Assembly (NCBI GenBank): GCA_017502085.1
Contig: JAFVVQ010000044.1
Span: 1 to 64,000 of the forward strand
Source: Clostridia bacterium
GTDB taxonomy: Bacteria; Bacillota; Clostridia; Oscillospirales; Acutalibacteraceae
Reading direction: 5' to 3'
Length of the DNA stretch: 64,000 nucleotides
In this document: piece by piece, positions 1 to 64,000 of the stretch
Layout: each line of letters begins with the position of its first letter
Numbering within the stretch: the stretch's first letter is position 1
Translations under genes and position numbers: made by a program
Notes under the pieces: model-generated
Told to the model about the DNA's origin: nothing
Database searches by the model: none
The model's input: only the letters and a program-made list of their open reading frames with translations

Positions 1-129
1 CAATAACAGCTCGTCAACATCCTCGGTGGGCAAATTCTCCGCCAAGAGCATATTGCGAAACTCATTCATACCGTTGATAAGTAAGTTGCACTCAAAATCC
101 GTAAACTTAATTTTTGTCTTTCTACTCAT
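1..129 (-). CDS. Small unknown protein, partial (possible mobile-element gene)
   Basis: Forty-three codons of a leftward gene run off the window edge. It starts at the ATG at 129 with a strong AGGAGGT ribosome site about 7 bases upstream. The visible protein begins MSRKTKIKFTDFECNLLING and continues with FRNMLLAE and a PTEDVDELLL stretch. Short proteins with an ELLL-type ending are, from memory, common accessory genes in Tn1549-like integrative elements of Clostridia, so this may be the edge of such an element. That is a weak inference. The function is unknown. Its ribosome site lies inside a long hairpin, described separately. Confidence 0.6.
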   Translation of the reverse strand, partial: MSRKTKIKFTDFECNLLINGMNEFRNMLLAENLPTEDVDELLL

Positions 130-137
130 AAAAAATG

Positions 138-182
138 ACCTCCTGTTATTTGGTAGCTTTATTCTACCTTATAACAGGAGGT
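138..182 (-). promoter_or_regulatory. Hairpin sequestering the ribosome binding site
   Basis: ACCTCCTGTTAT (138-149) is perfectly inverted at 171-182. Inner arms GGTAG and CTACC extend the stem to about 17 of 19 pairs around a 7-base loop. In the leftward transcript the 3' arm contains AGGAGGT, the ribosome site of the gene starting at 129. The folded RNA would therefore hide that site. Whether this is a translational switch or an element-end structure cannot be told from sequence. Confidence 0.6.
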
Positions 183-207
183 TAGTCGAATGTGTGGATA
201 TGTAATT

Positions 208-1833
208 TTATATCATATTAAAATGTATTAATGCATCCATTATGGCTTCTTCTTTTTCCTTCGGACATTTCGGCACTCGGTGTCCTTCTTTGCCCTTGTT
301 ATAATTCTCACGCTCAATAATACCACACTTTGCCTTAACCTGTGATATGTAAAGAGTTGACACTTTAAGACCGTGTTTATCAAGCACATAATCCTTGATT
401 TCCTGATAGGTTGCCTTGGTTTCAGCAGAAGTAATATCAAGCTCTGAAAGATCCAGTTTTATGTCGATATGTGTGTCCGGTCTGCGTTGGGACAAAAGAA
501 CAACCGTCTCGACGTGGCCTGTTCTCGGAAACATATCCACGGGGGTTGCTCTGACGGCAGTATAGCCGAGGTCGGCGAAAATTCCGCAGTCTCTTGCGAG
601 GGTTGCGGGGTCACACGAAACGTAGACAATGCGCTTCGGATTCATCTCTGCCGCTGTGTTTATCATATCCGGCGAACAACCCTTTCTCGGTGGGTCAAGG
701 ATAATAACATCGGGACAGATACCCTCATTTTTAAGTGTTTCTGCCGCTTCAGCAGCATCTCCGCAGATGAAACGTGCGTTTTCTATACCGTTGATCTTCG
801 CATTGAGTTTTGCATCCTCAATTGCTTCGGGTACAATTTCAACACCGATGACTTCCTTCGCTTTTTTTGCCATTGAAAGTCCGATTGTGCCCGCTCCGCA
901 ATAGAGATCGAGTACCGTTTCGTTAACGCTCAGATCAGCATATTCCGCCGCTTTGTTATAGAGTTTTTCCGCCTGGTCACGGTTGACCTGATAAAATGAA
1001 AGCGGAGATATGCGGAAGGTAAGTCCGCAGAGAATGTCGGTTATATAATCCTCTCCCCAAAGGGTGCGGCAGGTTTTACCGAGAATGACGTTCGTTTTTT
1101 CTTTATTTACGTTGACGATTATGCTTCTGATATCAGGCTCCGCTTCGGTAAGTGCGGCAACGAGCCCGTTTTCATCGGGCAGCCTGTTACCATTGATAAC
1201 GGCACATACCATAATCTCGCCGCTTTTCGTGCCCTTACGAAGATAGATATGACGGAGCAGACCCTTGTGGGCAGTCTCGTCGTAGACGGTAACGTTATTC
1301 GCTTTTACGTAATCCGTAAAAACTCTGAGAATTTTTTCGAATTCTGTCGGCTGAAGCATACAGTCGGGGCAATGAACAACTCTGTGACTGTGTGACGAAT
1401 AAAAGCCCGTTTTAATTTCGCCGTTATCATATGCAACGGGATACTGCGCCTTGTTGCGGTATCTTTTATCCGTTTCGGCGGCAACAACGGGCTCGAATTC
1501 AGGCTCTACTCCACCGATTCTTCTGAAGCATTCGGCAACGTGAGCCGCTTTCAGCTCCGCTTCCGCCTTATAATTCATATGCGAAAAAACACAGCCGCCG
1601 CATCTGAGGTATACGGGACATTCCGCTTCAATTCTCTCGGGCGACGGTGTGAGTATGCTCTCCACCTTGGCAAAGGCATAGGTCTTTTTCACCTTGAGGA
1701 TGTGAGCGGTGATTTCGTCGCCAACAGCCGTTGCGGGCACAAAAACCGCCATTCCCTCATAATGACCTATGCCGCTGCCGTTAGAGGAGCAGCTCTCGAT
1801 ATTGAGTTTTATTCTGTCGTTCTTCTTAAGCAT
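208..1833 (-). CDS. rlmD: 23S rRNA (uracil-C5)-methyltransferase, RlmD/TrmA family
   Basis: SAM-dependent RNA methyltransferase of 541 residues. An N-terminal TRAM-like domain (about 1-60) is followed by the Fe-S cysteines (CPVYLRCGGC near 71-80, later HCPDC), the SAM-binding motif VLDLYCGAGTIGLS, ILDPPRKGC, and the catalytic VYVSCDPATLARD. The last ~90 residues form an extra domain (KHGLKVSTLYISQVKAKCG... CPKEKEEAI) seen, from memory, in Firmicute members. The ATG lies one base after the smsB stop (TGATATG), so translation is probably coupled. The product carries a 4Fe-4S cluster in studied homologues, which makes the upstream Fe-S assembly genes notable. The exact uridine (U747, U1939 or both) is not determined. 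Confidence 0.9.
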   Translation of the reverse strand: MLKKNDRIKLNIESCSSNGSGIGHYEGMAVFVPATAVGDEITAHILKVKKTYAFAKVESILTPSPERIEAECPVYLRCGGCVFSHMNYKAEAELKAAHVAECFRRIGGVEPEFEPVVAAETDKRYRNKAQYPVAYDNGEIKTGFYSSHSHRVVHCPDCMLQPTEFEKILRVFTDYVKANNVTVYDETAHKGLLRHIYLRKGTKSGEIMVCAVINGNRLPDENGLVAALTEAEPDIRSIIVNVNKEKTNVILGKTCRTLWGEDYITDILCGLTFRISPLSFYQVNRDQAEKLYNKAAEYADLSVNETVLDLYCGAGTIGLSMAKKAKEVIGVEIVPEAIEDAKLNAKINGIENARFICGDAAEAAETLKNEGICPDVIILDPPRKGCSPDMINTAAEMNPKRIVYVSCDPATLARDCGIFADLGYTAVRATPVDMFPRTGHVETVVLLSQRRPDTHIDIKLDLSELDITSAETKATYQEIKDYVLDKHGLKVSTLYISQVKAKCGIIERENYNKGKEGHRVPKCPKEKEEAIMDALIHFNMI

Positions 1834-1834
1834 A

Positions 1835-2752
1835 TCATTTAAGGAAGCCGCTGATGATAACCTCTTCGGCTTCTTCCTCGTTCATTCCGAATGTCATCAG
1901 CTTGACAAGCTGATCGTTGTTGATTCTTCCGATTGCTGCCTCGTGAACAATCTGGGCATCGGCTGAATTCGCCGTAATTGCGGGGATGGAGCTTACATTT
2001 GCTTCATCCATAATGATTGAATCGCACTGCACGTGCGCTCTGCATTTCGCATTTCCGATTGCATTGGGATGGAATATCTGCTTTGACTTATCCTTCGCAA
2101 CCGAACGGGAGATAATCTGCGCCGACGCATCCTCTCCCTCAAGATAAACGTCCATATCGGAACGTGCATACTGCTCGCCATGGGTGAGCAGTCTTTCAGT
2201 GATGATGAGCTTTGCACCCGCCTTGAGATACGCCTTCGAGTCTCTTACGGTTGAGTCGACACCCTTTATCTGTACCATTTCCATCTCACAGACGGAATTT
2301 TCATCCTGCTCAATAACAGTTACGGGATTGAGCACTCTTTCGCCCTTGCCGTCACCCTCACCGTAATGCTTTTCGACGTATTTTACCTTTGCATTCTTGC
2401 CGATGTGGAAGGTGTGGATACCGTCGTGCTGCGATTTTTCGTCACCGCTGTTATGGATTCCGCATCCCGCAACGATAAGGATATCCGCATCGTCACCGAT
2501 AAAGAAATCGTTATATACAAGGTCATTGACACCCGCCTCTGTAATGATAACGGGAATATGAACACTTTCGTTTTTCGTGCCGGGGGCAACGATAATATCT
2601 ATGCCCGGCTTGTCCTCTTTTGTAACTATTTCAATGTTGGCGGTTGACTTTCTTGAGTGACCGCTTCCGTTTTTACGGAGGTTATACGCACCTGCAGGAA
2701 CTTCGTGCAGGTCGGCAATAGCTTCAAGAAGCTGAGACTCTGTTTTATTCAT
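1835..2752 (-). CDS. smsB: SufB/SufD-like Fe-S scaffold protein (SmsB type)
   Basis: A 305-residue SufBD-core protein, much shorter than classical SufB (~465). It forms the scaffold part of a two-gene Fe-S assembly system with the adjacent ATPase. The beta-helix core is visible from about residue 35, with VAGCGIHN and GIHTFHIGKNAKVKYVEKHY near the middle. The end (AAIGRINNDQLVKLMTFGM) is typical of the SufB C-terminus. The start is the ATG at 2752, which overlaps the smsC stop by eight bases (ATGAATAA). A longer in-frame start upstream would lie inside smsC and is unlikely. Assignment to the minimal SMS/SUF-like system rests on size and the absence of sufD/S/U next door. Confidence 0.88.
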   Translation of the reverse strand: MNKTESQLLEAIADLHEVPAGAYNLRKNGSGHSRKSTANIEIVTKEDKPGIDIIVAPGTKNESVHIPVIITEAGVNDLVYNDFFIGDDADILIVAGCGIHNSGDEKSQHDGIHTFHIGKNAKVKYVEKHYGEGDGKGERVLNPVTVIEQDENSVCEMEMVQIKGVDSTVRDSKAYLKAGAKLIITERLLTHGEQYARSDMDVYLEGEDASAQIISRSVAKDKSKQIFHPNAIGNAKCRAHVQCDSIIMDEANVSSIPAITANSADAQIVHEAAIGRINNDQLVKLMTFGMNEEEAEEVIISGFLK

Positions 2753-3485
2753 CTGCGCCTGCCTCCTTTCCTCTGAAACCGCAGTTTTCGCTGAATTCAC
2801 CCATCAGAGCAGGGAAAACCTCCTCCTTGGGTCCGATTGTTCTGACCTTGCCGTCGGCAATGACAATCATTGTGTCGGCAAGCTGCATAATTCTTTCCTG
2901 GTGAGAAATAACGATAACACTGTTGTGGTTGCCGCTGCTCATTGCCTTGAAGGATTCAACAAGCATCGAGAAGCTCCAGAGGTCAATACCTGCCTCGGGC
3001 TCATCAAAGATGGCAACACCGAGCTTACGTGCCATAAGAGTAGCGATTTCGATTCTTTTTGCTTCACCGCCCGAAAGGGAGTTATCCATTTCTCTGTTAA
3101 GATAATCTTTTGAACAGAGACCGACGCTTGTAAGGTAGCTGCAGCACTCGTCTTCGGGAAGCTCGTAGCCCGCCGCAAGAGAGAGCAGACGGCGTACCGT
3201 CAGACCCTTGAATCTCGGGGGATGCTGGAATGCGAAACCGATACCGAGCTTTGCTCTTTCGGTTACGGAAAGGTCGGTAATATCAGTGCCGTTATATAAA
3301 ATTCTTCCGCTTGTGGGCTTTTCAATGCCCATAATAAGCCTTGCAAGTGTGGATTTGCCGCCGCCGTTGGGACCCGTAATTACCGTAAAAGCACCGTCGG
3401 GAATTTCCAGAGAAACGTTATCGACAATTCCGAGATCCTTACCGTCAACATCCACGCTGAACGAAATATTTTCAAGTTTTAACAT
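2745..3485 (-). CDS. smsC: SufC-like Fe-S assembly ATPase (SmsC type)
   Basis: ABC-type cytosolic ATPase of 246 residues that powers the SufB-like scaffold. Walker A is ITGPNGGGKSTLARL (about 36-48), the Q-loop region is FAFQHPPRFKGLTVRRLL, the signature is LSGGEAKRIEIATLMA, Walker B is LGVAIFDEPEAGIDLWS, and the switch histidine is in VISHQERI. FQ-HPP and the DEPEAGID variant are typical of SufC rather than of transporters, and no membrane partner is present. GGAG precedes the ATG by 7 bases. First gene of the smsC-smsB-rlmD operon. Confidence 0.9.
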   Translation of the reverse strand: MLKLENISFSVDVDGKDLGIVDNVSLEIPDGAFTVITGPNGGGKSTLARLIMGIEKPTSGRILYNGTDITDLSVTERAKLGIGFAFQHPPRFKGLTVRRLLSLAAGYELPEDECCSYLTSVGLCSKDYLNREMDNSLSGGEAKRIEIATLMARKLGVAIFDEPEAGIDLWSFSMLVESFKAMSSGNHNSVIVISHQERIMQLADTMIVIADGKVRTIGPKEEVFPALMGEFSENCGFRGKEAGADE

Positions 3486-3519
3486 ATCTGTTCTCCGTTT
3501 TTATATTTTAATTCAGCTT

Positions 3520-3548
3520 ATTATATACCATAAATCTGCGATTATCAA
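3520..3548 (-). promoter_or_regulatory. Promoter of the smsCB-rlmD operon
   Basis: On the minus strand, TTGATA (3548-3543) and TATAAT (3525-3520) are separated by exactly 17 bases, about 35 bases before the smsC ATG. No IscR/RirA-like operator was recognised. It is divergent from the promoter at 3589-3617. Confidence 0.75.
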
Positions 3549-3588
3549 TATCATTTGCAACAGTTTCATAGAAATTAGAAGTTTATTG

Positions 3589-3617
3589 TTGAAAAAATAT
3601 AAAATAATATGTATAAT
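3589..3617 (+). promoter_or_regulatory. Promoter of the phosphoesterase-glycosidase operon
   Basis: TTGAAA (3589-3594), 17-base spacer, TATAAT (3612-3617), followed by AAAGGAGG and the ATG at 3651. This is a good sigma-A-type promoter; the 5' leader would be only about 25 bases. Confidence 0.75.
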
Positions 3618-3650
3618 ATTTTGTGTATTTATCCAAAGGAGGAAAAACAA

Positions 3651-4835
3651 ATGAAAAAAATCTTATCCATCGTTATGACCGTTATGCTTGTTCTGAGCGT
3701 TGCGGTTATGCCCGCATCCGCCGAAGCGGACAACACACTCAGATTCGGTGAAGACGGCAAATTCAGAATCCTTCAGTTTGCCGACATCCAGGATAACGCA
3801 TTCCTTGAATACGCAACCTATCAGTTCATCAAGGATTCTGTTGCAGAGCTCCAGCCCGACCTTATTGTTCTCACCGGTGACAATATTTCAGGCGGCGGCT
3901 CACCCACAAAAACTCTTGCAAAAATTGCCATTTCAAGATATATGAGCATATTTGAAAAAGCAGGCGTTCCCGTCGCAATGGTTTTCGGCAATCACGACAG
4001 TGAAGGTCCCGCAACAAAGGAAGACCAGATGGCTATGTACCAGAGCTATGATTGCTTTGTTGGCTATGAAGGCGAAGACCTCACAGGCTGCGGTAACTAC
4101 AATCTCCCCATCTACGATGCAAAGGGCGAAAAAATGCTCTATAACCTCTGGATGATTGACTCGCTCACATACAACAGACATCCCGAAGACGAAAAAGACG
4201 TTGCTTACTATGAAAACGATCTTGAAGGCTATGCTTGTGTTCACAAGGATCAGATCGACTGGTATGTAAAGACCTCCAACGAACTCAAGGAAGCAAACGG
4301 CGGCAAACCCGTTCCCTCAATGGCATTCCAGCACATTATCGTTCCCGAAATCTTTGACGTTCTCGCTAAAGATAAGGACGGCAACTGGATCCTCCCCGAA
4401 GGCGTTGAAGGCGAACTCTGGGAAACTCCCTGCCCGCCTCACTACACCAACGGTCAGTTTGATGCAATGGTTTCTCAGGGTGACGTTGTTGCAATGTTCT
4501 TCGGTCACGACCACAAGAACGATTTCATTATCAACAATCAGGGTATCGACCTTGTAAACACTCCCGGTGTCGGCTTCTCCTCCTACGGCGACATCAACAG
4601 AGGCGCAAGAGTCATTGACCTCGACGTCAATGACCTGAGCACATACGAAACCGAGGTTGTTGACTGGGTTGATTTCTATGACGTTGAAAACAACACAACC
4701 GCAATGTACACCTTTATCATTCACGCCAACGAATATCCCTTCGGCGAGAAGCTTCTTGCATTTGTAAAGCTTACTGCAGAATTCGTTGGTCCCATCCTCA
4801 AAAAAGCTTTCGAGCTTGTCGGTTCACTCACCTGA
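3651..4835 (+). CDS. Secreted calcineurin-like metallophosphoesterase
   Basis: A 394-residue exported hydrolase. A classic signal peptide (MKKILSIVMTVMLVLSVAVM, cut after PASAEA) precedes the phosphoesterase fold. Metal-binding motifs appear in order: FADIQD (Gln where many relatives have His), LTGDNISGGG, VFGNHDSEG, FQHIIVPE and FFGHDHKNDF. These resemble the Dcr2/PPT1-like group. AAAGGAGG lies 7 bases before the ATG at 3651; an upstream in-frame start is rejected because it lacks a ribosome site and would bury the signal peptide. The C-terminus is an amphipathic/hydrophobic helix (LTAEFVGPILKKAFELVG). First gene of a three-gene operon. The substrate is unknown; nucleotide or phosphodiester hydrolysis outside the cell is plausible. 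Confidence 0.85.
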   Translation: MKKILSIVMTVMLVLSVAVMPASAEADNTLRFGEDGKFRILQFADIQDNAFLEYATYQFIKDSVAELQPDLIVLTGDNISGGGSPTKTLAKIAISRYMSIFEKAGVPVAMVFGNHDSEGPATKEDQMAMYQSYDCFVGYEGEDLTGCGNYNLPIYDAKGEKMLYNLWMIDSLTYNRHPEDEKDVAYYENDLEGYACVHKDQIDWYVKTSNELKEANGGKPVPSMAFQHIIVPEIFDVLAKDKDGNWILPEGVEGELWETPCPPHYTNGQFDAMVSQGDVVAMFFGHDHKNDFIINNQGIDLVNTPGVGFSSYGDINRGARVIDLDVNDLSTYETEVVDWVDFYDVENNTTAMYTFIIHANEYPFGEKLLAFVKLTAEFVGPILKKAFELVGSLT

Positions 4836-4859
4836 TTAATTAAATAAAGGAGAATGTTT

Positions 4860-6107
4860 ATGAGCGGCGCATTGCTTGTAATCCTCAAAAAAGCTCTCGC
4901 ACTTATTCTTTCACTCATCACTCCCCTTCTTTTCGGCATCCATTGGGAACCTCTTTCGAAGTATGATAAAGACTGCCGCATTGTTGAAGAAAAAATCGGC
5001 GGATTTATGAAAGGCGTATGCCATGCTGACCCCGATTATGATTCTCTCAAAGGCGCAAACATCGAATGGACCCGCAAAGATATCCCATTCCCCTATAACA
5101 AAGACGGCTCGATAAGCCAACGCTATGTCAATTGGAAAGCTGAAATGAAAGCTTATTCCGATAACGGCATCAAGATTTTTGCAATCACGCCTTACCCCGA
5201 TGACTATCTCGAATACGGTCTCGACCCCAGAGACCCCGCCGACAGAGAAGGTATTCAGGATATTGCAAGATTCTTCATCAAGGACCTCGAAGGTATCGCG
5301 GGTGCGATTCAGGTTACAAACGAAATGGGCATCGACCGTTTCACTCATCCTCTCACCCTTGACGAAGCCGCCGATTTCATCGGTATGCAGCTTGAGGCAA
5401 TGTATCCCGTCAGAGGCGATATCATTATCGGCTATAACCTCGGCGGTCTTGCAATTATTTCTCTCCCCTTCAAAATGACGGAATACCACAAATACTGCGA
5501 CTACGTCGGTCTTGATATGTATCTCGGCTCTTTCGAAGATATTTCACACGATATCAATCACTACCTCGTAATTCTCGGCTTTGTCAGAAAAGTAACGGGC
5601 AAACCCATCATTATGTGCGAATTCGGTTACATAGGCTACGGTGAACCCAAATCCGAGGCTGAAAAGAAGGCCGTTCTTCAGAAATACGGTTTTGACAGCG
5701 AAGAAGCCGCAACCGCCGATATGGATACCTTCATCAGCAGACTCCCCGAGGATATGAAGGAAGAAATCCTTGAGCTCTATCCCAACTACACCGCAGAAGA
5801 ATATGCACAGATTCTTTTTGAAGGCGAATACAAGAATCATCTCTACACTTCTCTCCCCGAAGGCTACGGTCTCAACGGCTATGCACATACTCCCGAGGGT
5901 CAGGCAAAATTCTATAAAGACCTTATCCCCAAAATAATGGCAAAGGATTACTGCGTTGGTGCCGTAATTTACTGTTGGGGCGACAGCGATTCCTGCTACG
6001 TCTGCGGTCAGGAAGAATGCCCCGTTGAAACAGGCTGGGGTCTCGTTGACAATGACGGCAAACCCAAACCCGCATACTATGCAGTCAAAGAGGCTTTTGC
6101 CGATTAA
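4860..6107 (+). CDS. Clan GH-A glycosidase-like TIM-barrel protein
   Basis: A 415-residue protein with an N-terminal hydrophobic segment (residues 3-26, probable membrane anchor) and a TIM-barrel body. IQVTNEMG gives an Asn-Glu pair (Asn154-Glu155) like the acid/base site of clan GH-A. IIMCEFGYIGYG (Glu254) fits the nucleophile at the end of strand 7. DYVGLDMYLG and AVIYCWGDSDSC match other barrel strands, and GWGLVDNDGKPKPAYYAV is a common glycosidase ending. The start at 4860 is preferred because AAAGGAG lies 8 bases before it; the ATG at 4854 is only 2 bases from that site. It lies 24 bases after the phosphoesterase gene. The GH family and substrate cannot be named from sequence reading. 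Confidence 0.75.
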   Translation: MSGALLVILKKALALILSLITPLLFGIHWEPLSKYDKDCRIVEEKIGGFMKGVCHADPDYDSLKGANIEWTRKDIPFPYNKDGSISQRYVNWKAEMKAYSDNGIKIFAITPYPDDYLEYGLDPRDPADREGIQDIARFFIKDLEGIAGAIQVTNEMGIDRFTHPLTLDEAADFIGMQLEAMYPVRGDIIIGYNLGGLAIISLPFKMTEYHKYCDYVGLDMYLGSFEDISHDINHYLVILGFVRKVTGKPIIMCEFGYIGYGEPKSEAEKKAVLQKYGFDSEEAATADMDTFISRLPEDMKEEILELYPNYTAEEYAQILFEGEYKNHLYTSLPEGYGLNGYAHTPEGQAKFYKDLIPKIMAKDYCVGAVIYCWGDSDSCYVCGQEECPVETGWGLVDNDGKPKPAYYAVKEAFAD

Positions 6108-6132
6108 TTAAAATATTAAGGAGTACGAATCT

Positions 6133-7116
6133 ATGTGGCTTATGATCAAATCTGCGATAACCCTTATGGTTTCGCTTCTGATGACAATATTCCCCAACAG
6201 CGAGCTTCTTAAGGGAATGGATATCCTTGAGTTCACCACCGAAAAAGAAGGATGTCTTCTCAATGCATCCATTGTTTCCGACATACACATCGACGTCGAT
6301 TGGCCGATCGGCGAGTGGATCTGGGCAAACGGTATGAACGATCTCAACCGCTCTGTCGATACCATCGATGCTCTCATCGTTTCGGGCGACCTCACCAACT
6401 ACGGCGACGGTCCTTCAATGGAAAGCTTCTTCAACACTATCGGCAATGCTGACCCCGCAGATAATCTTATTATCGCAATGGGTAACCACGATGTCGGTCA
6501 CGTTGAAGATACCACCCAGGAGGGTGCAAGACAGCGTTTCGTTGAGTGCTTCAACAAAACTAATCCCACCTTCGATATCGAAAAAGCATATTACAAGGCA
6601 GACGTCAACGGCTACCGCTTCGTCGTTCTCTGTGATGACGGCGACGATACCTGGGATTGCCCCGATATGTCACCCGAACAGCTTCAGTTCCTTGACGATT
6701 CTCTCGCAGAAGCAGCCGACAGAGGTCTCCCGATGTTTGTTATCTGCCACGTTCCCGTCGAGGGCGTGAACGGTCAGGATAAAATCTGGGCAGACGGAGG
6801 TCTCGACGATAACAGCGATGCCGTTCAGGCAATTCTCGAAAAATACGAAAACGTATTTTTCATCAGCGGCCACGTACACACAGGTATCAACGGTCCTCTT
6901 GTCGAAAAGGCTTTCGGTTTCTCCTGCGTCGAAACAATCAACGGTGTCAACTACGTCAACCTCCCCACCTATATGATTATCAACCGCTACGGTGTGCCGT
7001 GGGGCGGTATGGGATTCCAGATGGAGGTTTATGAGGATGAGGTTCTCTTCAGAGCAAGAAACTTCGGCTCATCCAAATGGTATCCCGTTTATGACCACAG
7101 CGTCACGCTCGTGTAA
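6133..7116 (+). CDS. Membrane-anchored calcineurin-like metallophosphoesterase
   Basis: A 327-residue phosphoesterase, the third gene of the operon, 25 bases after the glycosidase gene. An N-terminal hydrophobic stretch (residues 1-20) is a likely signal anchor. Motifs are VSDIHIDVDW, VSGDLTNYGDG, AMGNHDVGH, VICHVPVEG and FISGHVHTGING, a complete set of metal ligands. It is not a close copy of the first phosphoesterase: it has canonical DIH and lacks the Cys-rich insert. AAGGAG sits 8 bases before the ATG. Together the three genes suggest stepwise breakdown of a phosphorylated glycan or glycolipid, which is inference from context. Confidence 0.85.
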   Translation: MWLMIKSAITLMVSLLMTIFPNSELLKGMDILEFTTEKEGCLLNASIVSDIHIDVDWPIGEWIWANGMNDLNRSVDTIDALIVSGDLTNYGDGPSMESFFNTIGNADPADNLIIAMGNHDVGHVEDTTQEGARQRFVECFNKTNPTFDIEKAYYKADVNGYRFVVLCDDGDDTWDCPDMSPEQLQFLDDSLAEAADRGLPMFVICHVPVEGVNGQDKIWADGGLDDNSDAVQAILEKYENVFFISGHVHTGINGPLVEKAFGFSCVETINGVNYVNLPTYMIINRYGVPWGGMGFQMEVYEDEVLFRARNFGSSKWYPVYDHSVTLV

Positions 7117-7128
7117 AACAAAATAATT

Positions 7129-7172
7129 AATCCCCTTGGAGCCGTCGAAGAGCTTCAAGGGGATTTTGTCTT
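7129..7172 (+). terminator. Terminator of the phosphoesterase-glycosidase operon
   Basis: AATCCCCTTGGAGC pairs with GCTTCAAGGGGATT, followed by TTTTGTCTT. It sits 12 bases after the operon stop codon. Confidence 0.85.
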
Positions 7173-7177
7173 ATAAA

Positions 7178-7927
7178 TCAGGGATTATATCCATCAAGAA
7201 TATCAATTATATCCCTCTCATAAACGTTGCCGCCGAGAATATCTCCGTTTGCACTGAAACAAATCGCACGGACGTCCGACGGATCTTCATCATACGGGTT
7301 TCTGATTTCTTTGCTCATATCAAAGTATTCACCAAGATATTTAAGCGCATTCCCGCTCGGAAACACCACGTTGCCTTCACCCGTTTCAATTCCCATCTTA
7401 TTGAATACCGAGAGTATTTCTCTTGTTTTTTCGTTATAAATATTATTGTTTTCCGGACTCACAAGCCAGGCGGGATGAACTCTGAAAGTGATATCCGCCG
7501 TTTTAACCTCATTTGCAAATGCAACAACGTATTCAAGCGGTATCGTCTCCTGATGAAAAGCATCAACCGAGAGCAGAAGCTCATTAACACCGCTTTCGAT
7601 TATCTCCCTTGCAATACGCTTTATTTTCCCGGTATCATTACTGAAGAATCCGTTTGTTATGAGCTGTCTTTTCGGAATATTCATTTCCCTTGCAGCTTTA
7701 TGAATTCCGCAAACTGTTTCGGGACAAAGCAAAGGTTCTCCTCCGAAAGTCATAACGGAATTGATTCCGTATTCAGCGGCTATTCTGCGCACCGCATCCA
7801 TCGCCGTATTTTTTTCAATTCTTTCCGATTTTCTGTGTTCACCTTGTGAACAGTGTTTGCATCTGCCCGTACAAGCCATCGTGACGACAAACTCTATGCG
7901 ATTCAGATTTTTCAGATATTTATTCAT
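7178..7927 (-). CDS. Radical SAM protein of unknown substrate
   Basis: A 249-residue radical SAM enzyme. The cluster motif is CTGRCKHC (CxxxCxxC) near residue 18, followed by a FGGEPLL motif (SAM binding). No SPASM-type cysteine cluster is seen at the C-terminus, which ends in a short region with one Cys (AICFSANGDILGGN). The start is taken as the ATG at 7927 with GGTGG five bases upstream. A longer GTG start would fall inside the 5S terminator hairpin. It lies downstream of the 5S gene on the same strand. No peptide or enzyme partner is visible nearby, so the substrate is unknown. Confidence 0.85.
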   Translation of the reverse strand: MNKYLKNLNRIEFVVTMACTGRCKHCSQGEHRKSERIEKNTAMDAVRRIAAEYGINSVMTFGGEPLLCPETVCGIHKAAREMNIPKRQLITNGFFSNDTGKIKRIAREIIESGVNELLLSVDAFHQETIPLEYVVAFANEVKTADITFRVHPAWLVSPENNNIYNEKTREILSVFNKMGIETGEGNVVFPSGNALKYLGEYFDMSKEIRNPYDEDPSDVRAICFSANGDILGGNVYERDIIDILDGYNP

Positions 7928-7950
7928 CTTTTCCACCGTTTCTGAAAAGG

Positions 7951-7980
7951 ATAAAAAAATAACCACCCTTTTGGGTGGTT
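7951..7980 (-). terminator. 5S rRNA terminator
   Basis: On the minus strand AACCACCC-AAAA-GGGTGGTT is followed by ATTTTTTT. It begins six bases after the mature 5S 3' end. Confidence 0.9.
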
Positions 7981-7985
7981 AAATG

Positions 7986-8105
<120 letters not shown>

Positions 8106-8139
8106 AAAAAACGCAACAACGTTTTTTGAATGCTTGATG

Positions 8140-8168
8140 ATTATATCCCTAAAAGATGTATTTGTCAA
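8140..8168 (-). promoter_or_regulatory. Consensus promoter of the 5S rRNA gene
   Basis: On the minus strand TTGACA (8168-8163), 17 bases, TATAAT (8145-8140). Both hexamers are perfect matches to the sigma-A consensus. Confidence 0.9.
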
Positions 8169-8292
8169 GCTTTTTTTAAAAATTTTTTAATTTTTTTCAA
8201 AATATGTGTTTTTATTGCTTTTCGGGACAAAATATCTCCGTAATATGAAACAGTCCGGATAAAAATAAATAATAAAAATTTTAAAAAAGCTA

Positions 8293-8321
8293 TTGACATT
8301 TGCATAACGGTTTGATATAAT
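8293..8321 (+). promoter_or_regulatory. Consensus promoter of tRNA-Gly
   Basis: TTGACA (8293-8298), 17 bases, TATAAT (8316-8321), a perfect sigma-A consensus about 14 bases before the tRNA. Confidence 0.9.
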
Positions 8322-8334
8322 CCCTTTTGCAGTT

Positions 8335-8410
8335 GCGGATGTAGCTCATCTGGTAGAGCGCCACCTTGCCAAGGTGGAGGTAGCGAGTTCGAGCCTCGTC
8401 ATCCGCTCCA
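8335..8410 (+). tRNA. tRNA-Gly, anticodon GCC
   Basis: A 76-base cloverleaf: acceptor GCGGATG/CATCCGC, D-stem GCTC/GAGC, anticodon loop TTGCCAA on a CCACC/GGTGG stem, T-stem GCGAG/CTCGT around TTCGAGC, and an encoded CCA end. It has its own promoter and terminator. Confidence 0.97.
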
Positions 8411-8441
8411 AAAAACCACTTGCTCAGCAGGTGGTTTTTCA
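8411..8441 (+). terminator. tRNA-Gly terminator
   Basis: AACCACTTGC pairs with GCAGGTGGTT around TCA, followed by a T-run. Transcription into the phosphatase gene at 8462 would require readthrough or another start. Confidence 0.85.
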
Positions 8442-8461
8442 TTTTATCGGGAGGTTTTGCC

Positions 8462-9166
8462 ATGCAGAGATATTACAAAGGCGAGAATATAATCAACTGC
8501 CGTGATCTCGGCGGCTATGCCTGTGACGGCGGAACAACAAAATACGGTGTCGCTCTGCGTGCCGGTGTTATGCGTGATCCCGACGAAAAAGACCTTGCAA
8601 TCCTCCGGAAATTCGGCATCAGAACAGTCATCGATCTTCGCGGAATCGAAGAAGCTGCGGATATGCCTTCATATTTCAAGGATAAACCCGAATATAATTA
8701 CTACCATTTTCCCCTCCTCGAGGCGAATCCCGCAATGGCAAAAAGCGATGCACCGATGACGGAGCTTTATAAAGACTGTCTGAGTAATTACAGTTCAAAC
8801 GTTGCCGCAGTGATGAAAATCATCGCAACTCTTGACGAGCCGTTTATGTTTCACTGTTTCTGCGGGAAAGACAGAACGGGTATGGTTGCGGCACTTCTTC
8901 TGAGGGCGGCGGGAGTCTGCAAAGAGGATATCATTGCCGATTATGAGGTTTCATATACTTATATAAAGCCTTTTATTCACAGAGAAATTGAAAACAAAAG
9001 CGGCCTTATCTGGGACGGCGCATATGAGAGATTTTATTCTCACGGCGAAAATATGGAGCAGATTCTTGATTTTATCGATGAGGAATTCGGCGGCGTACAC
9101 GGATACCTGAGAAAAATCGGTCTGACCGAGAGCGAAATCGACGCCATTCGCTGCAAACTGATTTAA
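8462..9166 (+). CDS. Tyrosine-protein-phosphatase-like protein (Y_phosphatase3 type)
   Basis: A 234-residue cysteine phosphatase. The P-loop is HCFCGKDRTG (around residue 138), matching HCxxGKDRTG of the Y_phosphatase3/lipid-phosphatase group. The N-terminal NCRDLGGY and later TVIDLRG motifs are also diagnostic. No signal peptide. GGGAGG precedes the ATG at 8462 by 7 bases; longer in-frame starts overlap the tRNA terminator. Homologues act on phosphotyrosine or phosphoinositides. Here it stands alone between two tRNA genes and no substrate is suggested. Confidence 0.88.
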   Translation: MQRYYKGENIINCRDLGGYACDGGTTKYGVALRAGVMRDPDEKDLAILRKFGIRTVIDLRGIEEAADMPSYFKDKPEYNYYHFPLLEANPAMAKSDAPMTELYKDCLSNYSSNVAAVMKIIATLDEPFMFHCFCGKDRTGMVAALLLRAAGVCKEDIIADYEVSYTYIKPFIHREIENKSGLIWDGAYERFYSHGENMEQILDFIDEEFGGVHGYLRKIGLTESEIDAIRCKLI

Positions 9167-9173
9167 TTTTCTA

Positions 9174-9202
9174 TTGACATTAAAACAAAAATGGCATAAA
9201 AT
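9174..9202 (+). promoter_or_regulatory. Promoter of tRNA-Pro
   Basis: TTGACA (9174-9179), 17 bases, TAAAAT (9197-9202), 18 bases before the tRNA. Confidence 0.85.
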
Positions 9203-9220
9203 ACAACTGCACAAAAACAT

Positions 9221-9296
9221 CGGGGTGTGGCGCAGCTGGTAGCGCGCGTGGTTTGGGACCACGAGGCCCAGAGTTCGAAACTCTGCACTCCGACCA
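9221..9296 (+). tRNA. tRNA-Pro, anticodon TGG
   Basis: A 76-base cloverleaf: acceptor CGGGGTG/CACTCCG with one G-U pair, D-stem GCGC/GCGC, anticodon loop TTTGGGA on CGTGG/CCACG, T-stem CAGAG/CTCTG around TTCGAAA, and an encoded CCA. Confidence 0.97.
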
Positions 9297-9303
9297 AAAG
9301 ATG

Positions 9304-9352
9304 AAAATCCGAACCGTATCTCGTTTTGAAGAGACGGTTCGGATTTTTTCGT
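9304..9352 (+). terminator. tRNA-Pro terminator
   Basis: AAAATCCGAACCGT pairs with ACGGTTCGGATTTT, then TTTC. The 14-pair stem also reads on the minus strand and may end the gene at 9409 too. Confidence 0.85.
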
Positions 9353-9408
9353 TTTGCAGGCACACACCCTGCCGTTCTTACTTCAGGCATACTGTTACAA
9401 CAATTGTA

Positions 9409-10392
9409 TCAGTCTTTGAAATACGGATTCCAATCACAATCGACTGAAATGGTTTTCATTTCAGGTCGGGCAGACAAAATCCTTGCTATATCTGCCCCGC
9501 ACGTCGGCATAACTACGGGTGTATGTTCCTCAGAAAAAACAAAGTTCTCAGCTGAACGCACACCGTCAAACGTGAGTTTCCCTTCGTTCTGTGCGGCAAT
9601 TTCTTCAATCACCTCTATACATACGCACGAAAGCCCACGGTAAGTTTCATTGTTTTTGTAGCGACCCTTCACGTTTGAATCAATGTTGAATGACTGAAGT
9701 GATTCGCTGAAAAATATATGCTGTTTCTGCCAGAAAAGGCAGTTGTCTCCGTATGAAATATAATCCTCGTGCATAAAGAAACAGTACGGTGCATGACCGT
9801 GAATAATACACGCTCTGTTCTCGCTGAGTTCTTCCTCCGTCGGCCACCAACGTCTTATACGTCGGGAATACAGACCGTTTCTCGACCACACAATCAGCTT
9901 CAGCGGAGAATGATAAGACGTAGAATTCTCATCAAGCTTGTAAGAATATGCCTTTTTGCCCGGATTTTCAGCCATATCCCTGCTTATCAGCTTCATCGCA
10001 CTTGAAATCATTCCCGAATGAACAAGATAATAATCGAGCACTTTACCCCTCAAAACCATTATATCGGGAAGATTTTCAAGAGAATACCACGGACACAATT
10101 CACGCTCATGATTGCCCCTGATCAGATGAAATCCGGGATCGTCAACGTTTTCGCTGTAATATTCGGCAATGTAACTCAATAAGTAGTCGGTTCTGCCGCC
10201 GCCATTATAGTCGCCAATGAAAAACACGTGATCCTTCTGAGGGTCAAATCTGATTTTTTCCATCAGCAGCCTGAGAGTTTCCGCCTGGCCGTGTGTATCT
10301 CCGACAACAAAATGCAGACCGTCAGGGTATTTCGCCCTCAATTCTTCAATATTATCGTCATAACGCAGAATAGTACTTTCTGTTCTGTTCAT
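9409..10392 (-). CDS. PPP-type serine/threonine phosphatase-like metallophosphoesterase
   Basis: A 327-residue PPP-family phosphoesterase. GDTHGQ (about 32-37), GNHEREL and IIHGHAPY are intact. The second motif reads GDYNGGGR instead of GDYVDRG, so the phosphate-binding Arg is shifted by two residues. The region after about residue 130 has family-untypical inserts (KLIVWSRNGLYSRRIRRWWP). AAGGTGAGGA lies 6 bases before the ATG. No signal peptide, so probably cytosolic. Symmetrical dinucleotide or phosphoprotein substrates are possible, but the altered motif argues against assuming normal activity. Convergent with tRNA-Pro; the next gene upstream on its strand is the thiT-independent region ending at 10446 on the other side of a 53-base gap. 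Confidence 0.8.
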   Translation of the reverse strand: MNRTESTILRYDDNIEELRAKYPDGLHFVVGDTHGQAETLRLLMEKIRFDPQKDHVFFIGDYNGGGRTDYLLSYIAEYYSENVDDPGFHLIRGNHERELCPWYSLENLPDIMVLRGKVLDYYLVHSGMISSAMKLISRDMAENPGKKAYSYKLDENSTSYHSPLKLIVWSRNGLYSRRIRRWWPTEEELSENRACIIHGHAPYCFFMHEDYISYGDNCLFWQKQHIFFSESLQSFNIDSNVKGRYKNNETYRGLSCVCIEVIEEIAAQNEGKLTFDGVRSAENFVFSEEHTPVVMPTCGADIARILSARPEMKTISVDCDWNPYFKD

Positions 10393-10445
10393 AAATATTC
10401 CTCACCTTTATTTACAACATCTGACAGATAAAAGCAGAAAAAATA

Positions 10446-11618
10446 TCAGCTCTTTCTCTCCAGCGAACAAACACATTCTATATGGTTTGTGTGAGGAAAC
10501 ATATCGACGGGCTGGATAGCTTTGACGGTATAGCCTTTTTTAATTATGAGGTTGAGATCTCTTGCGAGGGTTTCGGGGTTGCAGGAAATATAGACAACTC
10601 TTTTCGGCGCCATTTTTGCAAGGGATTCAATGAATTTTCTGCTGCTGCCTGCTCTGGGCGGGTCCATAAAAACAACTTCCGCACTCTCGCCCTCTTCGGC
10701 AAGTGCTTCCATAAAGTCACCCGCATCGGCACAATAGAACTTTGCGTTTTTCATTTCGTTGCGTCTGCAGTTTGAAACCGCATCCCTGACCGCATCGGGA
10801 TTCAGCTCAACACCGATAACCTCACCTGCGGTTTTCGCAGCAACAAGACCGATTGTTCCGATTCCGCAATACGCATCGATTACCCTTGTTTTTGCATCGA
10901 GCTGTGCAAACTCCATAGCTTTATTATAAAGCTTTTCAGTCTGCACGGGGTTTATCTGATAAAACGATTTCGGCGATATTCTGAAAACACATCCGCAGAG
11001 AGTATCCTCGATATATCCGCTTCCGTGAAGGACTTCCTCTTTGTCGCCGAGAACGAGATTCGTATCTTTGGGATTGATGTTAAGCACTACGGTTGTAATT
11101 TCGGGATGCATTTCAAGCAAGGCTGCGGTGAATTTTTTCTTCATCGGGAAATATCCGCTTGCGCCGACAATAACAACCATCACTTCTCCGCTTGTAAAAC
11201 CCCTTTTGACAAGCACGTGACGGAGAAATCCCGTGCCCTTATCTTCGTCATAAGTCCATATTTTGAACTTCGGGAGCATATTACGGATATCGACAATAAT
11301 TTTATCCGCAATTTCATCCTCTGTCATACAGGTATCAACTGAAACGATTCTGTGACTGCCCGACTGATAGACACCCGAGATAATCTTGCCGCTTTTTGTT
11401 CTGCCGAAAGCCGCCTGCACCTTGTTGCGATAGTGATATGGATTTTCCATACCGATGATTTTTGAAACCTTGCCGAATTTTTTCAGCAGTATCTCGCATC
11501 TTGCCTGCTTCCACTTAAGCTGACGGTCATAGGTCATATTCTGAAGCTGACATCCGCCGCATTTCCTGGCAAGCGGACACGCATCGGGATTTGTTTTTAT
11601 ATTTGAAGTATGTGACAT
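10446..11618 (-). CDS. 23S rRNA (uracil-C5)-methyltransferase, second RlmD/RumA paralogue
   Basis: A 390-residue paralogue of the gene at 208-1833. It lacks the TRAM domain: the Fe-S motif CPLARKCGGCQLQNM starts at residue 14. It also lacks the 90-residue C-terminal extension. SAM binding (VIDAYCGIGTIGLVA), FMDPPRAGS and catalytic VYISCNPETLARD are complete. GGAG lies 5 bases before the ATG. Two paralogues may split the U747 and U1939 sites that one RlmCD enzyme handles in Bacillus, or this one may act on another RNA. Confidence 0.88.
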   Translation of the reverse strand: MSHTSNIKTNPDACPLARKCGGCQLQNMTYDRQLKWKQARCEILLKKFGKVSKIIGMENPYHYRNKVQAAFGRTKSGKIISGVYQSGSHRIVSVDTCMTEDEIADKIIVDIRNMLPKFKIWTYDEDKGTGFLRHVLVKRGFTSGEVMVVIVGASGYFPMKKKFTAALLEMHPEITTVVLNINPKDTNLVLGDKEEVLHGSGYIEDTLCGCVFRISPKSFYQINPVQTEKLYNKAMEFAQLDAKTRVIDAYCGIGTIGLVAAKTAGEVIGVELNPDAVRDAVSNCRRNEMKNAKFYCADAGDFMEALAEEGESAEVVFMDPPRAGSSRKFIESLAKMAPKRVVYISCNPETLARDLNLIIKKGYTVKAIQPVDMFPHTNHIECVCSLERKS

Positions 11619-11633
11619 AATTTCTCCTGTTTA

Positions 11634-12554
11634 TTAATCAAACATAGGTGTTGAGAGGTATCTCTCTCCGCCGTCGGGAAGAAGTACAACGATTGTTTTA
11701 CCCGCATTTTCGGGTCTCGAAGCAACAAGCTTTGCCACGTGAAGCGCCGCACCTGAGCTTATTCCTACGAGAACGCCTTGAGTTGCAACGGTTTTCTTTG
11801 CGGCAGCATAGGCTTCTTCCGTCGTGACGGTTATGATTTCATCATAAATTTCCGTATCGAGAATCTTCGGTATGAATCCAGCACCGATACCCATCAATCC
11901 GTGTGCACCCGCTCTGCCCTCTGAAAGAAACGGAGAATCTGCGGGTTCAACGGCGATAATTTTAATCTCGGGATTCTTTTCTTTAAGGTATCTGCCCGTG
12001 CCCGTTATCGTTCCGCCCGTACCGACACCCGCAACAAAAATATCGACCTTACCGTCGGTATCCGCCCAGATTTCGGGACCCGTTGTCTTATAGTGAGCGG
12101 CAGAATTGTCGGGATTATCAAACTGCGCGGGAATGAAAGAACCCTGAGTTTCAGCGGCAATTTCTTCCGCCTTCGCAATTGCTCCCGCCATTCCTTTCGC
12201 ACCCTCTGTAAGCACAAGCTCCGCACCGTAAGCGGCAAGGAGTTTGCGACGCTCAACACTCATTGTTTCGGGCATTGTAATAATCACTCTCATACCCTTC
12301 TGCGCCGCAAAAGATGCGATTCCGATGCCCGTATTGCCGCTTGTCGGCTCGATGATAACGGATTTTTCGGTGATTCTTCCGTCAGCAAGTGCCGCTTCGA
12401 GCATTTCCTTGCCGACTCTGTCTTTTGCACTGCCTGCGGGATTCATATATTCAAGCTTTGCAAGAATATCCGCACCGCAGTCCCCCGAAAATCCCGAAAA
12501 TCTGACGAGCGGAGTATTGCCCACAAGCTCGGAAACACTGTTATATATTTTCAT
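11634..12554 (-). CDS. cysK: Cysteine synthase A (O-acetylserine sulfhydrylase)
   Basis: PLP enzyme of 306 residues that makes cysteine from O-acetylserine and sulfide. NPAGSAKDRVG carries the PLP lysine (around residue 43), PTSGNTGIGIA binds the substrate carboxylate, and VAGVGTGGTITG binds PLP phosphate. VGISSGAALH and the short C-terminus fit CysK rather than cystathionine synthase. GGAG lies 7 bases before the ATG. It sits 15 bases upstream of the methyltransferase gene on the same strand, so the two are probably co-transcribed. No T-box or S-box was seen in the short upstream gap. Confidence 0.93.
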   Translation of the reverse strand: MKIYNSVSELVGNTPLVRFSGFSGDCGADILAKLEYMNPAGSAKDRVGKEMLEAALADGRITEKSVIIEPTSGNTGIGIASFAAQKGMRVIITMPETMSVERRKLLAAYGAELVLTEGAKGMAGAIAKAEEIAAETQGSFIPAQFDNPDNSAAHYKTTGPEIWADTDGKVDIFVAGVGTGGTITGTGRYLKEKNPEIKIIAVEPADSPFLSEGRAGAHGLMGIGAGFIPKILDTEIYDEIITVTTEEAYAAAKKTVATQGVLVGISSGAALHVAKLVASRPENAGKTIVVLLPDGGERYLSTPMFD

Positions 12555-12629
12555 AGTATCATCTCCACATATTTATACTATTTTATTATATCAATGCCCA
12601 TATAATCGGTCAAGATGATTTTTGAGCAG

Positions 12630-12660
12630 AAAAGCCTCCGCACTGAAAGTGCAGAGGCTG
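12630..12660 (-). terminator. Terminator of the ABC/DUF1854 operon
   Basis: Minus strand AGCCTCTGCACT-TTC-AGTGCGGAGGCT followed by TTTTC, seven bases after the stop of the second ABC gene. Confidence 0.85.
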
Positions 12661-12665
12661 AGTTC

Positions 12666-14816
12666 TTAATTGGAAAGCTTTGCCGTCTGGCGTTGCGCCA
12701 TAACAAGCTTTGCATAAATTCCGTTTTGCATAAGAAGTTCTCTGTGTGTGCCGACCTCGGCAATTCTGCCTTTTTCGATAACGACAAGACGGTCTGCATT
12801 ACGCAGAGTTGAAAGTCTGTGAGCGATGGCAAAAGTTGTTCTGCCCTTGACAAGCTTTGCAAGTGCCTCCTGAATAAGACTCTCGGTTTCGGGGTCAAGC
12901 GCAGACGTTGCTTCGTCAAGGATAAGTATTTCGGGATTTCTCAATACCGCTCTTGCGATTGAAATTCTCTGCCTTTCGCCGCCCGAAAGATTATGTCCGT
13001 CTTCACCGACGATTGTATTATATCCGTCGGGAAGCTTCATAATGAATTCGTGGGCATTTGCCGCCTTTGCCGCCGCAATAACCTCGCTCGGCTCGGCGGT
13101 ATTTCTTGCATAGGCAATGTTATCGTAAATCGTACCCGCAAAGAGGAAGGTCTCCTGAAAAACAACGCCGACCTTTTCTCTGTACGCCGTCTGACGCATA
13201 TCCCTGATATCCTTACCGCCGACGGTTATGCTGCCTGCGTCGGCATCGTAAAGACGCATAATCAGGTTGATGAGAGTTGATTTGCCTGCACCCGAATGAC
13301 CGACAAGACCTATCATTTCACCTTGCTTCACGGTGAGATTGATATCCTTGAGCACGGGCTCATATGCTTTATAACCGAAGCGTACGTCGCTGAAAACAAT
13401 ATCACCGTCAAGCTCAGCAGGTACGGGATTTTCAGCATCCTCCATACTCTGCTTTTCATCGATAACCTCGAAAATTTTGATGAGGCTTGTTGCAACCTCA
13501 CCGAGTCTTCTGGGCAGATTCGAAATCCAGCGCAACGGCTGATATATATAGGCAAGGAACAGAGTGAATTCAAGCAATTCACCAACGGAAATCGTTCCGT
13601 TAACAACCATTCTGCCACCGAAATAAAGCACAAGGAATTCACCGATTCCCATAAAGAATGACAGAAACGGGAATACCCTTGCCCACAACTGCTCGTTACT
13701 TGCCGAAATCTGTGCAAGACGGAAGCATATACTGTCAAATTTTTTGATTTCTCTTTCTTCACTGCCAAAGGTTTTGACAACTCTGATTCCTCTGACAATA
13801 TCGTGAAGCACCGAATTTGACCTTGAATTGCATCTCCACTGTTTTTCATATCGGATATGAATGAATTTCCAGAAACCTCTGATTGCAAGAACAACAAAAG
13901 GTACGGGAACAAACACAAGAAACGTCAGAATCGGGCTGATATTGATGAGAACAATCAGTATTACAATAAACATTATCAGCTTTTCGATGGCGTACATACC
14001 GTGCTCTGTGACAAATCTTCGCACAACCTCAGTATCCTTCGTGACTCTTTTCATCAGGTCGCCCGAAGTTTTCTTTGACATCGACGAAAGCGAAAGTCTC
14101 TGCACCTTATCATAAACCAGAAGGCGCATATCATTTGAAAACCGCGAGCTGATTCTGTTTGTTCTTCTCTGAGAAATAATCGAGAAAAATCTGCCTGCAA
14201 TCTGAGTCAGAGCCATCAGAATAACCAGCATAACGATGCCTCTGATTTTTTCATCCGTTGTCATCGAGGAATTTGCAAGATAACCGTCAAGCAATTTCGC
14301 GTTGAGTACCGGGAGCATTGCTCCGAGTGCCGTTGAAATTGAAAGAAGGATTCCCGAAACCGCAAGACCGCCGAGATACGGCTTTGCCAAGTCAAAGGCA
14401 CGTTTAAAAACATAACTCTTCTCGACGCAGAAAAGGCATACATCGATACCCTTGGGATAGTGTCTGCCGCACTTGGGACATACTCTGAAATCCTCGCGCG
14501 AAAGCTCGGTTTCTTCACCTGTTTTTATATAATGGTTTACAACCTTGCAGAATTCACCGATTTCGTTTGCCTGAGAAAGCGAAAACCGGCAGACGAAAAC
14601 GGAATTTTCCATTTCCGCACCCGCATCCTTCTGCACGAGCTCAAGGCACCCGCATCCGACGTATGAACGCTGGAGAATCTCCTCAATTCCGTCAAGGTTG
14701 TGACTGAAAACGGGTTCTCCGTCGCAGACGGCAATCAGCGTTCCGTTTTCGAAAACAAGTTCGCCGTTGCACAGTTTACCGTCGGCAGTCAGGTCAAACC
14801 GCACTATATTTTGCAT
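12666..14816 (-). CDS. ABC exporter half-transporter with N-terminal extension and zinc ribbon
   Basis: Membrane exporter subunit of 716 residues, much longer than a normal half-transporter (~580). Residues 1-110 form a soluble extension of unknown fold. CPKCGRHYPKGIDVCLFC (about 125-142) is a zinc ribbon, then six membrane segments (about 160-430). The nucleotide-binding domain is complete: GLVGHSGAGKSTL, VFQETFLFAG, LSGGERQRISIARAV, ILILDEATSALD, AIAHRLSTLRNAD. The start is the ATG at 14816 after AAAGGGG; a GTG nine bases upstream is less well placed. Probably pairs with the exporter at 15477-17822 to form a heterodimer. Substrate unknown. Confidence 0.88.
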   Translation of the reverse strand: MQNIVRFDLTADGKLCNGELVFENGTLIAVCDGEPVFSHNLDGIEEILQRSYVGCGCLELVQKDAGAEMENSVFVCRFSLSQANEIGEFCKVVNHYIKTGEETELSREDFRVCPKCGRHYPKGIDVCLFCVEKSYVFKRAFDLAKPYLGGLAVSGILLSISTALGAMLPVLNAKLLDGYLANSSMTTDEKIRGIVMLVILMALTQIAGRFFSIISQRRTNRISSRFSNDMRLLVYDKVQRLSLSSMSKKTSGDLMKRVTKDTEVVRRFVTEHGMYAIEKLIMFIVILIVLINISPILTFLVFVPVPFVVLAIRGFWKFIHIRYEKQWRCNSRSNSVLHDIVRGIRVVKTFGSEEREIKKFDSICFRLAQISASNEQLWARVFPFLSFFMGIGEFLVLYFGGRMVVNGTISVGELLEFTLFLAYIYQPLRWISNLPRRLGEVATSLIKIFEVIDEKQSMEDAENPVPAELDGDIVFSDVRFGYKAYEPVLKDINLTVKQGEMIGLVGHSGAGKSTLINLIMRLYDADAGSITVGGKDIRDMRQTAYREKVGVVFQETFLFAGTIYDNIAYARNTAEPSEVIAAAKAANAHEFIMKLPDGYNTIVGEDGHNLSGGERQRISIARAVLRNPEILILDEATSALDPETESLIQEALAKLVKGRTTFAIAHRLSTLRNADRLVVIEKGRIAEVGTHRELLMQNGIYAKLVMAQRQTAKLSN

Positions 14817-14833
14817 TTTTTTCACCCCTTTGA

Positions 14834-14960
14834 AATGAGTAATGAACAGTGAAAAGTGAATAGTTTCGAGTGGGCTCTGCCCACGCCCGTTTATATTATA
14901 ATCGGTTAAAGGCGTAGCCTTTCCTTATCTTTTCACTCTTCACTTCCGAACTTTTCACTT
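14834..14960. repeat. Short composite inverted repeat in the gap between DUF1854 and ABC genes
   Basis: The left end (14834-14863) contains AGTGAAAAGTGAATAG; the right end (14929-14960) contains the inverse, TTTTCACTCTTCACTT and CTTTTCACTT. Between them lie two perfect small palindromes, GTGGGCTCTGCCCAC (14870-14884) and AAAGGCGTAGCCTTT (14908-14922). The layout resembles a small dispersed palindromic element inserted within the operon. No transposase. Confidence 0.55.
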
Positions 14961-15474
14961 AATAGAGATACGGCTCAAGTTTGCGTCGGCTCTTTGCTTC
15001 GATTGACGCAAAATCCGTTATTCTGTAACGGTTACCGTCGATATCAGTAACATCAATGGCATCACCGTGCTGACGGATACTCTTTGTGATATCCTTGACC
15101 GCAAAAGCTTTTTTGACTCCGCCGATAACAACGTCAAAATAGAAATGTCCCATCTTCTCTTTAATCGATTCAATTTTTTCGATTACGGGGCAATAATAAC
15201 GCTGCGAAAGCTCCGAATTGATAAGCTCCTGTTGCTCAGGAGAGAATGCGGAAATCTTTTCGATAATACCGACCTCGTTTTTCTCGATATCGGAAATGCA
15301 GATATATTCATCGGGTAAAGAAAGCGGCAGCGAACGGGTAAGAATGACTCTTTTATATTCTTTGCCATCAATATCAGCGGCAAGGAATCCGCTGGGATTG
15401 AGCGAAAATACGCATTTTTCGGGTATAACGTACTCCGTACGCAGTGTTTCGGGAGATATGGTGTTGTTACTCAT
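14959..15474 (-). CDS. DUF1854 protein linked to ABC exporters
   Basis: A 171-residue cytosolic protein. It reads as DUF1854 (VILTRSLPLSLPDEYICISD near 45-65, YRITDFASIEAKSRRKLEPY at the end). From memory, members are found next to ABC exporters, including some linked to cyanophycin genes, but no cyanophycin gene is present here. Function unknown. The ATG lies 2 bases after the stop of the ABC gene at 15477 and uses a GGAGG inside that gene's end, so it is translationally coupled. This suggests a dedicated exporter accessory or regulator. Confidence 0.75.
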   Translation of the reverse strand: MSNNTISPETLRTEYVIPEKCVFSLNPSGFLAADIDGKEYKRVILTRSLPLSLPDEYICISDIEKNEVGIIEKISAFSPEQQELINSELSQRYYCPVIEKIESIKEKMGHFYFDVVIGGVKKAFAVKDITKSIRQHGDAIDVTDIDGNRYRITDFASIEAKSRRKLEPYLY

Positions 15475-15476
15475 CT

Positions 15477-17822
15477 TTATTCCTCCTCCGTTTCGGCTTC
15501 GGACGTACCGATTCCGATTGTTTTCAGTGCCTCAGACTGAATCTTATATTGCTTATAGAATTCACCCTTCTGTTTAAGAAGCTCGGAATACGTTCCGTAT
15601 TCGACAATTCTGCCGTTATCGATAACCGCAAGGTAATCGGAATCTCGCAGCGTCGAAAGTCTGTGGGCAATGGCAAGAGTTGTTCTGCCCGCCTTCAGCT
15701 TTGTGAGTGAATTCTGGATGTTTCTTTCAGTTTCGGTATCCATTGCGGCAGTCGCTTCATCGAGAATCAGTATCTTCGGATTCTGAATTATCGTTCTGGC
15801 AATTGAAATTCTCTGCCTTTCACCGCCTGAAAGCTTCTGACCGCCTGCACCGACTCTTGTTTCATATGCATCGGGAAGCTTCATAATGAAATCGTGCGCC
15901 GATGCCGCCTTTGCCGCAGCAATAATTTCGTTCATCGTTGCATCAGGTTTTGCATAGCGGATATTATCGGCAATCGTGCCGATGAAAAGATAAATATCCT
16001 GTGAAACAAGACCGATGTTGCGGCGAAGCTCCGTCAGTTTAAGATCACGCACGTCGATGCCGTCGATCTTGACGTTTCCTTCCTTCGCATCATAAAGCCT
16101 TGCAATAAGGTTCGCAATCGTTGTCTTGCCCGCACCCGTCTTGCCGACGATTCCGAGCATATCACCTGCCTTAACCTCAAGGCTGAGCTTTCTGATAACG
16201 GGTCTTGCGGGTTCATATTCAAACTCAAGTTCGTTGATTTCAATATCTCCGCGCAGATTTTCAAAGCCTACGGCGTTTTCTTTTTCAACAATATCAGGCT
16301 CTGCATCGCAGATTTCGAAAACTCTCTGTGCGGAGTCGGCACACCTTGACCACCAGTTCGATACCCACGAAAGAAAACTGAACGGTCCACGGAGCATTTC
16401 AAGATAGACTATGTAAGTCAGCAGAGTACCTGCAGTCATTTCGCCCTTGGCAACGAGCACACCGCCGAAACCGAGAACAACGGTTGTCAGCATCAGGATG
16501 ACTACCTCAAGAATCGGGAAAAGCGTTGCTTCCGAAACGGTAAGCTTGATTTCGGAATTCATCAGGTCCTCACTTGCCTTGCTGAAGCGGTCAAATTCGT
16601 CATCCTCTTTTGCAAAAGCCTTGATGACGCGCTGACCGTTGATATTATCACTGACCATTGCCGAAACTCTTGCTCCGAAAAGCCAGTTTCTGTGGTGCAT
16701 TCCTCTGAAAAATCTGTCACCGAAAACAAGGGTCACAATAATAATCGGCATTGCAACAATAACTATCAGCGAAAGCTTCCAGCTCATAACAAACATAAGA
16801 ATAAGAACGCCGATAATTGTAGCCGTGTCGATAATAACACTCGGTACACCGTCAACAAAGAACCAATATATATTGTTGGAGTCGCTGATAACTCTTTCCA
16901 TCAGAGAACCCGTCTGTTTGGATGAATAAAAACCTACGGAAAGACGTTGCATTGCTTTAAAAATCTTGACTCTGATATCATATATGACCATTGGCATTAT
17001 GCCGCCGGAAAGATGTTGCTGAATAACGGTGAGTAAAGTATTGAGCAGCTTTACGCCGAAAATCGAAAGCACAAGCACTCCCAGAGCCTTGAGAAGCTCT
17101 GCGGCAGGCAAACCGTCAGGGTTTGCAAGCACGTCGTCAAACAGAGCTCGCGTACTTACCTGCGGAATAAATACGGATACGGCAGAACCGAGCAACATAG
17201 TCGCAATGATTGCAATTATCTGCGGAATATATCCGCCGAAAAATTTGAAAAGTCTGACGGCAACAGCTGAATTCTTGCCGCATTTCTTACAGAAGTCCTT
17301 TCCCGGAGGACAGGGCTTACCGCATTTTTTACACTTTTTATCCTCAGGCTCGGCAGAAGTCGGTATTTCCGCTTCTCCTTTTTCTTTAAAGGAATTAAAT
17401 GCCTTCATCAAGTTGTCAAACTGTCCGATTCTGCCGATAGAAAACTTTACAAGGCTTGTCTGCACACCGTCTTTAACAGAAATGAGTCTGCCCGTTGAAA
17501 CGTATCTCTCGGTTTCGAGTTTGTCTATGTCTTCTATCGGAATCGCGACAATTTCTTCAACCGTATATTTCGGCTCGATATGCTTTTTACCCTTGATTTT
17601 CATAAGCTCCTCGGTACCGTATGCAATATACAGACCTTTTTCGTCAAAGCTGAGCCAGGCACTCCGATAGCAGGCATCGTTATCCATATCACCCGTGCAG
17701 CAGAAAATCAGATTTTCCGTGCATAGACCTGCCTCCTCAAGCTTTTTCAGCAGCAACTCAGGAAACTTATGCCTGTTTTTTTCAATTTGCGGCGATTTGT
17801 CGCGTTTTGGTTTCTTTCCCAT
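15477..17822 (-). CDS. ABC exporter half-transporter with PH-like N-terminus and double zinc ribbon
   Basis: Exporter subunit of 781 residues. Residues 1-150 are a soluble domain with alternating strands that could be PH-like (LSFDEKGLYIAYG, ERYVSTGRLISV). A zinc ribbon, KKCKKCGKPCPPGKDFCKKC, follows at about 170-190, then six membrane segments and a complete nucleotide-binding domain: GIVGKTGAGKTTI, VSQDIYLFIG, LSGGERQRISIARTI, ILILDEATAAMD, AIAHRLSTLRDSD. Both exporters in the operon therefore keep catalytic Glu and His. The start is the second ATG (17822), 8 bases from AGAGG; the first (17828) is too close. First gene of the operon, directly downstream of a terminator-containing leader. 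Substrate unknown; drug, peptide or lipid export are all possible. Confidence 0.88.
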   Translation of the reverse strand: MGKKPKRDKSPQIEKNRHKFPELLLKKLEEAGLCTENLIFCCTGDMDNDACYRSAWLSFDEKGLYIAYGTEELMKIKGKKHIEPKYTVEEIVAIPIEDIDKLETERYVSTGRLISVKDGVQTSLVKFSIGRIGQFDNLMKAFNSFKEKGEAEIPTSAEPEDKKCKKCGKPCPPGKDFCKKCGKNSAVAVRLFKFFGGYIPQIIAIIATMLLGSAVSVFIPQVSTRALFDDVLANPDGLPAAELLKALGVLVLSIFGVKLLNTLLTVIQQHLSGGIMPMVIYDIRVKIFKAMQRLSVGFYSSKQTGSLMERVISDSNNIYWFFVDGVPSVIIDTATIIGVLILMFVMSWKLSLIVIVAMPIIIVTLVFGDRFFRGMHHRNWLFGARVSAMVSDNINGQRVIKAFAKEDDEFDRFSKASEDLMNSEIKLTVSEATLFPILEVVILMLTTVVLGFGGVLVAKGEMTAGTLLTYIVYLEMLRGPFSFLSWVSNWWSRCADSAQRVFEICDAEPDIVEKENAVGFENLRGDIEINELEFEYEPARPVIRKLSLEVKAGDMLGIVGKTGAGKTTIANLIARLYDAKEGNVKIDGIDVRDLKLTELRRNIGLVSQDIYLFIGTIADNIRYAKPDATMNEIIAAAKAASAHDFIMKLPDAYETRVGAGGQKLSGGERQRISIARTIIQNPKILILDEATAAMDTETERNIQNSLTKLKAGRTTLAIAHRLSTLRDSDYLAVIDNGRIVEYGTYSELLKQKGEFYKQYKIQSEALKTIGIGTSEAETEEE

Positions 17823-17839
17823 TTTCATTACCTCTTTAT

Positions 17840-17990
17840 AAAAAACAAAAACTGCGCTTTCCGGTAAAGAAAGCGCAGTTATAATGCAAAAACCTGAAAA
17901 AAATCAGAGGGTCTGCGGACACAACGCTTTACCGAAAAAAACGACTGACATTCTGACTGACATCCGGTCCGCCCCCTTTCATATTTTTCT
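17840..17990 (-). promoter_or_regulatory. Transcription-attenuation leader of the ABC/DUF1854 operon
   Basis: A ~150-base leader. Its 3' part is an intrinsic terminator (17880-17850, AACTGCGCTTTC / GAAAGCGCAGTT, then a T-run ending about 18 bases before the ATG). The terminator's left arm end plus loop, CTTTACCG, is perfectly complementary to CGGTAAAG (17934-17927) upstream, an obvious antiterminator or loop contact. The 5' part can form GCGGAC/GTCCGC with an outer GGG/CCC. ATGTCAGTC occurs twice. It matches no riboswitch class I know. Control may be by a ligand or by ribosome position on the uORF. Confidence 0.7.
17929..17982 (-). CDS. Possible 17-residue leader peptide
   Basis: ATG at 17982 to TAA at 17931-17929 encodes MKGGGPDVSQNVSRFFR. 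The stop codon lies inside the CGGTAAAG segment that can pair with the terminator loop. A stalled or terminating ribosome could therefore change the fold, as known for bmrB ahead of the bmrCD exporter of Bacillus. The ribosome site is weak (only AAAAAG), which is the main argument against translation. Confidence 0.35.
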   Translation of the reverse strand: MKGGGPDVSQNVSRFFR

Positions 17991-17996
17991 TTTTAG

Positions 17997-18026
17997 AGTA
18001 TATACCTTATTTATGGCATTTGTCAA
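17997..18026 (-). promoter_or_regulatory. Promoter of the ABC/DUF1854 operon leader
   Basis: Minus strand TTGACA (18026-18021) and TATACT (18002-17997) with an 18-base spacer, or TATATA with 16. Transcription would begin near 17990, just ahead of the uORF. Confidence 0.75.
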
Positions 18027-18127
18027 GATATTTTGAATTGTCAGGAAAAGTTTTTTCGGCAAGTCTACCAAAAACGGAGCATATTTTTAGTTTAAAATGT
18101 TATCTTTAAAATCTTCGGCAAAGATGA

Positions 18128-18209
18128 TATAATAATCGTGTATGCAGTCGGGAAAAGACTGCATTACCCCGATTGTCGGGCAGACCACAGTTTATAAGGA
18201 GAATCAATT
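18128..18209 (+). promoter_or_regulatory. Promoter and short leader of the GPH transporter gene
   Basis: A -10 TATAAT at 18128-18133 with only a weak -35 (TTTAAA at 18105). The leader contains two small hairpins, GCAGTC/GACTGC and CCGA/TCGG, then AAGGAG before the ATG. No known riboswitch was recognised. Confidence 0.5.
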
Positions 18210-19706
18210 ATGGAAAACACCTTCTTCTGTGCAAGAGAGAACGGTAAGCTTCACCGCCCGAGAACAATTCTCACGGGCTTCGGCTTTATGGCATCTTCAA
18301 TTGCATGGGCAATCTATGACCCCTACATCACAAAAATTCTTGAAAGACTTCTCAATGCTTCCGAAACCGTCACACAGTGGAGCATCAAGCTCAACGAAAT
18401 GTTCCCCGTTCTTGCAAAATTTGCGGAAACTCAGGGTCAGGACGTCAATGCTGTGGGCGGCGGTATCACTCTCGTTCCGCTTTTCATCGGTATCATTATG
18501 ACGTTTGACAATATTTTCGGCGTTATTTTCCAGCCCGCTTTCGGTAAGCTTTCCGATAACTGTCATTCAAAGCTCGGCAAACGCCGTCCTTTCATCGTTT
18601 TCGGTGCTCCCGTATCGGCATTCCTTTTCGGTGTTATTCCGTGGGTTGCACTCAACGGCTCCCTTCCGCTGACAATGCTCTTCATTATTCTCTTCGTTTT
18701 CTCAATGTCTCTCTGGAGAGCTCCCGTTGTTGCACTTATGCCCGCACTTACTCCTCCCTCACTCCGCAGTGAAGGTAACGCAATCATCAACCTTATGGGC
18801 GGTGTCGGTTCAGCAATCGGTATGTTTGCAGGTACAATAGTCGGCGCTATCTACTCGGCAATCACAAAGGTTGAGATTTCAAATGCAAACGAAAATCTTA
18901 CCTTCCCCTACGTTTTCCTTACAGGCTCAATCGTTATGATTATCGGTATGCTTGTTCTCCTCTTCTTTGTTAAGGAGCCTTCAAGCAAACTCGAAGCAGT
19001 TGCCGCTCAGAATCAGGCAATGGATGCCGCTGCAAAAGCAAAGGCAGAAAAAGAAGCCAAAAAAGCGGAAAAAGCTGCCCGAAAAGCTCAGAAGCTTTCA
19101 AAAGGCGAAAGAGTCAGCCTTATTTCCATGCTTGCAGGTCTTTTCTTCCTCTTCTGCGGCACAAACGCAATTACAACTTTCTTTGCACTGTTTGCCGCTG
19201 AAGTTCTCGGAAAAACAACCGCACAGGCTACCATTATGACCACTCTCTTTGCAGTTTGCTCCGCAGTAGCCGCAATCCCTGCAGGTTATATGGGCAAAAA
19301 ACTCGGCAGAAAGAAGACCATCCTTATCGGTCTTGCTATGTTTATGGCAGTATTCGGCATTTACGTTGTAACAAGAAGTATGACTCTCATCTGGGTTGCT
19401 CTTGTATTCGGCGGTTTTGCAAATATGCTCATCACAGTCAATACTCTTCCCCTTGTTCTTGAAATCGGCGGCAACGATAAGGTCGGTACCTTCACAGGTT
19501 ACTACTACACCGCTACATTCTCGGCTCAGATTGCTTCCCCCATCGTTTACGGTATCGTACGTATGCTTTCGGGAACATATATGTCACTGTTCGTATACAG
19601 CCCCATTATGTTTGCACTCAGCCTTCTCTGCATCCTTCTTGTCAAACACGGCGAGGCTATCCCCGACGAAGTTATCAAGGCTGCAAAGGAAGCTAACGAA
19701 GATTAA
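18210..19706 (+). CDS. Sugar:cation symporter-like MFS permease (GPH family)
   Basis: A 498-residue permease with 12 predicted membrane segments. GFGFMASSIAWAIYDPY in the first segment and FGKLSDNCHSKLGKRRPFI in the first loop are GPH/MFS_2 hallmarks, also close to the SLC45 sucrose-type pattern. The central cytoplasmic loop between segments 6 and 7 is unusually rich in Ala and Lys (AAAKAKAEKEAKKAEKAARK, about 270-290). AAGGAG lies 8 bases before the ATG. Stands alone, with its own promoter and a terminator at 19786. The sugar is unknown. Confidence 0.83.
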   Translation: MENTFFCARENGKLHRPRTILTGFGFMASSIAWAIYDPYITKILERLLNASETVTQWSIKLNEMFPVLAKFAETQGQDVNAVGGGITLVPLFIGIIMTFDNIFGVIFQPAFGKLSDNCHSKLGKRRPFIVFGAPVSAFLFGVIPWVALNGSLPLTMLFIILFVFSMSLWRAPVVALMPALTPPSLRSEGNAIINLMGGVGSAIGMFAGTIVGAIYSAITKVEISNANENLTFPYVFLTGSIVMIIGMLVLLFFVKEPSSKLEAVAAQNQAMDAAAKAKAEKEAKKAEKAARKAQKLSKGERVSLISMLAGLFFLFCGTNAITTFFALFAAEVLGKTTAQATIMTTLFAVCSAVAAIPAGYMGKKLGRKKTILIGLAMFMAVFGIYVVTRSMTLIWVALVFGGFANMLITVNTLPLVLEIGGNDKVGTFTGYYYTATFSAQIASPIVYGIVRMLSGTYMSLFVYSPIMFALSLLCILLVKHGEAIPDEVIKAAKEANED

Positions 19707-19785
19707 TCCGAACACTTCTGCCGGAGAGGTTTTCGGAACTCCGCAATTCTGAAACTTTTTTCGGCGCATTTCATACATCCTTCTA

Positions 19786-19828
19786 TAAAAGCTGAGGGCA
19801 TCGGGAAACCGGTGTCCTTAGCTTTTTG
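19786..19828 (+). terminator. Terminator after the GPH transporter
   Basis: AAAGCTGAGGGCATCGG pairs with CCGGTGTCCTTAGCTTT around GAAA, followed by TT. Confidence 0.85.
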
Positions 19829-19838
19829 TCACAAATTG

Positions 19839-19867
19839 TTGAATAATGACGGGACAAGGTGTATAAT
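19839..19867 (+). promoter_or_regulatory. Promoter of the MBL hydrolase gene
   Basis: TTGAAT (19839-19844), 17 bases, TATAAT (19862-19867). Confidence 0.7.
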
Positions 19868-19898
19868 GACGGTATAATTCTGAAACGGAGAAACTCTG

Positions 19899-20576
19899 AT
19901 GAAAATACTTTTTCTCGGCACGGGTGCCGCAGATTGGCCTACGGAAAAACCTCGATTCGGTGACCACCGATGGTGCGCTTCTGCGCTGATAAACGATGAC
20001 CTTCTGATTGATCCCGGACCCTGCGTACCCGATGCAATTTACAGGTATAACGTTGATATCCGAAAAATAAAATACGTTATCGTTACCCACCGTCACGGCG
20101 ACCATTTTGACGAAAAGACCGTTGAAATACTTACCTCCGCAGGAGCAAAGCTCATTGAATTTTCTGCGGGTGAGGAAAAGCAAATCGGCAGATACACCGT
20201 AACGGCAACCGAGGCTAATCATCCCACCTGCGTGCCGACAGTTCATTTTCTGATCGATGACGGTGAAAAACGTATATTCTACGGGCTTGACGGTGCGTGG
20301 CTTCTGCTCTCCGAAGTGGAGGAAATCAAAAAGAAACCTGTTGACCTCGCCATACTTGATGCAACGGTAGGCAACAAAAAAGGCGATTATCGCATATTTG
20401 AGCACAATAATATCCGTATGGTTATTGAGCAAAAAGACTCTCTGGAAAAGTATGTAAGAAAATTTGTTATCAGCCATATGGCGGAGTCTCTCCACGATTC
20501 ACACGATATTCTTACAAGGCAGATGCGAAAGGAAAATATCGAAACTGCATATGACGGTATGGTGATAGAAATATAA
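19899..20576 (+). CDS. Metallo-beta-lactamase-fold hydrolase (PhnP/RNase Z-like group)
   Basis: A 225-residue cytosolic MBL-fold protein. LFLGTGAADWPTEKPRFG at the N-terminus resembles the PhnP/lipoate-type branch, THRHGDHFDEKT carries HxHxDH, and TEANHPT and GLDGAW give later metal ligands. The C-terminal FVISHMAESLHDSHDIL supplies a further His. GGAG precedes the ATG. PhnP acts on cyclic phosphodiesters, but no phosphonate genes are present, so the substrate is open. Confidence 0.85.
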   Translation: MKILFLGTGAADWPTEKPRFGDHRWCASALINDDLLIDPGPCVPDAIYRYNVDIRKIKYVIVTHRHGDHFDEKTVEILTSAGAKLIEFSAGEEKQIGRYTVTATEANHPTCVPTVHFLIDDGEKRIFYGLDGAWLLLSEVEEIKKKPVDLAILDATVGNKKGDYRIFEHNNIRMVIEQKDSLEKYVRKFVISHMAESLHDSHDILTRQMRKENIETAYDGMVIEI

Positions 20577-20583
20577 AAAAATA

Positions 20584-20610
20584 AACCCTCGGATGACCGA
20601 GGGTTTTGTT
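20584..20610. terminator. Bidirectional terminator
   Basis: AACCCTCGG-ATGA-CCGAGGGTT with T-rich sequence on both sides, shared by the convergent genes at 19899 and 20615. Confidence 0.85.
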
Positions 20611-20614
20611 GTTT

Positions 20615-21163
20615 CTATTCTTCAAATTCGTATCTTTCGATAAGACTGCAAACGTACATATCGGTTTCGGCATAGACTTTACTGCCGAGAGTAATGAATC
20701 GCTCATCACCCGCTCTTTCGCAGAGCATTGCGTAGTTTTTGCCGATTTCTTCTTCAATATTTTCCTGTTTGCGAAGACTCAGATAATAAAATGTGAAGGA
20801 TGAGCCGTCGGAAATATTCGAAAAAATACCGGGTGAGGTTTCGCTGAGCCTGACAAACATTGCATTGACAGCCTGAGTGGCAAGCATTGAATGAGGCATA
20901 TATTTCTGCAGAGCAATCTGCGCCGCAAAACTCATAAGCGCCCGTAACTGCATCAGTTCATTGCTTTTGAGTTTTGACGAATCCTCGGGAAACGCTTCCT
21001 CAGGTACGATACCCGCAAGTTTTTCGCCGAGTTTCGTTGCCTTTTCCATATTACCGTTGCGTCTGTAAATATCGGTCAGTGCCGCCAGATGCATCAGGTC
21101 ACCGCCTGCACCGTCTCTTTTTCGGGGATGGAAAATTTTGATATCGTCATCTCTGCTTCTCAA
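20615..21163 (-). CDS. Unknown protein, helical-repeat-like
   Basis: A 182-residue soluble protein that I do not recognise. It appears mainly helical, with a TPR-like pattern (LAALTDIYRRNGNMEKATKL near 25-45). The N-terminus is charged (RSRDDDIKIFHPRKRDG). The start is a TTG at 21163, seven bases after GGGGAG. It lies 33 bases downstream of the PHP gene on the same strand and is probably co-transcribed with it. Confidence 0.65.
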   Translation of the reverse strand: MRSRDDDIKIFHPRKRDGAGGDLMHLAALTDIYRRNGNMEKATKLGEKLAGIVPEEAFPEDSSKLKSNELMQLRALMSFAAQIALQKYMPHSMLATQAVNAMFVRLSETSPGIFSNISDGSSFTFYYLSLRKQENIEEEIGKNYAMLCERAGDERFITLGSKVYAETDMYVCSLIERYEFEE

Positions 21164-21196
21164 AAATACTCTCCCCTTTCTTTAAATATGTAGAAA

Positions 21197-22069
21197 TTAT
21201 TCCGCAACTTCTTCAGCTTCGGCAGCCTTGCGCTTTTTCATTTTCGCCTTGTAACTCATAAGAGCCTTGACCGCCGTATCGGGTGCGGTGTATTCGCCGA
21301 TTGATACGGACTGCTTTGAATACATACCCATAAACTCTGTGCCGCCCGTCTGAAGGATACCTTTTTCCTTTGCGATTGCAACAAGCTTTTCTTTCAGTTC
21401 ATTACCGATTGCGGGATGCCACACTTCGATACCGTCAAGCCCGTTTTCAACAAGTTCTTTGATTGCCTCAACATCCTTTTCCGTTGAAGGATGGGCATAA
21501 ACCGCAATACCGCCCGCCTCGTGAATGGCGGCAATAACCTCTGCGGGATCGGGATAGTTTGCTCTGACAAGAACGTTTTCGGGACTTTCGGGTGAGAAAA
21601 GCTCATAATAAAGGTCGCCGTAGATTCTGTCAGTCAGACCGCATTCCATAAGTGCATGCATAATATGTTGCTCAAAAACCGCAGTTGAGCCCGTTGCACA
21701 TTTCAGGACAAGTTCAGGTGTGATAGGGTATTTACGTGCGATTTTCAGAGTCATCAACTGACTTGCTTTTTTACGGGCAACAATATTTCTGTGACACAGA
21801 CCCTCAAGCCTGTCCGGGCTGTCACTGAGATAGCAAAGCATCTCGACGTATTTTTCTCTCTTGGAGTCATAACACGAAATCTCAACACCGGGGATAACGG
21901 TTACCCCTCTGCGTTCACCGATAATCTTGCCTCTGACCGTACCTGCCTGGCAGTCACGGTCTGTTATGGCAATAACGTTGATTCCTCTTTTCTGTGCAAG
22001 GACGATAAGGTCATCGATACCCATCGAGCTGTCAGACAGTTTTGTGTGGCAATGCAAATCTCCGCCCAT
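21197..22069 (-). CDS. PHP-domain phosphoesterase
   Basis: A 290-residue PHP-family hydrolase. GGDLHCHTKLSDS is the first metal motif, ITDRD the second (Asp-Arg where many have His-Asp), IPGVEISCY the third, and YAHPST plus GIEVWHPA the later ones. The layout fits the TrpH/YciV group of nucleoside 3',5'-bisphosphate or RNA phosphoesterases. The second ATG (22069), nine bases from AGAGG, is preferred to the first (22075), which is three bases away. A consensus-type promoter lies at 22169-22197. Confidence 0.83.
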   Translation of the reverse strand: MGGDLHCHTKLSDSSMGIDDLIVLAQKRGINVIAITDRDCQAGTVRGKIIGERRGVTVIPGVEISCYDSKREKYVEMLCYLSDSPDRLEGLCHRNIVARKKASQLMTLKIARKYPITPELVLKCATGSTAVFEQHIMHALMECGLTDRIYGDLYYELFSPESPENVLVRANYPDPAEVIAAIHEAGGIAVYAHPSTEKDVEAIKELVENGLDGIEVWHPAIGNELKEKLVAIAKEKGILQTGGTEFMGMYSKQSVSIGEYTAPDTAVKALMSYKAKMKKRKAAEAEEVAE

Positions 22070-22168
22070 AGTCATTAACCTCTTTCAAAATTTCGCACTT
22101 TTCGTGCTTTAAAAACTCACGTTTTCATTAATTCCAATTTTGAGTGCAAAATACCTCAATATACACTG

Positions 22169-22197
22169 ATTATATATCATTTTAACGGATTCTTCAA
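22169..22197 (-). promoter_or_regulatory. Promoter of the PHP phosphoesterase gene
   Basis: Minus strand TTGAAG (22197-22192), 17 bases, TATAAT (22174-22169). In the 313-base gap 22070-22382 the only other signals seen are this promoter, the mnmA promoter and a small GCAC/GTGC hairpin. Confidence 0.75.
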
Positions 22198-22295
22198 GTC
22201 TTTTTTGAATTTTACGGCGCAAAAATTCCCTTTGAAAGCCTTATACTTCAATATTCACAGAGAATTCTGAGCGCAAATAAAAATTTTGTTTTCTA

Positions 22296-22324
22296 TTGGA
22301 AATAACCGCTGTTTATGATATAAT
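22296..22324 (+). promoter_or_regulatory. Promoter of mnmA
   Basis: TTGGAA (22296-22301), 17 bases, TATAAT (22319-22324), about 58 bases before the start codon. Confidence 0.7.
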
Positions 22325-22382
22325 GATGTATTATCGGATTACAATGTAATCCGTATGAAATCTTCTGAACAAGGGTGATTTT

Positions 22383-23420
22383 TTGAAAAAAGCGGCAATC
22401 GGATTGAGCGGCGGCGTTGACAGTGCGGCAGCGGCATATCTTCTTTTGCAGAAGGGCTATGACGTGACAGGTATCATTCTGCGCCTTAAACCCGATTCGG
22501 CGGCGGATGCCGATATTTCGGACGCACAAAAAATCGCCGACAAGCTCGGAATTGAGCTGAAAATCCTTGACCGGAGAGAAATTTTCGAACGCAAAGTCAT
22601 TTCGCCATTTATCAGCGAATATCTTGCGGGCAGAACTCCGAATCCCTGCATAGAATGCAACGCAGAAATCAAATTCGGGGTTATGCTTGACTATGCGCTT
22701 GAAACCGGTTGCGACTTCATTGCGACCGGACACTATGCAAGAATAGAAAACAATAACGGCAGATACCTTCTCAAAAGGTCGCAAAGCAACAAAGACCAGA
22801 GCTATTTTCTTTTCAGACTCACACAGAATCAGCTTTCCCGAACGTTGCTTCCGCTTGAAGGTATGACAAAGGATGAAATCCGTGAAACCGCACGTATTGC
22901 GGAATTACCCGTTGCCGAAAAAGGCGACAGTCAGGAAATCTGTTTCGTGCCCGACGATGATTATATATCTTTTCTTTCATCAAGAAACATTTCTTCACCA
23001 AAAGGCAATTTTACCGATAAAAACGGCATAATCCTCGGCACTCACAACGGTATAATCAATTATACCGTCGGTCAGCGCAAGGGTCTCGGTGCATTCGGAA
23101 AGCCAATGTTTGTCAACAGTATCAACGCCGCAGACAATACCGTTATAATAGGCGAAAACGGCACACAATACAGCCGCGGTCTGATAGCTGACAGACTCAA
23201 TTTTATTCCGTTTGACACCTTGACCGCACCGATTCGTGCCGAGGTAAAAATCCGTTTCAGGGCAAAGGAGCAACCCGCTCTGATAACTCCGCTTGACGGC
23301 GGAAAAATTGAAATTATCTTTGATGAGCCGCAACGCTCAATAACTCCGGGTCAGAGTGCCGTAATCTATGACGGCGACACAGTTATCGGAGGCGGCAGAA
23401 TCATTGAGCAGATTGATTAA
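22383..23420 (+). CDS. mnmA: tRNA-specific 2-thiouridylase MnmA
   Basis: ATP-dependent thiolase of 345 residues that makes 2-thiouridine at tRNA position 34. The PP-loop is IGLSGGVDSAAAA; GRTPNPCIECNAEIKFG carries the first catalytic Cys and QEICFVPDDDY the second. FIATGHYARI and GQRKGLGAFG are also diagnostic. The start codon is TTG, with AAGGGTGA upstream; no ATG fits. It is at the short end of the family (usually 355-370). Its 3' end overlaps the convergent S1 gene by four bases. MnmA works on the same wobble base as MnmG, whose gene at 52-54 kb looks frameshifted. Confidence 0.93.
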   Translation: MKKAAIGLSGGVDSAAAAYLLLQKGYDVTGIILRLKPDSAADADISDAQKIADKLGIELKILDRREIFERKVISPFISEYLAGRTPNPCIECNAEIKFGVMLDYALETGCDFIATGHYARIENNNGRYLLKRSQSNKDQSYFLFRLTQNQLSRTLLPLEGMTKDEIRETARIAELPVAEKGDSQEICFVPDDDYISFLSSRNISSPKGNFTDKNGIILGTHNGIINYTVGQRKGLGAFGKPMFVNSINAADNTVIIGENGTQYSRGLIADRLNFIPFDTLTAPIRAEVKIRFRAKEQPALITPLDGGKIEIIFDEPQRSITPGQSAVIYDGDTVIGGGRIIEQID

Positions 23421-24340
23421 AACACGGTTTCAATCATTTTTTCGCTCTCCTCGGGTGAATACACCCAACGGTCAATATGTCCGCCGTCAATATAGTATTT
23501 GAGCGGCTGCGACGGATAATCCGCGTCGAACGAGTCCACGATAATCAGTTTGACCTTCATTTTTGACGGAATAATACTTTTGATATATACACTTGCATGG
23601 CTTCCCGCTTCAACTCCCTCGGAAAACTCCGCAAGACCTGCAAGATTCGGCGCAAGTTCAACAAAAATACCGTATTTTTCAACCGAGCGGACAATACCGG
23701 GCACGGTTTCCCCGACACAGAGACCGCCCGCATTCTGCTCCCACGTGCCGAGAAGCTCCTTATGACTGAGCGTTATTCTGCCGTTTTCATCAATATTCCG
23801 CACTGCGGCAAAAATGCGGTTGCCCGCCGAAAATCTTGCATTCGGATGAGGTATTCTTGAAACCGAAATGCTGTCAATCGGCATCAGCGCACTGATGCCG
23901 CATCCGATATCGCAGAAAACTCCGAATCCCTCCATATGCGTGACCGTTGCGGGAATAACGTCTCCCGCCGAAAGCTGAGACACATACTCTTTCATACAAG
24001 CCTCCTGCACCTTGCGGCGGCTGAGCAAAGCAAATGTTTCTCCGTTTTCATCGGTATCGAATCCCGTAATCACAAACGCAACGGGCTTATTGACTCTTGA
24101 AATAAGAGCGATATCTCTCACAGAACCGTCTTCGATACCCGTTGCCCCTTCGTTTCTCGGAATAATTCCTTTCATAACTCCGAGATCAATATGCAGATTA
24201 TGCTCCGCATCGCAGCGTATAACTCTTCCCTCAAGAATCGCTCCGCTGTGGAATGCATCCCGCAGAGCACAGGCACCCGAGAGATACTTTTTGTTTTCTT
24301 CGGACGCAATAAGGCGTCCTTCGGGTTTATAATTTTTCAT
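23417..24340 (-). CDS. S1-domain RNA-binding protein
   Basis: A 307-residue protein with three S1-like OB folds: about 36-110 (weak, GRVIRCDAEHNLHIDLGVMK), 123-190 (VIPATVTHMEGFGVFCDIGC) and 205-272 (VPGIVRSVEKYGIFVELAPN). It resembles the short ribosomal-protein-S1-like or YugI/CvfB-type proteins of Clostridia and may assist translation or RNA stability. The start is an ATG with GGTGG 10 bases upstream. Tail to tail with mnmA. Confidence 0.85.
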   Translation of the reverse strand: MKNYKPEGRLIASEENKKYLSGACALRDAFHSGAILEGRVIRCDAEHNLHIDLGVMKGIIPRNEGATGIEDGSVRDIALISRVNKPVAFVITGFDTDENGETFALLSRRKVQEACMKEYVSQLSAGDVIPATVTHMEGFGVFCDIGCGISALMPIDSISVSRIPHPNARFSAGNRIFAAVRNIDENGRITLSHKELLGTWEQNAGGLCVGETVPGIVRSVEKYGIFVELAPNLAGLAEFSEGVEAGSHASVYIKSIIPSKMKVKLIIVDSFDADYPSQPLKYYIDGGHIDRWVYSPEESEKMIETVF

Positions 24341-24505
24341 TTTTCAGACCACCGTTCCCCGACGGCAATTGCCGAATCGGAATTTTTTATTAAACTATAT
24401 GCGGAGATACCGCCGCATATTTCTGATTTTTTACTTCTCTGTACATTTCACCGAGAATATGGTATAATTTAATGATAGTTCAAAAATGATAACGGAGTTG
24501 ATATT

Positions 24506-24694
24506 ATGGACGTCAGAATCGGAGACAAACTCCTGATGAAAAAACCTCATCCCTGCGGCAATAATACCTTTGATGTGCTACGAGTCGGTGCGGATTTCAG
24601 AATCCGCTGCAGTAAGTGCGGCAGAGAGGTTATGCTCGAAAGAGTCAAGGTTGAAAAAAATATCAAATCAATTATCCGCAAAGAAGAGGAATAA
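24506..24694 (+). CDS. DUF951 small zinc-ribbon-like protein
   Basis: A 62-residue protein. MKKPHPCGNNTFDVLRVGAD and FRIRCSKCGREVML match DUF951, with a CGxN... CxxC arrangement that could bind a metal. The role is unknown. GGAG precedes the ATG, and prfA begins three bases after its stop, so it heads the prfA operon. In many Firmicutes this family sits near mechanosensitive channel or rpsF genes instead. Confidence 0.85.
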   Translation: MDVRIGDKLLMKKPHPCGNNTFDVLRVGADFRIRCSKCGREVMLERVKVEKNIKSIIRKEEE

Positions 24695-24697
24695 TCT

Positions 24698-25768
24698 ATG
24701 CTCGATAAACTCATTAAAGTTGAAGAACGCTTTGAAATAATCAATGAAAAGCTATGTCAGAGCGACGTTGTGGCAGATATTGCCCAATATAAAAAGCTTA
24801 TGCAGGAGCTGAAGGTTTTAACCCCGATTGTTGAAAAATTCCGTCAGTTTAAAACCGCAGAGGAATCAATGAACGAAGCTAAAGCAATGCTCGAAGCGGG
24901 CGGTCTTGACCCTGAATTCAAGGAACTCTGTCAGGAAGAATTTGAGGATTCCCGTGAAAAAGTTGCCGTTTACGGCGAAGAATTGAAAATTCTGCTCCTG
25001 CCCCGTGACCCCAATGACGATAAAAACGTTATCGTTGAAATCAGAGGCGGTGCGGGCGGCGAAGAGGCATCTCTCTTTGCGGGTGTGCTTTACAGAATGT
25101 ATTCGATGTACGGCGAAACGAAAGGCTGGAAAGCTGAAATTCTCAATGCAAACCCCACTGAACTCGGCGGCTACAAGGAAATCAGCTTTATGATTGAAGG
25201 CGAAGGTGCATATTCACGCCTCAAGTTTGAAAGCGGCGTTCACCGTGTTCAGCGTGTTCCCGAAACCGAAAGCCAGGGCAGAATCCATACATCGACGGTT
25301 ACCGTTGCCGTTTTGCCCGAAGCGGAAGAGGTTGATATTGAAATCAATCCCGCAGATCTTCAGATTGACACATACCGTTCAGGCGGTGCGGGCGGTCAGC
25401 ACGTCAACAAAACCGAAAGCGCCATCAGAATCACTCATCTTCCGACGGGTACCGTCGTTGAGTGTCAGGATGAAAGAAGTCAGCATAAAAACAAGGACAG
25501 AGCGATGAAAATCCTCCGTTCAAAAATTCTTGAAGCCGAAAGAGAAAAACAGCACGATGCCATTGCCGGCGAGCGAAGGGCTCAGGTCGGTACGGGTGAC
25601 AGAAGCGAAAGAATCCGCACCTATAACTATCCTCAGGGAAGAGTCAGCGATCACAGAATCAATCTGACACTCTACCGCATCGAAGCAATTCTCAACGGCG
25701 ACCTTGATGAAATTATTGACGCTCTTATTACCGCTGATACAGCGGAAAAGCTTAAAAGTGAGGAATAA
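24698..25768 (+). CDS. prfA: Peptide chain release factor 1
   Basis: RF1 of 356 residues that ends translation at UAA and UAG. The GGQ peptidyl-hydrolysis motif is in [18 protein letters not shown] (about 230). The anticodon-like region carries [19 protein letters not shown], and [15 protein letters not shown] is near the C-terminus. No N5-glutamine methyltransferase gene (prmC) follows, although it often does. The Sua5-CoaE fusion gene follows 11 bases later. Confidence 0.95.
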
Positions 25769-25779
25769 TCACAATAACT

Positions 25780-27375
25780 ATGAATACGCTCAGACTCAGA
25801 TCAGATAATTGCGGCGATTTGCAGACTGCCGCAGAAATATTGAAAAAAGGCGGTCTTGTTGCCATTCCGACGGAAACGGTTTACGGTCTTGCGGCAAACG
25901 CTCTCGATGCCGAAGCGGTCAAAAAAATATTCATCGCTAAAGGCAGACCGAACGACAACCCGCTGATTGTTCACGTTGCATCGCTTGAAGAAATACCGCC
26001 GCTCGTTGAAAAGGTTGACCCGAGACTCTATGACCTTGCGGAAAAATATTGGCCGGGTCCTCTGACCGTTATTATGAAAAAATCCGATACCGTACCCGCT
26101 GAGGTTAGTCCGAGACTTGATACGGTTGCGATACGTATGCCCTCCCATCCCGATGCAAGAGAAATAATCCGTCTTTCGGGTGTGCCGCTTGCCGCACCGA
26201 GTGCAAATGCTTCGGGCAGACCCAGTCCGACGAGTGCTGACCACGTTATCACCGACCTTGACGGCAGGATTAATGCAGTTGTTGACGGAGGTTCTTGTTC
26301 AGTCGGTGTTGAATCAACGGTTGTGACTCTTGCAACCGATCCTCCGACTCTGCTCCGACCGGGCGGTGTTACCGTTGAGGAGCTTGAAGCGGTGCTCGGA
26401 CCAATCGCAATCTCCCCGGCAGTGCTTGAAAAACTCAAGGACGGCGAAAAAGCGGAATCTCCCGGAATGAAATATAAGCATTATGCCCCGAAAGCAAGAG
26501 TTACCGTCATTAAAGGCAGTTTTGAAAATTATAAAAAATTCATTCTTGCTCAGAAAATCCCCGCATGTGCCGTTTGTTTTGACGGCGAGGGAATGTATTT
26601 TGCCAACGCCATCGAATACGGCGCTGAAAATGACGGAGCCTCGCAGGCACACGGTCTTTTTGAGGCTCTTCGCAAGGTTGACGAAAGTGACTGCGAAACC
26701 GCTTTTGTCCGTTGCCCGATGATTGACGGTGTCGGTCTTGCGGTCTACAACCGTCTCATCCGATCTGCGGCATTCAGGGTAATCGATCTTGATTTTTCAA
26801 TCCCCGTTATTGGTCTGACAGGTCAGACAGGTGCGGGAAAATCAACCGTTTCAAAACTTCTTGAAAAAGACGGTTTTTACCATATCGATACGGATTATCT
26901 TGCAAGAATTGCGGTTGATAATTCCGAAGTCATTTCCGCACTTGCCGATTATTTCGGAAACGACATCGTTACCAACGGTATTCTTGACCGCCGTAAACTT
27001 GCACGAAGAGCATTTTCCGATCCCATAAAACAGAAAAAACTCAACGCAATCGTTCACCCCGAGGTGACACGTCTTGCAGTTGAGGAAATACATAAAGCTG
27101 AAAAATCAGGCGCAAAAGCTGCTCTGATTGATGCTGCCCTTCTGTTTGAAAGCGATCTGACCTGTGTCTGCACGTTCACCGTTTCTGTTGTTGCGGATGA
27201 AGAAATCAGACTGGAAAGAATTATGAAACGTGACTCCATCAGCCGTGAGGATGCTCTTATCAGAATGAATGCTCAGAAAGACGAAGAATATTACGTTTCC
27301 AAAGCAGACTTTGTTGTCAGCAATAACGGTGAGAATATCACAAAAGAAATCGGAAAGATAATTGAAAGATTATAA
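25780..27375 (+). CDS. Fusion of threonylcarbamoyl-AMP synthase (Sua5) and dephospho-CoA kinase (CoaE)
   Basis: One uninterrupted 531-residue frame joining two housekeeping enzymes. Residues 1-205 are the YrdC catalytic domain (GGLVAIPTETVYGLAANA, KGRPNDNPL, PSANASGRPSPT). Residues 225-345 are a Sua5 C-terminal domain (SPGMKYKHYAPKARV, then GLAVYNRLIRSAAFRVI). Residues 346-531 are CoaE (IGLTGQTGAGKSTVSKLL, IDTDYLAR, HPEVTRL, DAALLFESDL). The first half starts t6A synthesis in tRNA; the second makes CoA from dephospho-CoA. The family norm is two separate genes. All key motifs of both are intact. Confidence 0.9.
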   Translation: MNTLRLRSDNCGDLQTAAEILKKGGLVAIPTETVYGLAANALDAEAVKKIFIAKGRPNDNPLIVHVASLEEIPPLVEKVDPRLYDLAEKYWPGPLTVIMKKSDTVPAEVSPRLDTVAIRMPSHPDAREIIRLSGVPLAAPSANASGRPSPTSADHVITDLDGRINAVVDGGSCSVGVESTVVTLATDPPTLLRPGGVTVEELEAVLGPIAISPAVLEKLKDGEKAESPGMKYKHYAPKARVTVIKGSFENYKKFILAQKIPACAVCFDGEGMYFANAIEYGAENDGASQAHGLFEALRKVDESDCETAFVRCPMIDGVGLAVYNRLIRSAAFRVIDLDFSIPVIGLTGQTGAGKSTVSKLLEKDGFYHIDTDYLARIAVDNSEVISALADYFGNDIVTNGILDRRKLARRAFSDPIKQKKLNAIVHPEVTRLAVEEIHKAEKSGAKAALIDAALLFESDLTCVCTFTVSVVADEEIRLERIMKRDSISREDALIRMNAQKDEEYYVSKADFVVSNNGENITKEIGKIIERL

Positions 27376-27424
27376 TCCGATTGCATATAATTATAAAGAT
27401 TACAAAACCGAAAGGATGGTTAAA

Positions 27425-28828
27425 ATGTGCGATAAAAATCCTGCAGAGCTTCTTAAAGAAGAACTCTTTTATTCACCCGAACACGCCTCATATTCCTGCA
27501 CTGATGAAGAAATCAGAATTGCCGATAATTTCTGCATAGGATATTCGGAATTTCTCGACAGATGCAAGACCGAGCGTGAAGCGGTTGCTTTCACAAAAGC
27601 ACTTGCAGAAGAAGAAGGATTTGTACCCTTCGATCCCTCCGCAACCTACAAAGCAGGTGACAAGGTATATTATGAAAACCGCAAAAAGGCTCTTATTCTT
27701 TGCGTTTTCGGTACGGAAAGCCTTGCAAAGGGCACAAAAATTGTTGCGTCACACGTTGACTCTCCCCGTCTTGACCTCAAACCCAATCCGCTCTATGAGG
27801 ATAATGAAATTGCAATGCTCAAGACCCATTATTATGGCGGAATCAAAAAATATCAGTGGACTGCAATTCCCCTTGCCCTTCACGGCGTAATCTGCAAAAA
27901 GAACGGTGAAACCGTTGAAGTCTGCCTCGGTGAAGAAGATAACGAACCGAAATTCGTTGTAACAGACCTTCTCCCGCATCTTGATAAAAATCAGGCTTCA
28001 AAACCTCTTGCAGAGGCTATCGTCGGCGAGAATCTCAACGTTCTTATAGGCAGCCGCCCCTTTGGTAAGGATAAAGGCAGCGAACTTGTAAAGCTCAATA
28101 TTATGAAGCTTCTCAATGAAAAATACGGTATCGTTGAGGCGGATTTTCTCTCAGCTGAACTTGAAGTTGTTCCCGCATTCAGATCCTGTGACATCGGTCT
28201 TGACCGCAGTATGATAGGTTCATACGGTCATGATGACAGAGTTTGTGCTTATCCCTCGGTTATGGCGGCTTTTGCAGTCAAAAATCCCGCATACACAACG
28301 GTTTCCGTTATTACAGACAAAGAAGAAACCGGTTCAGACGGAAATACGGGTCTCAATTCCGCTTATCTTGAGCAGTTTATCGCTGATATCGCAAAAACTC
28401 AGGGTCTTGAAGGCAGAGACGTTCTTCGCGCCTCCGAATGCCTTTCTGCTGACGTTAATGCAGGTTTTGACCCGACTTATCCTTCAGTTCACGATAAACT
28501 CAATGCCGCTTTTATCAATAAAGGCATTGTAGTAACAAAATATACGGGTTCAAGAGGCAAGAGCAGCACAAACGATGCTCACGCTGAGTTTATGGCAAAA
28601 ATCCGCAATATTCTGGATTCAGCAAACGTTGTATGGCAAACAGGTGAACTCGGCAAGGTTGACGAGGGCGGCGGCGGAACGGTCGCAAAATATATTGCCA
28701 ACCTCGGCGTTGAAGTTGTTGACGTCGGCGTTCCCGTTCTCTCAATGCACGCTCCCTTCGAGGTTGTTTCAAAACTTGACGTCTATATGGCATTCAAAGG
28801 TTTCAAGGCTTTCCTTGAGCAGAACTGA
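27425..28828 (+). CDS. M18-family aspartyl aminopeptidase
   Basis: Zinc aminopeptidase of 467 residues. VASHVDSPRLDLKPNPLYE carries the first metal ligands, DKEETGSDG the catalytic Glu pair, and LSMHAPFEVVSKLD the last ligand. ECLSADVNAGFDPTYPSVHD and KYTGSRGKSSTNDAHAE fit M18. The start at 27425 is preceded by AAAGGA; an in-frame extension of 21 residues overlaps the preceding gene and has no ribosome site. Cytosolic peptide turnover. Confidence 0.9.
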   Translation: MCDKNPAELLKEELFYSPEHASYSCTDEEIRIADNFCIGYSEFLDRCKTEREAVAFTKALAEEEGFVPFDPSATYKAGDKVYYENRKKALILCVFGTESLAKGTKIVASHVDSPRLDLKPNPLYEDNEIAMLKTHYYGGIKKYQWTAIPLALHGVICKKNGETVEVCLGEEDNEPKFVVTDLLPHLDKNQASKPLAEAIVGENLNVLIGSRPFGKDKGSELVKLNIMKLLNEKYGIVEADFLSAELEVVPAFRSCDIGLDRSMIGSYGHDDRVCAYPSVMAAFAVKNPAYTTVSVITDKEETGSDGNTGLNSAYLEQFIADIAKTQGLEGRDVLRASECLSADVNAGFDPTYPSVHDKLNAAFINKGIVVTKYTGSRGKSSTNDAHAEFMAKIRNILDSANVVWQTGELGKVDEGGGGTVAKYIANLGVEVVDVGVPVLSMHAPFEVVSKLDVYMAFKGFKAFLEQN

Positions 28829-29009
28829 ATAGCAGCATCGGAAATAAAATTCGGTCAAAACAATACATTTTCGGGATGAAATATAAAATATTTACAATTT
28901 GTTCATATTTTAACAACAAGAAAAGCACATCTATCTAATATTATACAATCACAGAATGTATATGTTTTGACATCTTCTTTTTTCATTTTTATTTTCTCTT
29001 TCCCCAACG

Positions 29010-29049
29010 CACTGCCGAATGCTGCACACATTCGGCAGTGTCTTTTTTT
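29010..29049 (+). terminator. Strong terminator between the two aminopeptidase genes
   Basis: CACTGCCGAATG pairs with CATTCGGCAGTG, then TCTTTTTTT. It lies 180 bases after the M18 gene and only 24 bases before the next ATG, so it may be an attenuator of the downstream gene rather than a simple end signal. Confidence 0.85.
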
Positions 29050-29072
29050 ATCTGAAATATCGGAGTATTGAA

Positions 29073-30131
29073 ATGAATATTAAAAATCTTCAGCAAACAC
29101 TCGGCAAAGGTGAGGCATATATTGTTTCATCACCTGAAAACAGACGTTATCTCACTGAATTCGGCTCATCCGACGGATTTCTGATTATCACCGGAAACAA
29201 CTCGGTTTTTCTTACAGACAGCAGATATATTGAAGCTGCCGAAAAGATCGTAATTGACTGCGATGAGATATCGTTGCTCAGATCTTTTTCGTCGCAGCTG
29301 CCCGAATACATTCAAAAACTCGGAATCACAAAGCTTTTTACCGAAAGTTCAAGGCTGACGGTTGAGGAATATAACCGAATTCTGAAATTTGCGGGCTGCA
29401 AAATTTCGGCAGAAAAGACGGATAAAGAAATCAATTCCTTCAGAAGAAAAAAATCTGAGGAAGAAAAAAAATGTATACTCAAGGCTCAGGCTATTGCCGA
29501 AAAAGCCTTCGACCATATTCTCGGATATATTTCAACTGATAAAACTGAAAAGGATATCGCTCTTGAGCTTGATTTCTTTATGCTAAAAAACGGTGCGGAG
29601 GCAATTTCGTTTGACACAATTGCGGTCAGCGGTGCGAATTCCTCAATGCCTCACGGTGTACCCTCCGACAAAAAAATCTGTAACGGTGATTTTATTACTC
29701 TCGATTACGGTGCAGTGATAAACGGTTATCACAGCGATATGACCCGCACGGTTGCCGTCGGTTCAGTCAGTTCAAAGATGTCAGAGGTATATGAAACTGT
29801 TCTTAAAGCTCAGCTTGCGTCACTTTCTTCTCTCAGAGAAGGTATCAGCGGAGTTGATGCGGATAAGGCTGCAAGAGACGTAATTGCAAATGCGGGATAC
29901 GGTGAATATTTCGGTCACGGAACGGGTCACGGTGTCGGAATTGAAATCCATGAAGAACCGAGACTCTCTCCGAAATCGGATAAAATTCTCTGTGAAGGTG
30001 ATGTTGTTACCGTTGAACCGGGTATTTATCTGCCCGGCGAATTCGGTTTCCGCATCGAAGATATGGCATATATTACTAAAAACGGATACGAAAATTTAAC
30101 CAAATCGCTCAAAAATCTTATAATTATATAA
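29073..30131 (+). CDS. M24-family Xaa-Pro aminopeptidase
   Basis: A 352-residue creatinase/prolidase-fold metallopeptidase. The C-terminal domain carries ITLDYGAVINGYHSDMTRT (two metal Asp), GHGTGHGVGIEIHEEP (His) and VVTVEPGIYLPGEFGFRIED (two Glu). The N-terminal creatinase domain spans about 1-125. CGGAG precedes the ATG at 29073; a longer frame begins within the terminator stem and is rejected. It directly precedes efp, a gene pairing common in Firmicutes. Confidence 0.92.
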   Translation: MNIKNLQQTLGKGEAYIVSSPENRRYLTEFGSSDGFLIITGNNSVFLTDSRYIEAAEKIVIDCDEISLLRSFSSQLPEYIQKLGITKLFTESSRLTVEEYNRILKFAGCKISAEKTDKEINSFRRKKSEEEKKCILKAQAIAEKAFDHILGYISTDKTEKDIALELDFFMLKNGAEAISFDTIAVSGANSSMPHGVPSDKKICNGDFITLDYGAVINGYHSDMTRTVAVGSVSSKMSEVYETVLKAQLASLSSLREGISGVDADKAARDVIANAGYGEYFGHGTGHGVGIEIHEEPRLSPKSDKILCEGDVVTVEPGIYLPGEFGFRIEDMAYITKNGYENLTKSLKNLIII

Positions 30132-30230
30132 TATATAATTTTTTTATTAATAAAAAAGACTTGAAAAATTATATTGAATAGTATAAAATAACTATGAAAT
30201 CATATAAACATATATAAGGAGTAATTTTTT

Positions 30231-30788
30231 ATGGTATCAGCAGGCGATTTCAGAAACGGCGTAACTTTCGAAATGGAAGGCCAGGTTTATCAAATTATCG
30301 AATTCCAGCACGTTAAGCCCGGTAAAGGTGCTGCTTTCGTAAGAACAAAGATCAGAAACGTTATCGGCGGTGCTGTTGTTGAACGCACTTTTAACCCTAC
30401 CGATAAGTTCCCCACCGCTTATATCGAGCGCAAGGAAATGGAATATTCATACGAAGACGGCGGTCTCTACTATTTCATGGACCCCGAAACCTATGATATG
30501 GTTCCCATCGGTCAGGATACTCTTCCCGAAAACTTCAAGTTCGTCAAAGAAAACGAAACATGCCGCGTTCTTTCCTACAAGGGCAGCGTTTTCGGTGTTG
30601 AACCCCCCACAACCGTTACTCTTCAGGTAACAAAGACCGATCCCGGCTTCGCTGGCAACACAGCTACCAACGCTACAAAGCCCGCTACTCTTGAAACCGG
30701 TGCAGAGGTTAAGGTTCCTCTCTTCATCGACGAGGGCGAAATGATTATGATTGACACCCGTACAGGCGAATATCTCAGCCGTGCATAA
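30231..30788 (+). CDS. efp: Elongation factor P
   Basis: EF-P of 185 residues that relieves ribosome stalling at polyproline. The KOW-like N-domain ends in [18 protein letters not shown], where Lys (PGKG) is the site modified in other species. C-terminal domains include [11 protein letters not shown] and [26 protein letters not shown] precedes the ATG. No modification enzyme (epmA, ymfI) is nearby. Confidence 0.95.
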
Positions 30789-30812
30789 ATAATTTTTTTG
30801 GAGGACAAAACA

Positions 30813-31238
30813 ATGACTCTGACTGAAAAAGTTGCTTATCTCAAAGGTCTTGCAGAAGGTCTTGCACTTGATGAAAGCAAGCCCGAAATCAAAGTTATCA
30901 AGGCTATGATGGATATTCTTGATGACCTTGCTCTTACAGTTGCCGATCTTGAAGACGGTATGGATCTCATCTCAGAGCAGCTTGACGCTGTTGACGAAGA
31001 TCTCGATGAACTCGAAGGTTTCGTATATGAAGAGTTTGACGATGATGACGATTGCTGCTGCGACGATTGCTGCGATGAGGATGAAGAATTCTACGACGTA
31101 GAGTGCCCCGCTTGTCACGAAGTTATCGGTATTGACATCGATACACTTGAAGAAGGAAGCATTGAATGCCCCAACTGCGGCGAGCTTCTTGAGTTCGAAT
31201 GTGATTGTGACTGCGATTGCGACGATTGCTGCGATTAA
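30813..31238 (+). CDS. CD1247-type acidic zinc-ribbon protein with Cys/Asp-rich runs
   Basis: A 141-residue very acidic protein. A helical N-terminus (MTLTEKVAYLKGLAEGLALD to about residue 75) matches the CD1247 N-terminal domain. It is followed by a run of DDDDDCCCDDCCDEDEE, a zinc ribbon (CPACHEVI ... CPNCGELL), and a CDCDCDCDDCCD tail. The clustered Cys and Asp could bind several metal ions. The start is the ATG after GGAGG; an in-frame TTG overlaps the ribosome site. It lies 24 bases after efp. Function unknown. Confidence 0.82.
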   Translation: MTLTEKVAYLKGLAEGLALDESKPEIKVIKAMMDILDDLALTVADLEDGMDLISEQLDAVDEDLDELEGFVYEEFDDDDDCCCDDCCDEDEEFYDVECPACHEVIGIDIDTLEEGSIECPNCGELLEFECDCDCDCDDCCD

Positions 31239-31251
31239 TCTAAAAAAAATT

Positions 31252-31281
31252 AACGGGTGGAATTTTTCCGCCCGTTTTTTA
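31252..31281 (+). terminator. Terminator of the efp operon
   Basis: AACGGGTGGAA pairs with TTCCGCCCGTT, then TTTTT. Confidence 0.85.
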
Positions 31282-31301
31282 TTATACATTATATATAATT
31301 A

Positions 31302-31329
31302 AAGGGCGGATAATATCCGCCCTTATTTT
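31302..31329. terminator. Terminator of the dnaN-recF operon
   Basis: AAGGGCGGATA is followed by its inverse TATCCGCCCTT at four bases from the remB stop; T-rich flanks on both strands. Confidence 0.65.
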
Positions 31330-31332
31330 TGA

Positions 31333-31605
31333 TTAAAGATTGCTGATACTGTCAACGTAGCCCGTTCTCTTTTGAAGCGTAGTTGACGAAATCTGCGCAA
31401 TATAAACCTTATCTTCTCCCTCTTTATTGCGGCAGACAATAAAAGATTTCGGCAAGTCATAGCATACGTTCTCAACTATACCTGCCTTTTCCGCTTTTGC
31501 GAGATAATTTCTTGTGTTTTTTGAAACAGTTGTTGTGTCAAGGTCAAAAATTCCGATGATATCATCAAATGTTATGACCTTATCCATACCGAGATGAAGA
31601 TACAT
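31333..31605 (-). CDS. remB: RemB/YaaB-like DUF370 protein
   Basis: A 90-residue protein. MYLHLGMDKVITFDDIIGIFD and a basic NYLAKAEKAG segment fit the RemA/RemB (DUF370) group, whose relatives are DNA-binding regulators of biofilm and osmoprotection genes in Bacillus. Its place directly after recF is the same as for Bacillus yaaB/remB. It lies four bases after the recF stop. The target is unknown here. Confidence 0.85.
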   Translation of the reverse strand: MYLHLGMDKVITFDDIIGIFDLDTTTVSKNTRNYLAKAEKAGIVENVCYDLPKSFIVCRNKEGEDKVYIAQISSTTLQKRTGYVDSISNL

Positions 31606-31608
31606 ATT

Positions 31609-32703
31609 TTACCCCATTTCGCTTATTTTTCCGTCGAATACCTCAAATGCCTTTCCTCTTTTGGAACGGAGAAGCGTTGACGGGTCACAGCAGGTTATGA
31701 ACACCTGCCAATTATCAAGATAGTTGAGAATAAAGGTTTGTCTGCCTTCGTCAAGCTCACTCATAACGTCATCGAGAAGTACAACGGGGCATTCACCCGT
31801 TATTTTTTCGATTATTGATGCTTCTCCAAGCTTGAGAGCAAGGGCACACGACCTTTGTTGACCCTGAGAGCCAAAAACTCTGACATCCTTGCCGTTAAGT
31901 GTCAGAACAATATCGTCCGTATGCGGACCGACGTTTGTATATAATCTTTTGAAATCTGCATCGCGTGATTTAATCATATTTTCACGAAGTTTTTCTTTTA
32001 TTTCTTCTTCAGAAATATTTTCTCTGGAAAAATCATAATAAAACGAAAATTCTTCTCTTCCTGAACTTATTCCCTCATAAATACCTGCAGAAATATCACG
32101 AAGCTTGTCGATATAATCAAGACGATATCTGATTATTTTTGTACCCAGAGAAATAAGTTCTTCGTCCCATGGCTCAAAATAAATAAGATCAAACTTTTTT
32201 TCTGCATATTTTTTAAGAAGAGCGTTTCTCTGATCGAGTGCACGCAGATAGCGTGACATTATAACCGCATAATTAGGCTTCATCAGACTCAACGCAATAT
32301 CAAGCATCTTTCGTCTTTCGGAAGGTCCGTCCTGAACTATTCCCAAAGTATTTGGAGAAAACACAACCGCATAAAATTTTCCCATCATAACTCTCGGAGA
32401 CTCTTCTTTAACTCCGTTAAGCTCGATTTCTTTTCTGCGACCGATTTTCATAACCGCATTTTGTTCACGCTGCTGTGAATAAAACGTTGTTGAAATTTCA
32501 GATTCTTCACTGCCTTGTTGAATGAGTTGAACGTTTTTTCTTGCTCTGAAGCTGTAAAAACCGGTCATCATCCAGATGCTTTCAATAATATTTGTTTTTC
32601 CCTGACCGTTCTGACCGTAAATGACATTCATTTCCGGATGCGGTGTAAATTCAATCAGGTCAAGATTTCTGAATTTTTTTGCGGAATGGAAGTTTATTAT
32701 CAA
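31609..32703 (-). CDS. recF: DNA replication and repair protein RecF
   Basis: SMC-like ATPase of 364 residues that loads RecA at gaps. Walker A is NVIYGQNGQGKTNIIE (about 27-42), the signature FGSQGQQRSCALALKLGE, Walker B CPVVLLDDVMSELDEGR. Third gene of the dnaN-yaaA-recF-remB operon, 65 bases after yaaA with a possible weak terminator in between. Confidence 0.94.
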   Translation of the reverse strand: MIINFHSAKKFRNLDLIEFTPHPEMNVIYGQNGQGKTNIIESIWMMTGFYSFRARKNVQLIQQGSEESEISTTFYSQQREQNAVMKIGRRKEIELNGVKEESPRVMMGKFYAVVFSPNTLGIVQDGPSERRKMLDIALSLMKPNYAVIMSRYLRALDQRNALLKKYAEKKFDLIYFEPWDEELISLGTKIIRYRLDYIDKLRDISAGIYEGISSGREEFSFYYDFSRENISEEEIKEKLRENMIKSRDADFKRLYTNVGPHTDDIVLTLNGKDVRVFGSQGQQRSCALALKLGEASIIEKITGECPVVLLDDVMSELDEGRQTFILNYLDNWQVFITCCDPSTLLRSKRGKAFEVFDGKISEMG

Positions 32704-32730
32704 ATTTTACCATTCCTTTCAGAAAAAATT

Positions 32731-32763
32731 TAAAAAGCGGGGCGATTTTTTCAAACCGCCCTG
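32731..32763 (-). terminator. Possible weak terminator between yaaA and recF
   Basis: Minus strand GGGCG / CGCCC around a long A-rich loop followed by GCTTTTT. With only five pairs it may give partial termination. Confidence 0.4.
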
Positions 32764-32767
32764 ATAA

Positions 32768-33007
32768 TTATTCTACAATATAAATAACTCTTTCAAATTC
32801 GGCAGTATCTCCTTTGCGAAGCTTTTTACCTCTCATTGTGCATACTTCACCGTTAACTTTAACTTCTCCCTCCTGAATGACAATTTTTGCGTGTCCTCCC
32901 GACTGTACGGCGTCATTCATCTTGAGAAAAGCATCAAGTCTGATAAAATCAGTATCGATTTTCTTCGTTATTTTTTGTTTTTCGGCAACTTTGACTTTAA
33001 TTTTCAT
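32768..33007 (-). CDS. yaaA: S4-domain RNA-binding protein YaaA
   Basis: A 79-residue S4-like protein (FIRLDAFLKMNDAVQSGGHA, VIQEGEVKVNGEV, RGKKLRKGD). It is the standard neighbour of dnaN and recF in Firmicutes and has been linked to ribosome assembly. It overlaps the dnaN end by 11 bases, so translation is coupled. Confidence 0.9.
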   Translation of the reverse strand: MKIKVKVAEKQKITKKIDTDFIRLDAFLKMNDAVQSGGHAKIVIQEGEVKVNGEVCTMRGKKLRKGDTAEFERVIYIVE

Positions 33008-34106
33008 TTTTCAGCCTCACAGGAAGAATAAGGAAGATAAAGCTATCTCCCTCTGTGGGTTCGATAAGAATCGGTGAAATTGCACCGTTAAGCATAATTT
33101 TAACCTCATCGGTATCGCAGACCTTGAGAGCATCGAGCATATATTTATTATTGAAACCGATTGTGCAGCTTTCACCCTCGATTTTTGCGGGAAGTTTGTC
33201 ATTCGCTGTACCGAGAGAAGTAATGCTCGATATTTTAATCATATTATCTCCGAAGATGCACTTGACGGGGCTCTTGATCTTATCTGTGATTATGAGAGAC
33301 GTTCTGTCAATGCTGTCGATAAGACTTCTTGTATCAACGTTTATAACGGTTTTTGTTGCTGAAGGGATAGCAGCTTTATAATTAAGGAATTCGCCGTCAA
33401 GAAGGCGTGAAATAACGCTGTAACCGTTAACACTGAAAATAATATGTCTCTTACCTACTTCAATTGTTACGGGATCTTCATTGTTATTCATAAGCTTGAC
33501 AACTTCTGAAAGTGTTTTTGCAGGAACAACAAATGAAAGATTTTCGCCTGAATATTCGATGCGCTCATTTCTGATTGCAAGACGTACACCGTCAACGGCA
33601 ATAAGACGGAGATGATTTTCTTCAATTTCAAACTTAATGCCCGTATGAACGATTTTACTATCCTTGATTGCTGCAGAAAAGATGGTTTTTCTGACCATAT
33701 CTTTAAGTACGTTTTCATCAATATCAATATGATATCCGCCGCTTACAGAAGGAAGCTCAGGATATTCTTCTGATGAAATACCGATAAGTGTCGATTCAAA
33801 CTCACCGCTTGTGATTGATGCGATTTGTCTTGAGTCACTGTCAATATTAACGGTGTTTTCAGGCAGCTTACGGAGTGTTTCGCTGAACATATGAGCATTG
33901 ATAACAAGCTCACCTTCTTCTTCAACTCTTGCAGCAATAACGGTCTTGATACCCATTTCCAGATCATAGCCCGTGAGCGTAAGTGTGCCGTTTTTTGCTA
34001 CCATAAGAATACCCTCAATTGCAGGGATTGCGGTCTTTGTTGAGGCTGCTCTTGAAACGTTCTGACAAGCCTCGGAAAGTTCAAGAGAATTACAGATAAC
34101 TTTCAT
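32997..34106 (-). CDS. dnaN: DNA polymerase III beta subunit (sliding clamp)
   Basis: A clamp of 369 residues with three repeats. MKVICNSLELSEACQNVSRA begins domain I, GYDLEMGIKT follows, and PVRLKNEN ends the protein where the family has a M-P-x-R/K-L pattern. AGGAGG precedes the ATG at 34106; a longer frame (nine residues) is rejected. dnaA does not lie upstream as usual: recR is the next gene, across the origin-like gap. Confidence 0.95.
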   Translation of the reverse strand: MKVICNSLELSEACQNVSRAASTKTAIPAIEGILMVAKNGTLTLTGYDLEMGIKTVIAARVEEEGELVINAHMFSETLRKLPENTVNIDSDSRQIASITSGEFESTLIGISSEEYPELPSVSGGYHIDIDENVLKDMVRKTIFSAAIKDSKIVHTGIKFEIEENHLRLIAVDGVRLAIRNERIEYSGENLSFVVPAKTLSEVVKLMNNNEDPVTIEVGKRHIIFSVNGYSVISRLLDGEFLNYKAAIPSATKTVINVDTRSLIDSIDRTSLIITDKIKSPVKCIFGDNMIKISSITSLGTANDKLPAKIEGESCTIGFNNKYMLDALKVCDTDEVKIMLNGAISPILIEPTEGDSFIFLILPVRLKNEN

Positions 34107-34493
34107 TTTACTCCTCCTAAAAGTTATGCACATTCTTTAACGTTAAGATTGGTTGTTTTCAGAAAAGTGCAAACGGAATTCTTTTATTTAATGTGTATCA
34201 TATCATAATTAATAGTAGTAATAGTAGTGTGAGTTAAAATATGGTATAACTCGCAGACCCCTTGATTTCAAACGGATACGGGACTCATCTTATTATCTGG
34301 CCGTGGTGGAAAACTTTATGTTATCAACATGACAAAAATTGACAATGTTAATATGTGGAAAACCTGTGTGTGGAAAAGTATAAAAATGTGGAAAACTTTT
34401 GATAGTTTAACAGTTTAATATGAGTATTTTTATGCATCCGTTTTAAAAATATATAAGAGAAAAAGCAGAGCATTTCACTGAAATTCAGCTTTA
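34107..34493. other. oriC: Candidate replication origin (DnaA boxes and DnaA-trio-like run)
   Basis: A gene-free AT-rich gap upstream of dnaN. DnaA-box-like sites: TTATGCACA at 34124-34132 (perfect to TTATNCACA); TGTGGAAAA at 34354-34362, 34369-34377 and 34387-34395, spaced 15 and 18 bases; near matches TTATCAACA (34321) and GGTGGAAAA (34305). TAATAGTAGTAATAGTAG (34210-34227) is six consecutive trinucleotides fitting the DnaA-trio rule, next to a degenerate box TGTGAGTTA (34228-34236) in the expected orientation. Against: dnaA is not adjacent, and gene direction does not switch here. Confidence 0.5.
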
Positions 34494-35090
34494 TCAGAGG
34501 TCTTTTCTGCCTTCGATAGCCCTGATGAGTGTGAATTCATCGGCATATTCAAGGTCTGCACCGACAGGCACACCGTATGCAAGTCTGCTGACTCTGACTC
34601 CGAGATGCTTGATCAGCTTTGAAATATACATCGAAGTTGCTTCGCCTTCAACCGTCGGATTTGTTGCCATAATTACTTCTTTGACGTCATCGTTAAGACG
34701 GGTAAGAAGCTCTTTGATGCATATATCCTCGGGATTTATATCGTTCATGGGTGAAATTGCACCGTGAAGTACGTGATAAAGACCGTTATATTCGTGAGTA
34801 CGTTCAATTGCAATAACGTCTCTGGGATCTTCAACAACACATATAACCGATTTGTCTCTCGACTGTGAGCTGCATATCGTACATACTTTTGTATCAGTCA
34901 GGTTGCAGCAAATTTCGCAGCGTTTTATTGAGCTTCTTGCCTTATTGATTGTTTCAGTGAAGGCATTGGCTTCTGCGTCGGTCATTGAAAGAATATGGAA
35001 CGCAAGTCTCTGGGCACTTTTTTTGCCGACCGAAGGAAGCTTTGCAAACTGCTCGATAAGCCTGTCAAGAGAAGGAGTGAAGCTGCTCAT
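34494..35090 (-). CDS. recR: Recombination mediator RecR
   Basis: A 198-residue RecFOR-pathway protein. A helix-hairpin-helix (LPSVGKKSAQRLAFHIL), a four-Cys zinc finger (CEICCNLTDTKVCTIC), and a Toprim domain (ICVVEDPRDVIAIERT, TNPTVEGEATSMYI) are all present. The ATG overlaps the ybaB stop (TAATG). Last gene of dnaX-ybaB-recR. Confidence 0.95.
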   Translation of the reverse strand: MSSFTPSLDRLIEQFAKLPSVGKKSAQRLAFHILSMTDAEANAFTETINKARSSIKRCEICCNLTDTKVCTICSSQSRDKSVICVVEDPRDVIAIERTHEYNGLYHVLHGAISPMNDINPEDICIKELLTRLNDDVKEVIMATNPTVEGEATSMYISKLIKHLGVRVSRLAYGVPVGADLEYADEFTLIRAIEGRKDL

Positions 35091-35422
35091 TAAAACAGTC
35101 CGGGGATGGAGAGGCCGCCCTTAGCGCTTTCCATACCTTTTTCCATTGCTTCATTTGCCTTGCGGATGCTTTCATTGAATGCGGAAATGATGAGATCCTG
35201 AAGCATTTCGATATCATCGGGATCAACGATTTCGGGCTTGAGGTTAACTGCAACAACTTCGTGAGCACCGTTTACGATAACTTCAACTGCGCCGCCGCCT
35301 ACGGAAGAAGAAAATTCTGATGCTTCAACTTCCTGCTGGATTCTCTGCATATTTTCCTGCATTTCCTGAATTTTTTTCATCATATTGCCGCCCTGAGGAG
35401 CGCCGGGAATTCTTGCTTTCAT
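35090..35422 (-). CDS. YbaB/EbfC nucleoid-associated protein
   Basis: A 110-residue DNA-binding protein. A helical N-terminus (MMKKIQEMQENMQRIQQEVE) precedes the core (GGGAVEVIVNGAHEVVAVNL, PDDIEMLQDLIISAFNESIRKA). Standard partner of dnaX and recR. GGAG precedes the ATG. Confidence 0.93.
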   Translation of the reverse strand: MKARIPGAPQGGNMMKKIQEMQENMQRIQQEVEASEFSSSVGGGAVEVIVNGAHEVVAVNLKPEIVDPDDIEMLQDLIISAFNESIRKANEAMEKGMESAKGGLSIPGLF

Positions 35423-35441
35423 ATTTTTTTCCTCCGTATAA

Positions 35442-37064
35442 TTAATTATTATTGTTATTAAAATCTTTTATTTTATTTTTAAGATCCTCAAGAGGACTCG
35501 TTGCCGCTTTTGCTTTTTCGGAATTTGAAACTGCAATCTTCATTTTCTGACCGAGAACATCATATATTGCTCTTGAAAGCTCTCTCGAATGAGTATCGGT
35601 GCAGATGAAATCAAAAAGAGTGGGGTTATCGGAATTGATGATTACTCTGCCGTTTTTGATAACTGCAGTTGACGATGCCATAATTCCGAAAAGCGGAATA
35701 TCATATTTTTTGAGTGCTTCAAGCACGTCTGACCAGTTATAAAACGGACCGTCGTCAATAACCGAAGACTGTGCGTCGGGTTTGGGGTCTTCCGTTTTTG
35801 ATTCAGCAGGAGTTTCAGAGGTGAAAGTGGTTTCCTGATGAGTTTCTTCAGGTGCGGAATGTGACTCGGGGTTTTTTTCTTTGGTCTCTTTGTTTGAAAT
35901 AACCGTACCCGATGAAAGAAGATTTATTTTTTGTTCGAGGGCTGAAATTCTTTCTTCAAGCTCTTCACCGATTCCGACTGATGATGCGGGAGAACACATC
36001 TTGATTACTGCGGCTTCAAGCTGAATTTTTTTGTTGACCGCATTTTTTATGTTTGCAGCGGCTTTTTCGAGAATTTCGATGCATGAAAGTATCTTTGAAA
36101 GTTTGAGCTGAGATGCTCTTTCTTTGATTTTTTCAAGTTCATCCTTTGAACACACTATCAGACCTTCACACTCTCTGACGGTTTTTGCAACCATAAGATT
36201 TCTGAAATGGAGTGTAAGTTCAGTGCAGAGAGAATCAATATCGCAGGATTCGTTATGAAGCTTTGAAACAAGCTTAAGTGCTGAGGTGAAATCACCTTTT
36301 GCGATGAATTCCGAGAATGAGAAAAGATGAACGGTACCTGCAATACCCGCCGCTGAGCTGACTGCGTCCTCGTCGATGTGGTTACCCATAGCGAAGCATC
36401 TGTCAAGAAGCGAAAGTGCATCTCTCATACCGCCGTCTGCAATTCTTGCGATTAATGATGCGGCGTTTTCGGTAAGAACAACGTTTTCTTTTTCAGAAAC
36501 ATAAACGAGTCTTGCGGTAATATCCTCGGGTGAAATTCGTTTGAAATCAAATCTCTGGCAGCGGGAAAGAATTGTTGCGGGTAATTTATGAATTTCTGTT
36601 GTTGCCAAGATAAAAATAACGTGTGAGGGAGGTTCTTCAAGAGTTTTGAGAAGCGCATTGAACGCCCCGATTGAAAGCATATGAACTTCATCGATAATAT
36701 AAACTCTGTATTTTGCGTTTACGGGAGTGAAGTTTGCTTCTTCACGCAGGTCACGTATATTATCAACACCGTTGTTACTTGCGGCGTCAATTTCAATAAC
36801 ATCAAGAATTGAACCGTTATCGATACCCTTGCAGATTTCACATTCGTTACACGGATTGCCGTCAACGGGGTTGAGACAGTTTACTGCTTTTGAAAGGATT
36901 TTTGCGCAGGTGGTTTTACCTGTACCTCTGGAACCTGTGAAAAGATATGCGTGAGATATTCTTCCGCTTTCCAGCTGGCTTTGAAGAGTTCTGGTAACGT
37001 GGGGCTGACCGTAAACATCGCAGAATGATTTCGGTCTCCATTTTCTGTATAGTGCCTGATACAT
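35442..37064 (-). CDS. dnaX: DNA polymerase III subunit gamma/tau
   Basis: Clamp-loader ATPase of 540 residues. YRKWRPKSFCDVYGQPHV opens the AAA+ domain, with Walker A GSRGTGKTTCAKIL, a four-Cys zinc module (CLNPVDGNPCNECEIC), Walker B YIIDEVHMLS and sensor ATTEIHKLP. The tail from about 370 is low-complexity, then a tau-like C-terminus. GGGAG lies eight bases before the ATG at 37064; an in-frame GTG nine bases upstream overlaps the ribosome site. SRP RNA lies just upstream on the same strand, as in Bacillus. Confidence 0.94.
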   Translation of the reverse strand: MYQALYRKWRPKSFCDVYGQPHVTRTLQSQLESGRISHAYLFTGSRGTGKTTCAKILSKAVNCLNPVDGNPCNECEICKGIDNGSILDVIEIDAASNNGVDNIRDLREEANFTPVNAKYRVYIIDEVHMLSIGAFNALLKTLEEPPSHVIFILATTEIHKLPATILSRCQRFDFKRISPEDITARLVYVSEKENVVLTENAASLIARIADGGMRDALSLLDRCFAMGNHIDEDAVSSAAGIAGTVHLFSFSEFIAKGDFTSALKLVSKLHNESCDIDSLCTELTLHFRNLMVAKTVRECEGLIVCSKDELEKIKERASQLKLSKILSCIEILEKAAANIKNAVNKKIQLEAAVIKMCSPASSVGIGEELEERISALEQKINLLSSGTVISNKETKEKNPESHSAPEETHQETTFTSETPAESKTEDPKPDAQSSVIDDGPFYNWSDVLEALKKYDIPLFGIMASSTAVIKNGRVIINSDNPTLFDFICTDTHSRELSRAIYDVLGQKMKIAVSNSEKAKAATSPLEDLKNKIKDFNNNNN

Positions 37065-37099
37065 TCTTTTCACTCCCTCAAAAATTCCCTTTTAATGAA

Positions 37100-37248
37100 A
37101 AGAGAGCTTTGCCTTGGTCATATGGCGGCAGGCAGACTGTGGCGCACAAAATTGTCCGCTTAATGCTGCTCGGTTCACCCGCCTGACATGGTTCACGGTA
37201 TCCTGTCGCACAGGACCCACACGCCACATGACCAAAATAAAGCTCTGC
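37100..37248 (-). ncRNA. ffs: Signal recognition particle RNA (small bacterial type)
   Basis: The minus strand has the conserved domain IV: GTCAGG, a hairpin CGGGTGAACCG with a GTGA tetraloop, then AGCAGC. The closing helix is GGTCATGTGGCG (37233-37222) with CGCCATATGACC (37127-37116), extended by AGAGCTTT with AAAGCTCT (37246-37239 and 37110-37103). TCTTTTC follows as terminator. There is no Alu domain as in Bacillus 6S-like scRNA; the length suits the short form. Ends are approximate. Confidence 0.85.
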
Positions 37249-37255
37249 TTAATTT

Positions 37256-37284
37256 ATTATATATTATATTTATAATAATATCAA
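37256..37284 (-). promoter_or_regulatory. Promoter of the SRP RNA gene
   Basis: Minus strand TTGATA (37284-37279), 17 bases, TATAAT (37261-37256), about 10 bases before the predicted RNA start. Confidence 0.8.
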
Positions 37285-37398
37285 GTGAAATTTTTGTTTT
37301 TAGAGGGTAATTTTAAAAAAATAGCTGTTTAAAATGCTTCTTTTTTCACATTTTAAGTCAATTCCGAATATCCTGCTAATAACAGAGGAGGTTATCAG

Positions 37399-38487
37399 AT
37401 GAAGCAGGCATATTTTCTCGGCTCAAGCGGACGAAACGGATTTTTTTCGCTGTTTGATTCTTTGACACCTAAAATTGAGGGTCAGTATACGTTTATGATA
37501 AAGGGCGGACCGGGTACGGGAAAATCATCGTTTATGAGACTGATTGCGGAAGAAATCGAAAGCAAGGATATTGATTGCGAAAGAATTTTTTGCTCATCCG
37601 ACCCTGATTCGCTTGACGGAATCATAATCCCGTCATTAAGAGTTTGTATTGCCGATGCTACTTCGCCGCATACGATGGACCCCGATTATCCGGGTGCTTC
37701 AGGAGAAATTATTCATCTCGGTGAGTGTTGGGATAAGGAAAAACTGCGTGGAAAGAGTGGAGAAATCATCCGCCTGACCGATGAAAACAAGGCTTGTCAC
37801 CGACGAAGCAGAAGATTTATCGATTCTGCGTTTTCAATCTATGCCGACGGAGAAAAAATCTGCCGTGAATATCTTGATAAGCGTAGAGCGGAAAGATATG
37901 CCTCAAGACTCGCAACCCGTTATTTCAAAAGACCTTCGGGGAAAATAGGCTTCGAAAATCGCCGTCTTCTTGATGCGATAACTCCTAAGGGAAATTATTT
38001 TCTTAACGATACCGTTGACGGATTATGCAACAGAAAAACCGTTTTTGAGGATGATTTCGGTGTTGCGGCGGCAGTTATTATCGGTGAAATACGTACGTAT
38101 GCCCTTGCATCGGGATTCAACGTTATTTCAAGTCCGTTTATAGGCAACGATAAAAAAATCCGTCATATCATTATTCCTCAGCTGGGTCTCGGATTTTTCA
38201 CAAAAGACAGATTTTGTTCACCCTCACCCATTGATGCGAAATACGTTTCATTAAGGAGGTTTTATGATTCCGACGGTATGAGAGGCAGTCGTGCAAAACT
38301 TAATTTTTCTAAAAAAGCATCAAAAGAATTGATGGATGAGGCATTTTCGGCATTGAAAAGTGCAAAAACGGTTCACGATGAACTTGAGAGTATCTATATT
38401 GATGCGATGGATTTCGGAAAGGTTGAAGAAATCCGAAAATCAGTGCTGAAAAGAATCTGGGAAAGTGACTGGTGGCCTGAAGAATGA
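37399..38487 (+). CDS. P-loop ATPase of the PRK06851 type
   Basis: A 362-residue soluble ATPase of unknown role. It contains two P-loop-like halves, the first with Walker A IKGGPGTGKSSFM (about 35-47) followed by FCSSDPDSLDGIIIPSLRVCIADATSPH, a pattern I associate with PRK06851. The second half's ASGFNVISSPFIGNDKKIRH replaces a normal Walker A, so only the first site seems active. GGAGG precedes the ATG. Family members are often found in spore formers. Confidence 0.75.
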   Translation: MKQAYFLGSSGRNGFFSLFDSLTPKIEGQYTFMIKGGPGTGKSSFMRLIAEEIESKDIDCERIFCSSDPDSLDGIIIPSLRVCIADATSPHTMDPDYPGASGEIIHLGECWDKEKLRGKSGEIIRLTDENKACHRRSRRFIDSAFSIYADGEKICREYLDKRRAERYASRLATRYFKRPSGKIGFENRRLLDAITPKGNYFLNDTVDGLCNRKTVFEDDFGVAAAVIIGEIRTYALASGFNVISSPFIGNDKKIRHIIIPQLGLGFFTKDRFCSPSPIDAKYVSLRRFYDSDGMRGSRAKLNFSKKASKELMDEAFSALKSAKTVHDELESIYIDAMDFGKVEEIRKSVLKRIWESDWWPEE

Positions 38488-38489
38488 AA

Positions 38490-38525
38490 AAACCCGTGTA
38501 CTTTGAGTACACGGGTAATTCTTTA
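38490..38525. terminator. Bidirectional terminator
   Basis: AACCCGTGTACT-TTG-AGTACACGGGT, between the convergent ATPase and thiT genes. Confidence 0.75.
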
Positions 38526-39101
38526 TCCAAGGTTCTTTTTGCTGAAATTGAAGACTGCACTGACAGCAAAAAGTCCGATAATTGTAATGATTGTTTCAAT
38601 CAGCATATACGAGCCGTTATAAATAAAGGAATAAACGCCGACAAGCATATTTTCGGGTGCGTAACCCGCCCAGATGGTAACACCGCTGATAAAGTGGCAG
38701 ATGAATCTGATAATGCAGACAACAAGTCCGCCTGCAATAAGTTCAGCAGTCTGTTTTTTCAGTCTGCCTTTGAAAATTCCGCCGAGTCCGAGACATCCGA
38801 AAGCAATGATATAATCGGCAAATGCAACGATGAGCCAGGCAACGATGCCGTTGACGTAACTGAAATTCTTGAAGCCCATCAACATTTCAAAAAGTGCAAG
38901 ACCCGTTGATGCTATGAGGCCGTTTTTTATGCCGTGGCGGTATGAAATAATGATAATCGGTACCTGACCGAAGAGACTGAAGCCGCCTCCGTAAGCATAT
39001 GGCCACGGAATTGCGTCGGAGACTGCAAACAGAGCGATTGAAAGCGCAAGCATAACCGCACTTTCGGCAAGTGAATGAGTTTTTGCTAAAGTTTTTGACA
39101 T
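38523..39101 (-). CDS. thiT: Thiamine ECF transporter S component ThiT
   Basis: A 192-residue membrane protein with about six hydrophobic segments. DAIPWPYAYGGGFSLFGQVPI and SFIYNGSYMLIETIIT resemble the thiamine-binding loop and last helix of ThiT. It needs a shared EcfAA'T module encoded elsewhere. The start at 39101 follows AAAGGAG; a longer frame overlaps the upstream terminator. Control by a TPP riboswitch directly upstream supports thiamine as substrate. The ribosome site lies in a small AAGAAAG/CTTTCTT hairpin. Confidence 0.93.
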   Translation of the reverse strand: MSKTLAKTHSLAESAVMLALSIALFAVSDAIPWPYAYGGGFSLFGQVPIIIISYRHGIKNGLIASTGLALFEMLMGFKNFSYVNGIVAWLIVAFADYIIAFGCLGLGGIFKGRLKKQTAELIAGGLVVCIIRFICHFISGVTIWAGYAPENMLVGVYSFIYNGSYMLIETIITIIGLFAVSAVFNFSKKNLG

Positions 39102-39135
39102 AAGAAAGATCTCCTTTCTTGGGGAGCAAACAGAA

Positions 39136-39163
39136 AACGCCCAACGAATAAACGTTGGGCGCA
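39136..39163 (-). terminator. Riboswitch-controlled terminator of thiT
   Basis: Minus strand GCGCCCAACG-TTTATT-CGTTGGGCG then TTTTC, between the TPP aptamer and thiT. This is the expected expression platform. Confidence 0.8.
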
Positions 39164-39175
39164 AAACTGCAATTA

Positions 39176-39258
39176 TGCCTTTTCCTACGCCCGCATTATC
39201 GGGATCAGGTTTGAGGGTATAATCTCAGCCGACTCAGGTCAGCACCCCTGTGGTTTTC
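39176..39258 (-). promoter_or_regulatory. TPP riboswitch (THI element)
   Basis: The minus strand carries ACAGGGGTGCT, GGCTGAGAT, ACCCTC, AACCTGATC, and GCGTAGG in order, the conserved TPP aptamer. It is followed by a terminator, so thiamine pyrophosphate should switch thiT off. Confidence 0.95.
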
Positions 39259-39270
39259 GTTTGTGAGGGT

Positions 39271-39299
39271 ATTCTATCACCGTCAATCTTTTTTGTCAA
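39271..39299 (-). promoter_or_regulatory. Promoter of the TPP riboswitch-thiT transcript
   Basis: Minus strand TTGACA (39299-39294), 17 bases, TAGAAT (39276-39271). It overlaps the last codons of the upstream radical SAM gene. Confidence 0.75.
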
Positions 39300-40710
39300 G
39301 GGCCTTTTTGCCCTCGGGAGTGTCACGGTAATACTGTGTTTTGGGCTTCGGATGCTTGGTTGAATTCCAGAGTTCCTCTGCAACGGGCTTCCACGCTGCG
39401 GCGAATTTATCGCATCTTGAACAGAGAGTTTCAGCGCTTTCAGGTGAAATAAGGTCAGTTGACTTTGCACCCGTCTCTGCAATCATTTTGCGAAGACAAT
39501 CGGGATTTTCAAGCATCGGGCAGGGTCTGAGATGGTTATCGTTGAACGGCTGACCGTGATAATATGCCTGAAAAAGCGGTCTTTTGAGAGCTTCAAGCAG
39601 AGTATGTGTTCTGATGTTTGAATCCGAATAGTGAATAAAAACGCAGGGCTCCATATCACCCTCGGAATTGATGTGAAAATAGTTTCTGCCGCCTGCGATA
39701 CATCCGCCGACGTATTCCGCATCGTTCTGAAAATCCATAACGAAAATGGGTTTACCTGTTTTACTGTTTCTGACCTGACGGAGCCATTTATACATATGAA
39801 CTCTGTCATCAGGCTGGGGAATCAGTTCGGGAACGGCATCGTGACCAACAGGCATATATGCGAAATAGAGAGCAAATTTTGCACCCTTTTCAACCATAAG
39901 GTCCATAAATTCGTCGCTTGTGACGGAAGGCACGTTTTTGCTTGTGTAACAGACGGAAATGCCGAAGAACAAACCGTTCTTTTTGAGAAGATCCATTGCG
40001 GCGATTGTTTTTGAATATGAACCGTCGCCTCTTCTGAAATCGTTGCTTTCTTCATTGCCTTCGATGCTCAGAGCGAGAGCGAGGTTACCGACCTCTTTCA
40101 TACTGTCGCAGAAAGCCTGATCAATGAGCGTTGCGTTCGTATAAGCAAGAAAAGCGCAGTCGGGATTTTCACGGCAGAGAGTGATAATTTCATCTTTTTT
40201 GATGAGGGGTTCACCGCCCGTGAGCATATATAAATGTGTGCCAAGCTCCGAAGCCTGACTGACGATACTTCTCATCTCATCAAGAGAGAGATTGGATTTA
40301 TGACCGTATTCAGCAGACCAGCAGCCTTTACAATGAAGATTGCAGGCACTTGTAGGGTCGAAAAGAAGAATAAAAGGAATATTGCATTTATGTTTTTCTC
40401 TGTTTTCACGGACTGCTTTCGTGCCGTTGACACCTGCACCGAGACCCAGAGAAAGAAGCATTTTCTTGATAACGTCCTTATCAAGATCATTGATAATATT
40501 CATCGCAAAGTTGTTCCAGACGTTATCGGGATCCTGAACGGCATTGCGGAATGCTTCGAAATTTTTTGCGGGGAAAGCGCCGCCCATAAGTTTTTCGGAA
40601 AGATTGATGAGCTTTATCAGATTTTCCGCAGGATTCTTTTTGACATATTTATAAATTCCGTCGAAAACAACACCGAGTGAAGCTCGCTGAAGCTTATCTT
40701 TTGCGGTCAT
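39283..40710 (-). CDS. Radical SAM protein with SPASM-like C-terminal cysteines
   Basis: A 475-residue radical SAM enzyme. About 110 helical N-terminal residues precede FDPTSACNLHCKGCWSAEYG (CxxxCxxC) and MLTGGEPLIKKD. C-terminal cysteines (GGCIAGGRNYFHINSEGDMEPC, CPMLENPDC, CSRCDKF) suggest auxiliary clusters. AAAGGAGG lies 10 bases before the ATG at 40710; a longer in-frame start is rejected. No precursor-peptide gene is visible next door. The layout resembles family members thought to modify small molecules or lipids, but the substrate is unknown. Confidence 0.85.
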   Translation of the reverse strand: MTAKDKLQRASLGVVFDGIYKYVKKNPAENLIKLINLSEKLMGGAFPAKNFEAFRNAVQDPDNVWNNFAMNIINDLDKDVIKKMLLSLGLGAGVNGTKAVRENREKHKCNIPFILLFDPTSACNLHCKGCWSAEYGHKSNLSLDEMRSIVSQASELGTHLYMLTGGEPLIKKDEIITLCRENPDCAFLAYTNATLIDQAFCDSMKEVGNLALALSIEGNEESNDFRRGDGSYSKTIAAMDLLKKNGLFFGISVCYTSKNVPSVTSDEFMDLMVEKGAKFALYFAYMPVGHDAVPELIPQPDDRVHMYKWLRQVRNSKTGKPIFVMDFQNDAEYVGGCIAGGRNYFHINSEGDMEPCVFIHYSDSNIRTHTLLEALKRPLFQAYYHGQPFNDNHLRPCPMLENPDCLRKMIAETGAKSTDLISPESAETLCSRCDKFAAAWKPVAEELWNSTKHPKPKTQYYRDTPEGKKALDKKD

Positions 40711-40866
40711 CAAAATCAATCCCTCCTTTTTGGTATATATTCTAAAACAGTATAGCACAATTAAACAGATGTGTCTATAAAAAAATTGTTAATTATTTGA
40801 TTTTTTCTTGCTTTAATCCGTGATGTGGGGTATTATAAATTGAAAACAGTTTTGCGGAGGAAGAAA

Positions 40867-41559
40867 ATGGATAATCAGAATCCGAAAGTGAAAAATATAC
40901 TCGGTCTTGCGCTCAGAGTGGCGGTATCATTTGTTATTATTGCCGTTATTTTCTGGAAATATGATGAACTTAAAAATATTGACGTTCGTGCAATCGTTGA
41001 TGCCTCGGGCAGTTTTGCGGTTGCTGTTATAAGCATACTGGGTGTTTATCTTCTCAAATCGATAACCTTTGTTGTGCCCGCATCGATTGTTTATATTGCG
41101 GTCGGTATGGCTTTTGACTGGTGGGTTGCGTTGCTCATCAATGCGGCGGGAATATTTCTTGAGGTTACCGCAACATATTTCTTTGGAAGAATTATGGGCG
41201 GCAAGAAGGTTGTTGAAAAAGTGGAAAAAACCAAATACGGTGAAAAGCTCCTGAAAATGCAGAGCAAAAACAAGCTTTCCGCTTTACTTGCAATCAGATT
41301 TCTTCCGATATTCCCGATTGATATAGTCAGTCTGCTCCTCGGCGCAATGAGAACGAAATTCGGTCAGTATACGGCGGTTTCTCTCGGAGGAATTCTGCCG
41401 AGAGTTATTCTTTTCACCATCCTCGGCGACGGTCTTTATAAATATATTCCGATGCAGAAACTCGTTATTTTTGCCGTTATTCTTGTACCCGTTGCGCTGG
41501 TCGTCTGGGTTGTGAAATATGCGGTCAAAAATATGAAAAAGAATAAAGAAGATGAATAA
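40867..41559 (+). CDS. TVP38/TMEM64 (VTT-domain) membrane protein
   Basis: A 230-residue membrane protein with five or six hydrophobic segments. SIVYIAVGMAFDWWVALLIN and ITATYFFGR-like EVTATYFFGRIMGGKK match the VTT core, and SALLAIRFLPIFPIDIVSLLLGAM is the conserved second half. Homologues act as lipid scramblase-like or polyprenyl-phosphate transporters (DedA relatives). GGAGG lies six bases before the ATG at 40867. Stands alone. Confidence 0.85.
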   Translation: MDNQNPKVKNILGLALRVAVSFVIIAVIFWKYDELKNIDVRAIVDASGSFAVAVISILGVYLLKSITFVVPASIVYIAVGMAFDWWVALLINAAGIFLEVTATYFFGRIMGGKKVVEKVEKTKYGEKLLKMQSKNKLSALLAIRFLPIFPIDIVSLLLGAMRTKFGQYTAVSLGGILPRVILFTILGDGLYKYIPMQKLVIFAVILVPVALVVWVVKYAVKNMKKNKEDE

Positions 41560-41568
41560 TTACACAGG

Positions 41569-41594
41569 GCGCAACTGTCAGTTGCGCTTTTTTT
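41569..41594 (+). terminator. Terminator after the VTT-domain gene
   Basis: GCGCAACTG and CAGTTGCGC around one base, followed by eight T. Confidence 0.85.
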
Positions 41595-41710
41595 ATCAGT
41601 GAATTCTGAAAAAGTTTTGAAATGTAAACTACGGTTGATAGAAGAAGCAGAGAAAGTATGTTAGAATTTATTCATTCTCACAAGAGATTTATAAACGAAG
41701 GGAGATTATT

Positions 41711-42361
41711 ATGAAAAACAAAAAAATCTTAAGAAAAATCTTTGCAGTGATTTTAGCTCTGCTGACGGCCTCGTCGGTATGTATGCCTGCCTTTGCTTTG
41801 AACGATGTTATTTACGTCAACGCAGGTAACAGTCTTTATAATCCTTATGAAAACATTTACGGCGGATATTATAAAACAGTCGGGGGTATGATCCGTCCCG
41901 CAACAGAAAATAACTGGAATGCTCATTATGATCCGCAGACAGAAACTCTGACTCTCAAGGATGCCGAGCTGATTATGCCTTTGAGAATTCTCGGAAGCGC
42001 AGATATTATTCTCGAGGGAGACAGTGTTATTAACTGTTCCCAGGCTCCGGCACTTCAGTGCGATGTTAATCAGAAGTTTTCCGGCAGCGGCAGTCTGACT
42101 CTTATTTGTGACACTTATTTTGCTATTAACAGCAGAAATCAGACAAGCTTTGACGATAACGTTACGGTTATGGCAAGTGTAAATGCCGACGGAAGCGGTG
42201 CGGAGGAATTCGATCCCGACAGAGTAACGGAATATAAATGGGTATGCATTCAGGGAAATGACGGGGAAACAGACGAGCCTGCCGAAAAGCTGACGATATG
42301 GCAGAAAATTGCAAACTTCTTTAAAAATATTTTTGATTTTTTGTTTGGTTGGATAGGTTAA
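41711..42361 (+). CDS. Secreted protein, beta-helix-like core, unknown
   Basis: A 216-residue exported protein. A signal peptide (FAVILALLTASSVCMPAFA) precedes a core in which LTLKDAELIMPLRILGSADI, ILEGDSVINCSQAPALQC and FSGSGSLTLICDTYFAI look like short beta-helix turns, as in carbohydrate-binding or pectate-lyase-like proteins. A glycine/acidic linker leads to an aromatic amphipathic tail (TIWQKIANFFKNIFDFLFGW). Such tails are, from memory, common in secreted clostridial proteins. No enzyme motif seen. GGGAG precedes the ATG. Confidence 0.7.
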   Translation: MKNKKILRKIFAVILALLTASSVCMPAFALNDVIYVNAGNSLYNPYENIYGGYYKTVGGMIRPATENNWNAHYDPQTETLTLKDAELIMPLRILGSADIILEGDSVINCSQAPALQCDVNQKFSGSGSLTLICDTYFAINSRNQTSFDDNVTVMASVNADGSGAEEFDPDRVTEYKWVCIQGNDGETDEPAEKLTIWQKIANFFKNIFDFLFGWIG

Positions 42362-42370
42362 TCAATAATA

Positions 42371-42397
42371 AGGTGTCGGGAAACCGACACTTTTTTT
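42371..42397 (+). terminator. Terminator after the secreted protein gene
   Basis: AGGTGTCGG-GAAA-CCGACACT followed by TTTTTTT. Confidence 0.85.
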
Positions 42398-42461
42398 GTT
42401 GTATTTTTCTTCTTTGTATAGTATAATCACTGTATCAAAATGAAAAAAGGAGAAATGCGGT

Positions 42462-43550
42462 CTGAAAAAAATAATTTCAATCGTAATGGTTGTGGCGATG
42501 ATGCTCTCTGCCGCTTCCTGTTCAAAGCCCGAAAATATTGAAGAAACAACAGTACCTACGACAATAATTGAATCAACAACGGTAGCCGTAACAGAAAGTG
42601 CGGTTGCAAATCCGCAAAGATTCAAACCTATTGCGGATATCACCGATGCAGATTCCGTTAAATCGCTTATAAAGGAATGGGCGACCAACGGCGGCGACTG
42701 TCTGAACAATACGGATATCACCAATATTCTGCTCATCGGTGAGGATTACGTTGACGGGTCAAGCCGCTCGGATGCCGCCATAATTATGAGCATCAACAGA
42801 AAAACAAAAAGCATTACACTCACTTCGGTGCTCAGGGATTCATACACGTATATGAATATCAACGGTCAGGACAGATTTGACAAAACGAATCATTCATACT
42901 CCTGGGGCGGACCAGAAAAACTGGTTGAGGTTATTTCAGCTGACTACAAAATCATAATCAATGCCTATGCGGTTGTGAATTTTGAATCATTTGTTCAGGC
43001 GGTTGACGAAATCGGCGGTGTCAGTGTTATGGTGACCGATGCAGAAGCGGATTATATGAATAAGACGAAAGGTGTCAGCACCTTCAAAAGCGGACAAAAC
43101 GTTAGACTCAACGGTGAACAGGCGCTCTATTTTGTGAGAATCAGAAAGCTTGACGGTGAACCTGAACGAACCGAAAGACAGAGAAGACTCATCAAAGCTT
43201 ATATCAATGAGCTTAAGAGTCTTTCTCAGGAAGAAAAAGAGAACGCCGTTGCTTCGCTTTTCCCATATGTAACAACGAGCTATACGGAAATTGAGCTTCT
43301 TACTCTTGCTGCAGAGGCATTCTCAGGCAACTGGCTTGATTTCGATATTATCAGTGAAACTGCTCCTTCTGCAGAGAACAGGAGAAGCTTCAGAGGATAT
43401 AAAACATATACGGGTAACCTCGATATCTGGGTTGTCGATTATATCAGGGCAGCAAGAGATCTTCAGCTTCTTATATACGGCGAAACAAATATTATGCTTG
43501 AGGAAAATCACGTTTCGGCAATCGATCTTGCTCTCAAATCAAAATATTAA
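42462..43550 (+). CDS. LytR-CpsA-Psr (LCP) family lipoprotein, probable CTG start
   Basis: Cell-wall polymer ligase family, 362 residues. LCP motifs: ILLIGEDYVDGSSRSDAAII, LTSVLRDSYTYM, DKTNHSYSWGG, VRIRKLDGEPERTERQRR. The first ATG in frame (42486) has no ribosome site and would cut the signal sequence in half. Reading from CTG at 42462 gives KKIISIVMVVAMMLSAASC, a full lipoprotein signal with lipobox, nine bases after AAGGAG. An out-of-frame ATG lies at 42455. I therefore favour CTG. It would attach polymers such as teichoic acids or capsule to peptidoglycan. Confidence 0.83.
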   Translation: MKKIISIVMVVAMMLSAASCSKPENIEETTVPTTIIESTTVAVTESAVANPQRFKPIADITDADSVKSLIKEWATNGGDCLNNTDITNILLIGEDYVDGSSRSDAAIIMSINRKTKSITLTSVLRDSYTYMNINGQDRFDKTNHSYSWGGPEKLVEVISADYKIIINAYAVVNFESFVQAVDEIGGVSVMVTDAEADYMNKTKGVSTFKSGQNVRLNGEQALYFVRIRKLDGEPERTERQRRLIKAYINELKSLSQEEKENAVASLFPYVTTSYTEIELLTLAAEAFSGNWLDFDIISETAPSAENRRSFRGYKTYTGNLDIWVVDYIRAARDLQLLIYGETNIMLEENHVSAIDLALKSKY

Positions 43551-43556
43551 ATAAAA

Positions 43557-43594
43557 GAATCTCCGTGAATCTTATGACTCACGGAGATTTTTTT
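43557..43594. terminator. Terminator between LCP and membrane-protein genes
   Basis: AATCTCCGTGA pairs with TCACGGAGATT around a 9-base loop, T-run on the plus side and T-rich on the minus side. Confidence 0.8.
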
Positions 43595-43607
43595 ATGTTG
43601 CAATATC

Positions 43608-44258
43608 TTATTTCTTCTTTTCGGAAGTATCGCCAAGTTCAATAAGTGCAAAAGCACCTGTCCAGACGAAGAGGCAAACGAAAATGATGATGAATCCTGA
43701 TTGGAATCCGCCAAGCATCAGCGTATCAACACTGACAAATCCGAAGAGGATGTTTGAGAGGAAACCGCTGCTGCCTAAAATGCTTTTGATGGGGATTTCA
43801 CCGCTTGTGATAACGTTTGCGGCAGAATTGAAACAGATAATCATAATGATTGATGAAATAAGTCCGACAACGGATGCGATGATAACGGGGAGCCTTTTAC
43901 TGCTGCAGATTGACCATACAATAACAAAGATTGCAACAAGAAGGCATATGGCAAAGAATACTGCAAAAGCAATGAGTTTAGCATTGATGGGGTCAAATGC
44001 TTTGGGCCAGGTAAAGGGTTCTGTTGAATTACCGAACATACCTGAATAAACGTGGTCGCCTCTCGCAATCTGGATAAAATCAAAAATTGAGAGCGATTCT
44101 TTAATACCGACGCCGCCGTATTCAGAACCTACAAGATTAAGAATGGGCTGTGCAGATTCGTTTGTGCCGATCTGGATAAAAATAAACTTGAGGAAGAGCG
44201 CAACAGGGAAAATTGCTGCAGCAATAACAGCGTTAACAATTCTCATAAAGATTTTCAT
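43608..44258 (-). CDS. Unknown multi-pass membrane protein
   Basis: A 216-residue membrane protein with about five hydrophobic segments (starting NAVIAAAIFPVALFLKFIFI; others LIAFAVFFAICLLVAIFVIV, IIASVVGLISSIIMIICFNS, VFVCLFVWTGAFALI-like). No family recognised. AAAGGAG precedes the ATG. It follows glnS by 22 bases on the same strand, so may be the third gene of the gltX-glnS operon, but its start has its own ribosome site. Confidence 0.7.
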   Translation of the reverse strand: MKIFMRIVNAVIAAAIFPVALFLKFIFIQIGTNESAQPILNLVGSEYGGVGIKESLSIFDFIQIARGDHVYSGMFGNSTEPFTWPKAFDPINAKLIAFAVFFAICLLVAIFVIVWSICSSKRLPVIIASVVGLISSIIMIICFNSAANVITSGEIPIKSILGSSGFLSNILFGFVSVDTLMLGGFQSGFIIIFVCLFVWTGAFALIELGDTSEKKK

Positions 44259-44280
44259 TGAAATAACTCCTTTCTTTTAT

Positions 44281-45936
44281 TTATTTCCAGGAGGTATTGA
44301 GGGCTACCGTGCGGTTGAAAACAAGCTTGTCATCTGTTGACTTCTTATCAACACAGAAATAACCCTGTCTCATAAACTGGAAGGTATCTCCGCATTTTGA
44401 ATTTGCGACCGAGCCCTCAACAAGACAGTTTTCAAGAATTTCGAGGGAATTGGGATTCAGGTGGGTGAGATAGTTTTCTTTTCCGTCAACGAAGGGATTT
44501 TCTGCAGCGAAAAGACGGTCATAAAGACGAATTTCGCAGGGAGTGCAGTCTGATGCGCTGACCCAGTGAATCGTACCTCTGACTTTTCTGCCGTCAGGAG
44601 CTTCGCCACCCTTTGATTCGGGGTCATAGGTGCAGTGGAGGCAGGTGATTTCGCCGTTTTCGTCAGTTTCCCAGCTGTTGCAGGTTACGAGATATGCACT
44701 CTTAAGGCGAACTTCGTTGCCGGGGAAGAGTCTGAAATATTTCTTGGGAGGCTCAACCATAAAGTCGTCTCTCTCAACAAAGATTTCTCTTGAAAAATGA
44801 ACTGTTCTTGTGCCGAGTTCAGGCTTGAGAGGATTGATTTCAACCTCGATAGCTTCGCTCTGACCCTCGGGATAGTTATCGATGATAACCTTGAGAGGAC
44901 GGAGCACCGCCATTGCTCTGGGTGCATTTTCGTTGAGATTATCTCTGACACAGGCTTCAAGCAGACCGTAGTCAACAATACTGTCGGCCTTTGAAACGCC
45001 GATACGGCTGATGAATTCACGGATTGCAGCTGCGGGATAACCTCTTCTTCTCATACCGCTGAGGCTGATCATTCTGGGGTCATCCCAGCCGTCAACGATA
45101 CCCTTCTGTACCATTTCAAGACAGTATCTCTTACTTGTTACGCAGTAGTTGAGGTTAAGACGGGCAAACTCAATCTGTCTGGGAGGCTCTTCAAAACCGA
45201 TTTCCTTGATAAACCAGTCATAGAGGGGTCTGTGATTTTCAAATTCAAGCGAGCAGAGAGAATAAGTAACGCCTTCTCTTGCATCCGAAAGAGGATGAGC
45301 AAAGTCATACATCGGATAAACGCACCACTTATCACCCGTCTGATGATGGTGAACGTGAGCAATTCTGTAGATAACGGGGTCACGCATATTTATATTGGGA
45401 GATGCCATATCAATCTTTGCACGGAGAGTTCTTTCGCCGTCAGCAAATTCACCGGCAGTCATTCTTGCGAAGAGATCGAGGTTTTCTTCGATTGAACGGT
45501 CTCTGTAAGGACTGTTTTTGCCGGGCTCTGTGAGAGTGCCTCTGTATTCTCTGACCTCGTCACCGGAAAGGTCGCAGACATATGCCTTGCCCTTCTTGAT
45601 GAGCTTGATTGCGCATTCGTAGATGAAGTCAAAATAGCTTGATGCGTAAAGAACTTTGTTCCATTTGAAGCCGAGCCATTCGATATCTTCCTTGATAGCC
45701 TCAACGTATTCAACGTCTTCCTTTGAGGGGTTGGTATCGTCAAGACGCAGGTTGCATTCGCCGCCATACTTTTCAGCGGTGGCAAAGTCGATGCAGATAG
45801 CCTTTGCGTGACCTATATGAAGGTAACCGTTGGGCTCGGGAGGGAAACGGGTCTGAATTCTTGTGTTGACTCCGTTTGCAAGGTCTTCATCAATAAAATC
45901 ATATATAAAATTCGAGGTGGTATTGATTTCGTCCAT
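44281..45936 (-). CDS. glnS: Glutaminyl-tRNA synthetase
   Basis: Class I synthetase of 551 residues. [14 protein letters not shown] is the HIGH motif, MSK-like VTSKRYCL (CVTSKRYC) is the KMSKS equivalent, and [15 protein letters not shown] is followed by [12 protein letters not shown]. The C-terminal anticodon beta-barrels run from about 340. Most Clostridia charge glutamine through Glu-tRNA(Gln) and GatCAB; a GlnS gene next to gltX indicates direct charging here. Confidence 0.94.
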
Positions 45937-45960
45937 AATATTCTTCCTTTCTTGAAGTGA

Positions 45961-47622
45961 TTATCTGAAATTCTCAATAGCTTCGGTGAGTCTTGCCTTG
46001 ATTTCGTCTTCGCCGAGAAGCTGCATTATCGAGAAGAGATCGGGTGTGTTTCTGCGAGAGGTAAGGGCAATTCGGATAACGGTTGAAACGTCACCGACGT
46101 GACCCTTGAATGCCTCGGGATTCTTCTTGAATTCCTTGACGTTGGGTGTGAAGCCGAGAGGTTCGCACATATCCTTGATTCTTGCAAACCATTGATCCTT
46201 ATCGTCGGCAAGGTTGAACTCTGCAAGATATTTTTCTGCGATGGCAACCGCATCTGCCTTCGAGATATTTTCGGGCAGAGTGTAGTCAGGCTGATAGAGG
46301 GGCTTGAAGAAATATGAAACGTATTCCTTCACTTCGCTCCATCTTGCGATATCCTTGCGGGGCTTGGGGTTTTCACGGTCGATATTCATAACCGCTGTTG
46401 AAAATTCGGGGTCAGCGGTGAAAATCTCAAAGAATTCGGGGTCATATACCTTTGCCCATGCGGCAACGTTTTCGTAAACGTTTTTTGCAGTCATAACGGA
46501 GATGACGTTTTTGCTGACGTCATTGAGCTTGACAAGATCGAAAAGACAACCACTGGAACTCATTTTCTTGAGATTGAAGGGGAATTTTGAAATGTCTTCC
46601 TTCGGGTTGGCTCTGCGCCAGTCCTCGAAGTTTGAATTGATGAGTGTGAGAAGATATTCGAGTACGCTTTCCTTCGGGAAACCGCCTTCAACAAAATAAC
46701 CGACTGCGGCTTCGGGATCTTTTCTCTTGGAAAGCTTACGCTTGTCCCCTGTTTCCTCATCGGTCTTGAGCACCTGAGGAGTGTGTGCATACTTGGGTAC
46801 TTTATATCCGCAAGCCTTGAAAAGCTCGATATGTTTGGGCACGGATGAAATCCACTCTTCGCCTCTGATAACGTGGGTCGTTCTCATAAAGTGGTCATCG
46901 CAGGCATGAGCAAAATGATAGGTGGGAATACCGTCTGATTTGAGAAGAACTTCGTCGATTATGTTTGCGGGCATTTCGATTTTGCCTCTTATAACGTCAT
47001 CGAAGATAATCTTTTTTTCCTCGTCACCCTCGGAGCGCAGACGAAGCACCCAGGGTTTGCCCTCTGCAAGATTCTTTTCGATATCTTCGTAAGTAAGTTC
47101 ACGGCATTTTGCCCATTTGCCGAAATAACCTCTGATAAGAGCACCGCCGTTTTCTTGCTTTTCACGGATTTCGGAAATCTCTTCTGCGGTGCAGAAGCAG
47201 GGATAAGCAAGACCCTTTTCGACGAGACTCTTTGCAACTGTCTGATAAATTTCTGCACGCTGACTCTGGGTATAGGGTCCGTAAGCACCTTTTTCGGTGC
47301 CGAAGCCCGTGACACCTTCATTGAATTCAACGCCGAAATAATCAAAACCGTTGATGATGGCGGAAACGCCGTCATCGATTTCACGCTTTTTATCAGTATC
47401 TTCGATTCGCAGATAAGCAACACCGCCTGTTGCCTGAGCGGTGAGTACGTCAACAAGCGCACCGAAGAGACCGCCGATATGGAGATATCCCGTGGGCGAA
47501 GGTGCGAATCTTGTTACTCTTGCGCCCTCTGCCAGACCTCTTTCGGGGTAAAGCTCCTCATAGTAATCGGGAGTTTTATCGATATGGGGAAACAAAAGCT
47601 GAGCAAGTTTTTTGTTATCCAA
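45961..47622 (-). CDS. gltX: Glutamyl-tRNA synthetase
   Basis: Class I synthetase of 553 residues. The HIGH-type motif is FAPSPTGYLHIGGLFGALVD, followed by YLRIEDTDKKRE; the KMSKS equivalent is KRKLSKRKDP. It is longer than common GltX (about 490), with an N-terminal lead (NKKLAQLLFPHIDKTPDYYEELYPERG) seen in one clostridial branch. The start is a TTG at 47622; no ATG fits. Because glnS lies 24 bases downstream, it is likely a discriminating enzyme. No T-box leader was recognised in the short gap upstream. Confidence 0.93.
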   Translation of the reverse strand: MDNKKLAQLLFPHIDKTPDYYEELYPERGLAEGARVTRFAPSPTGYLHIGGLFGALVDVLTAQATGGVAYLRIEDTDKKREIDDGVSAIINGFDYFGVEFNEGVTGFGTEKGAYGPYTQSQRAEIYQTVAKSLVEKGLAYPCFCTAEEISEIREKQENGGALIRGYFGKWAKCRELTYEDIEKNLAEGKPWVLRLRSEGDEEKKIIFDDVIRGKIEMPANIIDEVLLKSDGIPTYHFAHACDDHFMRTTHVIRGEEWISSVPKHIELFKACGYKVPKYAHTPQVLKTDEETGDKRKLSKRKDPEAAVGYFVEGGFPKESVLEYLLTLINSNFEDWRRANPKEDISKFPFNLKKMSSSGCLFDLVKLNDVSKNVISVMTAKNVYENVAAWAKVYDPEFFEIFTADPEFSTAVMNIDRENPKPRKDIARWSEVKEYVSYFFKPLYQPDYTLPENISKADAVAIAEKYLAEFNLADDKDQWFARIKDMCEPLGFTPNVKEFKKNPEAFKGHVGDVSTVIRIALTSRRNTPDLFSIMQLLGEDEIKARLTEAIENFR

Positions 47623-47833
47623 AAGAACACACTTCCAGTCTATTATAATTATACCCTATTATTATGACAGAAAAACGTACAAGTATCAAGAGAAATTTTG
47701 AATTTTTCGGCTTAAAATGTGAAAAAATTCTGCTGAGAAAAAGTCGGGTTTCCGCTATTTTGACGGAATTGGAATATTCTCGCTCAGACTTGTCCATAAT
47801 AACGGTGTCAGACTTTTTAAAGGAGCAGATGAG

Positions 47834-48520
47834 ATGAAACGGAAAATCAGAAACGGAAATATATATGCAGCGCTCGGAATATGTGCGGTAGCGGTTGCTG
47901 CTGCGGCGGTTATCAGTTCAACCTCTGCGGATAAACCTGAAACGCAGGGAGAGAGATTCTCAAGAGTGAGTATCAGCTGGGATGAGAGCATCTTTTATGA
48001 AACCGTACCGGAAACCGATGCGGTCGATATCGGGGTGACGGGTATTCCCGATGAAAGGGAGGAAGAAATCCCGTCGGATAAAGAGACAGTCTCCGAAACT
48101 GATATTGATTTTGCGATGCCGATGGGCAACGATATCGTCAAGGATTACAGTAACGGCGAAATGGTTTTCAGCAAGACGATGGGCGATTGGCGGGTGCATA
48201 ACGGTGTTGACTTCAGCGGTGCATCAGGTAACGACGTTGATGCGGTTGCCGACGGTAAGGTTACGGGAGTATACGATGACAGCTTCTGGGGTACGATTGT
48301 TGAAATCGATCACGGAAACGGGATGACGGTCAGATATTGCGGGATCAAAAAAGGAAGCACCCTGCCTGACGGAGCAAGGGTGCAGAAAGGCGAAAAAATA
48401 GGTGCACTCGGCAATATTCCCGTTGAGTCGGGCGACGGAGCACACCTGCATATTGAGGTTGTCATTGACGGAAAAACCGTTGATCCGCTTGAGGCGTTGG
48501 GAAAAATCAGAGAAGAATAA
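47834..48520 (+). CDS. Membrane-anchored M23 peptidase-like protein (SpoIIQ-like)
   Basis: A 228-residue protein. One N-terminal membrane segment (IYAALGICAVAVAAAAVIS) precedes an acidic linker, then a LytM domain (about 100-225). FSKTMGDWRVHNGVDF, with HxxxD, and DGAHLHIEV (HxH) hold all zinc ligands. The MGDWRVHNGVDFSG signature and overall size match SpoIIQ, the forespore channel protein that partners SpoIIIAH in engulfment. In clostridia the zinc site is retained, as here. This supports a sporulating ancestor. GGAG precedes the ATG. Confidence 0.8.
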   Translation: MKRKIRNGNIYAALGICAVAVAAAAVISSTSADKPETQGERFSRVSISWDESIFYETVPETDAVDIGVTGIPDEREEEIPSDKETVSETDIDFAMPMGNDIVKDYSNGEMVFSKTMGDWRVHNGVDFSGASGNDVDAVADGKVTGVYDDSFWGTIVEIDHGNGMTVRYCGIKKGSTLPDGARVQKGEKIGALGNIPVESGDGAHLHIEVVIDGKTVDPLEALGKIREE

Positions 48521-48523
48521 CAA

Positions 48524-48553
48524 AGGGCAGTCTTGCGACTGCCCGATTTTTTT
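48524..48553. terminator. Bidirectional terminator
   Basis: GGGCAGTC-TTGC-GACTGCCC followed by ATTTTTTT; it serves the convergent spoIIQ-like and parB genes. Confidence 0.85.
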
Positions 48554-49418
48554 ATTCCAATGCGGAAAGGATATTTGCAATCCTTGCGAGGTCATCCTTA
48601 TCGAAGAATGCGATTTCGAGAGTGCCGCATTCCTTACCTTCTTTTGTGACGACTCTGGCTTTTCTGCCGAGAGAATTATTGAGCGAAAGCTCAACTTCAT
48701 CAAAGAATGTGAGTCTTGATTTTGAAGGCTTTTTAGCCTTTTTCTCTGCGGTGAGAGCCTTGACCATTCTTTCTGTTTCTCTGACGGAGAGTCCTTTTGC
48801 TACAACTGTTTCCGCAACGAGGATTGCTGTTTTTTCGTCGTCGATTGCGGCAATTGCTCTTGCGTGACCTGCGGAAAGCTTGTTTTCACGCACAAGGTCA
48901 AGCACCTTTTCGGGAAGCTTGAGCAGACGGAGAGCATTCGCAACGGCAGGACGGGATTTGCCGACCTTTTTTGCGGCTTCTTCCTGGGTCAGGCTGAAGT
49001 CACTGATAAGACTTGCAAAGCCGAGAGCCTCTTCAACGGGGTTGAGGTCTTCACGCTGCAAATTTTCTATTAAAGAAATTACAGCCGCTTCTTCGTCGGA
49101 AAGTTCCTTGATGATTGCGGGTACCTGAGACAGACCTGCAATGCGGCTTGCGCGCCATCTTCTTTCACCTGCAATGAGCTGATATCCGCCACCGAAAATC
49201 GGGCGGACAAGCAAGGGCTGAAGTACACCGTGCTGAGCGATTGAATCTGCAAGCTCGGAGAGAGCCGCATCGTCAAACTGCTTTCTTGCCTGTTCCTTAT
49301 TCGGCTCGATGTCAAGCAAGTTAAGCATCACGGCTTGTGATGAATTATTTTCTTCTATGGAATTATCGATGAGCAGAGAATCAATGCCTCTGCCGAGACC
49401 GCCTTTTTTGGGTGCCAT
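48552..49418 (-). CDS. parB: Chromosome-partitioning protein ParB
   Basis: A 288-residue ParB. NKEQARKQFDDAALSELADSI opens the CTPase fold, with GGGYQLIAGERRWRASRIAG and SLIENLQREDLNPVEEA. The helix-turn-helix is LTQEEAAKKVGKSRPAVANALRLLKLP. It binds parS and spreads as a clamp. Preceded by GGAG; 11 bases after parA. Confidence 0.94.
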   Translation of the reverse strand: MAPKKGGLGRGIDSLLIDNSIEENNSSQAVMLNLLDIEPNKEQARKQFDDAALSELADSIAQHGVLQPLLVRPIFGGGYQLIAGERRWRASRIAGLSQVPAIIKELSDEEAAVISLIENLQREDLNPVEEALGFASLISDFSLTQEEAAKKVGKSRPAVANALRLLKLPEKVLDLVRENKLSAGHARAIAAIDDEKTAILVAETVVAKGLSVRETERMVKALTAEKKAKKPSKSRLTFFDEVELSLNNSLGRKARVVTKEGKECGTLEIAFFDKDDLARIANILSALE

Positions 49419-49429
49419 AATTTTTCTCC

Positions 49430-50197
49430 TTATTTTCTGTTGAGTTTTATGAATTCATCTGCCAGATCGAGGTATGCGTGAGCGCCTTTTGAGGTTTTGT
49501 CATAATAGATAACGGGCTGACCGAAGCTGGGTGCCTCCGAAAGACGTACGTTTCTGGGGATGACGGTGGCATAAACCTTCTTCGGGAAGCATTTCTTGAC
49601 CTCTTCAACAACCTGCTGAGTGAGGTTGAGTCTGCCGTCATACATTGTGAGAAGAACACCCTCGATTTCGATATACGGATTATAAAGACGCTTGACTGTT
49701 CTGACGGTTGCAATAAGCTGAGTCAGACCTTCAAGAGCATAAAATTCGCACTGAATCGGTACCATAAGAGTATCAGCGGCGCACAGACCGTTGAGAGTAA
49801 TCAGACCTAGAGACGGAGGGCAATCAAGGAAGATAAAATCAAATTCATCCTTGACGGTGGCAAGTGCATTGCGCAGACGTGATTCTCTTTTCTGAATCTC
49901 AACAAGCTCAAGCTCTGCACCTGCAAGGTCCATACTCGACGGCATAACCGAGACGTTTTTATATGGAGTCTGCACTATTGCATCCTTTGCGGGGCAAGAG
50001 CCGATGATTACGCTGTAAGATGAACGTTCAAGACCTTTTTTGTTGATTCCGAGACCGCTTGTTGAGTTACCCTGAGGGTCAATATCAACGAGCAGAACTT
50101 TATATCCTTTGCTGCCGAGTGCGGCAGTAAGGTTGACAGCGGAGGTTGTTTTGCCGACTCCGCCTTTCTGGTTAACTATTGCAACGGTTTTTCCCAA
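49430..50197 (-). CDS. parA: Chromosome-partitioning ATPase ParA (Soj)
   Basis: A 255-residue MinD/ParA ATPase. The deviant Walker A is [20 protein letters not shown], Walker A' [16 protein letters not shown], and Walker [21 protein letters not shown] lies six bases before a TTG at 50197, directly before GKTVAIVNQ; this is the likely start. A longer frame adds 19 residues without a ribosome site. Partner of the downstream parB. Confidence 0.93.
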
Positions 50198-50293
50198 ACT
50201 TATCTCTCCTATATTTATTACATTATATATAACCGAATGTATTAAGTATAGCATATCAAAGCGTGAAATGGAACATATTTTGAAAATTTTTTA

Positions 50294-50309
50294 TGTTTCA
50301 CGTGAAACA
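50294..50309. promoter_or_regulatory. parS site upstream of parA
   Basis: TGTTTCACGTGAAACA, a perfect 16-base palindrome identical to the Bacillus parS consensus, in the gap between parA and noc. Confidence 0.93.
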
Positions 50310-50410
50310 AAGCAAAAGAAAGCGAAAAGGACAGGCAGAACGCCTGTCCTCTCCGCTGTGGATGTGGGTGTGAAAGAGAAAGATATGGTAATTGGAAGAA
50401 CTCTGAATTA

Positions 50411-51241
50411 TTATGCCGTATTTCTTTTTGCTTTGATTACACAGCCCTTGCTTTTAGGAATGCGGACTATGTATTCAATATATTCATCTGTTTCGCTTTT
50501 TGCGGAATCGGCTTCGATTCCTGCACGTCGCATTGTATCGACTGCATGATTGAGCGTATTGACGAAAATACGGACATCTTTGAATAGCTTGACGGGTGGC
50601 TGCCTTTTGCCTGAATCGTTTGTCAGTATCTGCGAAATAAGCTTTTCGCTTTCGGCAACGGTCAGCCTTTTTTCCGCTATAATGGATATTGCGCGTTCCA
50701 TCTGACTGAAGCTTGTCAGTCGCAGAAGTGCTCTTGCGTGGCGTTCAGTCAGGTTTTCCAGCGAAATTCTGTGGCGGATATCCTCAGGAATACGAAGTAA
50801 CCGAAGTTTATTCGATATGGTGGCAGGTGCTTTGCCGAGTTTTTTGCAGATATCCTCTCGGGTCATACCATAATCGGTTATGAGCTTCTCGATTGCACAG
50901 GCTTCTTCAAAAAACTCAAGGTCGCAGCGCTGAACGTTTTCAATCAGGGCGAACAGTGCGGATTTCTCATCTGATGCATCCATTATAATGCACGGCAGTC
51001 GGGTTATGCCTACAAGTCTTGCTGCCCGAAGCCGTCTTTCGCCCGAAATCAGTTCGTATTTCCCCTCTCCGTTGAGCCTGACAACTATCGGCTGAATTAT
51101 TCCGTTTTGCCTGATGCTTTGTGCCAGACCTTCAAGCTCATCAAAATCAAACCTTTTTCTCGGCTGATTGGGATTCGGATATATATCCTCTTGCGGCAGA
51201 AGAATTATCTGACCGCCGATTTTGTATTTGCCGTTCTTCAA
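50411..51241 (-). CDS. noc: Noc-like second ParB-family protein
   Basis: A 276-residue ParB paralogue. LISGERRLRAARLVG and ALIENVQRCDLEFFEEACAI are the CTPase parts, with the DNA-binding helix-turn-helix MTREDICKKLGKAPATISNK. The arrangement noc upstream of parA-parB, with rsmG before it, equals the Bacillus order. Its start appears to be TTG at 51241 after GGGGGG. Noc normally blocks division over the nucleoid through its own sites; no Noc-type site was identified. Confidence 0.85.
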   Translation of the reverse strand: MKNGKYKIGGQIILLPQEDIYPNPNQPRKRFDFDELEGLAQSIRQNGIIQPIVVRLNGEGKYELISGERRLRAARLVGITRLPCIIMDASDEKSALFALIENVQRCDLEFFEEACAIEKLITDYGMTREDICKKLGKAPATISNKLRLLRIPEDIRHRISLENLTERHARALLRLTSFSQMERAISIIAEKRLTVAESEKLISQILTNDSGKRQPPVKLFKDVRIFVNTLNHAVDTMRRAGIEADSAKSETDEYIEYIVRIPKSKGCVIKAKRNTA

Positions 51242-51350
51242 AAAATCCCCCCGTTCGGTGCTTCGTTGCTTTAATCATAGCACCTGACGGAGGGATTGTC
51301 CAATCATTTCGGTTGATAAATTATTCCGATATTTGACAAAGATTATTAAA

Positions 51351-52064
51351 TTAAAGAGGCTTTTTTGATATCTGTGCGGATACTCTCGGATATTTTGCCG
51401 AAGTCTGCGATATCTTTTTGATAATTATCAGAGTTCTTTCACCGCCATCGGATAAGGTAAAAGTTTTTTTATCTGCAATTTTACCGCCGAGAATACCGAT
51501 TGCCTTCTTGGCATCGGCAATTTCCTCTTCAGCCTTTGCACCCTTCATTGCCACAAATACACCGCCGACCTTGACAAAAGGCAGACAGTATTCGCTGAGA
51601 ACGTTCAGGGCGGCAACCGCACGGGAACAAACGATATCATACTGTTCTCTGTATCCGGGATTTTTGCCCGCTTCTTCAGCTCTGGCGTGAAGCACTTCAG
51701 CTTCAAGTCCCAGTTTTTCGACTGTATCTGCAACATAGCGTAGCTTTTTTGCTGTGCTGTCAACCATTGTAAGACGGATATCGGGTCGGGTTATAAGAAG
51801 CGGTATGCCCGGAAAACCAGCTCCTGTTCCGAGATCGAGGATTTTTGCCTCCTTTTCGGGAGTGACAGCGGAAAAGAGCGATACACTATCTGCAAAATGC
51901 TTGATTACAACCTCGTCGGGTTCGGTAATGGCGGTGAGATTCATTGTTTTATTCTGTTCAATAAGTAACTGTGCGAGGCAATCGAATTTTTCGAGAGCTT
52001 CGTCATTGAGTTCAACGCCGAGAGAAGCGGCGTTGGATTTAAGTAACTCTTTATTAATTAACAT
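51351..52064 (-). CDS. rsmG: 16S rRNA (guanine527-N7)-methyltransferase RsmG
   Basis: SAM methyltransferase of 237 residues. NLTAITEPDEVVIKHFADSV and ILDLGTGAGFPGIPL are diagnostic (SAM motif I), SRAVAALNVLSEYCLPFVK the later conserved part. The ATG at 52064 is preceded by GAGAGG; the longer frame of 41 residues would overlap mnmG. The start overlaps the reconstructed end of mnmG (stop 52054). Confidence 0.93.
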   Translation of the reverse strand: MLINKELLKSNAASLGVELNDEALEKFDCLAQLLIEQNKTMNLTAITEPDEVVIKHFADSVSLFSAVTPEKEAKILDLGTGAGFPGIPLLITRPDIRLTMVDSTAKKLRYVADTVEKLGLEAEVLHARAEEAGKNPGYREQYDIVCSRAVAALNVLSEYCLPFVKVGGVFVAMKGAKAEEEIADAKKAIGILGGKIADKKTFTLSDGGERTLIIIKKISQTSAKYPRVSAQISKKPL

Positions 52065-53930
52065 TAATACCGTTCCTCTCAAGATAAATAAGCAAAACAG
52101 AGATATCTGCGGGCGAAACACCCGAGATACGTGATGCCTGACCGACAGTTTCGGGTCGGATTTTTGAAAGCTTTTCAATTGCTTCAAGGCGAAGACCCGT
52201 TATATCGTTATAGTCAAGGTTTTCGGGCAGACGCCTGACCTCAAGGCGGTGAAGCTCGTTTATCTGCTGCTGCTGACGTTGATATAACCCTCATACTTGA
52301 TATCAATCTCAACCTGCTCAAATACTTCAAACGGCAGATCGGGTCGTGATTTGTCGAAAGGTGCAAGTGCGTCATAATTAATCTGCGGTCTGCGCAGAAG
52401 TTCAATCATTTTCACGCCTTTTTCAAGCGGAGATGTTTCACGTGAAACAAGCATGGCATCAATTTCAGGTGTTTTGGGTATTGAAAGATTTGAAATTCGC
52501 TCCCTCTCCTGTTCTATCAGGCGGAGTTTTTCGCAGAATCTGTCATATCTCTCCTGAGAAACAAGACCTGCCTTATAGCCGATTTCGGTCAGACGGCGGT
52601 CTGCGTTATCCTGACGGAGAATCAGACGGTATTCAGAGCGGGAAGTCATCATTCTGTAAGGATCGGAGCAACCTTTTGTAACAAGGTCGTCAATCAGTGT
52701 GCCGATATAAGAGGTTGTGCGGTCAAGAATGACGGGTTCTTTACCCTGAATTTTCAGGGCGGCATTGAGTCCCGCTACGAGTCCCTGAGCGGCGGCTTCT
52801 TCGTAACCGCTTGAGCCGTTGAACTGTCCCGCACCGTAAAGACCGCTGAAATCTTTGAATTCAAGTGTTTGTTTGAGCGAAAGCGGGTCAACGCAATCAT
52901 ATTCAATCGCGTATGCAGTACGGAGAAATTCCGCTTTTTCAAGACCGGGAATGCTTCTGACAATGCGGAGCTGGACGTCCTCGGGTAATGATGACGAAAC
53001 GCCCTGAAGATACATTTCATCGGTATTTGCACCGCAAGGCTCAACGAATATCTGATGTCTCTCCTTTTCAGAGAAACGAACGATTTTATCTTCAATACTC
53101 GGACAGTAACGAGGCCCTACGCCGTCAATCTTGCCCGAATAAAGAGGTGAACGGTGAAGATTGTCGAGGATAACCTGCTTGGTTTCAGCGCCCGTATACG
53201 TTATATAGCAAGGCTCAGTGTTGCGCACCTCACAATCGCTGACATATGAGAATCTGACGATTCTCTCGTCACCGTATTGAGGCTCAAGTGATTCGGTATC
53301 AACGCTTCTGCGATGAATTCTGGGCGGTGTACCGGTTTTGAAGCGCCTTGTCTGAACCCCGATGTTATTCAGAGAAACCGCAAGTTCGTTTGAGGGAAAC
53401 ATACCGTCGGGTCCGCTTTCATAAACGACGTCGCCGATATATACCTTACCAGCAAGGAAGGTGCCCGTTGCGATGATAACCGCCTTTGCTCTGTGAAGAG
53501 CATCGAGTCTGGTTTTGAGAATCCATTCATCACCGTCTTTGCGAAGATCGATAATTTCTGCCTGACGGAGATAAAGGTTGTTCTGTTTCTCCATAGCAGC
53601 TTTCATATAATCGGAATAGAGACGGCGGTCAATCTGAGCGCGCAGAGAATGCACCGCAGGACCTTTGCCGAGATTCAGCATACGGCTCTGCAGAGTGTTG
53701 TGGTCTGCGGCTATACCCATTTCACCGCCGAGAGCGTCAATCTCGCGCACGAGGTGTCCCTTGGATGTGCCGCCGATTGACGGGTTGCATGGCATATTGC
53801 CGACCCAGTCAAGGTTGATTGTAAAAACTGCCGTTTTGCAACCGAGTCTTGCGGCGGCGAGACCCGCCTCGATGCCCGCATGACCCGCGCCGATAACAGC
53901 AACATCATAATTTTCGGAAATGTACTCCAT
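52054..53930 (-). pseudogene. mnmG: mnmG (gidA), tRNA carboxymethylaminomethyl enzyme, frameshifted near 52279
   Basis: Flavin-dependent MnmG of about 625 residues, but the frame breaks once. 53930 to 52260 encodes 556 residues ([50 protein letters not shown]) ending [12 protein letters not shown]. The family continues YIKRQ... and this is found in the next frame: [20 protein letters not shown] to LIYLERNGINVN, stop 52054. Adding one A to AA in ATCAACGTCAG restores YIKRQ and full length. The lost part is the C-terminal domain that binds MnmE and tRNA. Either a true mutation or a sequencing/assembly error. A parS site lies inside the gene. Confidence 0.85.
52434..52449. promoter_or_regulatory. 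parS site inside mnmG
   Basis: TGTTTCACGTGAAACA, a second perfect copy, 2.1 kb from the first, within the mnmG coding sequence. Confidence 0.93.
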
Positions 53931-54140
53931 ATTGTCACCAAAGAAAAATAAAGTCTGAAAATACGTGGTTATTATTCTGCAAAAGAACTAAAAACGCTGA
54001 TTCCCGTTTAGAGCCGATAGAAATTTTTAAAACGATGCAGAGTTAAATCCGATCAACGCAATCGGCTGAAATCGAGAGGTCAAAAAACAAAGAATTTTGT
54101 ATAATTGAGGTGGGCAGAGTCTGCCCTTGATTTTTGTTTA

Positions 54141-54713
54141 TTAATACGTGTGGTCGCAGATTTCTTTTATCTTGCGCTGAAGAGCGAGAAAATCTTCGAG
54201 GGCATCGGGCTTCTGGTTGGGGTTGCGCAGAAGCGCGGCGGGATGGAAGGTGCCCATAAAAAGGATGCCACCCTTTTCGATAAACTGACCGTGCTGTTGC
54301 GTAACCTTGAAATCCTTGCCGATAAGTCTCTGAGCCGAAATTCTGCCGAGGCAGACAATAATCTTCGGTCGGATGAGTCTTGTCTGTTCACGAAGCCATT
54401 CGATACAGGCGTCCTGTTCTTCAGGTTTCGGGTCTCTGTTCTGAGGAGGACGGCACTTGACCATATTGGCGATATAGATATTCTTTCTGCGGTCAAGGTC
54501 GATTGCATCGAGGTATTTATCAAGAAGCTTACCGCCCCTGCCGACAAAAGGTTCACCCTGGAGATCCTCGTTTTCGCCGGGACCTTCACCGATAAAAAGA
54601 ACTTCTGCGTTTTCATTGCCTACACCGAAAACAAGATTCGTTCTTGTTTCGCAAAGACCGCATTTGCGGCACTGCATACAGTCGTTTTTGAGTTGTTCCC
54701 AATTCTCATACAT
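54141..54713 (-). CDS. Family 4 uracil-DNA glycosylase (Fe-S)
   Basis: A 190-residue UDG of the 4Fe-4S type. CMQCRKCGLCETRTNLVFGVG has the cluster cysteines, FIGEGPGENEDLQGEPFVGR the catalytic region, and FHPAALLRNPNQKP the His motif. A further CRPPQNRDPKPEEQDAC supplies the last ligands. It removes uracil from DNA. Start at 54713, eight bases inside ribF's end and after GAGG; a longer frame is rejected. Confidence 0.92.
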   Translation of the reverse strand: MYENWEQLKNDCMQCRKCGLCETRTNLVFGVGNENAEVLFIGEGPGENEDLQGEPFVGRGGKLLDKYLDAIDLDRRKNIYIANMVKCRPPQNRDPKPEEQDACIEWLREQTRLIRPKIIVCLGRISAQRLIGKDFKVTQQHGQFIEKGGILFMGTFHPAALLRNPNQKPDALEDFLALQRKIKEICDHTY

Positions 54714-55611
54714 TGCCGTTTCCACCTCTTTCAGCAAATATTTTTTCGGACGTTTCGGCATCCAGGCGGATTTGTGCACCGAGAGCATCCATTGAGTTGA
54801 ATTTCATTTCACTGCGGAGATATTTCAGAAGCCGTACTTCGATTTCTTTGCCGTAAAGGTCTCCGCTGAAGCCGAGGATACAGGTTTCACTGCGCAGATC
54901 TTCATTTTCAAACGAAGGTCGCAGACCTATATTGGTAACCGACGGATATTCTTTATTGTCAACAACAGTTAAAGAAGCATAAACGCCGATTTTCGGAATC
55001 ACAAAATTATCTGAAAAATGCTGATTGATTGTCGGGGCACCCATGAGTCTGCCTCTGCGGTCACCGCTGACAACCGTATATTTATAGCGGAATTCCCTGC
55101 CAAGCATTGCGTTGGCAAGGGGAATATTGCCGTTTTCGATTGCTTGTCTGATACGTGTTGAGCTGACGGGAGAGCCGTCATACGTGATTTCAGGACTGAC
55201 TTTCAGTTCAACGCCGAATTCTTCGCACAGAGTCTTCAATTCGTCCACGCCGCCTGAGCCGTTTTTGCCGAAGCGGTAGTTACTGCCGCAACATACTGCA
55301 CCCACATTAAGTTTTTTGAGGAGAATTTCAGTGAAAAATTCACGGCAGGAAAGGTTCTTTATTTCTTCAAACGAAATAAAGACGGATCCGACTCCCCTTT
55401 CGTCAAGTATCTCTTTGCGGAGCGAAGGTTGAAGGATTTCGGCGGGAGCCTTGCCCGTCAGTGTTTTCAGCGGATGGGAATCAAAGAGCATCACATACGG
55501 AATCAACCCGCACTCCCTGAACGAAAGAGTGCAGGCAATAACCGACATATGACCTGTATGAAGTCCGTCAAAGCTGCCGAGCGCGACAGCGGTTTTGTTA
55601 TTGATTACCAT
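54706..55611 (-). CDS. ribF: Bifunctional riboflavin kinase/FAD synthetase
   Basis: A 301-residue enzyme that makes FMN and FAD. ALGSFDGLHTGHMSV is the nucleotidyltransferase motif, SYVSSTRIRQAI-like SSTRIRQAIENGN follows, and the kinase domain begins at GDRRGRLMGAPTIN with VTNIGLRPSFEN. Middle gene of typA-ribF-udg. Confidence 0.93.
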   Translation of the reverse strand: MVINNKTAVALGSFDGLHTGHMSVIACTLSFRECGLIPYVMLFDSHPLKTLTGKAPAEILQPSLRKEILDERGVGSVFISFEEIKNLSCREFFTEILLKKLNVGAVCCGSNYRFGKNGSGGVDELKTLCEEFGVELKVSPEITYDGSPVSSTRIRQAIENGNIPLANAMLGREFRYKYTVVSGDRRGRLMGAPTINQHFSDNFVIPKIGVYASLTVVDNKEYPSVTNIGLRPSFENEDLRSETCILGFSGDLYGKEIEVRLLKYLRSEMKFNSMDALGAQIRLDAETSEKIFAERGGNGNV

Positions 55612-55630
55612 CGGAAAATCCTTGCTGATA

Positions 55631-57451
55631 TTATTTTTTCTTGAACTGCTGCTTCATACGGAGTTCTTTGGAAAGAATACGTTTACGAAGACGCAGAGAG
55701 GTCGGAGTGACCTCGAGAAGCTCGTCATCCTTGATGAATTCCATGCACTGCTCAAGGCTGAGAACGCTGTGAGGAACAAGGCGGAGAGCATCGTCGGAGC
55801 CTGAGGCTCGGGTATTGGTGAGATGCTTTGTTTTGCATACGTTACATACTATATCTTCATTCTTTGCGCATTCACCGACAATCATACCTTCGTATACTTC
55901 AACACCTGCGGGGATGAAGAGTCTGCCTCTGTCCTGAGTGTTGAAAAGACCGTAGGCGGTGCTGACACCTGTTTCGTGAACAACGATTGATCCTCTTTCA
56001 CGGGTTGAGATATCGCCCTTGTAGGGAGCATAGCCGTCGAAAAGCTGATTCATAATACCGTTGCCGTTGGTATCGGTGAGGAATTCGGCTCTATAGCCGA
56101 TGAGACCTCTTGACGGAATGCGGAATTCAAGATGTGTTGAGCCGCCGTCACGTGCGCCCATATTTTCAAGCTCACCCTTGCGTGAACCGAGTTTTTCGAT
56201 AACTGCACCGACATACTGTTCGGGAACTTCAACGATAAGGATTTCCATCGGTTCGAGAAGCTGACCGTTCTGCTCCTTGAAGATAACTTTGGGTCTGGAA
56301 ACCTGGAATTCGTAGCCCTGGCGGCGCATTGTTTCAATGAGAATCGAAAGGTGGAGTTCGCCTCTGCCCGAAACCTTGAAGGTATCGGTGCTTTCGGTTT
56401 CCTCAACCCTCATACTTACGTTTGTTTCAACCTCCTTGAAAAGGCGGTCACGCACGTTTCTTGAAGTAACAAACTTGCCTTCTTTACCTGCAAACGGGCT
56501 GTCGTTTACAATAAAATTCATCGAAATTGTAGGCTCGTCTATCTTGATGAAGGGAAGCGGCTCAACGTTTTCGGGATCGCAGGCGGTTTCGCCGATATTG
56601 ATACCCTCGATACCCGAAACACAGATGATATCACCCGCTTCAGCTTCTTCGCATTCAACTCTTGTGAGGCCTTCAAACTGATACAGACGGGAAACTTTCA
56701 CGTTCTGGCGGCTGCCGTCATCCTTGCAGAGAGTGACCTGCTGATTTTTTCTGATGCGTCCCCTCTCGACTCTGCCGACACCGATTCTGCCGACGTAATC
56801 GTCATAATCAAGGCTTGAGAAAAGCACCTGAAGAGGCTCGTCGGGGTTGCCGACGGGAGGATCGATGTTTTCAAGAATTGCATCAAACAGAGGCTGCATA
56901 TTGCCGCTTCTGCAATTGGGATCGAGGCTTGAATAACCGTCTCTGCCGCTTGCATAAACAACAGGGAATTCAAGCTGATCTTCGTCTGCACCAAGGTCGA
57001 TGAAAAGATCGAGAACTTCATCAACAACCTCGTAGGGTCTTGCGTTGGGACGGTCTACCTTGTTGATAACAACGAGAACTTTCTTTTTGAGACCGAGAGC
57101 TTTCTTGAGAACAAATCGTGTTTGAGGCATACAGCCTTCAAATGCGTCGACGAGCAGCAATACACCGTCAACCATCATAAGAATACGTTCAACTTCACCG
57201 CCGAAATCCGCGTGACCGGGAGTGTCGACGATATTGATTTTTGTGTTTTTATAATGAACAGAAGTGTTTTTTGAAAGAATTGTAATGCCTCTTTCACGCT
57301 CAAGGTCGTTGGAGTCCATAACTCGGTCGGCAACCTGCTCGTTTTCACGGAAAGTACCGCTCTGTTTGAGCAATTCGTCAACGAGGGTAGTCTTGCCGTG
57401 GTCAACGTGTGCGATGATGGCAACATTTCTCAGATCTTTTTTCTGGGACAT
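55631..57451 (-). CDS. typA: GTP-binding protein TypA/BipA
   Basis: Ribosome-associated GTPase of 606 residues. [40 protein letters not shown] and [10 protein letters not shown] are the G-motifs, followed by EF-G-like domains and a C-terminal domain ending [18 protein letters not shown] precedes the ATG. First gene of the typA-ribF-udg operon. Confidence 0.94.
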
Positions 57452-57531
57452 GGGAATCGCCTCCGTAAGATAGAATATTTATGTAAAATGGATATTGTTT
57501 TCGAATTTATGCGGCGTATTTATCCGGTTAT

Positions 57532-57557
57532 CAGGGCGGGTACGCCGACCCGCCCTG
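57532..57557. repeat. GC-rich hairpin downstream of the GPH transporter
   Basis: CAGGGCGGGT pairs with ACCCGCCCTG around CGGCGT, 14 bases after the transporter stop. No clear T-run follows on either strand, so it may protect the mRNA 3' end or terminate weakly. Confidence 0.5.
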
Positions 57558-57571
57558 ACGGAAAAACGATA

Positions 57572-59074
57572 TTATTCCGAAATTGTGAAGCCTTCGGATT
57601 CACGCTTTGTCTTGAGGTCTGCAAGCATTTTTTCTTTTTCCTTGCCTGCAATCTTATAGAAGAACATGGGGATTGCGCAAAGGAGCATACTGATACCGGG
57701 AATGAGTGAAACGAGAAGGAACATTGAGAATCTTTGATCCATGGGTAACTGGAAAGCAAACTTGACAGATTCGGTTGAAAGCATATTTTTGGGATCCATA
57801 CCGATAGCCATATAGAGAACGATGATGCCCGACGTTGCAAATGCGTTGCCGATTTTGTTGATGAAGCCCTGACAGGCTGAGCCGAGACCGTTTTCTCTGT
57901 GGCCTGTGGTGAGTTCCATATAATCAAGGCTGTCGCAGATCATTGCGTAGGAAACAACGTTGATAACGCCGAGAGGAATTGACTGAATGATGATGAACGG
58001 AGCAAGAATATAGATGCTCGAAAGTTCGGTGAAATAGCCGATTACCGTTGTCATTATGCTTGCGGCAAAACCTGCAAGGCAAGTTACGATAACGAGCTTC
58101 TTATAGTCGAATTTTCTCATCAGCTTGGGCATAATGATGGTTGTGCCGAACATACCGACAACAGTGCAGACGAGGAAAATTGTGTTGACAAGACCGATGC
58201 TCTTTTCGTAAGCGGCGGTCTGCTCTGCAAGACTCATTGCGTCGGTGATTTCAGGACCGATGTAGAAGGAGTAACGGGCAACGTGAGCTGCCGCTGCCTG
58301 AACAAGATATCTGCCGCTGGAAAGAACGCCCATTGTAACAACGAGCATAAGGGGCTTGCATCGGAATATTCTTGAAAGACTGCCGGACTGACCGGGAATC
58401 TTCTTCTTATCGGGAAGAACAACCTTCTCCTTGATGTGGAAATAGCTGTTGATATAAAGGATTCCGCCGATTGCAACGGTCAGAATTGCAATGATGAGAT
58501 ATTTCATCTTGCCGAAGGCGATGGGGTCGGTATCTTCGCTGATGAAAAGACCGACAACAATCGGAACGACCGCAAAGAAGATTTCCGGAAATGCCGAGCC
58601 GATGCTGTTGATGATTTTTGTGAACGAGATAACGTCGCTTCGCTCTTTTGAATTGGGAGTAAGAACGTTGGGCAGAGTCCAGAAAGGAACGTCTGCAAGT
58701 GTATATGCCATGCCCCAGAGAACGTAAACTACCGCGGTGAAAATCATAAGCGGAACGGGTTTGAGATCGGGGCTGAGGAACATAAGAATTGTCAGAATTG
58801 AAATAATGGGAGTTGCTATGATGATATAGGGTCTCATTCTGCCATTTTTGAGAGAGTGTCTGTCAACTATCATACCCATCATCGGGTCGTTGATTGCGTC
58901 CCAGATTCTTGCTGCAAGCATAAGAATGAGAACAAACATAAGGTCAAGCTGGAGAACGTTGGTATAGTAGTCACTGATTTTACCCGACATTGCGGCATAA
59001 ATCATACCCTGACCGCCTGCACCGAGAGCGTACATCCAGAGCTCTTTTTTGCTGACGTATTTTTTATCCTGCAT
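57572..59074 (-). CDS. GPH-family sugar permease, second copy
   Basis: A 500-residue permease with about 12 membrane segments. ALGAGGQGMIYAAMSGKISDYY, ARIWDAINDPMMGMIVD and RHSLKNGRMRPYI are the MFS_2/GPH features. No long Ala/Lys loop as in the 18 kb copy. GGAG precedes the ATG. It lies 11 bases after the end of the unbroken frame of the oxidoreductase gene, so belongs to that operon. The transported sugar is unknown. Confidence 0.85.
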   Translation of the reverse strand: MQDKKYVSKKELWMYALGAGGQGMIYAAMSGKISDYYTNVLQLDLMFVLILMLAARIWDAINDPMMGMIVDRHSLKNGRMRPYIIIATPIISILTILMFLSPDLKPVPLMIFTAVVYVLWGMAYTLADVPFWTLPNVLTPNSKERSDVISFTKIINSIGSAFPEIFFAVVPIVVGLFISEDTDPIAFGKMKYLIIAILTVAIGGILYINSYFHIKEKVVLPDKKKIPGQSGSLSRIFRCKPLMLVVTMGVLSSGRYLVQAAAAHVARYSFYIGPEITDAMSLAEQTAAYEKSIGLVNTIFLVCTVVGMFGTTIIMPKLMRKFDYKKLVIVTCLAGFAASIMTTVIGYFTELSSIYILAPFIIIQSIPLGVINVVSYAMICDSLDYMELTTGHRENGLGSACQGFINKIGNAFATSGIIVLYMAIGMDPKNMLSTESVKFAFQLPMDQRFSMFLLVSLIPGISMLLCAIPMFFYKIAGKEKEKMLADLKTKRESEGFTISE

Positions 59075-59085
59075 AATGCTCTCCT

Positions 59086-60939
59086 TTATTTATTTTCGGC
59101 AATTTTCTTTGCCCATTCTTCTTCGAACTTCTGCTTTATTCCCTCATAAATTTCTGCGGGAATATCAGGGTTGCCCTTCGAATAGCCGGGAACGTACATA
59201 TCGCCCGCAGTCTTCCTGACGGTGCATTACGTATCGTTTCTCCATTTTTCTCTTTCTTCGGGGTTGCGGAGATCGGGAATATCAAGAGGAATTCCGCCCT
59301 GAAGCACGGAACGGTAAGCAAACATTCCGGGAAGGAACATATCCATTGCTTCATAAACGTCAATAACGTCCATATTTTCTCTGCCTCTGACAGTTTCAAC
59401 AACGTTATGCATTACGTACCAGTCTGAACCGCCGTGACCTGAAGGTGCGGCGAGGCGTGAGAATTCATCGCCGGTCGACTTTACGTAGGGTTCGTTTGCA
59501 TTTTCACCCTCGAATTCGTCGAGATTGACGTAGAGCTTGTTTACGTGATCGCTTTCGCAAGCGTCTTCACGGGCGCATTCCATTCTGCCCTTTGAACCGT
59601 AAATGCTGTACCATACGGAATTTCTTGAGGGACCGACGCCGTGAATGCTCTTGAGGACGGCACCGTTTTCAAGTGTAATCATTTCGATGCCTGCGGGACC
59701 TGCTTTTGCACCCATTCTTGCCATTCTGGCATTGAAGGGAAGCTCAAAACCGGTTACCTTGACGGGTTTGAGACCTGTGATATGGATAAGGGGACCGATT
59801 GAGTGTGTGCAGTAGTAGCAAGCGTGCATTGTGTTGCGCCAGTGTTCGGGATCGCCGAAGGTGATGTTATGCCAGATGCTTTCGCAGTTATGCATATATT
59901 CGCCTTCACCGTATTCGAATTCACCGAGAGCGCCTTCTTCATAAAGCTCCTTCATCTTTTTCGGAGCACCCATATAGCAGTAATTTTCCGCATAGAAATA
60001 TTTCTTTCCGGTTCTTTCAACTGCTTCAATGAGCTCAACAGCTTCTTTCATTGTAAGAACGGGAAGAACTTCACTGAGAACGTGGAATCCTTTTTCGAGA
60101 GCCTTTACGGCAAAAGGAGCGTGTTCTGTTGCAAAGTTTGCAAGAACAACAACGTCCATATCGTGGTTGAGGAAATCCTCGTAGTTATCATAGAAGGTGA
60201 TGTCTCTGTCAGCATAGTCCTTCTTCGCTTTATCGAGAAGAATATCATAGTTATCGCAGATGGCAACGGTTTTTGCACCCTTTACGTTATCGCAATGGTT
60301 GATCATTGTTCTGCCTCTGCCGACGCCGACAACACCAACCTTGATAACTCGTGCCTTTTCGAGCTTTCTGCAGAAAGAACGGTCTTCATTAACCATATCA
60401 ACACTGTCAATACCGAGCTCACAAAGCATCCATTCCCAGCGACCCTTCATATCCTCTTTGGGATCCTCGTGTTCAACGGGAATGAACCCTGCCGAAAGAT
60501 AACTCTTGACTGCGCCCATTCTCCACTCATCGGTTGTGAGGTAGATATAGTCTGCATCCTGATCGGCAAGTTTTTTGACCGCTGCATTGTTAAGATATTT
60601 ACCGAGACCCTTGCCTCTGAATTCGGTGCGCAGACCGACCATATGCATCTGACCCTCTTTTTCTTCAGGGTGGTAGATGGCGGATACCGTACCGATGTGT
60701 TCACCGTTATAATCGAGAAAGAATACGTCGGTTTCAGGCACACAGTCGTCAACGTCTGCAACGCATTCGTTGAAAAATTCGGGAGCGCAGTCATCACTCA
60801 CAAGACCGTTTTTGCAGCATTCAACCCAAGCGATTTTGTCTTCGATGCAGTCTTTATAATTTACGATTGAATAACCTTCGGGGAGAGTGAGATCGGCAAC
60901 GGGTGTTCCTTTGAGCCAATACATTTTAAGTTGTGCCAT
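59086..60939 (-). pseudogene. GNAT-Gfo/Idh/MocA fusion protein with in-frame stop at 59229-59227
   Basis: The intact part (60939-59227) encodes 570 residues. Residues 1-190 are an acetyltransferase (HMVGLRTEFRGKGLGKYLN, acetyl-CoA loop), residues 195-570 a dehydrogenase-like domain (VGVVGVGRGRTMINHC, VLSEVLPVLTMKEA, YFYAENYCYM). After WRNDT a TAA is followed in frame by 46 protein-like codons (CTVRKTAGDMYVPGYSKGNP ...) ending 11 bases before the permease. A Tyr codon changed to ochre explains this simply. Whether the truncated enzyme works is unknown; the active core is complete. Confidence 0.75.
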
Positions 60940-60974
60940 AAATAATCACCTTCAAAAATTTAAAATATAAAAAC

Positions 60975-61004
60975 GGAAAAATGGAGCTGTCGGCAAACAG
61001 CTCC
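60975..61004 (-). terminator. Hairpin between the SDR and fusion-protein genes
   Basis: GGAGCTGT-TTGCCG-ACAGCTCC on the minus strand followed by ATTTTTCC, 16 bases after the SDR stop. It probably attenuates transcription into the operon's next gene. Confidence 0.75.
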
Positions 61005-61019
61005 TTTTTTCAATATTGA

Positions 61020-62039
61020 TTATTCGCCCTTCATTTCGAGAAGCTTGGCAGTGCCGTCATAAACAGCCTGGCTGACTTTGATCGAATCTGTGATTGCAGC
61101 TACGATGTCATCCTCTGTTGCGCCAAGTTCGATTGAATATTTGGGATCAATGAAGAGATTACGTGCCATAATGTCAGCGAGTCCGTCAACGTCAATACCG
61201 CTTTCAATGCCCTTTTCGGCGTATTCCTTCTTGACCTTGCCGAGACCCATTCTCATCATCCAGGCGGGGATGCTGAGAATCTTTCTGTTGTTGCCCATGC
61301 CTCTTGCGGCATAAACAATTTTGAGGAATTCTACCCAAGTCTGGTTGTACATGGAGATGGGCCATGCCTTTGCGCCTTTTGATTTCTCGGCTGCACCTAC
61401 GATAACTTCACCAACCTGACGGACTGTAAGCATTGCTGTGCCGCCGCCGGGATACATTGTGAGAGGAAGCTTATCCATCATCTTGATCTGCTCAATGAGG
61501 ATAACCCAAACGGGTTTTCTGCCGGGCTGAGTGCCGAAAATGTAGGGAAGCTCAAGAACTGCAACGTCGAAGTTCTCATCAGCAAAGGAGAAAGCAACTT
61601 CTTCCTGATCGATACGGCTTCTGATATAAGGATGCTTCTTTGTGAGCTCCATTTCGGGCCATTCCTTTGCAGCATATGAGAAATATGAGCCGAGGATAAC
61701 CGAGTTCTTCATTCCGACTTCTTTGCAAAGGGGAAGAATTCTCTTGAGAGGAGCGATGTTGTACTTATAATAAGCATCATAAACGGGAGCAGGGAATTCA
61801 ACTCTTTCGTCAATACCTGCGGCAAAAACGAAGCAGTCATAACCCTGCATCATGGCCTTGATTTCTTCATCTGACTTTTCGTAGATGTTGCAGAATTCAA
61901 GCTCCATTGCTTCGGGGATGGGAGCGCCTTCGGGAAGAGGGGGAAGTGCAACGCTCTTGACTTCGTGACCTCTTTCGATGAAGATGCGGGCAGCTTCACA
62001 GCCGAGAAGACCTGTGCCGCCAATCATAAAAACTTTCAT
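61020..62039 (-). CDS. NAD(P)-binding extended SDR protein
   Basis: A 339-residue extended short-chain dehydrogenase or epimerase. MIGGTGLLGCEAARIFIERG binds the dinucleotide, and FAAGIDERVEFPAPVYDAYY then LGSYFSYAAKEWPE follow. Where classical enzymes have YxxxK, it has YIRSR, so catalysis is uncertain. GGAGG precedes the ATG. It lies in line with the fusion gene and permease, suggesting joint use in sugar or inositol-type metabolism. Confidence 0.82.
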   Translation of the reverse strand: MKVFMIGGTGLLGCEAARIFIERGHEVKSVALPPLPEGAPIPEAMELEFCNIYEKSDEEIKAMMQGYDCFVFAAGIDERVEFPAPVYDAYYKYNIAPLKRILPLCKEVGMKNSVILGSYFSYAAKEWPEMELTKKHPYIRSRIDQEEVAFSFADENFDVAVLELPYIFGTQPGRKPVWVILIEQIKMMDKLPLTMYPGGGTAMLTVRQVGEVIVGAAEKSKGAKAWPISMYNQTWVEFLKIVYAARGMGNNRKILSIPAWMMRMGLGKVKKEYAEKGIESGIDVDGLADIMARNLFIDPKYSIELGATEDDIVAAITDSIKVSQAVYDGTAKLLEMKGE

Positions 62040-62194
62040 TTATATATTCCTCCTTGAATATTTTTACTTATATAATATAAATCTTTTATCCTAATTAGTC
62101 AAGATGTTTTTGCTTTAGTGCGCGGATTCGTACGAAATAATTCGTTTTTTTGCCTTATCGGATAAAAATTAATCTTTTTGTAACCCTTTTGTAA

Positions 62195-62223
62195 TTGCGA
62201 ATCGGAAAATGATGTGGTATAAT
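62195..62223 (+). promoter_or_regulatory. Promoter of the WG/SH3 protein gene
   Basis: TTGCGA (62195-62200), 17 bases, TATAAT (62218-62223). Confidence 0.7.
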
Positions 62224-62283
62224 CCATAACATAGAATGAATAACTGTAACTTTTTGGCAAAATATATTTTTTTGGAGGGTGCT

Positions 62284-63597
62284 ATGAACAGACGTAATAA
62301 CACTATTCAGTTCAAGAGAAAATCTAAAATCCCCAAAACCCCGATAATAGTTCTTGCTGTCGTTGTGGCGGCTGCACTGATTGCGGTTGCGGTATTTCTG
62401 ATTTCTCATTTCACAAAAGAAAAAGAGCCTGTTATTGATTACGGAAACTGTACGTGGTCAACCGAAGGCTTTGAAAAAATTTCGGATGCGAAAATCCTCA
62501 ACGAATCGCTTGTGGTTTTCACGGATGCCGAAACGGGCAAAAAAGGAATTATGAAGCTTGACGGTACGGTCACCGAAGAGGCGAAGCACGATGAATTCTC
62601 GGTTATCAGCGATGCGTGGAGAAGCAAGAAGCTTCTTGCGAAAAGCACGGGACTTTCGGAATATCTGTTGCTTGTCGACGTCGAAACGGGTACGGTAACA
62701 ACAAGACAGTATCACGGACTCACAAAGCCCGAAAACAACCCCTACTGGGAAGAGGAATATAAGCATTTTTCGTGGCACGATGCAAAGGGATACACAGGCA
62801 AGGTCAAGCCCACAGACGTTAATCTCGGCAACGGTCTTTATCCCGTATCCTGCCCCCCTGCCGACGGCTCAAGATGGGGATATATCAACAATCAGCTCAA
62901 GCTTGAAATCATCCTTGCATATGAAAAGGCAATGGATTTCAGCGGTAATATTGCAGCAGTCTGCAAGGGCGGTAAGTGGGGTTATATCAATCAGAGCGGC
63001 GTGACGGTTATCGGTTTCGATTTTGAATCCGTCGCCGAGCTTGACGTTATGGCAGAAAACATGGCATTCTCGTTCCGCAACGCTCTCGCACCTGTCAAAA
63101 AAGTCGATAAATACGGTATTATCAGCACTTCGGGAGAAGCTGTTGTCAATTTTGTTTTTGATGCGATTCTTCAGGGCGAAAACGGAAAATATATTGCAAA
63201 AAGAGACGGTCAGTGGGGCCTGATAACCGTTGATACACAAGCGATTTCGGCAAACACAACCACGACTCCCGCTCAGGCGGCGACAACCCCCGCAGCAACC
63301 GTTTCCGTCGGATATTATACGGTAAAAACTTCCGGCAGTCATCTCAATCTCAGAGCAGATGCGAACACCGAATCAACAAAGCTCGGTCAGATTCCCAACG
63401 GCGCTTCCGTTACCGTTTCGAAGGCTGTCGGCGGCTGGGCATACGTTAAATACAACAACCTTCAGGGTTGGGTCAGTTCGCAGTATCTTGTGAAATCCGC
63501 ACCGCCCGTAACGTCGGCACCTGCTCAGCCTTCGACAGCACCCGTGCAGACAACTGCGGCATCGGTGGCTGCAACTGTGGAAAATTCTACAAATTAA
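62284..63597 (+). CDS. Membrane-anchored WG-repeat and SH3b protein
   Basis: A 437-residue surface protein. One membrane segment (IIVLAVVVAAALIAVAVFLI, about 20-40) precedes WG repeats (SRWGYINNQ, GKWGYINQS, DKYGIIST, GQWGLIT), a Thr/Ala linker, and an SH3b domain (VKTSGSHLNLRADANTESTK to NLQGWVSSQYLV). The tail is rich in Ala, Thr and Pro. It likely binds cell wall or host surfaces. GGAGG precedes the ATG at 62284; the longer frame is rejected. Confidence 0.85.
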   Translation: MNRRNNTIQFKRKSKIPKTPIIVLAVVVAAALIAVAVFLISHFTKEKEPVIDYGNCTWSTEGFEKISDAKILNESLVVFTDAETGKKGIMKLDGTVTEEAKHDEFSVISDAWRSKKLLAKSTGLSEYLLLVDVETGTVTTRQYHGLTKPENNPYWEEEYKHFSWHDAKGYTGKVKPTDVNLGNGLYPVSCPPADGSRWGYINNQLKLEIILAYEKAMDFSGNIAAVCKGGKWGYINQSGVTVIGFDFESVAELDVMAENMAFSFRNALAPVKKVDKYGIISTSGEAVVNFVFDAILQGENGKYIAKRDGQWGLITVDTQAISANTTTTPAQAATTPAATVSVGYYTVKTSGSHLNLRADANTESTKLGQIPNGASVTVSKAVGGWAYVKYNNLQGWVSSQYLVKSAPPVTSAPAQPSTAPVQTTAASVAATVENSTN

Positions 63598-63629
63598 GAA
63601 ATAATTAAACAAAATTTTCAAATAAGCTA

Positions 63630-63658
63630 TTGACCTTTTTGAAAAAAGCGGATATACT
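63630..63658 (+). promoter_or_regulatory. Promoter of a candidate small RNA
   Basis: TTGACC (63630-63635), 17 bases, TATACT (63653-63658). No gene follows in this direction before the terminator at 63723. Confidence 0.75.
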
Positions 63659-63664
63659 CATATT

Positions 63665-63762
63665 ATACGGAGTAAAACCCGTATATCTGCATTAGTGAGC
63701 AACAATGTCAGAGCCATCCGATAAAAGACGGAGAACGTGCAAATCGTTCTCCGTCTTTTATC
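63665..63762 (+). ncRNA. Candidate small RNA, about 100 bases
   Basis: From the predicted start to a strong terminator, with no credible ORF. TATACGG / CCGTATA (63675-63696) forms a 5' hairpin around AGTAAAAC, then a 25-base unpaired region (GCATTAGTGAGCAACAATGT), then a terminator AAAAGACGGAGAACG / CGTTCTCCGTCTTTT (63723-63759) with a T-poor tail. I recognise no known RNA class. Confidence 0.55.
63723..63762 (+). terminator. Terminator of the candidate small RNA
   Basis: Fifteen-pair stem AAAAGACGGAGAACG / CGTTCTCCGTCTTTT around TGCAAAT. Confidence 0.85.
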
Positions 63763-63780
63763 ATCTATATAATGTTTTCA

Positions 63781-63812
63781 GAAATATAAAACGGCGGGGT
63801 TTTCCCGCCGTT
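63781..63812 (-). terminator. Terminator of the gene at the right edge
   Basis: AACGGCGGG-AAAA-CCCCGCCGTT, followed on the minus strand by TTATATTT, three bases after the stop codon. Confidence 0.8.
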
Positions 63813-63814
63813 GA

Positions 63815-64000
63815 CTATTTATTCATAAAATCAAACAGGCCGTGCCAGTCGTCACGGCTGAAATAATGTGTACCTTCGCGCGTGCAGAGACCGATCTTGC
63901 CTTCGTGCAGATACTTGGGCTTCAGAAGGTCGGAATCCTCATAAACGAAGCCTTTTTCGCCGTAAAGCTCATAGACCTCGGACGCTGCGGCGCAACAGAG
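63815..64000 (-). CDS. Alpha/beta-hydrolase-like protein, 3' end only
   Basis: The last 61 codons of a gene that continues to the right. The visible residues end in KIGLCTREGTHYFSRDDW and HGLFDFMNK. The GTHYFSRDDW stretch resembles the catalytic-His region of secreted esterases of the glucuronoyl/acetyl-xylan type. The rest of the active site is outside the window. Stop TAG at 63815-63817. Confidence 0.55.
   Translation of the reverse strand, partial: LCCAAASEVYELYGEKGFVYEDSDLLKPKYLHEGKIGLCTREGTHYFSRDDWHGLFDFMNK

Follow-up and report, generated by a model that had tools for sequence, protein, structure and literature searches.

Ribosome-mediated attenuators have, to our knowledge, usually been described singly, gene by gene. 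Their working mode is already known, and several described systems come close to the leader reported here. In the account of the Bacillus subtilis vmlR leader given by PMC9226507, an upstream ORF (uORF) lies within an anti-antiterminator and an antiterminator competes with an intrinsic terminator, as in our leader; the Shine-Dalgarno (SD) sequence and the start codon are both required, and the inducers lincomycin and retapamulin are reported to stall initiating ribosomes (PMC9226507; also PMC12121999). Compared by layout rather than by sequence, vmlR differs in its three-codon uORF and in its single, ABC-F target. In the same account the SD of the uORF is predicted to be single-stranded and an extra hairpin masks the SD of vmlR itself (PMC9226507); the inclusion of the uORF SD/start region in the anti-antiterminator sets the present family apart from this description.

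The rli80-hflXr leader of Listeria, as described in PMC6310831, presents a uORF, an anti-antiterminator, an antiterminator and a terminator in the same order as ours. Mutating the uORF start leaves this system off, and mutating the anti-antiterminator produces constitutive read-through (PMC6310831). It differs in having an RLR motif in the peptide, absent from the family described below, and in serving one target gene; uORFC-6-1, found before hflX in Bacillales, is a further close system (PMC8632094). The bmrB-bmrCD system of B. subtilis resembles our locus in that a multidrug ABC exporter pair lies behind a leader ORF and is subject to attenuation; PMC4191407 describes three alternative stem-loops and induction by protein-synthesis antibiotics. 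There, however, the 53-codon ORF contains the terminator, whereas the terminator of the present leader lies past the uORF. The toiL uORF of Escherichia coli topAI is a further likeness: PMC12121999 presents it as a general sensor to which several classes of antibiotics, including ones that act at the start codon, are inputs. In that account it works on translation and Rho rather than on an intrinsic terminator. Finally, the WhiB7 response of mycobacteria to ribosome-targeting drugs also reaches many genes (PMC10727445), and a uORF precedes whiB7 (PMC12121999). This response relies on one uORF-bearing regulator acting in trans; the leaders described here act in cis, one for each gene.

What is new in the present work is a multi-gene, cis-distributed family of putative ribosome-mediated attenuators. 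A search limited to the open-access literature found no description of this leader family.

A leader preceding an ABC exporter operon

The leader lies on the minus strand of the window, that is, the whole 64,000-nt stretch of a Clostridia bacterium contig (JAFVVQ010000044.1, assembly GCA_017502085.1) that was analysed. Its elements and the genes following it are:

18026-17997, minus strand: promoter, with -35 element TTGACA (18026-18021) and -10 element TATACT (18002-17997)
17972..17979, minus strand: SD site of the uORF, AAAGGGGG
17967..17972, minus strand: segment A, GCGGAC, 5' strand of helix P1 (minimum-energy fold; pair counts over 82 leaders)
17963-17904, minus strand: uORF of 19 codons, ATG at 17963, stop TGA at 17906-17904, predicted peptide MSVRMSVVFFGKALCPQTL
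17925..17934, minus strand: segment B, CGGTAAAGCG, 5' strand of the putative antiterminator, within the uORF just before C
17915..17920, minus strand: segment C, GTCCGC, 3' strand of P1, close to the uORF end
17862..17880, minus strand: segment D, terminator 5' arm and loop, partner of B in the putative antiterminator
17840..17862, minus strand: segment E, terminator 3' arm (17862-17850) and T-run (17849-17840)
15477..17828, minus strand: first regulated gene, ABC exporter of 783 aa (PF00664, PF00005), starting 11 nt past the T-run
14959..15474, minus strand: second gene, DUF1854 protein of 171 aa (PF08909, E 9.9e-31)
12666..14825, minus strand: third gene, second ABC exporter, 719 aa (protein family search)

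A preliminary description of this locus had proposed control by attenuation, through a leader that carries an antiterminator and a uORF and resembles bmrB, and the comparison of relatives presented below supports this proposal. The exporter gene is indeed preceded by a good promoter (11 of 12 positions match), from which transcription would start, and by a strong intrinsic terminator located between this promoter and the first ABC gene. The terminator, AACTGCGCTTTCT-TTACC-GGAAAGCGCAGTT, contains 13 pairs, 6 of them G-C, between 17880 and 17850, with the T-run reaching 17840. The complementarity reported between an upstream segment, CGGTAAAG (17934-17927), and the arm end and loop of the terminator, CTTTACCG (17869-17862), is present. 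So is that between GCGGAC (17972-17967) and GTCCGC (17920-17915): the stem that had been thought possible forms in the minimum-energy fold, and P1 of the window leader consists of 6 pairs plus a weak inner part, although an ungapped scan for P1 preferred another segment. What the earlier account did not include is that this stem joins the SD site of the uORF, which segment A touches, to the uORF end. The leader fold as a whole has a z of -2.49, with 5 of 200 shuffles as good (minimum-energy folding).

Two elements of that account fared less well. The 17-codon frame taken to be the uORF exists (ATG 17982, TAA 17931-17929) but is not conserved: among the eight further ABC leaders from the genus, five lack its ATG and three have frames of 12, 13 and 69 codons. 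It was consequently discarded as a functional uORF in favour of the 19-codon frame. Similarly, the ATGTCAGTC repeat does occur twice, but most relatives read ATGACAAT(C/G)AGAATGAA or similar at that place; the repeat is thus not conserved, its weight as a signal is unsupported and it was rejected.

The ABC-DUF1854-ABC operon was considered as a cyanophycin-associated system and this assignment was rejected, the curated cut-offs of NCBIfam NF052233/NF052234 being clearly missed (517.3 and 554.2 of 880 bits; 65.5 of 150). No paper naming DUF1854 was found in the open-access literature search. Elsewhere in the window, plain Rfam matches identify a TPP riboswitch (39165-39259) and a bacterial small SRP RNA (37123-37222), and a perfect hairpin with T-rich tails on both strands (20583-20606) is likely to be a shared terminator.

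Relatives of the leader

Searching 40 related genomes for homologues of the first ABC protein and reading the upstream regions yielded three other genomes sharing the layout. A pattern scan of the genus detected it in 9 of 45 genomes, its own included, and a reversed control pattern in 0; eight of the nine matches precede a DUF1854-type ABC gene and one a GNAT gene. A ninth ABC leader (L068) came from the covariance model search. The eight other ABC leaders of the genus have the same layout with changed letters that mostly remain complementary, and in most ABC relatives the promoter elements TTGACA and TATACT, or close variants of them, are found at an unchanged position. Examples of their uORF peptides are MTIRMNNSKSISSGKVLRPRVF, MTMKMNDNKKTEVLCPQSE and MTRINNSVNAKVLWPQSV. 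Covariation of CGGTAAAG/CTTTACCG, the check put forward in the preliminary description, is apparent on reading these sequences: the pairing is retained with other letters, some pairs being G-U, as CCTCGGGC/GCCTGAGG, CATCAGAA/TTCTGATG and TGCGAAGG/CTTTCGCG.

A covariance model (R1) was built from 8 ABC leaders. At E <=0.01 it matched 25 of 45 genus genomes; at E <=1e-4 it gave 29 matches in 18 of 45, 8 of them being the model's own sequences. All 29 were read, and SD, uORF and terminator are present in every one. Among the 40 matches listed, 11 had E >1e-4; seven of these were read (L078-L084), of which L078 may be real and the rest are chance-like. Three R1 matches lie in the organism's own genome: the window leader, a leader at C18:17628-17781 before a LytTR regulator gene (Pfam), itself followed by membrane protein and ABC-exporter-like genes (named by eye), and one at C62:121609-121739, whose downstream gene matches AAA weakly.

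Extending the pattern scan to all genome contigs returned 18 stretches, classified by reading. Eight precede a DUF1854-type ABC gene, 7 of these genomes being already in the genus scan; 4 precede RtcB, 1 a LytTR regulator and 1 another ABC exporter (the last two Pfam-checked), 1 an O-acetylhomoserine sulfhydrylase-like gene, and 3 are without leader. Three of the 18 stretches (L042, L047 and L051) were rejected as leaders and look like SD sites of ordinary genes. An exact pattern had only 2 matches over 394 order genomes, one of which (L058) is an ordinary gene start.

A second model (R2) was built from 35 leaders. At E <=1e-4 it matched 49 of the 300 genomes examined from the family, representing 31 of 135 genera and carrying up to four leaders each. 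From the order, 29 of 345 genomes matched, spread over 28 of 163 genera. The phylum sample of 348 gave just 6 matches, of which 4, all weak, lie outside the order; L158 and L161 look like chance. The two others, L157 (G703:C9:85-244) and L160 (G965:C445:995-1185), belong to other families and have uORFs before ABC ATPase-like genes; they may be distant members or look-alikes. Fourteen order and phylum loci were read individually. Most of the named relatives are MAGs labelled Clostridia, Oscillospiraceae or Ruminococcaceae, and many of them come from ruminant gut samples. The leaders measure about 125-190 nt, promoter included.

The leader is therefore one copy of a multi-gene family and not peculiar to DUF1854 operons. 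Conversely, a tie between leader and DUF1854 operons was rejected, since on reading none was seen upstream in 11 other genus loci (L005-L015); in at least 7 of these (L005-L007, L009-L011, L015) the ABC gene directly follows another gene. Rfam 15 gave no family at gathering score at the window leader or at any of 82 leader loci, three of which were covered via a longer locus of the same place; the best weak match at the window leader had 25.8 bits (cut-off 90, E 0.026). A match to a plain known class, which would have counted against the original proposal, was thus not obtained.

Conservation of the helices

Alignment A6 comprises 82 leaders (81 distinct, L046 and L129 being identical in sequence), 35 of which also built the model. 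Since the alignment was fitted to the model, its pairing figures lean towards structure: over 17 pairs, 95.8% of cells hold standard pairs, compared with 74.6% when shuffled and 41-52% for slid controls, and 271 cells carry two-sided changes against 68 in shuffles (0/500). Two-sided changes occur in 15 of the 17 pairs, and in the terminator helix in 11 of 11 model pairs over the 82 leaders. In the P1 core, changes are mostly one-sided (G-C to G-U), with two-sided changes in 4 of 6 pairs, in few sequences; for P1 position 14/197, four other pairs were mismatched in the family, plus a few elsewhere.

The slid and shuffled controls, a model-free P1 scan, and the swap and frame tests are less exposed to this fitting. 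In the model-free scan, the 27 leaders reached 10.04 of 12 pairs, whereas shuffling the target region gave 8.42 (sd 0.12, maximum 8.74), and P1 pairs beyond the core change together (ACAA/TTGT, AAAA/TTTT, AAGA/TTTT). Altogether, the comparison indicates that the A:C and terminator helices covary across the 82 leaders.

For the B:D swap test, 81 of the 82 leaders were parsed and reduced to 43 dissimilar clusters. L092, whose terminator was unparsed, was left out of the swap, folding, frame and peptide tests, and L052 and L149, probably mis-parsed, were kept. Pairing each B with its own D gave a mean of -16.6 kcal/mol against -12.1 kcal/mol with a swapped D (43 leaders); none of 20,000 permutations reached the own-D mean, the lowest being -13.9. 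The own D was the best partner for only 7 of 43 leaders and among the top three for 15. Measured against 500 dinucleotide shuffles, 12 of 27 leaders had at most 10 shuffles as good and 10 had 23 to 46, while B:D was weak in L059 (423), L049 (199), L086 (108), L046 (93) and L057 (79). The window leader taken alone is moderately unusual (31 of 500 shuffles as good), its own D ranking 6th of 27 in one swap set and 9th of 43 in another. The strong evidence for B:D pairing thus comes from relatives and their co-changing segments, not from the window leader alone.

The uORF frame

In all 43 cluster representatives, frame 0 from the ATG stays open through C, while the +1 frame does so in 1 and the +2 frame in 19. 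The stop codon lies 4-23 nt past C (median 8), whereas the ATG-C distance varies from 38 to 100 nt, and C occurs in all three codon phases (3, 15 and 25 cases of 43). The position of the stop is therefore roughly fixed relative to the RNA helix and the peptide sequence is not. In the 8 aligned ABC leaders the gaps between start codon and C measure 3 or 9 nt, and a single leader shows a gap of 2 nt inside the uORF, between C and the stop. From this comparison we predict that the leader ORF is translated. The pattern speaks for the ribosome acting as a moving block, and against a peptide- or amino-acid-specific stall.

A model for the leader and its folding with a placed ribosome

The window leader is probably a ribosome-mediated transcription attenuator with an anti-antiterminator and three competing helices, and a member of a cis-acting multi-gene family. 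We envisage that P1 (A:C, the anti-antiterminator) links the uORF SD/start region to the last codons, with B in its loop, and that the antiterminator B:D, when formed, would tie up the terminator (D:E) at its 5' arm and loop. During normal translation of the uORF, the ribosome would cross B and C to the stop codon just past C, occupying B; alternatively, P1 would re-form behind the passing ribosome. In either case the terminator could fold and transcription would end ahead of the exporter genes. A ribosome held at or near the start codon, by a drug or stress, would keep P1 open and B free; free B could capture D during transcription, and RNA polymerase would read through. Stalled ribosomes would then be the signal, those held at the start codon giving the strongest one, and we infer that the leader responds to translation inhibitors.

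In the folding test, the RNA extended to the loop end, with E not yet made, and a ribosome was placed at set positions. Over 43 leaders, the mean number of B:D pairs was 5.3 without a ribosome, 12.5 with a ribosome at the SD/start codon, 6.9 at codon 5 and 5.6 at the stop codon. The start-codon ribosome raised B:D pairs by more than half a pair in 37 of 43 leaders and lowered them in none. Shuffling the uORF interior left 8.5 pairs on average in the start state, and 18 of the 43 leaders were clearly better than their own shuffles. These folding results are in line with a predicted rise of read-through on ribosome stalling. In the full RNA, the terminator outcompetes B:D in most leaders, even with a start-codon ribosome (median probability 0.95); antitermination would thus have to be kinetic, decided while RNA polymerase passes. 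The window leader has 10.4 B:D pairs without a ribosome, 12.1 with a start-codon ribosome and 1.6 with a stop-codon ribosome, so that translation of B may be required to keep it off.

Target genes and recurrence of the unit

As the downstream gene we took the first ORF that reached 75 aa, a rule that may pick the wrong gene in some of the 42 cases (L129 and L046 are one locus); on this basis the proteins include 18 GNAT, 7 with an ABC ATPase domain, 5 LytTR, 2 histidine phosphatases, 2 HAD and single others. Twenty further downstream genes, read singly, comprise 7 GNAT, 3 ABC, 2 methyltransferases, 2 LytTR, one each of RtcB, histidine phosphatase, BNR-repeat protein and weak AAA, and 2 without Pfam match. 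Acetyltransferase (GNAT), exporter, methyltransferase and RtcB targets would be in keeping with protection from drugs that act on the ribosome; for BNR-repeat, phosphatase and TIM-barrel targets the fit is not plain.

The leader was seen before an RtcB RNA ligase gene in four Oscillospiraceae MAGs (L052:217-383, L053:4116-4304, L054:4218-4380 and L057:2151-2308), with uORFs of 27-36 codons; RtcB was Pfam-checked for L054 and recognised by likeness of the protein start in the others. Rtc expression is reported to give transient resistance of E. coli to ribosome-targeting drugs (PMC12606134), and a translation-stress control of RNA repair is possible for these leaders. In L103, L106, L107 and L108, all at contig ends, the gene behind the leader is no more than a few hundred nt away from a 23S rRNA 3' end (three identified by the Rfam 23S model, L106 by eye); genes of this kind may land at the ends of rRNA operons.

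For the commonest leader type, ungapped identities, in which likeness behind gaps is understated, were compared over 18 leaders: they amount to 0.63-0.93 for the leader's first 75 nt, 0.40-0.49 for the preceding 50 nt (promoter), 0.26-0.35 further upstream and 0.30-0.34 past the terminator. This profile indicates that the leader with its promoter is the unit recurring before unrelated genes. The type II leader had no match in plasmids or phages, and its pattern was absent from viral contigs, at the sensitivity used. An origin from a mobile element was rejected, the commonest type being found in no plasmid, phage or viral contig at this sensitivity; the type I pattern occurred in one viral contig, at the start of an ordinary 58-codon ORF.

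Alternative explanations

The uORF could act through its product, as a nascent-peptide-specific sensor in which a particular peptide motif makes the ribosome stall in the presence of a particular drug, like the RLR macrolide leaders. The N-terminus is alike in many peptides, with T at residue 2 in 33 of 43 (in part an effect of the search pattern) and R or K at residue 4 in 21 of 43, and most ABC leaders share (K/E)-x-L-x-P near the uORF end. However, RLR was found in none of the 43 peptides ([RK]-x-[RK] in 15), their middle is free in sequence and in length (16-40 aa), and the C-terminal likeness is a by-product of RNA segments B and C, which are read in differing codon phases. This explanation appears unlikely. 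The combination of uORF and terminator is also the classic layout of amino-acid attenuation, where the uORF would sense charged tRNA, and one leader, at L041:18-225, does have a Cys-rich uORF (MCC, MCCC) before the O-acetylhomoserine sulfhydrylase-like gene (named by eye); it is perhaps a separate cysteine attenuator. No single-amino-acid or codon run is common to the 43 uORFs, however, no residue is doubled in more than 9 of them, and the targets do not form the biosynthesis of one amino acid, which makes this reading quite improbable for the family.

Riboswitch targets can include efflux pumps, and the helices are strong, as would suit the new ligand-sensing RNA considered in the preliminary description. 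Yet reading the alignments revealed no conserved unpaired core besides the SD and start codon, and the preservation of the uORF frame in 43 of 43 leaders, together with the lack of an Rfam match at gathering score, goes against a ligand-binding riboswitch in which translation plays no role; we regard it as highly improbable. Least credible is a plain terminator with chance complementarity: the shuffles that reach the B:D energy of the window leader allow for it, but the swap test, the covariation and the frame test contradict it. A ribosome moving along, or held on, the uORF is the reading we retain.

Significance of the leader family

Comparison supports the helices, a conserved uORF frame, B-D co-change and a spread over many genes, and we lean towards the view that, in one order of gut Clostridia, the modular promoter-leader unit generally senses ribosomes that are arrested on the start codon, and has been installed, one gene at a time, ahead of dozens of unrelated genes. 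If so, acetyltransferases, exporters, methyltransferases, RtcB RNA ligase and LytTR regulators would share one control, and these bacteria would possess a translation-stress regulon wired in cis, in which copied leaders do the job of WhiB7. A homologous leader would mark candidate translation-inhibitor-responsive genes in uncultured gut bacteria, proteins without Pfam match included; new candidates can be listed by their leader, and the covariance model is usable for further scans. For DUF1854 exporters and clostridial RtcB, the leader offers a possible regulatory context. Altogether, the occurrence of these leaders before unrelated genes of gut Clostridia suggests a candidate shared alarm for blocked protein synthesis.
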